A stretch of DNA of 34,060 nucleotides, from positions 1,050,910 through 1,084,969 of the forward strand of contig NC_022444.1 of NCBI RefSeq assembly GCF_000468495.1, written 5' to 3'. Positions 1 to 34,060 of this stretch are shown here, piece by piece. Made by a program: the position numbers and the translations under genes. Below the pieces are notes generated by a model. The model searched no databases. It worked only from the letters and a program-made list of their open reading frames with translations, and was not told the DNA's origin. Positions within the stretch are counted from its first letter, which is position 1, and the number at the start of each line of letters is the position of its first letter. Source of the DNA: Megalodesulfovibrio gigas DSM 1382 = ATCC 19364. Lineage in GTDB: Bacteria; Desulfobacterota; Desulfovibrionia; Desulfovibrionales; Desulfovibrionaceae.

Positions 1-99
1 CTTCCAAAACTTTGATAGTGACCTTGAATCACAATACAAGTCTTTGGAAATGGGGGTCGGGGGAAACCCTTTCAAAGATAATTTGCTCTAGCGGCCGCG
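1..99 (-). repeat. Intergenic repeat element, copy A (downstream of the chemoreceptor gene)
   Basis: Read on the minus strand, this stretch follows the stop codon of the chemoreceptor gene. Its core (about 5-65) matches 5235-5295 downstream of greA with only about 8-10 differences, including the shared words TTTCCAAAGA and GTGATTCAA. The word GCTCTAGCGG at 84-93 recurs exactly at 5371-5380. Copy A has only one of the two GGGGG/CCCCC arms that make the hairpin in copy B, so it looks like a partial copy. It may act as a 3' processing or termination element. The left end is cut by the window edge. Confidence 0.7.
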
Positions 100-2559
100 T
101 CAGTTCTGCAGCAGCGTCACGCAGGCGCTTTTGCTCTGCTGCAGCGAGGCCATGATGATCTTGAGGGCCGCGGCCTGGTCGCTCAGCTGCGTCACGGCCT
201 GATCCGCCGCCCGCATGCCCTGGGCGGTTTCTGCAGAAATGCCGCTCACGTCCTCCATGGCCATGGACACCGCCACCGAGACGGAGGCCTGCTCCTGCCC
301 GGCCTGGGCAATGTCCAGCACCTTGCCTGCGGTCTGGGACACCACAGCCACGATGCGCTCCAGCGTCTGTCCGGAGCTGGCGGCCAGGGTGGCGCCGTCT
401 TCCACGGCCACCAGCACCTGATGCGTGGCGCTGCCGGTGCTGCGGGCGCTGTCCTGGATGGCGCGCACGGTCTGCCCCACTTCCCGCGTGGCGGTCATGG
501 TCTTTTCGGCCAGCTTGCGCACCTCGTCGGCCACCACGGCGAAGCCGCGGCCGGCATCCCCGGCCCGGGCGGCCTCAATGGCGGCGTTGAGCGCCAGCAG
601 GTTGGTCTGGTCTGCGATGTCCTGGATCACGGTGATAATGCGCCCGATGTCCTGGGCCTTGGCCCCCAGGGTGGCCATGGACTGGTCCAACCCCTGCATC
701 TGTTCGCGGATGCGTGTCATGGCCGCCACGGCCTCGCTCACGGTGCGGCGGCCCTCCTGGGCCTGGCTCTGGGCCTGGCTGGCCTCGTCGGCCGCACCGG
801 CGGCGTTCTGGGCCACCTGGTTGCTCATGTTGGCCATCTTGTCCAGCTGATCCGCAGTATCGGCGATGCGCTCGCGCTGGTGCGACGCCCCCTGGGAGGT
901 GGCCCCCACCTGTTGGGAAAGCTGCACCGCGGCGGAGGCGATGGCGTCGGCAATGGTGTTGGCCCGCTCGGCGGCGGTGAGGATGGTATCGTTCTGGGAG
1001 CGAATTTCACGCTCCTGGCGGCGGATGGTGGTCAGATCGTGATAGATGGTGAAGGCCCCGATGAGCACGCCGTCCAGATCCTTGATGGGGTTGGCGTTCA
1101 CCTGCATCACCTTGAGCTCGCCGCTGGGAGCCCGCACCTCCATTTCGCCCTGCAGGGTGCGGTCTTCCTCCATGGCCTGGACGGTGCGGATGCGCCGGCC
1201 GGGTTCGCCGTAAAAGAAGTCGCCGGCATGGCGGCCGATGTAGTCTTCCGGCGTTCCCCGCTTTTCCAGAATGTCCAGCAACAGCTTGTTGGCAAAGGTG
1301 ATGTTCCCGACGGGGTCCAGGGTCATACACGGCAAGGCCGCGGCAATGCCCGAAAGCACGCCCTGCGAAAAGCCCAGGCGGTCCTTCAGGCGGGCTACCA
1401 TCTGTTCAATGGAGCGCTGCACGTGGCCCAGCTCGCCGGGGTATTTGCCTTCCAGACGGGCAGTCAGATCGCCCTCGGCCACCTGGGCGGCATACGCCTC
1501 GATGCGCTTGAGGGGCTTGACCACGGAATTCACCAGCACCCAGACCACCAGCCCGGTGAGCAGGATGGCCCCGGCGGCGATGAGCAGCCCGGCGTTGCGC
1601 AGGGTGACGTCCACCCCGTGGGACATCTCCGACTCCGAAAGGCTGAAGCCGTATGTCAGTTGCCAGGGGGCATAGTAGCGCAAAAAGGCCACCCGCGGCT
1701 CCCCGGCGTCCTTGTATTCCACAAAGCCATCCTTCGTGGACTTGAAGCCGGACCAGTACGACGCGGCGGCCAGGGTATCCCCGGCCCTGGTGGGATGGCT
1801 CACGAGCAGCCCATCAGCATCAAACAGAAAACTTTCGCCCTTGCCGCCCACGTTCAGGGCCTGGATGGACTTTTCGAAATCCGGGGTGATGATGGGCCGG
1901 CTGGCCACCACCACGCCCAGGGGCACGCCGTAAAAATCCATGAGCGGCGCATAGCCGTTGAAGAGAAGCTGCCCGGCAATGCTGGCCACCTGGTAGTATT
2001 CCTCGCCCTTGGCCAGGGCCTGGGCCAGGGGGGAGTCCTTGGGGATGAGGGCATCGCGCCCCGGGGCAGCGCCGGGAATGGTGCTGGCCACGAGCACCAT
2101 GCCTCCATCAACAAATTGATACAGACTAACATGCCCACCCACCGCCTCGCGGATGGGGCCGAAAAACTCGTGGTTGCCGGTGAGGGTCACGGGGCCAAGG
2201 TCGATGGTGGGCAATTCCACCGTGGTCTTGGTGCCGTCCTCATGCTGCACGGCAACGCGGGCCGTGTTCATTTTGTTCAAGGAAGGGAAGCCCTTGGAAT
2301 TCACTTCCCGCAGCACCACGCCGGTATCGGTGTGGGCTTTTTCCTGCAGCAGGCGCTGCTGCATCTCCATCATCGCTTCCACGGACTTGCCAAAGGAATG
2401 CAGCGAGGCACGCCCCAGCACGGCCAGGGAGTCCCCCACCAGCGACTGGTTGATGGCGGTCATGGCCAGGATGACCACAGCCACAGTGGTGAGAATACCG
2501 CCGAGCAGTTTGACCTTGAACGACACGGCGTGAAGCGACACGGCGCGGAACAGTTGCAT
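100..2559 (-). CDS. Methyl-accepting chemotaxis protein (Cache sensor, HAMP, PAS)
   Basis: An 819-aa transmembrane chemoreceptor that would signal through CheW/CheA. Domains in order: a membrane segment at about residues 17-40; a large periplasmic Cache_3-Cache_2-like region to about 320; a second membrane segment near 333-355; HAMP to about 408; a cytoplasmic PAS domain at about 420-525; and the helical signalling domain. The signalling hairpin tip is intact ([15 protein letters not shown], then [18 protein letters not shown]). I chose the ATG at 2559 because AAGGAAGG lies 6-7 nt upstream; the open frame extends 13 codons further without a better site. There is no C-terminal CheR-tethering pentapeptide (NWxxF type). 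The ligand is unknown. The extra PAS after HAMP could add redox or cofactor sensing, which is inference. It is monocistronic: terminator-like sequence lies on both sides. Confidence 0.93.
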
Positions 2560-2919
2560 GGGGGGCCTTCCTTGCGTGGAGCGTGCCGGAGGCGGCAACG
2601 CATCTTTTCACGTAGGGACAATGCCCCTCTTCCGCGCCTTGCGCGTGACAGTTTTGCGACATTTCGTTGACGCCATGCCGCCGACACAATCTCCATGCCT
2701 CCAACAGCTTGGATCTGCTTCCGAAATAAATTACGGGGAAAAAACCGTATCGTCAGCACGGTTTTTTCCCCTGCCCACATTCCAAGGACGGTGACCGCGC
2801 CGAATCCATCGCAAAAGACCTGCCTGTTTGCCGCAGGCTATGGAATAAAGTCCCGGTCGCTTGTCCTCGTACCAAAACAGATGTTACGAATCCGCACCAG
2901 TCCGGCGATTCGGCTATCG
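2560..2919. other. Intergenic region between the chemoreceptor and the zinc-ribbon gene
   Basis: This is 360 bp without a credible gene; the open frames across it lack ribosome-binding sites and recognisable domains. It holds a perfect terminator-like inverted repeat (2735-2771) and must hold the chemoreceptor promoter in 2560-2734. I looked there for a sigma-28 type motif (TAAA with GCCGATAA) and for a -24/-12 motif and found neither. Confidence 0.6.
2735..2771. terminator. Bidirectional intrinsic terminator
   Basis: The arms GGGGAAAAAACCGT (2735-2748) and ACGGTTTTTTCCCC (2758-2771) are perfectly complementary over 14 bp around a 9-nt loop. On either strand the short GC stem is followed by six U residues, the layout of a rho-independent terminator. 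It lies 150 nt after the stop of the zinc-ribbon gene, which reads toward it, and shields the chemoreceptor from read-through. Confidence 0.8.
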
Positions 2920-3111
2920 CTATTCCGGCGCGTTCCAGTGTCCGCAATTTTCGCAGGAAAATCCCGGCACTTCCACGCTGCCGTCACGGGCCTTGAAGCA
3001 TTCCACCTCGTTGGGGTGGCTGCAGCGTTCGCAATGCACCAGGGCGACGTTGCGGTCAGGATCGTACTCAACCGTTTCGCCCTTGAAGGGCAGGGACTCT
3101 GAAAACGCCAT
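2920..3111 (-). CDS. Small zinc-ribbon protein, function unknown
   Basis: A 63-aa protein with two CxxC knuckles, CERC at about residues 27-30 and CENC at about 53-56, each followed by a small or polar residue and a histidine (CSH, CGH). This is the pattern of a single zinc ribbon. It has no signal peptide or membrane segment, so it is probably cytoplasmic. The ATG at 3111 is supported by GGGAGG 5 nt upstream. A 12-bp palindrome (CGCGAATTCGCG, 3128-3139) sits directly ahead of the ribosome-binding site and could be an operator. It is transcribed divergently from the MFS gene and ends before the terminator at 2735-2771. I do not recognise a named family; zinc-ribbon proteins of this size may bind nucleic acids or proteins. 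Confidence 0.75.
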   Translation of the reverse strand: MAFSESLPFKGETVEYDPDRNVALVHCERCSHPNEVECFKARDGSVEVPGFSCENCGHWNAPE

Positions 3112-3302
3112 GGCTGCCTCCCGATTTCGCGAATTCGCGGGATGGTCGGAGTGATTGGAATGCCATGACCATAGCGCAAGAACCGCGCTGCGACAAGCAG
3201 CGGGACATCATTTGACGAGCGGGGCCGGGAAAAGGCGCGGCAGCATCGCAGCCAGTACTGTGCGTTGCGATTGCAACTGCCGCCATTGCAGGAGGATGCG
3301 CC

Positions 3303-4529
3303 TTGAGCACCACCATAAGCATTGCGAATGAGCCTGCGCGCGCCAGGCTCCTGCGATCCTTTGGCTTTGACAAAACCGCCCCGGTCGTCATCGCCATCGC
3401 CACGTTTTCGGCCATGCACTGTCCACAGCCGCTGTTGCCGCTGTTGCAGCAGGCCTTTGACGTGGAGAAGACTACCGTCTCCCTGGTCACCACAGCCACC
3501 CTCCTGCCCCTGGGGTTGGCGCCCCTGTTTTACGGACTCCTGCTGCGCGCGTTCCCGGCGCACCGGCTGCTGGTGTGGGGCTCGGGCCTGCTCATGGCCG
3601 CCACCCTGGCCCTGAGCATGGCGCCGGACTTCCCCCTGCTCCTGGGCCTGCGGGTAGTGCAGGGCCTGCTGGCGCCGGCGGTACTCACCTCCCTGATGAC
3701 CCTGGCCGGCGCCACCATGCGCGAGCGCCAGGCTGCGGGCATGCTGTCCGAGCATTCCATCGGCCGGGCCATGGCCGTGTATGTGGCGGCCACCATCTTC
3801 GGCGGCTTTTTCGGACGGTTTCTGGCCGGGACGGTGGCGTCTGTGTGGGGCTGGCGCTGGGGGCTGGGAGCTGTTTCCCTGCTGACGGTGGCGGCGTGGC
3901 TCATGGCCCTGGGCATCCCGCGCAGCCGCGGCGGCAGCTTTGCCCGGCTGGAGCTTTCCGCCCTGGCAGAGGTGCTCCGCAAGCCGGGATTCCTGCCGTT
4001 CTTTTGCTTTATTTTTGTGGAATTTTTCATCTTTACCGCGCTGCTGAACCTCCTGCCCTTCCGCATAGCAGAGATTGGCGCCGGCAGCTCCCCGTTTCGC
4101 GTGGCCGTGCTCTATGTTGGATATCTGATCGGCATCCTTATTTCTTTGGCCGCGCCCTGGACGGTGCTGCGTCTGGGCGGTGAGGCGCGCACCGTGCGCC
4201 TGGGGGCACTGGTGCTTCTGCTGTGCGTGCCGCTGTTCCTGGCCACCACCTACGGCTTGACCTTCGTGGCCGTGCTGGTGCTGTGCATCGGCATGTTCCA
4301 GGTGCATTCCGTGCTGCCCGGCTGGCTCAACGAGCTGGGCAGCCAGCAGCGCAGCGTGGTGAACGGGCTCTACCTTTCCTTCTATTATGTGGGCGGCGCG
4401 GCCGGCTCCGCCCTGCCGGCGGTACTGTATCGGCACAGTTCCTGGGCCTGGACCATGGCCGCCCTGGGCGCAATGCAACTGGTCGCCCTGGCCCTGTGCC
4501 TGACCGGCGGACGCCGGACGCCCCCATAA
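3303..4529 (+). CDS. MFS transporter, YnfM-like
   Basis: A 408-aa inner-membrane major facilitator protein with about twelve hydrophobic segments and a central loop near residues 200-215. The first half has the MFS signature RVVQGLLAPA and an arginine/glutamate-rich loop (ATMRERQAAG). The second half has a glycine-rich helix (YYVGGAAGSALPA) as in YnfM-type exporters. The start is TTG at 3303, since GGAGG lies 7 nt upstream (3291-3295) and the protein begins a few residues before the first helix. The ATG at 3296 overlaps the ribosome-binding site in another frame and leads quickly to a stop. The substrate cannot be told from sequence; export of a drug, sugar or small metabolite is the family norm. 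The gene stands alone and is divergent from the zinc-ribbon gene. Confidence 0.88.
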   Translation: MSTTISIANEPARARLLRSFGFDKTAPVVIAIATFSAMHCPQPLLPLLQQAFDVEKTTVSLVTTATLLPLGLAPLFYGLLLRAFPAHRLLVWGSGLLMAATLALSMAPDFPLLLGLRVVQGLLAPAVLTSLMTLAGATMRERQAAGMLSEHSIGRAMAVYVAATIFGGFFGRFLAGTVASVWGWRWGLGAVSLLTVAAWLMALGIPRSRGGSFARLELSALAEVLRKPGFLPFFCFIFVEFFIFTALLNLLPFRIAEIGAGSSPFRVAVLYVGYLIGILISLAAPWTVLRLGGEARTVRLGALVLLLCVPLFLATTYGLTFVAVLVLCIGMFQVHSVLPGWLNELGSQQRSVVNGLYLSFYYVGGAAGSALPAVLYRHSSWAWTMAALGAMQLVALALCLTGGRRTPP

Positions 4530-4544
4530 CAACACCAGGGGGCC

Positions 4545-4571
4545 TTGACCTGGGGCAGATTCTGCTATACA
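4545..4571 (+). promoter_or_regulatory. Possible sigma-70 promoter for greA
   Basis: TTGACC (4545-4550) and TATACA (4566-4571) lie 15 nt apart, which is short of the ideal 17. They sit just after the MFS stop codon and upstream of the leader hairpin at 4625-4650. Transcription from here would give greA a leader of about 105 nt containing that hairpin. Confidence 0.4.
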
Positions 4572-4624
4572 GGGTGACTTCCAACATACCCACCCCAAAC
4601 ACATCGGTCAGGCTCACATCGACT

Positions 4625-4655
4625 GCCGGCGATTCGCCGGCGGTTGATTTTTTTT
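4625..4655 (+). terminator. Terminator-like hairpin in the greA leader
   Basis: GCCGGCG (4625-4631) pairs perfectly with CGCCGGC (4635-4641) around a 3-nt loop and is followed by GGTTGA and a run of eight T (4648-4655). It ends 31 nt before the greA start codon. It may simply terminate the MFS transcript, or attenuate transcription starting at the candidate promoter at 4545-4571. Confidence 0.7.
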
Positions 4656-4686
4656 ATCCACCTGCAGGCATTTCGAGGACGCATCC

Positions 4687-5178
4687 ATGAGCAGCATCCC
4701 CATTTCCAAGGAAGGCTTCAAACGGCTGGAGCAGGAGCTGGAACAGCTCAAGGCGGCTCGGCCGGAAGTGATCCAGGCCATCAAGGAAGCCCGCGAGGAA
4801 GGCGATCTTCGGGAAAACGCCGGGTACGACGCCGCCCGCGAACGCCAGGGCATGATGGAAGCCCGTATCCGCTACATCGAAGGGCGCATGGCCACGGCCA
4901 ACATCATCGACCTCAAGACCATTTTCAGCGAGAAGGTGACCTTCGGCGCCACCGTGGAAATCGAGGATGTGGACACCGGCGACAGCAAGACCTACACCAT
5001 CCTCGGCCCGGACGAAGCGGAACCCACCAAGGGCTCCATCTCCATCCTTTCCCCTGTGGCCCAGGCCCTCATGGGCAAGGAAGAAGGCGACGAAGTGACC
5101 GTGGAAGCGCCCAAGGGCCGCATCCAGTACGAAATCGTCTCCATCAAATACCTGGGCGGCGCGCACGGGCTGAATTAG
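4687..5178 (+). CDS. greA: Transcription elongation factor GreA
   Basis: A 163-aa protein, close to the usual ~158 aa. GreA inserts its coiled coil into the RNA polymerase secondary channel and stimulates cleavage of backtracked RNA. The N-terminal coiled coil carries the family tip motif EEGDLRENAGYDAA, with the two acidic residues at D40 and E43 (D41 and E44 in E. coli). The C-terminal FKBP-like domain follows (GATVEIEDVDTGD, then TYTILGPDEAEP and SPVAQALMGKEEGDEV). The ATG at 4687 has GAGGA 7 nt upstream. The gene is convergent with the Lon-family gene, and the pair is separated by a composite double-hairpin repeat. A terminator-like hairpin lies in its leader. Confidence 0.96.
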   Translation: MSSIPISKEGFKRLEQELEQLKAARPEVIQAIKEAREEGDLRENAGYDAARERQGMMEARIRYIEGRMATANIIDLKTIFSEKVTFGATVEIEDVDTGDSKTYTILGPDEAEPTKGSISILSPVAQALMGKEEGDEVTVEAPKGRIQYEIVSIKYLGGAHGLN

Positions 5179-5376
5179 GGCAATGTACCATTTGAAAAGA
5201 GCTGTCGGGGGAAAACCTTTCTAAAGAAAGACTCTTCCCCCGAACCCCCTTTCCAAAGATTTGTATGGTGATTCAAAGTCACTCTCGAATCTTTGAAGGG
5301 GAGAGCGAGAGAGGGGAGAGCCTTTTGCAAAAGGTTTCCCCTCTCGCAACGTCCTTTTTTAAATCAACATGCTCTA
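5179..5376. repeat. Composite intergenic repeat, copy B, between greA and the Lon-family gene
   Basis: It holds two modules. Module 1 is a hairpin with perfect 9-bp arms TCGGGGGAA (5205-5213) and TTCCCCCGA (5235-5243) plus an inner CTTTCT/AGAAAG stem, followed by a block shared with copy A (5235-5295). Module 2 is a near-perfect palindrome with arms GAGAGGGGA (5309-5317) and TCCCCTCTC (5337-5345) around CCTTTTGCAAAAGG (5321-5334); a related sequence reappears in copy D at the right end of the window. The first 43 nt, read from the greA stop, also match the minus strand after the carboxypeptidase stop (near 29630-29665). The Lon-family stop codon lies inside the shared word GCTCTAGCGG. It probably terminates transcription from both sides. 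Confidence 0.8.
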
Positions 5377-7842
5377 GCGGCTCTTGCCCCGCCCTTCGTA
5401 CTCCCGCGCCGTCTTGGCCAGCGCGGCCAGGCGTTTGTCCACGCGATCATACAGGCTGTCCTTGGTGAAGCCCCCGTCCTTGCGCGGCTTGCCGGCCGGA
5501 ATGCCCGTCAGCAACTCCATGGCTTCCTCAATGGAGGCCACCGCATACACATGGAAGGCCCCGGCGCGCACGGCCTCCAGCACCTCCTCGGACAGCATCA
5601 GGTGCACGATGTTGTCTGCCGGCAGGAGCACGCCCTGGGTGCCTGTGAGGCCACGGCGTTTGCAGACCTTGAAGAAGCCCTCCACCTTGCGCGTGACGCC
5701 GCCCACGGCCAGGATGCCGCCGGACTGGCTCACCGCGCCGGTGAACGCCAGGGAGAGGTTGAGCGGCGCACCAGACAGGGCCGAGAGCAGCGCCGCCAGT
5801 TCCGCACCGGAGGCCGAATCCCCCTCCACATGGGCGTAGCTCTGTTCAAAGCACAGGCTGCCCGTGAGCACCAAGGGCTTATCTTGGGCAAAGAGGGAGA
5901 CGAGGTAGCTCTTCAGAATCATCATGGCCTTGGTGTGGATGGGCCCGCCCAGCTCGGCCTCGCGCTCCAGATCCACGATGCCGCCATGCCCCACGCCCAC
6001 GGTGGCGCTGATCTGATGCGGCAGGCCGATTTCGTAGTCCCCGTACCAGGTGACGGAGAGCCCGTTCACCGTGCCCACGCGCGAGCCTGAGGTGGCCACC
6101 TTGATGAGTTCACGGTCGTACTCTTCCATGAACTCTTCTTCGTACAGATTGGAGCGGTATTCCTTGGCCTGGATGGCCCGGGCCAGGATGGCGCCGTCCA
6201 CCATGGCTGCGCCTTCCATGCGGGCCAGGGCCGAGGCCTCCAGCATGCGTTCGCGCAGCAGCGGCAGCTTGAGGGAGAGCTTTTTCTGGTCCTCGGCCAG
6301 CACGGAGCCGTAATCCACCAGCTGGGCCAGGGCGTGCCGGTCGAAGGGCAGCAGGCCGGCTTCGTGGATGATGCGCCCCAGGCTGCCCAGATACTGCTTG
6401 ATGGTCTTGGCGTCGCGGGGGATGTGCTCCTGCAGGTGCGCCTTGATCTTGAAGAATTTGTGAAAGCGGTCGTCGTGGTGCAGCAGGGCCTCGTAGGCCT
6501 CGTCGCCGCCGATGAGCACAACCTTTACATCCAGCGCCAGGGGTTCGGGTTCGATGGTCTTGGTGCGGACGGTCTCCTGCTGCTCGGCGGGGTCCTCGAT
6601 CTTGGCCAGGCCGGATCTGAGCGCCCGCAGCAGGCCTTCCCAGGCCCCGGCGTGTTGGAGGATGTCCTCCACGTGCAACACCAGAAAGCCGCCCTGGGCC
6701 TTGTGCAACGCGCCGGACTTGATGAGGGAGAAATCCGCCACCAGCGCGCCCATCTCGGCCTCGCGCTCCACGCAGCCCAGCAGGTTGGAGAGGGTGGGAT
6801 GATCCTCGATGACCACCGGCGCGCCCTGGGTATCCGCATTGTCCACGAAGACATTGATTTCGTAGCGCAGGAAAAAGTCTTCCAGGGAGGGCGGCGGCCC
6901 CTCGAAGGCCATGGGGCCGGAGGCGCTGCCAGCCTGGGCCGGCCGTTCCTGCGACCCGCCTTCCCGGGGAGCCACCAGATCCAGATGCTCAATGACATCG
7001 CGGTCGATGCCCTCAAAAAATTCCTGCAGCGCCTTGTTCTTCCACTCTTTTTTGAAGCGATCCCGCAGGGGATGCAGATGTTCGGCCAGCACCTCGCGCA
7101 GGGTGTCTTCATCCAGGGTGCGTTCCCGTTCGCGCACGTCGCGTTCTTCCAGGAACATCTTGCGCATGTGGCCGTTCATGGCGTGCATCAGGGCATCGCT
7201 GCGCTGCTTGATGGTCTTGCGGGTGGTGGGGTCCAGGCGCTGGTATTCGTCCTGGGAAAGGACCTTGCCTTCCATGAGGGGGTAGATGGTGTAGCCGCCC
7301 TCGTCGTCCATGTCCAGGTTGAAGCCCTGGGAGGACGCATCCTGGGCCATCTGCTCCAGCAACTCGTCCCGGGCAATCTGCAGGCCATCGGTGATGGCCT
7401 TGCGCCGGTTGAAGTAGGTCTCGTGCTCGAATTTGGCCGGAACGTCCCGCTTGATGCGCGTGAAGGCCTGGGCCAGCTCCTGCTTGAGGAGCTTGCCGCC
7501 GCCGGGAGGCAGGGCAATGAGCCGAGGCTTGTCCACATCGTCGAAATTGGTGACGTAGATGAGATCCGACGGGGTGGGCCGTTTTTTTGCGTGGGGCGCA
7601 AGGAAATCGCGCACCAGGTAGGTGCGGCCCAGGTTGGCCTCGCCGCACAGGTAGATATTGTACCCGCGGTCGTTGATGGCCAGCCCGAGCTGCATGGCGT
7701 CCAGGGCCCGGGGCTGGGGCCGGGGCTGGGAGTCGGGCAGCCTGGCAACGAGGGAGATGGCGGTGGAGTCGTCGCAGGGGAGCTTGGCAGGATCAAGCCA
7801 GGCACGCAGACGTTCGGCAGGCAAAGGACGAGGCATTGTCAT
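5374..7842 (-). CDS. Lon-family ATP-dependent protease (AAA_32 / YcbZ-LonB-like)
   Basis: An 822-aa protein of the Lon-like group with an atypical ATPase part and a C-terminal Lon protease domain. Near residue 66 the phosphate loop reads GEANLGRTY, with arginine where a classical Walker A has lysine, as is usual for AAA_32 proteins. A Walker B-like segment GGFLVLHVEDIL follows in the middle. The protease domain (about 590-790) has the catalytic serine in EGDSASGAEL and the lysine in GGVTRKVEGFF, so the Ser-Lys dyad is intact. It lacks the N-terminal substrate domain of LonA. Two starts are close together (7842 and 7836); I used the first, which is nearer to AAGGAG 12 nt upstream. It lies 63 nt downstream of the Fur-family gene with no terminator between, so cotranscription is likely. 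Substrates are unknown; degradation of damaged proteins is inference. Confidence 0.9.
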   Translation of the reverse strand: MTMPRPLPAERLRAWLDPAKLPCDDSTAISLVARLPDSQPRPQPRALDAMQLGLAINDRGYNIYLCGEANLGRTYLVRDFLAPHAKKRPTPSDLIYVTNFDDVDKPRLIALPPGGGKLLKQELAQAFTRIKRDVPAKFEHETYFNRRKAITDGLQIARDELLEQMAQDASSQGFNLDMDDEGGYTIYPLMEGKVLSQDEYQRLDPTTRKTIKQRSDALMHAMNGHMRKMFLEERDVRERERTLDEDTLREVLAEHLHPLRDRFKKEWKNKALQEFFEGIDRDVIEHLDLVAPREGGSQERPAQAGSASGPMAFEGPPPSLEDFFLRYEINVFVDNADTQGAPVVIEDHPTLSNLLGCVEREAEMGALVADFSLIKSGALHKAQGGFLVLHVEDILQHAGAWEGLLRALRSGLAKIEDPAEQQETVRTKTIEPEPLALDVKVVLIGGDEAYEALLHHDDRFHKFFKIKAHLQEHIPRDAKTIKQYLGSLGRIIHEAGLLPFDRHALAQLVDYGSVLAEDQKKLSLKLPLLRERMLEASALARMEGAAMVDGAILARAIQAKEYRSNLYEEEFMEEYDRELIKVATSGSRVGTVNGLSVTWYGDYEIGLPHQISATVGVGHGGIVDLEREAELGGPIHTKAMMILKSYLVSLFAQDKPLVLTGSLCFEQSYAHVEGDSASGAELAALLSALSGAPLNLSLAFTGAVSQSGGILAVGGVTRKVEGFFKVCKRRGLTGTQGVLLPADNIVHLMLSEEVLEAVRAGAFHVYAVASIEEAMELLTGIPAGKPRKDGGFTKDSLYDRVDKRLAALAKTAREYEGRGKSR

Positions 7843-7905
7843 GGTGTAAGGCGGCTCCTTGTTGCCCCTCCACTACGCCAGATGCCAGGACCTGTCGAGG
7901 GCGGT

Positions 7906-8415
7906 TCAGCCGCGATTGCCGGACATGCCGGGGACCTGCTGTCCGGCCTGGCAGGCCGGGCACAGGCCGTAGAAATCCAGTCGGAAGGCCGCAATGGCGT
8001 AGCCGGTTTCCGCGGCCACACGCCGGGCCATCTCCTCCAGGACGCCAGGATCGTGCGTCTGTGGATCAAGGATGGCCCCGCAGGCAGTGCAGATCAGGTG
8101 CGGGTGCGGCTCGGGCCGCGCGCCGTCGTAGCGGTTGTCCCGCTCGCTGAAGCCCAGCTCCAGCACCTCGCCGCGCTGCTTGAGCAGGGTCACGGCCTTG
8201 TACACCGTGGCCAGGCTGGTGTTGGGGTACTGCCGCAGTACGCGCTGGTGCACCTGCTCCACAGAGGGATGCCCTGCACTCTCGGCCAGCACACGCAGGA
8301 TGGCCACGCGCTGCGGCGTGAGGCGGTGGCCTTCCTCTTTGAGTCGGGCCAGCATCCGCTCCAGCCGCGCCTGCGCAACCGGGACATCAGGCCCGGGCGA
8401 GCCGTTCAGCGCCAT
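7906..8415 (-). CDS. Fur-family regulator, PerR-like
   Basis: A 169-aa metal-dependent repressor. The N-terminal winged helix carries the family words RLTPQRVAIL and TSLATVYKAVTLL. The C-terminal part has the metal ligands expected of PerR (RYDGA..PHPHLIC and a D in CGAILDPQ where iron-sensing Fur usually has E) and two CxxC pairs (CTAC, CPAC) for structural zinc. PerR proteins sense peroxide by iron-catalysed histidine oxidation; that this one does so is inference. Its ATG overlaps the end of the upstream MshEN gene (ATGGCGCTGA) and has no good ribosome-binding site, so translation is probably coupled. A Lon-family protease follows. A TATTTC-N5-GAAATA palindrome upstream of the operon (9508-9524) is a candidate autoregulatory operator. 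Confidence 0.88.
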   Translation of the reverse strand: MALNGSPGPDVPVAQARLERMLARLKEEGHRLTPQRVAILRVLAESAGHPSVEQVHQRVLRQYPNTSLATVYKAVTLLKQRGEVLELGFSERDNRYDGARPEPHPHLICTACGAILDPQTHDPGVLEEMARRVAAETGYAIAAFRLDFYGLCPACQAGQQVPGMSGNRG

Positions 8416-9479
8416 GGGTCGCGGGTTTGGAGGTTCAGGGCCGCCACCAGACCGGGCTCCTCCTCCAACACCGCCAGGCCGAGCATGAGGGCCGCGCGGA
8501 CCACTTCGGCCTGCTCGTACTTCACCCCGGCCACCTTCTGGATGCGCCGGGAGATGAACGTATCGCGCAGGAAGATGTCCGCTGCGGCGTCCGTGTCTGC
8601 CCCTGCGGGCACGGCGGCAGCGTCCTGCGGGAGTTCCTCCACGGGCAGGGCCTCCACATAGGGCAGGTCGTCCTCGGGGTCGCCGGTCAGCTCCAGGGAA
8701 GGCTGCGCTGCGGACACGGCCGCGCCGGTGTTGGCGGCCATTTCGGAAAGATCGCTGGCCAGGGCCGCGGCTTCGGGTCCCGAAAGCACGGCACGGGAAG
8801 ACGGCAGTTCGGCCACGTCCCCGGCGGTCTGCGCGGGGGGACTGTCCGGCCGACTTTCGGACTGGTCGAGGAACCGGTTGGCGGCCAGCCCCTGGGGCGA
8901 GGCAAAGGCGCCGGGTTTCTGGATGGCTTCCAGATCAATGGCGTCCCTGAGCACCAGCCCGCCATCGCGAAGGCCAACGGGAATGGGCGTGGTCACCTGC
9001 CCGAGGACGTCCGCCCCGTACAGCTCCGCCTGCAGCACGCCCAGCTGGCTTTTGGTGCAGATGAGGGGCTCCACGTCCAGGCCGGTGGCAAAAATAATCT
9101 CGTCCACCACATGCATGTCCGTGGGATCCAGCATGGCCACGTACAGCACGTCCTCATCCCGAAACACGGGGCACAGATTGCCCTGCACCGCAAACGCCCT
9201 GGACAGCAACTCCCGGACCCCGGCATCCACCCGATGCTTTTCCGGATGGAACATCTGCACCTTGAGCTGAAAGCTGATGGCCTTCACCAGGTGGATTTCC
9301 TTGATGAGCTTTTGCAACACCAGATACTGCCCCAGCCGCATCCTGTTGCGGCGCGCTTCATCCAGGGCCTGGTTGCGCTGCTCCGGGCTGATGAGTTTGG
9401 CCGTGACCAGCAGTTCACCGAGCCTGCGGCGCTGGGGGGCAGCGGGCGGGGCAGAGGGCGGGGACGAAGCGGACGTCAT
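8406..9479 (-). CDS. Stand-alone MshEN (GspE N-terminal) domain protein, likely c-di-GMP binding
   Basis: A 357-aa protein with one recognisable domain near the N terminus, the T2SSE-N/MshEN fold. MshEN binds c-di-GMP through two tandem 24-residue motifs that start RLG. Here both are present: one begins RLGELLVTAKLI and the second begins RLGQYLVLQKLI and ends with the expected Q. No type II secretion or pilus ATPase follows: no Walker motifs, only a Pro/Ala-rich acidic linker and a C-terminal helical region (about 305-357) that I do not recognise. The ATG at 9479 has GGAGG 7 nt upstream; a GTG 8 codons earlier lacks one. It is the first gene of a probable operon with a PerR-like regulator and a Lon-family protease. 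A c-di-GMP-responsive adaptor is the best guess; ligand binding is inferred from motifs only. Confidence 0.75.
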   Translation of the reverse strand: MTSASSPPSAPPAAPQRRRLGELLVTAKLISPEQRNQALDEARRNRMRLGQYLVLQKLIKEIHLVKAISFQLKVQMFHPEKHRVDAGVRELLSRAFAVQGNLCPVFRDEDVLYVAMLDPTDMHVVDEIIFATGLDVEPLICTKSQLGVLQAELYGADVLGQVTTPIPVGLRDGGLVLRDAIDLEAIQKPGAFASPQGLAANRFLDQSESRPDSPPAQTAGDVAELPSSRAVLSGPEAAALASDLSEMAANTGAAVSAAQPSLELTGDPEDDLPYVEALPVEELPQDAAAVPAGADTDAAADIFLRDTFISRRIQKVAGVKYEQAEVVRAALMLGLAVLEEEPGLVAALNLQTRDPWR

Positions 9480-9507
9480 GGCGGAGCCTCCATGCAAAAT
9501 CACATCT

Positions 9508-9524
9508 TATTTCATTTCGAAATA
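9508..9524 (-). promoter_or_regulatory. Candidate Fur/PerR-type operator
   Basis: On the minus strand the sequence is TATTTC-gaaat-GAAATA, a 6-5-6 palindrome of AT-rich arms in an otherwise GC-rich context. It lies 29 nt upstream of the operon that encodes the PerR-like regulator. A second inverted repeat (TGCGCATC/GATGCGCA, 9526-9557) lies next to it. Size and composition suit Fur-superfamily boxes, but the sequence is not a close match to a published consensus that I can cite. Confidence 0.35.
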
Positions 9525-9601
9525 CTGCGCATCTCGCGCGCTTCGTCCTGATGCGCATTTCATGTCCACTTCAAAAAAGTAGACGACCAATGGACGCAAC
9601 C

Positions 9602-9934
9602 TCAGTTAACCGAACGCTGCTGGCACTGCTGAAATGCCGCATTGCACTGGCTCGTGCACAACGCCTTCTGCGAAGGATGGGGAAGTGCATTGCAGGAAAC
9701 CAGACAATTGTTGTAGTTCACGTTGCAGACCGTCAGACGACGGTTGATGCGGTTGCGGTCAGGCGGCGGGGAGCCATACGTTTCTCCAGGCAGGACGATG
9801 ACCGCTGGCGGCGGCGGGGCCGGCCGGTACACATACGGGTCGTCCACCACCACGGCCGTGCAGGCGGCCAGGACAAACAGGACGGCGAACATCGCCACAA
9901 CAATCAGGCCGCGTGAAAACCGAAACCCGTGCAT
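9602..9934 (-). CDS. Small lipoprotein with a symmetric six-cysteine motif
   Basis: A 110-aa exported lipoprotein. It has a positively charged N terminus, a hydrophobic stretch and a lipobox LAAC at about residues 22-25, then a proline-rich linker (YRPAPPPPA). The C-terminal half carries six cysteines spaced C-x6-C-x3-C-x11-C-x3-C-x6-C, a mirror-symmetric pattern that fits two antiparallel helices tied by disulfides (alpha-hairpinin style). The ATG at 9934 has GGAGG 5-6 nt upstream; the longer frame to 10003 lacks such a site and would bury the signal peptide. It follows the CsgG-like exported protein by 120 nt on the same strand. I do not recognise a named family. Extracytoplasmic disulfide formation is inference. 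Confidence 0.72.
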   Translation of the reverse strand: MHGFRFSRGLIVVAMFAVLFVLAACTAVVVDDPYVYRPAPPPPAVIVLPGETYGSPPPDRNRINRRLTVCNVNYNNCLVSCNALPHPSQKALCTSQCNAAFQQCQQRSVN

Positions 9935-10054
9935 GAAACCTCCAGAGGCGACGGGCAACGTCCCGTCCTCGGCAAATTCATATTTTCCGGCAGTGGGAAT
10001 CATTCCATATCAAATCAGACGCCTTCTGTACAGCGCGGAGCGAAATGTCCGGGC

Positions 10055-11116
10055 TCACCGGGGGGTTCCCCCCACGGCAATCTCCACCTCCGAAAGCGCC
10101 GCCCGACGGGCACGTTCCCCGGGATAGACAGAGACGATATGGAAGGCGATCCAGGACACGGTTTCGTCCACCCGCACCATGGGCTGCCAGCCGTTGGCAT
10201 CCTGGAGCTGCACGCGCACGCGCCGGCCCGTGGACAATTCCACCTCCAGATCCTGGATGCGGCTGTATTGCGCAAACATGGCCGGCGCGCCCATGCCGTT
10301 GACGCACTGGATGTCCGTCACCTGCTGCGGGGTGTCAAAGGCGATGCGCAGCCATTCGCCTGTCCCGCCCTCGCCGCCGCCCTCCACCCAGGCGGTGGTG
10401 GGGTCGCCGTCGGTCACATTGTCCGGCTCGAAATTGGCCTGTTCCGTGGGGGCATCGAAGGAAGACGCCGTGACGCGCACGGCCGCCGCAGGCAGAGGCT
10501 GCGCAGCCCTGGCCGAGAACTGCAACGCCGCCGGCGCCTTTACCGGGGCGTTGGCCAGGGAATGGGCGTCCGGCGTGCCCGTGGTGGGGGCCAGGGCATC
10601 GGCCATTTTTTCCAGCACTTCTTCCACGGCGTCGGAAATGGAGGGCAAGGTGTCCGCGGCAAAGGCCTTGTCTGCCAGGACCACCCGGCCGTCAGCTACG
10701 TTGATGAGCCGGGCGTCAATGCGCAACTCGCCGCGATACTCGGAAACCGCCCCGGACAGCACGGCATCGGCATTGACCATGCGCCCGATCTTCTGGGCCG
10801 CAGAGCCGGAAAGGCCGGCATCGCCGAATTCCATTTCCGCCAGCACGGTGTCCAGCACCGTGCGCTCCACCACATGGAACACGCCGCTACGCACGGCCTC
10901 GGTGGTGAACATCTCCGTGACCATGCGGCCGCGGTGCGCCGCCGTGGCGTTGATGGATGCACGACCGCCCGACACCTCGCCCAAAAACTCAAAGCCCAGA
11001 ATGGCCACAACGCGCGGCCGGCCTGCACTGGCAGCCTGTGCCGGCAGCATGTTGCATGTGCAAAAAAGAACTAGAAGCGCGATGCGAAGAGAAGTCGGCA
11101 ACAGTTTGGAAGGCAT
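10055..11116 (-). CDS. Exported CsgG-like protein with C-terminal discoidin-like domain
   Basis: A 353-aa protein with a signal peptide (residues 1 to about 29, ending AQAASA). The N-terminal half resembles CsgG/curli-assembly-like domains: RPRVVAILGFEF, then a segment about raising MFTTEAVRSGVFHVVERTVLDTVLAE, then AQKIGRMVNADAVLSGAVSEY. The C-terminal half (about 205-353) resembles the F5/8 C or NADase-translocation-type galactose-binding fold, including FEPDNVTDGDPTTAWVEG. No lipobox cysteine follows the signal peptide, unlike CsgG itself, so a periplasmic soluble form is likely. The ATG at 11116 has GAGGA just upstream. A -35/-10 pair at 11175-11203 fits as promoter. The gene is divergent from pyruvate:ferredoxin oxidoreductase and followed by the Cys-rich lipoprotein. 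A glycan- or wall-binding role is inference. Confidence 0.75.
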   Translation of the reverse strand: MPSKLLPTSLRIALLVLFCTCNMLPAQAASAGRPRVVAILGFEFLGEVSGGRASINATAAHRGRMVTEMFTTEAVRSGVFHVVERTVLDTVLAEMEFGDAGLSGSAAQKIGRMVNADAVLSGAVSEYRGELRIDARLINVADGRVVLADKAFAADTLPSISDAVEEVLEKMADALAPTTGTPDAHSLANAPVKAPAALQFSARAAQPLPAAAVRVTASSFDAPTEQANFEPDNVTDGDPTTAWVEGGGEGGTGEWLRIAFDTPQQVTDIQCVNGMGAPAMFAQYSRIQDLEVELSTGRRVRVQLQDANGWQPMVRVDETVSWIAFHIVSVYPGERARRAALSEVEIAVGGTPR

Positions 11117-11174
11117 GAAGATCCTCACAGGGCAGGCAGGGCGGGACGCGTCTTCCCAAAGCAGACGCCCTTGG

Positions 11175-11203
11175 GGTATGCTTGAGGGCCTGGAGATGGT
11201 CAA
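11175..11203 (-). promoter_or_regulatory. Candidate sigma-70 promoter for the CsgG-like gene
   Basis: On the minus strand TTGACC (11203-11198) and CATACC (11180-11175) are separated by exactly 17 nt. This would give a leader of about 50 nt before the ATG at 11116. The -35 is good and the -10 is weak. Confidence 0.4.
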
Positions 11204-11222
11204 GGGGCACGAGCATAAAAAC

Positions 11223-14965
<3,743 letters not shown>

Positions 14966-15015
14966 TCGGAAAGCCCGCGAACTGGTTGCCTAATATGCAA
15001 CCCTGACGTACTGAT

Positions 15016-15047
15016 AAAGGCGGCGGGAATATTCCCGCCGCCTTTTT
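15016..15047 (+). terminator. Strong intrinsic terminator after PFOR
   Basis: The 15-nt arms AAAGGCGGCGGGAAT (15016-15030) and ATTCCCGCCGCCTTT (15031-15045) are perfectly complementary and end in a run of five T. It begins about 50 nt after the PFOR stop. A weaker stem (GGTTGC/GCAACC, 14984-15002) precedes it. It ends only 20 nt before the next start codon. Confidence 0.9.
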
Positions 15048-15066
15048 CGTTCGAGGAACACCCGCT

Positions 15067-15963
15067 ATGGACGCCTCCACCGCGAATATCCAAGCCGTGG
15101 CCGCCGCCATCGACGAGTCCCTTGCCGCAGGCATGACCCTGCCTTCGGAAGTCTTGGCCTTTCTGGAAGGCATGACCGGAGAAATCTCGGCCCAGGCCCT
15201 GCAAGCGCTGCTGGATGAGGACGACTCCACAGGGCACAGCGCCCTGGAGCTCATCTTTTTCCCCGAACGGGCACTGCGCAATCGCCTGGAACCCCTGCTG
15301 GGAGAAGGCTTCTCGCCTGCCGCCGCCGGCACGCTGCTGGATCAGGTGGAAGCCCGCGGCCGCCTTGTCTGTCTGCGCTTTCCCGACGGCAGCACCCTGG
15401 AGCTGGCCCCGCCGCGCTGGGTGCTGGAGCGCATGCTCTCCCGCATGCGGCTCACCCGGCACATCCCGCTGCCGCTGCTCGACCAGCTGGATGCCGCCCT
15501 CGGCCAGAACCGCGCCCTGCCCTACCGCACCTTGCTGCGCAACTCCCGCTGCGCCTGGAGCGATGAAAACATCGCCTTCATGCAGGCCTTTCTGCTGCGC
15601 GCCACCCCGGCCCCGGGTCAGGAAGCCCGTTACCAGGATCTGTTCCGCGCCGCCCTCGCTTTTCTGGAAGAAGCCCCTGCCGGCCGCGCCACCTACGCCT
15701 CCCTCATGGACCGCAAACGCTTCTACCACGCCGCCCTGGAGAAGGCCCGCCAGTTCCAGGAAACAGCCCAGGGCCTGCCCATGGAGGCCCTCATCTCCAA
15801 GGGCGCCACGCCGCCGGTGATGACCGTGGAGGAAGCCCTTGCGCGCATCCGCTCCCTGGACGCCCTGAGCCTGACGATCTATGGCCGCACCGACCCCCTG
15901 GACTCCCCGACCCATGAGCAGCACGTGCCCATTGACCCGGACATGCTGCCCGAGGAAGAGTAG
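15067..15963 (+). CDS. Hypothetical protein, 298 aa, mostly helical
   Basis: I do not recognise this protein. It has no signal peptide, membrane segment or metal-binding cysteine cluster. It is leucine/alanine-rich and appears almost wholly helical, with a short possibly beta segment (RGRLVCLRFPDGSTLELAPP) near residues 97-117. The C terminus is acidic (DMLPEEE). The ATG at 15067 has GAGGAA 8-9 nt upstream. Its ribosome-binding site starts about six nt after the PFOR terminator, so it must be expressed by read-through or from a promoter overlapping the PFOR 3' end; TTGCCT (14987) with TACTGA 17 nt on is a weak candidate. It is convergent with the DASS transporter. It may be a Desulfovibrionaceae-specific cytoplasmic protein. 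Confidence 0.75.
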   Translation: MDASTANIQAVAAAIDESLAAGMTLPSEVLAFLEGMTGEISAQALQALLDEDDSTGHSALELIFFPERALRNRLEPLLGEGFSPAAAGTLLDQVEARGRLVCLRFPDGSTLELAPPRWVLERMLSRMRLTRHIPLPLLDQLDAALGQNRALPYRTLLRNSRCAWSDENIAFMQAFLLRATPAPGQEARYQDLFRAALAFLEEAPAGRATYASLMDRKRFYHAALEKARQFQETAQGLPMEALISKGATPPVMTVEEALARIRSLDALSLTIYGRTDPLDSPTHEQHVPIDPDMLPEEE

Positions 15964-16010
15964 ACCTGTTGCTGCAAAGAGACAGCGCCCTCACACTACT
16001 GCACGAACAC

Positions 16011-16047
16011 ACACAGGGAGAACCTCCCGCGGAGATTCTCCCTGTGT
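16011..16047. terminator. Inverted repeat between convergent genes
   Basis: ACACAGGGAGAA (16011-16022) pairs perfectly with TTCTCCCTGTGT (16036-16047) around a 13-nt loop. There is no T run on the plus side, so it is not a textbook terminator, but its place between two convergent stop codons suggests it ends or protects both transcripts. Confidence 0.65.
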
Positions 16048-16068
16048 CAGTGCCAGTCAGGCGTAGTT

Positions 16069-17499
16069 TCAGCCGCGCATCAGAATCCAGGGGAAGCCCA
16101 CCAGCAGGAACACCGCCAGGAAAATGGTGCCAAAGATGAAGCCCAGGTACCAGAATTCCTTGCTCTTGATGTAGCCGGACCCGAAATAGATGGGCGAAGG
16201 GCCGGTGCCGTACGGCGTGATGATGCCCATGATGCCCAGCGTGGCGCACAGGGCCATGGAGGCCACGGTCATGTCCAGCCCGGGCACGGCCATGGCCGCG
16301 GCGAGCATCACCGGCAGCAGCGCCGCCACGTGCGCCGTAACGCTGGCGAACATGTAATGGCTGACGAAGAACAGCACCACCAGCCCCAGCAGCGTGGCCG
16401 TGGGCGAAAAGCCCTGCATGTACGCCGAGGCCGTGCCGGCAAACCACTTGAGAAAGCCCGTCTTGCTCAGGCCGTCGGCCAGCGTCACCAGGGTGGCGAA
16501 CCAGGCCAGCACGTTCCAGGCCTGCTTGTAGCCCAGCACGTCTTCCCAGCTCACCACCTTGGCCGTCACCATGACGCAGATGACCACCAGCGCCACGGTG
16601 GTGCCGTTCACGTAATCCTTCAGGAAAATCCAGCCCAGGAGCGCGCCCACGGCCAGCAGCGCCATGCTGATTTCGCGCCCGCTGATGGGGCCCAGCTTCT
16701 CCAGTTCTTCCGCCGCCCAGATGGGGGCGTTTTCGGACGTCTTCTGCGTGGGCGGATAGATGATGTACGTCAGCAGCGGCGTGGCCAGAAACAGAATCAC
16801 GCCCACGGGCAGCACGCTCATGAACCAGTAGTTCCAGTTCAGGGTGATCTTGGCCGTCTTCTCCACCAGGGACTGCGCCAGCACGTTGGGCGCCAGGCCG
16901 GTGAGGAACAGGGAGGACGTGACGCAGGTGGTGGCCAGGGCCGTCCACATCAGATACGCACCCAGCCCGCGGGGGTTATTCTCGGGAGTGGAGCCGTACA
17001 GGGGCGGAATGTTCTTGATGATGGGGAAGATGGTGCCGCCGCTGCGGGCCGTGTTGGACGGCATGAACGGCGCGAGGATGAGATCCGCCAAGGCTACGGC
17101 GTAGCCCAGGCCCAGGGTCTTCTTGCCCATTCGCTTGATGAGCGTCAGCCCCAGGCGCTTGCCCAGGCCGGTCTTCTCGTAGCCCAGGGCGAACATGAAC
17201 GCGCCAAAGATAAGCCACACCGTGCCGTCGGAAAAGCCGGAAAGCGCCCACTTGAGGGCCTCCCCAGGGCTGGGCGCCTTGTCTGGAGCCAGGGGCACCA
17301 GACGGAACACGGCGGCCACGGTCACGCCCACCAGGCCGGCCAGGGCGGGGGGAATGGGCTCCAGCACCAGGGCCAGCACCACGGCGGCAAACAGGGAAAA
17401 ATACGCCCAGGCGGCAGGGGTCAGGCCTGCCGGGGCCGGCAGCAGCCAGAGCACGAGGCCCAGCAGCACCGGGGCCAGCATCTTCAGGACGCGTTGCAT
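16069..17499 (-). CDS. DASS/SLC13-family anion transporter (CitT-like)
   Basis: A 476-aa inner-membrane transporter of the divalent anion:Na+ symporter family, which carries di- and tricarboxylates such as succinate, malate, citrate or tartrate, and sometimes sulfate. It has about twelve or more hydrophobic segments. The first signature loop is MPSNTARSGGTIFP, with the SNT substrate/sodium motif; the second half has ITPYGTGPSPIYF, typical of CitT/TtdT/2-oxoglutarate-malate translocators. The ATG at 17499 has AAGGAGA 7 nt upstream; the longer frame to 17592 runs through the promoter. A -24/-12 promoter lies at 17566-17581 with a palindrome about 113 nt upstream of the predicted transcription start. 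The adjacent two-component system with a sigma-54 regulator is the likely controller, as in DctBD-DctA. The exact substrate is not deducible. Confidence 0.9.
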   Translation of the reverse strand: MQRVLKMLAPVLLGLVLWLLPAPAGLTPAAWAYFSLFAAVVLALVLEPIPPALAGLVGVTVAAVFRLVPLAPDKAPSPGEALKWALSGFSDGTVWLIFGAFMFALGYEKTGLGKRLGLTLIKRMGKKTLGLGYAVALADLILAPFMPSNTARSGGTIFPIIKNIPPLYGSTPENNPRGLGAYLMWTALATTCVTSSLFLTGLAPNVLAQSLVEKTAKITLNWNYWFMSVLPVGVILFLATPLLTYIIYPPTQKTSENAPIWAAEELEKLGPISGREISMALLAVGALLGWIFLKDYVNGTTVALVVICVMVTAKVVSWEDVLGYKQAWNVLAWFATLVTLADGLSKTGFLKWFAGTASAYMQGFSPTATLLGLVVLFFVSHYMFASVTAHVAALLPVMLAAAMAVPGLDMTVASMALCATLGIMGIITPYGTGPSPIYFGSGYIKSKEFWYLGFIFGTIFLAVFLLVGFPWILMRG

Positions 17500-17565
17500 G
17501 ACGGTTCTCCTTGTGGACACGTTGCAGGAAACGCGGCGCGCGCGAACGGCCGCCGCGTCTCCAAA

Positions 17566-17581
17566 AGCAGCAACAATGCCA
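17566..17581 (-). promoter_or_regulatory. Sigma-54 (-24/-12) promoter of the DASS transporter
   Basis: On the minus strand TGGCATTGTTGCTGCT has GG and GC at the exact sigma-54 spacing and matches TGGCA-N6-TGCT. It is preceded by a T (TTGGCA) and followed by a T-rich stretch. The predicted start near 17556 gives a leader of about 57 nt to the ATG at 17499. Confidence 0.7.
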
Positions 17582-17657
17582 ACGGATGGCAATCTCCATC
17601 ATCATAACGGAATACAAGGAAAAATCAATACAGATATTCGGGATTTCACGCCGGAAC

Positions 17658-17679
17658 GGGCATAACCCAGGTTATGCCC
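17658..17679. promoter_or_regulatory. Palindromic upstream activating site
   Basis: GGGCATAACC (17658-17667) and GGTTATGCCC (17670-17679) form a perfect 10-bp inverted repeat with a 2-bp spacer. It is centred about 113 nt upstream of the predicted sigma-54 transcription start, the normal enhancer position for an NtrC-type activator. The same half-site recurs twice at 17736-17768. Confidence 0.65.
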
Positions 17680-17735
17680 CACGGCGGACAATCAGAAAAA
17701 GCATTTAACACCAGATGGTTGCACATGAGCGCGCT

Positions 17736-17768
17736 GGTTATGCCCCTTCCGGCGGTTATGCCCCTTCC
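17736..17768. repeat. Direct repeat carrying the enhancer half-site
   Basis: GGTTATGCCCCTTCC occurs at 17736-17750 and exactly again at 17754-17768, an 18-nt period. The second copy includes the stop codon and last codons of the response-regulator gene, so it may have arisen as a short tandem duplication of the gene's 3' end. Both copies contain the GGTTATGCCC half-site of the palindrome at 17658-17679. Confidence 0.7.
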
Positions 17769-19192
17769 TCGCCGTTGTGCATCTGCTTGAGCCGTTTGCT
17801 CAGGGCCGGCTGGGAGATGCCCAGAAGCCGGGCGGCCATGGTCTGATTGCCGCCGGCACGGGCCATGGCCGCTTCCACCAGCAGCTCGGCAGCCTCGGCG
17901 AAACTGGGCAGCCGCTCGAATTGATGAAAGGGATTGACCGCCGGGGCGCAGGCGGTCTCGGGCTTCATCGTCTGATTGATTCCCATGGCCGTCAGAAAGC
18001 TGGCCATGGAGAGCACGCGGCCCTTGTGCAGGCTCACGGCATCGTAGACCATGGCCTTGAGTTCGCGGATGTTGCCGGGAAAGGCATACGCCGCCAGGCA
18101 GCCGGCCAGCTCCCGAGGCGGCGTCGGGGTCGGCTTGTCCATTTCGGCCGCAGCCTGGGCCAAAAAATGCTGCAGCAGGGGCGCGATGTCTTCCTTGCGC
18201 TCGCGCAGGGCCGGAATATGCACCTGATGCGTGCGCAGGCGGTAGTACAGATCCCGCCGGAAGCGCCCCTCGGCCTCGGCAGCGGGCAGGTTGCGGTGGG
18301 TGGCCACGATGACCCGCGCCCGCAGCCGGCGGGGCTGGTCGCTGCCCAGGGGATAATATTCCCCCTCCTGCAAGAGGCGCAGCAGCTTGACCTGGGACGC
18401 CGGGCTCAAGTCCCCGATTTCGTCCAGAAACAGCGTCCCGCCTGCGGCTTCCTCGACCATGCCCTTGCGGGCCGCGTCTGCCCCGGTATAGGCCCCGCGC
18501 ACATGGCCGAAGAGGGTATCCGCAAACATGATGTCGTCCAGCCCGGCCACATTCACGGCCACAAACCGGCCCTGCCGGCCGCTCAGGGCGTGGGCCGCGC
18601 GGACGATGTTTTCCTTGCCCACGCCGGATTCCCCCGTCACCAGCAGGGGCTGGCTGCTCCGGGCCACGGCCTCCACATACGCAAATACCGCCAGCATGGA
18701 CCGGGACCGGGTGACAATGCCGGCAAAGGCCTCGGGGTGCGCCGGCCCGCCGGCCACCAGCCGGCTGGAGACGGCCCGGTTCTCCTCGCGCAGCTCCAGC
18801 ATGCGCACGGCCCTGAGCACGCCGCTGACGATGCGGTCTTCCTCGTCGGTCTTGACGTAATAATCGAAGGCCCCCAGCTTCATGCAGCGCACGGCCGTAT
18901 CCAGCTGGTTGACGCCGCTGATGATGATGCAGACCACCTCGGGATGTCGTTCGGCAATGCGCTCCAGCAGTTCCTCGCCGGAGAGGCCGGGCATGGTCAG
19001 ATCCAGCAGCACCAGGCCGATGCCGCCGTGGTCCTTGTTGTCCAGCAGGCCCATGACCTCGGTGCTCTGCTGGCACAGGTACGTGTTGGTGATGCCGGCC
19101 GAGGATTCCAGCGTCAGGGACAGGGACCGCAGCCAGGCCGGCTCGTCGTCCACAATGAGGATGCCGAAGGCGGGAAACAGGGTGGTGCTCAT
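17756..19192 (-). CDS. Sigma-54-dependent response regulator (REC-AAA+-Fis HTH)
   Basis: A 478-aa NtrC-class activator. The receiver domain has the acidic pair D15/D16 and phospho-acceptor D64 (VLLDLTMPG). The AAA+ domain has Walker A GESGVGKE, the sigma-54 contact loop GAYTGA (a common variant of GAFTGA) and Walker [13 protein letters not shown] Fis-type helix-turn-helix ends the protein ([21 protein letters not shown]). Its ATG overlaps the stop of the sensor kinase (ATGA), so the pair is translationally coupled. The enhancer-like palindrome and repeats just beyond its 3' end, and a sigma-54 promoter before the DASS transporter, make that transporter the obvious target. The target is inference, but the arrangement is seen directly. 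Confidence 0.95.
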
Positions 19193-20919
19193 GCGGCGCT
19201 CCCGGTGTGCTCCCCGGCCTCGTCGGACACCGCCGCCGGCAGCTCAATGCAGGCCGTGGCGCCGTGCCCGGGCAGGGATTCAAATGTCAACATCCCGCCG
19301 TATTCCTTCAAAATACCTGCGGAGACGGACAGGCCGAGGCCGGTGCCGCCGGTCTCGCGCTTGGTGGTGAAGAACGGGTCCGTCAGGTGCGGCAGGTGCT
19401 CCGGCAGAATGCCCACGCCCTGATCCCGCACGCAGAGAATCACCTTGCCCGCGGCAGCATCGTGCCGGGTGAAGATCTCAATGCCCCGGCTTCTATCTGG
19501 CAGGGCCTGGCAGGCATTGAGCACCAGATTGACGATCACCTGCTCGATGCGCTGGGAATGCCCCCAGACCAGGGGCAGATCCGGCTCATAGCAGGTGGAA
19601 AAATGCTCCGTGCACTTGCGGATGGTGGGCTCCACCAGCCGCACGGCCTTGGCCGAGGCGTCGTTGACGTCAATCAGCGAGCGGCCGGCGTCTTCCTCCA
19701 TCCTGGCGAAGTCTTTCAAATCGTTGACGATGCGCTTGATCCGCAGCGCGCCTTCCTGCATCTCTTCCAGCATGCGCGGCAGCTCCTGGCGCATGCGGCT
19801 GTAGGGAATGCCGCCCAGGGTGAATTCTCCCTCCACCTCGTAGCGCTCGTCCAGCAGCCGGCCGGCATCGGCCTGGGCCTTGCGCAGGATGGGGATATTG
19901 AGCAGAATCAGACCATTGGGATTGTTGATCTCATGCGCCACCCCGGAGACGAGGATGCCCAGGGCGGCCATTTTGTCCGCCTGCACCAGTTGGCGCTGGT
20001 TGCGGGAAAGCTCCTCCAGGGCCATGGAGAGGGATTCCGTGCGCTGGGCCACCTGCCGGCGCAGGCTGCGCGTCCAGACCATGGATCCGATGAGCAGCAG
20101 CAGCAAAGGCGTCACCACCGCGGCCACGGCCACACCCACGGTTTCCCAGGGCATGCGCCGGGCCTCCAGCACGCCCAGCCACTTGTCGTGAATGGCCTGA
20201 TAGCGGCCGGTTTCCCGCAGGATCGCCAACCCCTCGCTGAACCGGGCCAGGAGCGCCTCGTTGCCCTTTTTCACGGCATAGCCATAGCGCACGGTGAACA
20301 CGGTGCGGGCCACGGTCTGGATGTTGTCCAGCTTGTTTTCGCGGATGATGTAGATGCCCGGCAGCATGGCCACCACGGCGTAGTCGCCCTGCCCCGAGGC
20401 CAGGAGCCGGAGACCGTCCGCCGGCGTGTCCGTGAGGATCAGATCCTTGCCGAAGCCCTTGCCGGCCAGGGTGTCGTGCATGATGCCGCCGCGATGCATG
20501 ATGACCTGCTTGCCGGCCAGGTCGTCCAGGGTGGCCACGGGGGCAAAGCCCCGGCGGCCGAAGATGGCGTGGTTGACGATGGTGTGCGGCGCGAAGTCCA
20601 CCTGCTGGCTGCGTTCCTCGGAATAGGACATGCCCTGCAGGATATGGATGGTGCCTTCCATGAGGCCGGTGCGCATGTCCGACCAGGTGCCCAGGCGAAA
20701 TTCCACCTTCAGGCCCATGGCCTCGGCCACGGCGCGGCTGATGTCCACATTGAAGCCGGCAGGCAGGCCGTCCTTGTCCAGGAATTCGTAGGGCGGGTAA
20801 TCGCGGTCGCCGCCGATGATCACCGGCCGCAGGATGCCGGGCACCTCCTCGGCGGGCGAGGCGTCCGGCGTCAGCAGCAGCGCCGGCAACAGCAGCGCCA
20901 ACAGCAGCGCACACCGCAC
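19189..20919 (-). CDS. Sensor histidine kinase with periplasmic SBP_bac_3-type domain
   Basis: A 576-aa membrane kinase. A signal peptide (to about residue 23) is followed by a solute-binding-protein family 3 domain (about 30-255; begins RPVIIGGDRDYPPYEF), one membrane segment (about 261-282), a short coiled region, the HisKA H-box GVAHEINNPN with H329, and an HATPase domain (NLVLNACQA; DQGVGI; GGTGLGLSV). Family 3 domains usually bind amino acids or small organic acids, so the ligand probably is one. I set the start at GTG 20919, one nt after the stop of the preceding gene, because the signal peptide begins there; the ATG at 20985 would add 22 residues overlapping that gene. It pairs with the sigma-54 response regulator and probably controls the DASS transporter. 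Ligand and target are inferences. Confidence 0.92.
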   Translation of the reverse strand: MRCALLLALLLPALLLTPDASPAEEVPGILRPVIIGGDRDYPPYEFLDKDGLPAGFNVDISRAVAEAMGLKVEFRLGTWSDMRTGLMEGTIHILQGMSYSEERSQQVDFAPHTIVNHAIFGRRGFAPVATLDDLAGKQVIMHRGGIMHDTLAGKGFGKDLILTDTPADGLRLLASGQGDYAVVAMLPGIYIIRENKLDNIQTVARTVFTVRYGYAVKKGNEALLARFSEGLAILRETGRYQAIHDKWLGVLEARRMPWETVGVAVAAVVTPLLLLLIGSMVWTRSLRRQVAQRTESLSMALEELSRNQRQLVQADKMAALGILVSGVAHEINNPNGLILLNIPILRKAQADAGRLLDERYEVEGEFTLGGIPYSRMRQELPRMLEEMQEGALRIKRIVNDLKDFARMEEDAGRSLIDVNDASAKAVRLVEPTIRKCTEHFSTCYEPDLPLVWGHSQRIEQVIVNLVLNACQALPDRSRGIEIFTRHDAAAGKVILCVRDQGVGILPEHLPHLTDPFFTTKRETGGTGLGLSVSAGILKEYGGMLTFESLPGHGATACIELPAAVSDEAGEHTGSAA

Positions 20920-20920
20920 C

Positions 20921-21271
20921 TCAGGAGCACCCCTTGCAGCTCTTGCAGCCGCCGGCCTCCAGCTGCAGGCCGGAGCGGATGACAAAGGTCAGCCGGGTGG
21001 CGTCGATGGTCACGGGCATGGCAGTCTGCAGCAGCACGGCGTCCACCACGAAGACGAAGCCGTCGCGCTCAAGACGCATGTCGTTCAGGCCGGGAGGGTT
21101 GCCGCCCGCATCCAGGACTTCATCAAGGCGCAGCTGCAGCCGCGGCCCGGCACAGCCGCCTTCGGCATGCTCCAGGCGGATGCCGGCCTGGGGATGCTGG
21201 CTGAAATAACGCTGCAGCAGGGCCTTGGCGGCGTCGGTCAAAAACAGGGGGTCGCGGGAATCGTCATGCAT
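20921..21271 (-). CDS. IscA/HesB-like protein
   Basis: A 116-aa protein of the A-type Fe-S carrier fold as found in sulfate reducers (start LTDAAKALLQRYF; AEGGCAGPRLQLRLDE; RLTFVIRSGLQLE). The conserved first cysteine is C40. The C terminus has C109, C112 and C115 (CKSCKGCS), a C-x2-C-x2-C tail instead of the C-x-C of IscA. Fe-S or metal binding is plausible but unproven. The ATG at 21271 has GGAG 9 nt upstream and overlaps the end of the SpoIIE-type phosphatase gene by 8 nt; a TTG five codons earlier is less likely. The stop lies 1 nt before the sensor kinase start. Being locked between signalling genes suggests a role in redox or cluster sensing rather than bulk Fe-S assembly, which is inference. 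Confidence 0.8.
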   Translation of the reverse strand: MHDDSRDPLFLTDAAKALLQRYFSQHPQAGIRLEHAEGGCAGPRLQLRLDEVLDAGGNPPGLNDMRLERDGFVFVVDAVLLQTAMPVTIDATRLTFVIRSGLQLEAGGCKSCKGCS

Positions 21272-23231
21272 GGGGCACAGCTCCAACCAGTTTGATGATC
21301 ACTAATGTCACGTCGTCCTGAAAGCGCACGCCTTGGCAGAACCGGCCCACGTCCTGGAACACGGCGTCCACCATGTCCACGGCCGAGGCCCGGCTGTGCC
21401 GGCGCAGCACCTCCTTGAAGCGCTCCTTGCCGTACAGCTGGCCCTGGGTGTCCATGGCCTCCCAGATGCCGTCGGTGCCCACGGCGATGACCATGCCGGG
21501 GCGGATGCTGTCCAGTGTCCTGGACTCGAAGGGATAGTCTTCCACAATGCCCAGAGGCAGGCCGGGGCCGTCCAGCTCGGTAAAGCAGTCCGTCTCCGGA
21601 TCGTAGAGCAGGGCCGGATCGTGCCCGGCGCGCACCCAGCACAGCCGGGTCAGGGCTTCGGGATGGTGCTCGCAACAATTGATGAGCAGTTGAAAGCAGG
21701 TCATGAACCGGCCGGAATCGCCCATGTCCCGCACCAGGGCGCGGTTGAGGTCCATCATCACCTCGGCCAGCTCGCCGGGCAGTTGCACGCGCTGCCGCAG
21801 GAAGGCCCGGGCTGTGGTCATGAGCAGGGCGGCGTCCACGCCATGGCCGGCAATATCCCCCACCACCACGCCCAGCCAGCCGGGATAACTGGCCGGGAGG
21901 TCGAAATAGTCGTAATAGTCGCCGCCGATGCTCTCGCTGGCCGCCATGCGGCCGGCCACTTCCAGGCCGTTCCAGCGGGGCGGGCCACTGGGCAGCAGGC
22001 TGCGCTGCACTTCCTCGGCCAGGGCCAGGGCCTTTTTCTGGGTCGAAATGTCCGTGACAAAGGCAATGTGGTTGAGAAAATTGCCCTCTGGATCGCGCAG
22101 GGTATTGCCATGCACCAGCACCGGCACCACGGTGCCGTCCCTGGCCACCAGGGAGCCTTCGAAGGACCGCCGATCCTGGGCGAGCAGGCGCTTGCGGTTG
22201 GCCACAAGAAAGGCGCGGAACTCCGGGGTGGACCACTCGTGCGGCCGCCGGCCCAGCAGCTCGTGCGGCGAGTAGCCGAGCATGGCGGCGTAGGCCTCAT
22301 TGCAGGAAACCAGCCGCAGTTCCGCATCCATCATGATGAAGCCTTCGGCGGCCGTCTCCAGGATGCGGCGGTGTTTTTCCTCGCTCTTGCGCAAGGCCTC
22401 CTCGGCCCGGACCCGCTCGGTGACATCCGCCAGGACGCCCTGGTAGTGCAGGGGCTCGCCGCGGGCGTCAAAATCCACGGTGGTCACGTCGTCGATCCAC
22501 CGCAATTCCCCCGTGGCGGTGCGGATGCGGTAGCGCATGGCGTACTCGTCCTTGCCGGCCAGCCGGGCGGCGCGAACCTGGCTGACAAGGCTGGCGTGAT
22601 CCTCGGGATGCACGATGTCCAGAAAGGACAAGGTGCCCAGGCGCAGGGCCTCGGGATCGTAGCCGTAGCGCGAGACGTTCTGGGAGACGTACTCCAGCCC
22701 CGTGGCGCCGGCCGTGCGACGAAACAGGATGATGGGACTGCGCTCCACGATGAGATTTGCCTGCCGCAAGGCATCCTCGGCCTGCCGGCGGGCGGTGATG
22801 TCCATGACGATGCCCTGATAATGCGTGATGCGGCCCTGCTCGTCACGCTCGGCCAGGGTCTCGTCATGCACCCAGAACACCTGACCGCCGGGACTCACCA
22901 GGCGGTATTCCTGGGTGTATTCCACCCGCTCCAGCCTGGCATATTCCTTGATTTCCGCAGCCAGACGGTCGCGGTCATCGGGGTGGACGATGTCGGCGAA
23001 TTCGCGGCGGCCTTCCAGAAACTCGCACGCGGCATAGCCGTAGCGGCTGATGTTCTCGGACACGTAGACCAGGCGGTGGGCCTCGTCATTGAGGCGACGA
23101 AAGAGCACGGCCGGGCTTTTTTCCACGATGACCTTGGCCAGGGGCAGCACCTCTGCGCCGGTGCTCTCCGTGGACAACGCCTGCCGGGGGGGGAGACACT
23201 CGGGGACCGGAGCGGAAGAATCTGACGCCAT
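21264..23231 (-). CDS. Triple-PAS SpoIIE-type serine phosphatase
   Basis: A 655-aa, apparently cytoplasmic protein with no signal peptide or membrane segment. Three PAS domains in tandem (about 35-135, 150-265 and 270-390); the first two have PAC motifs ending in D(I/V)T and share the pattern LVYVSENISRYGY / LEYVSQNVSRYGY, so they arose by duplication. The PP2C/SpoIIE domain (about 415-650) has metal-binding motifs GGDYYDYF, GDIAGHGVDAALLM, GTDGIWEA and DDVTLVIIK. Such RsbU-like phosphatases usually act on anti-sigma-factor antagonists; none is encoded nearby. The ATG at 23231 has AGGA about 8 nt upstream; a GTG 15 codons earlier is less likely. It overlaps the HesB-like gene and lies 60 nt after the DUF1566 gene. 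Confidence 0.9.
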   Translation of the reverse strand: MASDSSAPVPECLPPRQALSTESTGAEVLPLAKVIVEKSPAVLFRRLNDEAHRLVYVSENISRYGYAACEFLEGRREFADIVHPDDRDRLAAEIKEYARLERVEYTQEYRLVSPGGQVFWVHDETLAERDEQGRITHYQGIVMDITARRQAEDALRQANLIVERSPIILFRRTAGATGLEYVSQNVSRYGYDPEALRLGTLSFLDIVHPEDHASLVSQVRAARLAGKDEYAMRYRIRTATGELRWIDDVTTVDFDARGEPLHYQGVLADVTERVRAEEALRKSEEKHRRILETAAEGFIMMDAELRLVSCNEAYAAMLGYSPHELLGRRPHEWSTPEFRAFLVANRKRLLAQDRRSFEGSLVARDGTVVPVLVHGNTLRDPEGNFLNHIAFVTDISTQKKALALAEEVQRSLLPSGPPRWNGLEVAGRMAASESIGGDYYDYFDLPASYPGWLGVVVGDIAGHGVDAALLMTTARAFLRQRVQLPGELAEVMMDLNRALVRDMGDSGRFMTCFQLLINCCEHHPEALTRLCWVRAGHDPALLYDPETDCFTELDGPGLPLGIVEDYPFESRTLDSIRPGMVIAVGTDGIWEAMDTQGQLYGKERFKEVLRRHSRASAVDMVDAVFQDVGRFCQGVRFQDDVTLVIIKLVGAVPHA

Positions 23232-23291
23232 GGAAGAATCCTGGTTGCAGGGCGGTGGCTGCGACAATTCTAGCACGCCGGCGACGGGAGC

Positions 23292-24203
23292 TCAACGCAC
23301 CAGCCAGACGGTGAATTCCGGATGCGGCTTGAACCCCACGCCCACCGCGCCCTTGCCCGTGTACAGGCAGAAGGCCCAGGCCGGGTCCACGCCGCTGGTG
23401 GTGCCGGACCAGCAGGCATCGGCCACGCGGCCGAAGGGATGCCCCGCCGGCAGGGCCGGATAGGCGCGGGTGGCGTCCACCAGGGTTTCCAGCTCGTTGA
23501 TGGTGGGCAGCCGCCAGGGCTGGCCCGAGGCCTGCCGGCGGGCATGGGCCAGGGAACAGGCCATGTTCCAGGTGGTCATGCGCATGCCGCCGGCGTCGCG
23601 ATCCCACAGCAGGCCGGTCAGGCAGTCGCGCACCAGTCCGTCCTGCGTCGTCTCGAACCGCGGTTCGACCGGCGCGGCGGCAAGGAACTCACAACGGCCG
23701 CGCACGGGCAGGGTCAGGGAATACTCGTCCTTGCGACCGAAGAACAGCCGGCCGCCCTCGAACTGCAGCCGCCAGGCATAGTCCGGATCATCGGCCCAGG
23801 GGGTGTCGGTCCAGTGCCAGCCGGGAAAGACGTCGGTGAAGGGATGGTCTTCGGGAAAGGCAGGCAGACGCCGGGCATGGTCCACCAGGGTGCGCAGCTC
23901 CCGGCGGGTGGGCAGCCGCCAGTCGGCATGGCCGTGGCGGGCTTCGGCGTTCCAGGCGGCGATGGCCTGGCGGGCCTCCTCCCAGTGCTGGGGTTCGCCG
24001 AAGGGCCGGGCGCAGCGCGGCCAGACCAAGCCGGTCAGGCGATCCTCCGCCAGCTCGCCGACCACGTGAAAGCGGTCCTGCAGCAGGGACCGGCCCGGCG
24101 CATGCGCGCCATCCTGCACAGGATCCGGGGCCGGCAGGGGCTGGCCCTGGGCGTCAAAGGTCAACTGCTGGCCGGTGTGCAGATAGGGCGGCAGGTGGGG
24201 CAT
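23292..24203 (-). CDS. Tandem DUF1566 (Lcl C-terminal-like) protein
   Basis: A 303-aa protein with two DUF1566 units. Each has the signature DWRLPT-xx-EL-xxLVD (ADWRLPTRRELRTLVD near residue 115, and PWRLPTINELETLVD near 238) preceded by DxLTGL-W (DRLTGLVWPR, DCLTGLLWDR) and followed by an aromatic strand (WHWTDTP; CWSGTT). The domain is related to a C-type-lectin-like fold in bacterial adhesins. No signal peptide is visible: the N terminus is MPHLPPYLHTGQQ. So either it is cytoplasmic or it is exported another way. The ATG at 24203 has GAGG 6 nt upstream; an ATG two codons earlier overlaps that site. It lies 31 nt after the TolQ-like gene. Function unknown. Confidence 0.8.
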   Translation of the reverse strand: MPHLPPYLHTGQQLTFDAQGQPLPAPDPVQDGAHAPGRSLLQDRFHVVGELAEDRLTGLVWPRCARPFGEPQHWEEARQAIAAWNAEARHGHADWRLPTRRELRTLVDHARRLPAFPEDHPFTDVFPGWHWTDTPWADDPDYAWRLQFEGGRLFFGRKDEYSLTLPVRGRCEFLAAAPVEPRFETTQDGLVRDCLTGLLWDRDAGGMRMTTWNMACSLAHARRQASGQPWRLPTINELETLVDATRAYPALPAGHPFGRVADACWSGTTSGVDPAWAFCLYTGKGAVGVGFKPHPEFTVWLVR

Positions 24204-24234
24204 GAGCATCCTCGTACGCGGAAAAAAGGTGGAT

Positions 24235-25056
24235 TCAGGTGGGCAGATCGTCGTCGGTGGGGGCATCGCGCCGGCCCACGCCCGGCAACCGGAAGAACAG
24301 CCGCCGCGGCTTGCCCGGGGGCGGGCCGGGCTGGCCAGGGTGGCCGGATCTGGCGAGGCCGGCGGCGTCCTCCTCCTTGTGCGGCACGCCCAGTTCCTGG
24401 CGCAGCAGAAAGAGGAACCGGGTGCCCAGATCGCCCAGGGCGGCATCCAGATCCGCCAGCCAGCCGAGCAGCATGTTGTGACCGATGGCCGCCGGGATGG
24501 CTACCAGCATGCCGGCAATGGTGGTGCCCAGGGCCTCGGCCAGACCCTTGCCCACAATCTGCAGCGTGCCGGGATTCAGCTCGGCGAATCCCTGGAAGGA
24601 ATGGAAAATCCCCCAGACCGTGCCGAACAGCCCCAGAAGCGGCGCGGCGCTGGCACACATGGCCAGAAAATTCAGGGACACGGCCAGACGGGCGATCTGG
24701 GCGGCCTGCTCGTCCCGCAGGCCCCAGCGGACGTTCTCCAGGATGATGCGCGCCACTTCGCCGGGGGAGGCTTCCAGCTTTTCCAACTGCTTGTATTCGT
24801 GCACGGCCTCGCGGACCACGGCCAGGGAGGGGGAGTCCCTGTCCCGGCCCACGGCCTGCACGGCCTCGGGCAGTCGTGCAGCCCGACGAAAGACCGTCAG
24901 ATCGCGCCGAATCTGCCGGCCGGCCCGGCCATACTGCCGGATCTTCCAGAACATCGCGGCCCAGGATCCCAGGCTCATGCCCAGGAGCAGCAGATATTCC
25001 GCCTGGACCACCAGCGTGGATCCGGCCACATGTGTCAGCAGATCGAATTGCGCCAT
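24235..25056 (-). CDS. MotA/TolQ/ExbB-family proton channel protein
   Basis: A 273-aa inner-membrane protein. One membrane segment near residues 15-35, a long cytoplasmic helical loop (about 40-125), then the paired core helices of the family (AAPLLGLFGTVWGIFHSF and LGTTIAGMLVAIPAAI), the part that forms the proton path with a TolR/ExbD partner. The C-terminal tail is long and Gly/Pro/basic. The ATG at 25056 directly precedes the family N terminus; the Shine-Dalgarno is weak, so the start is less certain. No ExbD/TolR gene lies in the window. It heads the run of six minus-strand genes. An extended -10 (TGGTATGAT, minus strand, about 25216-25224) may be the promoter. TGTGCA-type sites lie 55-130 bp upstream. 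Confidence 0.85.
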   Translation of the reverse strand: MAQFDLLTHVAGSTLVVQAEYLLLLGMSLGSWAAMFWKIRQYGRAGRQIRRDLTVFRRAARLPEAVQAVGRDRDSPSLAVVREAVHEYKQLEKLEASPGEVARIILENVRWGLRDEQAAQIARLAVSLNFLAMCASAAPLLGLFGTVWGIFHSFQGFAELNPGTLQIVGKGLAEALGTTIAGMLVAIPAAIGHNMLLGWLADLDAALGDLGTRFLFLLRQELGVPHKEEDAAGLARSGHPGQPGPPPGKPRRLFFRLPGVGRRDAPTDDDLPT

Positions 25057-25110
25057 GGCCCGGGAAGGTACCCCAGCCGCGGCGGTTGGGAAAGGTGTTT
25101 TCACCGGCCC

Positions 25111-25186
25111 CGTGCAGCCCTGCCGCCCTGTGCAGCCGCATGCGCCATGCCTTGCACACCGCCGCGCATGTGCAGCCCTTTGCACA
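25111..25186. promoter_or_regulatory. Cluster of five TGTGCA-type sites
   Basis: CGTGCAG (25111), TGTGCAG (25129), TTGCACA (25152), TGTGCAG (25169) and TTGCACA (25180) fall within 76 bp. The last two form a perfect palindrome TGTGCA-N6-TGCACA at 25169-25186. The cluster lies about 80-150 nt upstream of the transcription start predicted from the sigma-54 promoter at 25238, the usual enhancer position. It also lies between the TolQ-like gene and the EF-hand gene, so it could serve either. Confidence 0.55.
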
Positions 25187-25237
25187 CCCCCGGCTAAATC
25201 TCGCAGAAAAAACCTATCATACCAGATGTTTACCTTG

Positions 25238-25253
25238 TGGCATCGATGTTGCT
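25238..25253 (+). promoter_or_regulatory. Sigma-54 (-24/-12) promoter of the EF-hand gene
   Basis: TGGCATCGATGTTGCT matches the consensus TGGCAC-N5-TTGCT at every conserved position except the sixth, with GG and GC correctly spaced. The predicted start near 25264 gives a 33-nt leader with AGGAG before the ATG at 25297. The TGTGCA cluster lies upstream. Confidence 0.8.
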
Positions 25254-25296
25254 TCAGCCTGACATCGTCAACCTCTTTGCATGGCAGGAGTCACCC

Positions 25297-25590
25297 ATGA
25301 GCAACATCGCCATCATCCTCATCATTCTTGCCGCCATGATCATCGCTGCCCCGGTGGCTGCGCAGCCGGGCGCAGGCATGTCCCGCGGCCAGGAATTCAT
25401 CTTCCGCAAAATGGACACGAACCGCGACGGCACGGTGGATCAGCAGGAATATCAGGCAGCCATGCAGGAACGGTTCAACCAGACCGACGCCAACCACGAC
25501 GGCGTGCTGACCCAGGAAGAGATGGCCGCGCGCATGACCCAGCTGCAGGAACTGCGGCGCATGCGGCAGCAGGGCGGGGGGGCGGAATAG
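25297..25590 (+). CDS. Exported EF-hand calcium-binding protein
   Basis: A 97-aa protein. An N-terminal hydrophobic stretch ending AAPVAAQP (residues 1 to about 23) is a likely signal peptide. Two canonical EF-hand loops follow: DTNRDGTVDQQE and DANHDGVLTQEE, both with D-x-N-x-D-G and the final glutamate, so calcium binding is well supported. The tail is helical and Gln/Arg-rich (MRQQGGGAE). The ATG at 25297 has AGGAG 6-7 nt upstream. A sigma-54 promoter precedes it, which is unusual for so small a gene. Its stop lies 3 bp from the stop of the convergent Cys-rich gene. A periplasmic calcium buffer or sensor is inference. Confidence 0.85.
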   Translation: MSNIAIILIILAAMIIAAPVAAQPGAGMSRGQEFIFRKMDTNRDGTVDQQEYQAAMQERFNQTDANHDGVLTQEEMAARMTQLQELRRMRQQGGGAE

Positions 25591-25593
25591 CCC

Positions 25594-25866
25594 TCAGCAC
25601 GCCTCGCATTCGCCGGCGTCGTGGATCTCGGTGTGCGTCTCCCAGTCCGGCGCCAGGCAGTTGACCACCCCGCCGATGCGGGCGCGGAACAGCTCCGTGG
25701 CCGGGATTTCCGGGGCTTCGGGATGATCGCAGCGCGCCTGCTGCAGGGTGAGCTGGCGAATCTCGCGCGGGCTCAGGTATTCCAGCGCCTTGCAGTACCG
25801 GCAGATGAACCGCGTGGCCCGGCGCGGGCACTCGCACTTTTCCTTGATGAATTGATGCTTGCGCAT
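25594..25866 (-). CDS. Small cysteine-rich protein, probably metal-binding
   Basis: A 90-aa protein with nine cysteines, including CEC (residues 11-13), CRYC (about 22-25) and a C-terminal CEAC, plus two isolated cysteines near 46 and 70. There is no signal peptide or membrane segment. The pattern suggests one or two zinc or Fe-S sites, but I do not recognise the family. The ATG at 25866 has GGGAG 4-5 nt upstream; an overlapping ATG one nt out of frame is ignored. It follows the REC-PAS-PAS gene by 24 nt on the same strand and is probably cotranscribed with it. Confidence 0.7.
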   Translation of the reverse strand: MRKHQFIKEKCECPRRATRFICRYCKALEYLSPREIRQLTLQQARCDHPEAPEIPATELFRARIGGVVNCLAPDWETHTEIHDAGECEAC

Positions 25867-25890
25867 GCATCTCCCTGTGCCGGCAGGCCG

Positions 25891-27084
25891 CTATGCCCCT
25901 TCCCTGCCCAGGGGCAGGACTTCCGGGGCCACGAAGCGTCCCTGACACACCGCGCCGATGCGCTCGCCGGACGGGTTGCCATACGGTGAGAGGGTGAACA
26001 CGTACCAGCCGGCGTTGCCCGCCAGCAGCAACCGCACCTGGCGCATCTGGCCATCCTGCACGAACCGGGAGAACACGGCGTCCCAGGCCTTGCGGCTGCG
26101 TGGGGCCAGCAGTTCCGAAAACGCCCTGTTGGCCAGCCCGCAGGGGGCCGGCACGCCCATGGCCTTGCACAGGGCAAGGTTGCCCAGGATGACATGCTGC
26201 TCGTCGTCCACCAGGGCCACGGGATCCGGCAGGGCGTCCAGGGTCTGGCGCAGCAGGTGCAGGGTGACGTCGCGTTCCAGCTCGGCATCCTTGCGGGCGG
26301 TGATGTTGATGACAAACCCTTCCACCAGCGGCTCACCGACGGCATCCGCCGTCAGGGCTGCCTGTTCCTGGATCCAGAAGATGTCGCCATCGCGGCCGTA
26401 GACCTCGGACTCGAAATCCCGCACTTCCCCCACGGTGTGCAGCAGCCGGGTGAACTCCTCCCGCCGCGTGTCGTCCACATACAGCTGGGCCGCCGGATTG
26501 GTCATGGCCGCCAGCAGTTCCTCGGGGGAATCATAGCCCAGCATCCGCGCCAGGGCCGGATTCACCGTCACGAGGCCGCCGCCGAGCCGGGCCTGGTAGA
26601 TGCCCACAGGCGCATCCTGCACCAGGGCCTGGTAGCGGCGGTCGCTGGCTGCCAGCCGCTGTTCCAGGCGTCGCCGCTGGACGCAGATATGCATGTTGGC
26701 GGACAAATCCGCAAATTTGACCGGTTTTTGGATAAAACAGTCCGCCACGGGCAGGGCCCGTTCCATCTGTTCGTACGGCTCCATGCCAGTGAGGAACATG
26801 ATGCTCATGCCCCGTGTCGCGGCGCTGGTCCGCAGGCGGTGGGCCACTTCCAGCCCGTCCATATCGCCTTCCAAACGGACATCCAGCAGCACCATGTCCG
26901 GCAGGTGCTCCGCCGCCAAAGCCAGGGCTTGTTCCCCCGTGGCCGCCACCCCCACCAGTTCGTGCCCCAATCGCTTCAGCATGAAGCCGATGGTCTTCGC
27001 CGAAATGGAATCGTCTTCTACCAGCAACAGCCGGTACTGTTCTGATTGATTGCCCATAGATTCGCTCAGTGTCATGCCCCCCAT
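25891..27084 (-). CDS. Response regulator with two PAS domains, no classical output domain
   Basis: A 397-aa protein. The receiver domain (about 15-135) has the acidic residues EDD, phospho-acceptor D in VLLDVRLEGD and conserved K in IQKPVKF. A first PAS/PAC (about 145-270, with ARMLGYDSPEEL and GFVINITARKD) and a second, more degenerate PAS (about 275-390) follow. There is no kinase, GGDEF, EAL or DNA-binding domain, so it may act by protein contact with an orphan kinase or be a phosphate sink. ATGs at 27084, 27075 and 27057 are all possible; a CATAAT -10-like sequence just upstream of 27084 argues for 27057 or 27075. It is divergent from the MscS gene and followed closely by the Cys-rich gene. 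Confidence 0.85.
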   Translation of the reverse strand: MGGMTLSESMGNQSEQYRLLLVEDDSISAKTIGFMLKRLGHELVGVAATGEQALALAAEHLPDMVLLDVRLEGDMDGLEVAHRLRTSAATRGMSIMFLTGMEPYEQMERALPVADCFIQKPVKFADLSANMHICVQRRRLEQRLAASDRRYQALVQDAPVGIYQARLGGGLVTVNPALARMLGYDSPEELLAAMTNPAAQLYVDDTRREEFTRLLHTVGEVRDFESEVYGRDGDIFWIQEQAALTADAVGEPLVEGFVINITARKDAELERDVTLHLLRQTLDALPDPVALVDDEQHVILGNLALCKAMGVPAPCGLANRAFSELLAPRSRKAWDAVFSRFVQDGQMRQVRLLLAGNAGWYVFTLSPYGNPSGERIGAVCQGRFVAPEVLPLGREGA

Positions 27085-27118
27085 GGCAGGATTATGTCAT
27101 TTCTACGCATTGTGAGAG

Positions 27119-27138
27119 GAAGATCAAGGGAGATCTTC
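27119..27138. promoter_or_regulatory. Palindrome between the REC-PAS and MscS genes
   Basis: GAAGATC (27119-27125) and GATCTTC (27132-27138) are perfect inverted repeats with a 6-nt spacer, placed in the 154-bp divergent intergenic region. It is a possible operator; no regulator can be named. Confidence 0.35.
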
Positions 27139-27238
27139 TCTGCCCGCTAGGCGGCGGGGCAAAAAAGGGATAGATTGCAGGACACAACCGAACTGCCGCG
27201 ACACCGGCATACCATCCCGGGGGCGGGGGGGGAGAACC

Positions 27239-29563
27239 ATGCGATATTGTTTGCGAGTATGTGCCCTGATCATGGCGTGCGCCGTGAGCTTCTGGGGTGT
27301 TATCCCGGCCGCGAGTGCGTCTTCGGTGTTGATGGCCAAGGAGCTGAGCAAGGGCAAGGCGTCTGCCAAGGAAGCCCCCCTGCCCGACCCCGATGCCATG
27401 GCCGCCATGCCCCCGGACACGGTGGATGATCTGCTGGCCCGCCTCACCGACGCCCAGGTGCGCCAGTTGCTCCAGGAAACCGTGCATCGCAACGCCCAGG
27501 CCCGGCTGAGCGCCACGGCTACAGCGCCGCCCACCCTTGAGGAACAGCTGGTGGCCACCAGCACGGCGATGAAGACCAGCATTCACGGCGCGCTGGCCGC
27601 CCTGCCCTCCCTGCCGGCAGATCTGCACGCCGCCCTGACCGTCCTGGCCGGGCCGCAAGGCCTGTCGGGCCTTGCGCTGCAATGCCTGGGCGTGCTGCTG
27701 GTGCTGCTGACGGCCTGGCAGGTGGAGCGCCTGACAGGACGCCAACTGCGCCGGGCCCGCCACCGCGCCGCCTCTGCCGAGGATCTGGCCGCCCACCTGC
27801 CGCGATTTCGCCGGATCCTCGCGGAGCTGGTGGGGGCAGTCTCCGGCCTGCTGGTCTTCGTGCTCACGGCATTGGGTCTGTATTCCTTGTGTTTCGATCC
27901 GGCCTGGACCGCCCGGCCGCTGACCACGGGCCTCCTGGCCGCCGGCGGCGGCGCGCGCATCGTCTGGGTGGCGCTGCGCTGGCTGCTGGCGCCCGGCCGG
28001 CCCGATGTGCGTCTCGTGCCCCTGGGCGACACCGCCGCCAGAGCGATTTCCCTGCTGCTGCTGACCCTGCTGGGACTGAGTCTGCTCCGGCTGCATGTGC
28101 TCCAGGCCCTGGCCCATGCCGGGATGGCGCCCACAAGCCTGACCCTGCTGCGCGGCCTGATAGGCCTGGCGGGGATGCTGCTGCTGATCGGCGCGACCTT
28201 GTTCCATCGCAAACCGGTGGCCGCCTGGCTCCTGACCACCGACGGCGACACGCCCGGCCCCCTGCGCCGCCAGTTTGCGGCGGTCTGGCACATGCTGGCC
28301 ATCCTGTACATTCTGGGCATGGCGCTGGTCTGGTATGCGCTGCTGTTGCTGCAGGGCTTCGAGGGCTCCCGCGGCGTGCTCCTGGCCGGCCTGCTGGCGG
28401 TGCCTGCCTTTCTGCTGCTGGACCGCCTGGGGTACGTCCTGCTGCGGCGCATATTCACCGTATTCCAGCGCCGGCCTTCGGACACCGCCACCCCGCCCAA
28501 GCTGGACGACGACGGCCAACCCGTGGGCGAGGTCACCGTGATCAAGGCCGAGCCGCTGCCGGACGTGGAGACCATGCGGTTCTTCGGCCCGCTTCGGGCC
28601 TGGGTACGCGCGCTGTTGCTGGGCTTTTTGGGGGCGGCCATGGCCGAAGCCTGGGGCATGGGCACCGCCTTGACCCAGGCGGTGGTGGGCCACGGGCTGG
28701 GCATCATGCTCATTCTGGCCGTCAGCCTGGGACTCTGGGAGGCGGCCAAGGCCGGCATGCAGCGGGCCTTGCAACCCAAGAATCAGAGCGAGCAGGAAAA
28801 CCCGCGCATCAATACCCTCCTGCCCCTGATGCAAAAGGTGCTGGGCGTGTTCCTGCTCCTGAGCACGCTGCTGATGATTCTTTCCCAGCTGGGCGTGCAG
28901 ATTGCGCCGCTGCTGGCCAGCGCCGGGGTGTTCGGCCTGGCCATCGGCATGGGCTCGCAGACTCTGGTCAAGGACGTGGTGGCCGGGGTGTTCTTCCTGC
29001 TGGACGACGCCTTCCGCGTCGGCGACTACATCCAGATGGGCAAGACCGAAGGCTACGTCATCAAGATGAGCGTGCGCAACATCACCATGCAGCACACCCT
29101 GGGCTATGTGCAGATCCTGCCCTTTGGCCAGATCAAGGACGTGGTGAACTATTCGCGCAATCCCATCGTCATGAAAATCAAGATTCCCCTGCCCATGGAG
29201 ACGGATCCCAAGCTGTTCAAGAAGATCTGCAAGAAGGTCAACGCCAGCATCATGGCGGACGAGGAATTCAAGAACGATCTGGTGGAACCCATCAAGAGCC
29301 AGGGGGTCAAGCGCATCGAGGATTCGGTGATGATCTTCGGCATCAAGTACATGACCAAGCCGGGCAAGCAGTTCGCCATCCGGCGCGAAGTCTTTTCCAG
29401 ATTGTACAAGGAATTCAAGAAGTACAATCTGAGCTTCGCCGCGCCTGGCGTCACGGTGTACACTGCCGGCAAGGGTGGCGAGGAAGAGGCGGCCGCCGCC
29501 TCGGCCGCAGCACGCATGAAGGCCCAGGCCCAGCAGCAGGCCGAGCAGGCCGGGGAAGGCTGA
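27239..29563 (+). CDS. Large MscS-family mechanosensitive channel
   Basis: A 774-aa membrane channel protein. A signal-peptide-like start (to about residue 28, ending PAASASS) is followed by a helical periplasmic part to about 120, then about ten hydrophobic segments. The MscS core begins near residue 520. Its pore-lining TM3 region reads SAGVFGLAIGMGSQTLVKDVVAG, then the beta domain LDDAFRVGDYIQMG and the C-terminal alpha/beta domain to about 740. The tail is Ala/Gln-rich. E. coli MscS is 286 aa; this length matches the MscK/MscM/YbdG-like large members. These channels release solutes on hypo-osmotic shock. The ATG at 27239 follows a G-rich GGGGGAG. It is convergent with the carboxypeptidase gene across repeat copy C. 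Confidence 0.92.
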   Translation: MRYCLRVCALIMACAVSFWGVIPAASASSVLMAKELSKGKASAKEAPLPDPDAMAAMPPDTVDDLLARLTDAQVRQLLQETVHRNAQARLSATATAPPTLEEQLVATSTAMKTSIHGALAALPSLPADLHAALTVLAGPQGLSGLALQCLGVLLVLLTAWQVERLTGRQLRRARHRAASAEDLAAHLPRFRRILAELVGAVSGLLVFVLTALGLYSLCFDPAWTARPLTTGLLAAGGGARIVWVALRWLLAPGRPDVRLVPLGDTAARAISLLLLTLLGLSLLRLHVLQALAHAGMAPTSLTLLRGLIGLAGMLLLIGATLFHRKPVAAWLLTTDGDTPGPLRRQFAAVWHMLAILYILGMALVWYALLLLQGFEGSRGVLLAGLLAVPAFLLLDRLGYVLLRRIFTVFQRRPSDTATPPKLDDDGQPVGEVTVIKAEPLPDVETMRFFGPLRAWVRALLLGFLGAAMAEAWGMGTALTQAVVGHGLGIMLILAVSLGLWEAAKAGMQRALQPKNQSEQENPRINTLLPLMQKVLGVFLLLSTLLMILSQLGVQIAPLLASAGVFGLAIGMGSQTLVKDVVAGVFFLLDDAFRVGDYIQMGKTEGYVIKMSVRNITMQHTLGYVQILPFGQIKDVVNYSRNPIVMKIKIPLPMETDPKLFKKICKKVNASIMADEEFKNDLVEPIKSQGVKRIEDSVMIFGIKYMTKPGKQFAIRREVFSRLYKEFKKYNLSFAAPGVTVYTAGKGGEEEAAAASAAARMKAQAQQQAEQAGEG

Positions 29564-29574
29564 GGCGCGGCTCC

Positions 29575-29634
29575 CGGGGGAAAACCTTTCTCAAGATTTG
29601 CAAAAGTAACATGCGCTGGAAAGGTTTTCCCCCG
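29575..29634. repeat. Intergenic repeat element, copy C, with perfect 16-bp hairpin arms
   Basis: The arms lie at 29575-29590 and 29619-29634 and are perfectly complementary over 16 bp (CGGGGGAAAACCTTTC and its complement) around a 28-nt loop. The loop region 29597-29617 is identical, on the opposite strand, to 34001-34021 in copy D. Read from the carboxypeptidase stop, the outer flank and first arm match about 43 nt after the greA stop. Sited between convergent stops, it probably terminates both transcripts. Confidence 0.85.
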
Positions 29635-29660
29635 AGAACTCTTTTCAAGGATACCTTGCC

Positions 29661-30455
29661 CTACTGCGGCAGCGCGGCAAAGGCCTGCTCCAGCAGTGCA
29701 GCGGCTTCCTTCGCCCTGGCGGCTGCGTCCCGGGCGCCCAGCAGCACCACGATCACCCGCCGCTCCTGACGCAGGGCCGTGAGGATGAGGCACGCGCCGG
29801 CCTCGGCCGTGGCGCCGGTCTTCAGGCCGTCCACCCCGGGCAGGTGCAGCAGGTCGTTGCGATTGTACAGCGCCACGCCCCGCACCTGACAGCTGGGCAT
29901 GGCCGAAAAATTCACAACATACGGGTAGTGCTCCAGCAGCGCCCAGGCCAGGCGGGCCATGTCCCGGGCGGTGGTGTACTGGTTGGGGGCGGGCAGGCCG
30001 TGCGGCGTGGCGAAGCGGGTGCCCGTGAGTCCCAGACCTGCGGCCCTGGCGTTCATGGCGGTCACGAAGGCGTGCACGCTGCCGGCCACCTGCACGGCCA
30101 GGGCCACGGCAGCGTCGTTGGCCGAGCCGATGAGCAGGGCTGCCAGCAGTTCCTGCGCGGGCACCTCCTGGCCAGGCACGAGCCCCAGGCGCGCCCCGGT
30201 GACGGCGGCAACATCGGGCGGCGCCGCCACAGGGGCCTCCCAGCGCAGGGTGCCGTTGGCCGCGGCATCGCAGACCAGCAGGGCGGTCATGCATTTGACC
30301 AGGGAGGCCGGGGCGCGGCGCTGGTCGGCATGGTCCTCGAACAGCACCAGATCGCCCTGCGGCGTCCAGGCAAGCGCGGCTGCCGCCGCCCGGGCCGGAT
30401 CGGTCTGCCAGAGCAGCAGCCAGAGCACGCTGCACAGAAATACGCACCGTCGCAT
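29661..30455 (-). CDS. D-alanyl-D-alanine carboxypeptidase (peptidase S11)
   Basis: A 264-aa penicillin-binding-protein-type enzyme that trims the terminal D-Ala of peptidoglycan pentapeptides in the periplasm. A signal peptide covers residues 1 to about 25. The three S11 motifs are present: SLVK with S51/K54, SAN at 111-113 and KTG at 212-214. It is short compared with DacA (about 400 aa) because the C-terminal beta domain and membrane-anchoring helix are missing, so it may be soluble. The ATG at 30455 is used; a GTG immediately before it is also possible, and the ribosome-binding site is weak. It is the last gene of a run with two Usp proteins and a lipoprotein, 18 nt after the single-domain Usp stop. 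Confidence 0.9.
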   Translation of the reverse strand: MRRCVFLCSVLWLLLWQTDPARAAAAALAWTPQGDLVLFEDHADQRRAPASLVKCMTALLVCDAAANGTLRWEAPVAAPPDVAAVTGARLGLVPGQEVPAQELLAALLIGSANDAAVALAVQVAGSVHAFVTAMNARAAGLGLTGTRFATPHGLPAPNQYTTARDMARLAWALLEHYPYVVNFSAMPSCQVRGVALYNRNDLLHLPGVDGLKTGATAEAGACLILTALRQERRVIVVLLGARDAAARAKEAAALLEQAFAALPQ

Positions 30456-30473
30456 CACTGACGGAGGACTCCG

Positions 30474-30953
30474 CTACGCCGCCGTGTCGGTCTCGGACAG
30501 GGGGTCGGCCGGCACGAACAGGATGGGACAGGGGGAGCGTTTGAGCAGCTCCTCGCCCACACTGCCCACGAAGAGGCGATAGAAGAAGTCGTGGTCGTGG
30601 CGGCCACAGATGATGAGGTCTGCCTGCAGGCGATGGGCTTCCTGCAGAATCTTGTCCTCGGGCACGCCCGGGAACACGTGTTCGCTCACCTTCAGGCCCT
30701 GGGCAGCCACCTGGGCTTTGAGGGCCGCCAGGGCGCGCTGCTCGTCCTGCATGCGGCAGGCCACGGCGTTGCGTTCATGCTGGGGGCCAGGGGCGTAGCC
30801 GATGAAGTCCGGCTCCGGCGTGGTGACATAGAGCAGTTCCAGCTGGGCGTTGAAGGCCCTGGCCTGGGCCATGGCCCAGCCCACCACCTTGGCGGTCACC
30901 GGGCTCATGTCCACAGCGGCGATGATGGTCTGCACGTGCGGGGCAGCAATCAC
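30474..30953 (-). CDS. Universal stress protein, single domain
   Basis: A 159-aa UspA-fold protein (TIIAAVDMSPVTAKVVGWA at the start; LIICGRHDH...GSVGEELLKRSPCPILFV at the end). The nucleotide motif is partial: the first G-x2-G is GRHD, lacking the second glycine, while the later GS-V-x-LL-K part is kept. ATP binding is therefore uncertain. The start is GTG at 30953, overlapping the stop of the upstream lipoprotein gene (GTGA), so translation is coupled. It is cytoplasmic. It lies in an operon with a lipoprotein, a tandem Usp and a carboxypeptidase. Confidence 0.88.
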   Translation of the reverse strand: MIAAPHVQTIIAAVDMSPVTAKVVGWAMAQARAFNAQLELLYVTTPEPDFIGYAPGPQHERNAVACRMQDEQRALAALKAQVAAQGLKVSEHVFPGVPEDKILQEAHRLQADLIICGRHDHDFFYRLFVGSVGEELLKRSPCPILFVPADPLSETDTAA

Positions 30954-31486
30954 TTGGTTTTCTCCTTGAGCTCGTTGATCTGGGTGATGACGCGGGCCAG
31001 ATACAGCCGGTATTCCCGAGAGTACCGGGCCATGTGGGGCGAGTGTTTGTGGTCTTCTCCCACGGCGGCGATGAATTTTTCCTGCGCAGTGAAGCTATGC
31101 AGGACCGTATCCAGGCGCTGGTTCACGTAGCGGTAGACGACGAGATAGTTTTCGTAGTTCCTGAAGTCCGAGTATTTGTAAAAAAAGATGATGTCGATGA
31201 CCGTTTCCAGCTGCAGTTTTGTTTCGTACAGTTTCTGCTGCAGGAATTCGGAAAGTTCGTGATTGAGCACCTTGCTGTGCTCCATGAGGAACACCGCTTC
31301 GGTGAAGGTGTTCATCTCCCTGTAGAGCGTGATGAAATTCTTGAATTCGCGTTCCACGTCCACTTTTTGAAAGCGGGCGCAACCGGGCAGCAGCAGCAGG
31401 GCGGCCAGGCTGAGGGCACACAGCAGGCCAGACAGGCGGGAGTGGGAGGGCAGGGTGGGCGGACGCATGGCTGGTTCGCTGGGCAT
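30950..31486 (-). CDS. Helical lipoprotein of unknown function
   Basis: A 178-aa protein with a lipobox LLPGC at about residue 35 after a hydrophobic stretch, so it is probably an envelope lipoprotein. The rest is highly charged and helical, rich in Tyr and Phe (FYKYSDFRNYENYLVVYRYVNQ), with no cysteines. An inner methionine (31468) is another possible start, giving a more usual signal length. No clear ribosome-binding site favours either. It lies 15 nt after the tandem Usp stop and overlaps the next Usp gene (GTGA). I do not recognise the family; a stress-related envelope role is inferred only from its neighbours. Confidence 0.72.
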   Translation of the reverse strand: MPSEPAMRPPTLPSHSRLSGLLCALSLAALLLLPGCARFQKVDVEREFKNFITLYREMNTFTEAVFLMEHSKVLNHELSEFLQQKLYETKLQLETVIDIIFFYKYSDFRNYENYLVVYRYVNQRLDTVLHSFTAQEKFIAAVGEDHKHSPHMARYSREYRLYLARVITQINELKEKTK

Positions 31487-31501
31487 GGGCCGGGTGGAGG
31501 G

Positions 31502-32341
31502 TTAGCGGGAGATCCAGACTGTGGCCGGGGGCGCGGTCTGGATGAGATCGCTGGACACGGAGCCGAAGAACAGTTTGCGCAGGGCGCCGCCGCCGGCGCC
31601 GGTGCGGCCCATGGCGATGACGGCGTAGCCGCCGGCCTGCAGTTCCGCGCGCAGGGCCCGGGCGGGGGAATCGCCTTGCAGTCGCTTGTCGTGAATCATG
31701 TGCGCCGGCACGCCGTGTTGCTCCAGAATTTCCCTGCACCGTGCGAAGAGGGTTTCCACCTCCGGGCGCTGGCCGTTTTCCACGCAGCACAGGGTGATGG
31801 GATGCTCGTGATGGCCGGCAAGCACAAAGCCGGCATGGTCCACGATGCGCAAGGACTGCTCGGAACCGTCCACGCAGCACAGCACGCCCGTGCGCGAGGC
31901 CTCGGGCATGCGGCACAGCCACAGGGGAAAGGAAATGCGTTCCTCCAGGATCTCGTGGCTGATGGAGGACCCCATGAAGGCCTCGAAGCTGGTGATGCCC
32001 CGGCGGCCGAGCACCACGGCGTCGTAACGGCCGCGGCTGGCCTCGTCCACAATCTCCATGGCTCTGGACTGGCGCTGGGTCATGGTCTTGATGTGCAGAT
32101 GCTCCGCGGGCCAGCCCATATGGTGGAGCTTGTCCCGGGCGGCCTCCAGGGCGGCGGTGCCCTTGGCCAGTTCCCGGGCATCGGGCTTGATCATGGCCGT
32201 GGGGCTGTCGTGGTCGCGTGGGGCCACATAGAACAGCGTGCACTCCAGGCCGTCCTTGCGATGAAAGAAATGCCCAAGAAAGCGGATGGCGTGCATGGCC
32301 TGGGGATCGTCGCTGACGGTGACGAGAAAGTGCCGGTTCAT
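31502..32341 (-). CDS. Tandem universal stress protein
   Basis: A 279-aa protein with two UspA units. The first (about 1-140) ends VVLGRRGITSFEAFMGSSISHEIL, and the second (about 150-279) ends VIAMGRTGAGGGALRKLFFGSVSSDLI. Both keep the G-x2-G-x9/10-G-S nucleotide-binding pattern approximately, so ATP binding is plausible. The ATG at 32341 has GGAG 8 nt upstream; the longer frame to 32425 has no such site. It is the first gene of a four-gene run to 29661. A -24/-12-like sequence at 32369-32384 and a TTGCCC-N17-TACATA pair further upstream are alternative promoters. Confidence 0.88.
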   Translation of the reverse strand: MNRHFLVTVSDDPQAMHAIRFLGHFFHRKDGLECTLFYVAPRDHDSPTAMIKPDARELAKGTAALEAARDKLHHMGWPAEHLHIKTMTQRQSRAMEIVDEASRGRYDAVVLGRRGITSFEAFMGSSISHEILEERISFPLWLCRMPEASRTGVLCCVDGSEQSLRIVDHAGFVLAGHHEHPITLCCVENGQRPEVETLFARCREILEQHGVPAHMIHDKRLQGDSPARALRAELQAGGYAVIAMGRTGAGGGALRKLFFGSVSSDLIQTAPPATVWISR

Positions 32342-32368
32342 GGCAAACACTCCATGCGGTGCGAGGGA

Positions 32369-32384
32369 TGCATCTGTTCTGCCA
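32369..32384 (-). promoter_or_regulatory. Candidate sigma-54 promoter of the Usp operon
   Basis: On the minus strand TGGCAGAACAGATGCA has GG and GC at the exact spacing and matches TGGCA and TGCA of the consensus. The predicted start near 32359 leaves a short leader of about 18 nt that still holds the GGAG. No enhancer-like site was seen upstream, so confidence is moderate. Confidence 0.45.
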
Positions 32385-32524
32385 TGAGATATGTACGGTT
32401 TTTGCCAGCGTGGGGCAAGGGGCATGATATAAAGTCATGGCTTGTCAACGCCGGCGGTTCCTTTTACACCGGCAGGGGAAGAACCGTCCCTGGCAAGACA
32501 CCCGTGCGCCGAGGAGCCGACTGC

Positions 32525-33421
32525 GTGGAAGGACGCTGTTCCAAATTGCATACCCTGGTGGATGCTGAAGACCCCGCGGCGGTGCTTGCGGAAGTGCAGC
32601 TGCTGCTGGACGCCATGGCCATGCCCGAGATGCTGCCCCAGACGGCGCAGATCTACCGGGATGTTGTCCGCCTGTTTCACGGCGAATATCCGGGCTATCG
32701 GGCCAGCAACACCAAATATCACAACCTGGAGCACACCTCGGCGGTGCTGTTGGCAGCCATCCGGCTGGCCCATGGCGCACAGGCCGAGGGCCTGGCCCTT
32801 TCCGCCCGCGGCGTGGGGCTGCTCATGACCTGCGCCCTGTTTCACGATGCCGGACTCATCCAGACCGAGGACGACACTGAAGGCACCGGCGCCAAATACA
32901 CCGTGGGGCACGAGGCCCGCTCCATCCGCATGCTGGCAGAGTATGCCGCCGCCCACAACCTGCCCGAGGAGGATGCCCGGGACGGCGCGCACATCATCGC
33001 CTGCACCATCATGGACAAGGCCGTGGCCGAGATTCCCTTCCGCACCGAGGAACTGGCCGCCCTGGGCCGCATGCTCGGCGTGGCCGACCTCTACGCCCAG
33101 ATGGCCGACCGCGCCTACCTGGAAAAACTCTTCCTTCTTTATCGAGAGTTTGAGGAGGCCGGTGTGGCCGGCTTCGATTCCGAACTCATGCTGCTGGAAA
33201 AAACCGAGGGCTTCTACGAAAACATCGTCAAGCGCAGGCTCGCCGAGGAACTGGGCAGCATGCACCGCCTCATGCGCAGCCATTTCCGCGTGCGCCACGG
33301 GCTGGATGCGGATCCCTACGAGGAGGCCATCCGCAAAAACATCGAGTACCTCAAGCTGGTCCTTGAGGAAACGCGCCGCATTTACCGCGAACGGTTTCGC
33401 CGCGGTGGCATCATCTGGTGA
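32525..33421 (+). CDS. HD-domain phosphodiesterase-like protein
   Basis: A 298-aa soluble protein. The metal-binding HD core is visible: YHNLEHT (H66, H70), FHDAGL (H107, D108), GHEAR, and a late aspartate in LGVADLYAQM. The YHNxxH word resembles the entry to class I cyclic-nucleotide phosphodiesterases more than the HD-GYP group, which has a GYP motif that is absent here. I chose GTG at 32525 because GAGGAG lies 8 nt upstream (32511-32516); no ATG lies in frame nearby and the open frame runs far upstream through unrelated genes. A TATAAA at about 32429 could be the -10. It is divergent from the Usp operon and followed after 59 nt by the Uma2-like gene. Substrate unknown; a nucleotide second messenger is inference. 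Confidence 0.82.
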   Translation: MEGRCSKLHTLVDAEDPAAVLAEVQLLLDAMAMPEMLPQTAQIYRDVVRLFHGEYPGYRASNTKYHNLEHTSAVLLAAIRLAHGAQAEGLALSARGVGLLMTCALFHDAGLIQTEDDTEGTGAKYTVGHEARSIRMLAEYAAAHNLPEEDARDGAHIIACTIMDKAVAEIPFRTEELAALGRMLGVADLYAQMADRAYLEKLFLLYREFEEAGVAGFDSELMLLEKTEGFYENIVKRRLAEELGSMHRLMRSHFRVRHGLDADPYEEAIRKNIEYLKLVLEETRRIYRERFRRGGIIW

Positions 33422-33480
33422 GGCCATTTCCTCCGGCGCCATGCCGTGGTATGGGGTCGGGAATGTCAAAGGGGGAACAC

Positions 33481-33987
33481 ATGCCCACCGTTGAGCCGGA
33501 TGCCCCGGAGTCTACCGCGCGGCAACACGAGCACGTCCGCATGGCCCTGGCCGGGGCTTTGACGTTCGCCCTGGCCGGGTCGCCCTGCCGGGTGCTGGCC
33601 AGCCCTTGCGTCGGCCCCAGTGTCATCCTGGCCAACGATGCCGTATGCACCCTGCTGGACGCCTCTGAACATGGCGGCGTGCAGCCGGATCTGGCCGTCA
33701 TCTGCGAACACGAGCCCAGGCTGCCGGTGCTGGTGGTGGAGGTGCAGACGCCAGATACCCTGCTGCGGGACACCACCCGCCGGCTGGCCCTGTACGAGGC
33801 CCTGAAGGTTCGGGAATACTGGATCGTGGACGTCATGGGACAGCTGGTGCACGGCTTTGCGCTGAACCACGAGGAAAAATACAAGCTGTTCCAGAGCGCC
33901 GCCCCGGGCGAGACCATGGAATCCAAGATCCTGCCGCACGTGTCGCTGCCGGCCTGGGAAGGCTGGCTGACCAAGCCGAATTGCTGA
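33481..33987 (+). CDS. Uma2-family (DUF820) PD-(D/E)XK nuclease-fold protein
   Basis: A 168-aa protein of the Uma2 family. The core shows QPDLAVICE (PD-type aspartate), LPVLVVEVQTPDTLLRDTTRR (the E-V-x-T-P-x-T segment) and YEALKVREYWIVD, as in family members. At the position of the usual late lysine (D-x3-K-x3-Y) there is arginine, so catalytic activity is uncertain. The N-terminal third differs from the common YTVEDYLALEE start. The ATG at 33481 has GGGGGAA 3-5 nt upstream; earlier in-frame starts lack one. It follows the HD gene on the same strand. Uma2 proteins are abundant in cyanobacteria and their function is mostly unknown. No methyltransferase or partner gene is nearby, so a restriction role is unlikely. 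Confidence 0.8.
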   Translation: MPTVEPDAPESTARQHEHVRMALAGALTFALAGSPCRVLASPCVGPSVILANDAVCTLLDASEHGGVQPDLAVICEHEPRLPVLVVEVQTPDTLLRDTTRRLALYEALKVREYWIVDVMGQLVHGFALNHEEKYKLFQSAAPGETMESKILPHVSLPAWEGWLTKPNC

Positions 33988-33990
33988 CCC

Positions 33991-34060
33991 CACGCGTGTT
34001 AGCGCATGTTACTTTTGCAAAAGGACATTGCGAGAGGGGAGAACCTTTTTGCAAAAGGTT
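33991..34060. repeat. Intergenic repeat element, copy D, cut by the window end
   Basis: It begins just after the Uma2-like stop. Positions 34001-34021 are identical to 29597-29617 on the other strand. The following part (AAAGGAC-a-TTGCGAGAGGGGAGAACC) matches the minus strand of copy B after the Lon-family stop, and ends in the palindromic CCTTTTTGCAAAAGG core. The right arm of the expected hairpin lies beyond the window. Confidence 0.75.

Follow-up and report, generated by a model that had tools for sequence, protein, structure and literature searches.

The EF-hand gene and its upstream region

The window, which is the whole stretch of DNA that was analysed, comprises 34,060 nucleotides of the 3.80-Mb genome of Megalodesulfovibrio gigas DSM 1382 = ATCC 19364 (G000:C2:1050910-1084969, G000 denoting this genome). 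An earlier note on this DNA had described a small EF-hand gene, which is borne out as a forward-strand open reading frame (ATG at 25297 to TAG ending at 25590) coding for a 97 amino acid protein with Pfam EF-hand matches. Two EF-hand loops are encoded on the same strand, namely DTNRDGTVDQQE (residues 40-51; 25414-25449) and, 12 residues past it, DANHDGVLTQEE (residues 64-75; 25486-25521). The canonical loop pattern D-x-[DN]-x-D-G-x-[ILV]-x-x-x-E is present and the match to PF00036 scores 45.1 bits against a cut-off of 25.4. The Pfam matches are confined to EF-hand families and one marginal SPARC calcium-binding match, so that the product lacks the Metal_resist domain (PF13801) of ZraP. Its N-terminus is hydrophobic (residues 4-22) and ends in VAAQ, which by eye suggests a signal peptide and probable export. 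A single-sequence AlphaFold model of the protein is poor (pLDDT 64; pTM 0.26). The sequence AGGAG at 25286-25290 on the forward strand, identified by eye, is the likely ribosome-binding site.

A MotA/TolQ/ExbB-family gene (tolQ) is located divergently on the minus strand (24235-25056), with its ATG at 25056 chosen by eye from a block conserved in the second genome of the genus, G001. Two further minus-strand genes near the EF-hand locus encode a PAS-SpoIIE phosphatase-type protein (21264-23276) and a response regulator with PAS domains for which Pfam recognizes no other output domain (25891-27084).

The intergenic region was previously said to contain five TGTGCA sites. Four are exact copies of TGTGCA or its complement, starting at 25129, 25153 (as TGCACA), 25169 and 25181 (as TGCACA), while the fifth, CGTGCA at 25111-25116 on the forward strand, agrees in five of six bases and falls in a gap of the G001 alignment. 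The exact half-sites are arranged as two putative operators. The distal one, TGTGCA-N6-TGCGCC-N6-TGCACA (25129-25158, forward strand), carries half-sites at 12-bp steps and amounts to a TGTGCA-N18-TGCACA pair. The proximal operator (25169-25186, strand-neutral) is the perfect TGTGCA-N6-TGCACA palindrome already noted, TGTGCAGCCCTTTGCACA, and a scan of the whole 3.80 Mb turns up no second exact copy. Relative to the ATG, the exact half-sites are 111-168 nt upstream, and the 80-150 nt given before fits only if distances are counted from an inferred transcription start near 25264. Sigma-54 promoter geometry places transcription initiation about 12 nt after the -12 GC, which yields this start (25264, forward strand). 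Another motif alluded to in the earlier note, GGTTATGCCC, occurs as four exact sites (one inverted) within 106 bp at 17658-17763, with a one-mismatch site at 31991.

A predicted sigma-54 promoter, TGGCATCGATGTTGCT, is located at 25238-25253 on the forward strand, with GG at -24, GC at -12 and 10 bp between them. The palindrome ends 51 bp before the -24 box, a distance within the 50-64 bp by which operators usually precede it in ZraR-type regulons, and its conserved position would supply the upstream activator site of a sigma-54 promoter. Region 25129-25253 is probably a ZraR-type regulatory unit made up of an enhancer and a sigma-54 promoter.

Statistical support and conservation in the genus

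The window was scanned for -24/-12 sites (TGGCACRN4TTGCW with a GG/GC core and at most two mismatches), using 200 dinucleotide shuffles as control. Five sites were found, all with two mismatches and including TGGCATCGATGTTGCT, against a shuffle mean of 8.2. The promoter had been called the best match in the window; it is among the top sites, with four others its equal. Since the count is no better than that of the shuffles, the box is not evidence by itself. TGTGCA is likewise not enriched across the window (19 observed; 24.5 expected). Four of these 19 sites, however, lie within 52 bp start to start (58 bp overall), for which random placement gives P ~7e-5, and the exact palindrome appeared in just 1 of the 200 shuffled windows. 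Furthermore, the combined pattern TGTGCA-N60..90-TGGCA-N7-TGCW has one match per genome in G000 and G001, in both cases at the EF-hand gene. The box is unremarkable singly and the arrangement is beyond chance.

The strongest and decisive argument for a real element is its conservation in G001, whose EF-hand orthologue is 72% identical. The G001 palindrome TGTGCAGTCTCGTGCACA and promoter TGGCAGTGTTGTTGCA show the same distances as in the window, 51 bp between them and 43 bp from promoter to ATG, while the spacers have diverged, with 17/51 and 15/43 positions in agreement (34/51 and 28/43 differ). Conservation is poorer at the distal sites: in G001 a palindrome with two mismatches precedes the main one by 30 bp, against 40 bp for the distal pair of the window. 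That the half-site cluster and the -24/-12 match are both accidental is barely credible; the match singly is expected by chance, but the arrangement has been conserved despite the diverged spacers and co-occurs once per genome.

The TGTGCA sites could instead serve tolQ, for instance as repressor sites, the -24/-12 match being incidental or secondary. A sigma-70-like site with an extended -10 (25216-25243, minus strand) does face tolQ and overlaps the sigma-54 box, and would set the palindrome just downstream of the tolQ transcription start. By eye, however, this site is not kept in G001, whereas a block nearer to tolQ is; the distance from palindrome to -24 box is conserved exactly, and outside the genus these operators are found ahead of zraP-like or zraS genes, with comparable gaps. 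We consider this explanation quite improbable, while tolQ may possibly be a second target of the operators, additional to the EF-hand gene.

TGTG-N10-CACA resembles CRP/FNR operators in shape, and a CRP/FNR-type or similar homodimeric regulator could occupy the palindromes of a sigma-70-dependent gene. No sigma-70-like promoter was found on the forward strand between 25040 and 25700, the -24/-12 box is conserved and the operator goes with ZraR genes, which leaves such a regulator very improbable next to sigma-54-dependent control of the EF-hand gene.

Candidate activator and regulon within the genome

The earlier note expected sigma-54 control by a different activator encoded outside the window, and the genome supports this with a candidate, the predicted ZraR orthologue (G000:C2:2050042-2051454), about 0.97 Mb from the EF-hand gene. 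When the regulator of one locus with a ZraP-like gene (L064, genome G137) was used as query, each of five other genomes contained one protein sharing 63-69% identity and all others shared at most 47%; the G000 orthologue is 63% identical to the G137 protein and the next enhancer-binding protein (EBP) of G000 47%. It combines a receiver, a Sigma54_activat and a Fis-type helix-turn-helix domain, and its gene is located behind a HisKA/HATPase kinase gene (zraS). Within this locus (L104; kinase 4196-6049, regulator 6049-7485) a one-mismatch operator, TGTGCAACGCCTTGCACG (4092-4109), lies directly 5′ of zraS and had been found before the operon was recognized. The genome hence holds a zraSR-like pair with an operator of its own; zraS itself has a weak promoter (3 mismatches; operator gap 65). 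The sigma-54 gene rpoN is also present (PF04552 at G000:C2:2515768-2516244), while no RpoN turned up in genome G001, which is 87% complete. The regulator attains 400.3 of the 760 bits required by the NCBIfam ZraR equivalog model (NF007689), and is therefore named 'ZraR-type' here; the AtoC and NtrC models outscore the ZraR model, also below their own cut-offs. Taken together, the proposal that the missing activator is a ZraR-type regulator encoded outside the window is well supported by sequence comparison.

A second kinase-EBP pair of this genome (L075; G000:C2:1120000-1139000) was set aside as a different subfamily (44-47% identity to ZraR proteins). It is divergent from a weak, Met/Gly-rich Metal_resist-like gene, as is its counterpart in G001 (L074), and no operator-promoter pair was found when these two loci were searched for one.

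A genome scan for further promoters bearing the palindrome had been proposed as a route to the regulon and its activator. Nineteen places in G000 carry the palindrome with at most one mismatch, three with a sigma-54-like site 30-110 bp downstream and 16 without. The three comprise the EF-hand gene, zraSR with its weak promoter, and one unconvincing site. A ZraP-like gene with a Pfam Metal_resist match (C2, ~1.909 Mb) has a good promoter, TGGCACGACACCTGCT, and a degenerate operator, GGCGCA-N6-TGCACA, two mismatches off and 62 bp from the promoter; by eye, its G001 counterpart is similar, with an operator no better. With those of zraSR and the ZraP-like gene one and two mismatches off, the operator of the EF-hand gene is the strongest of the three. 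TGCACA-anchored patterns gave six matches in G000, four of which were set aside by eye as coding-like, the remaining promoters being those of the EF-hand and ZraP-like genes.

Association of the operator with ZraR loci in the Desulfovibrionales

The strict operator-plus-promoter pattern occurs in seven of 149 genomes of the family, namely G000, G001, G039 (L031), G016 (L032), G137 (L033), G069 and G043 (L030, L036). It precedes a ZraP-like gene in L031; L033 was read and no target gene was found there. In L032 (G016:C39, ~336.5 kb, minus strand) the interval between what by eye are a hemerythrin-like and a MacB/LolD-like ABC ATPase gene holds a pair of exact palindromes and additional half-sites; the -24/-12 box there, TGGACCTGTTTTTGCT, is weak, with 3 mismatches, 61 bp past the nearer palindrome.

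Searching six genomes for Metal_resist (ZraP) proteins returned 24 loci, nine of which combine operator and promoter, five with a 62-bp gap. Weak pairs in L036, L039 and on the plus strand of L041 and L045 were dropped from this reading as not credible. The Metal_resist gene is followed by genes for a histidine kinase and an enhancer-binding response regulator in three genomes (L063, L064, L067), and Pfam places Metal_resist above the cut-off for L031, L042 and L168. One of these genomes shows an additional arrangement (L067; G010:C49, minus strand, from about position 1471 downwards), where an exact operator precedes genes for an FtrD-like protein (PF10080) and an FtsX/MacB-like permease, with AGGCACAAATCCTGCT 51 bp downstream of it. 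These genes are a probable further ZraR-type target, perhaps for metal transport.

The association was examined on a larger sample obtained by receiver-domain alignment, comprising at least 71 loci, 49 of which were taken as Desulfovibrionales ZraR loci, four of these bearing only delta- or proteobacterial names. The G001 locus (L137) was excluded because the region upstream of its zraSR genes, with the promoter, is lost beyond a contig end, leaving 48. In L138 and L174 (genomes G010 and G039), which are among the 48, the motif had already been seen beforehand. Forty-four other response-regulator loci served as controls: 22 EBP paralogues (L082-L103) and 22 further loci (L182-L185, L188-L196, L198-L199, L201-L207). 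Among the matches listed, the 48 ZraR loci (480 kb) contain 11 exact palindromes against none in the 44 controls (337 kb), and 31 palindromes with at most one mismatch, exact ones included, against two. The same 48 loci, among the matches listed, hold no copy of the backwards pattern, while the everted arrangement is found once exactly and four times with at most one mismatch. Fifteen of the 48 ZraR loci among the matches listed combine an operator with a promoter at 45-70 bp, as against 0/44 controls.

Among the matches listed, an operator lies upstream of ZraR in 22 of the 33 loci with at least 4.2 kb of upstream sequence and in two of the 15 shorter ones, and downstream of it in none of the 48. 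One of the 22, L152, has a one-mismatch copy far from any promoter that is probably a stray. No operator with up to one mismatch was found in 11 of the 33 long loci among the matches listed, five of which are Desulfonatronum, Desulfonatronospira, Desulfonatronovibrio or order-level records and six named Desulfovibrio.

Varying the spacer from 0 to 20 gives a sharp peak at N6 (11 exact) in the ZraR loci among the matches listed. A second group, TGTGCA-N16..18-TGCACA, is found in 13/48 loci among the matches listed; the distal operator of the window is of this form, and by eye most copies have a third half-site mid-way. The copy in L158 sits beyond the regulator. Five ZraR loci among the matches listed (L138, L152, L155, L169 and L174) share the 30-bp distal form, its outer half-sites intact. 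Gaps between operator and promoter (21 pairs in 17 loci among the matches listed) fall at 50-53 bp in seven pairs and 60-64 bp in nine, together 16/21; the two classes are one helical turn apart, and the 51 bp of the window belongs to the former. The first open reading frame past the operator, judged by eye in 23 loci among the matches listed, is ZraP-like in 15 and a kinase in six; in L138 an extra small reading frame precedes the ZraP-like one, and in L165 the first is ambiguous. Four loci (L139, L140, L142 and L144) have an unusual promoter before zraS, the operator being followed by TTGGCACG(A/G)(G/C)GTTTTCATGC with no GC at the usual distance from GG.

These data bear on the alternative that the sigma-54 promoter responds to another EBP of overlapping specificity, alone or besides ZraR. 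EBPs are numerous in G000 (147 first-look candidates, an upper bound), and in Desulfovibrio vulgaris, going by the available portions of two reports, several motif groups combine TGT and ACA half-sites, groups with a distance of 12 bp between the two exist, envelope stress is the category of both DVU1419 and DVU3381 (PMC4641369), and DVU3384 is targeted both by DVU3381 and, additionally, by DVU0621 (PMC4641369, PMC3333781), so that one small stress gene may have several activators. Set against this are the 22 EBP paralogues, in that neither the exact palindrome nor the operator-promoter arrangement occurs in the 44 control loci that include them, and the distinctness of the ZraR orthologue in five genomes besides that of the query. 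An activator other than the ZraR-type regulator is improbable on this evidence.

Distribution of the EF-hand protein

Relatives of the EF-hand protein at E 1e-4 are present in 54/297 genomes of the order; a genome-contig scan with the protein as query returned no relative. The palindrome, allowing one mismatch, was absent from all 43 EF-hand-relative loci searched, a part of all matches (27 from the order-wide search for relatives and 16 from another search, genus paralogues included). Conversely, a regular expression for EF loops found none in the 49 ZraR loci among the matches listed, nor in L104, L061 and L073; both are simple motif scans, which degenerate cases can escape. As none of the 43 loci has the operator, the link between EF-hand protein and ZraR is confined, among the loci scanned, to this gene in this genus (2/2 genomes). 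The earlier note had called sigma-54 control of an exported EF-hand protein unexpected. Exported stress proteins under ZraR-type sigma-54 control are known, ZraP being one, and what stands of the remark is that, of all loci scanned, only those of this genus have an EF-hand protein in this position.

Proposed function within a ZraSR-type regulon

The operator, the promoter, their conserved geometry, the association of the operator with ZraR loci and the presence of rpoN and zraSR make it likely, by sequence comparison, that a ZraSR-type, sigma-54-dependent regulon for envelope or metal stress includes the EF-hand gene. The signalling pair would consist of the membrane histidine kinase ZraS and of ZraR, at once response regulator and enhancer-binding protein, with the genes of both lying elsewhere on the chromosome. 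ZraR would bind the operators at 25129-25158 and 25169-25186 and contact sigma-54 RNA polymerase poised at 25238-25253, leading to the open complex. The EF-hand protein would then be produced under envelope or periplasm stress, the signal probably being a metal, and after export may bind calcium or some other cation in the periplasm. By analogy with ZraP of related regulons it may have a protective role.

The type of control is known and the EF-hand effector is new; with an EF-hand gene apparently under ZraP-type control, a novel type of effector seems to have entered the regulon. We offer as speculation, with a small chance of being correct, that this minimal two-EF-hand protein supplements ZraP in the regulon, buffers or senses a non-calcium metal (trivalent or heavy) in the periplasm and feeds back on ZraS. 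If so, it would be a metal-responsive EF-hand effector outside the methylotrophs, and one under sigma-54 control. The analysis provides a candidate operator at the level of letters for ZraR-type regulators of the Desulfovibrionales, and would give a previously unassigned EF-hand gene from a model sulfate reducer its place in a regulon for envelope or metal stress. Should this hold, effectors of ZraSR would be exchangeable between a ZraP-like chaperone and an EF-hand protein, and what ZraSR senses and protects would become testable through a small soluble protein.

Comparison with known systems

The top-scoring solved relatives of the EF-hand protein are lanmodulins (whole-sequence E ~1e-11, in two gap-free stretches). 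Both are small, the protein studied here is probably exported as well, and it aligns without gaps to both lanmodulin EF pairs. According to the available part of PMC10232371, 12 residues between EF loops are a hallmark of lanmodulin, as opposed to ~25 in typical calcium-responsive proteins. The spacing of 12 in the EF-hand protein lies within the 12-13 residues between adjacent EF hands that characterize lanmodulins. Lanmodulins, however, have four EF hands where this protein has two, and a proline as the second loop residue of one or more EF hands, where the two loops studied here have T and A. The lanmodulin NCBIfam model scores 39.7 bits against a cut-off of 135, and another EF-hand family model 36.5, also below its own cut-off. 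As four EF hands and the position-2 proline are missing, the protein is not a lanmodulin; its lanmodulin-like loop spacing makes it a candidate for work on metal selectivity outside the methylotrophs. Titles and abstract openings of the literature on EF-hand proteins and sigma-54, ZraR or lanmodulin in Desulfovibrio contained nothing on the EF-hand gene.

Within the order, a close described system is DVU3381 of D. vulgaris Hildenborough, a sigma-54 response regulator which, in the portions available, is listed under 'Envelope stress response' with the targets DVU3382-DVU3381 and DVU3384 (PMC4641369) and was tested by EMSA on a predicted motif (PMC3333781). The main text of PMC4641369 mentions neither 'EF-hand' nor 'calcium'. 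DVU3381 is likewise a two-component response regulator with GAFTGA that, as far as these sources extend, acts on its own operon and on a single small gene close by; the likeness extends to targets, architecture and TGT/ACA class. A similar situation is seen in Nitratidesulfovibrio liaohensis (L139) and Desulfovibrio sp. (L140, L142, L144), where a palindrome no more than one mismatch off stands before the kinase gene.

Another close parallel is E. coli ZraSR-ZraP. The sigma-54-dependent ZraR, whose direct targets are zraP, zraSR and mgtA, is discussed as an envelope-stress regulator in the available part of PMC7657598. Regulator architecture, an autoregulated kinase-regulator pair and an exported stress effector are features common to both systems; the G000 regulator matches the NCBIfam ZraR model among other EBP models. 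The M. gigas system differs from that of E. coli in its effector, which is an EF-hand protein besides a ZraP-like one.
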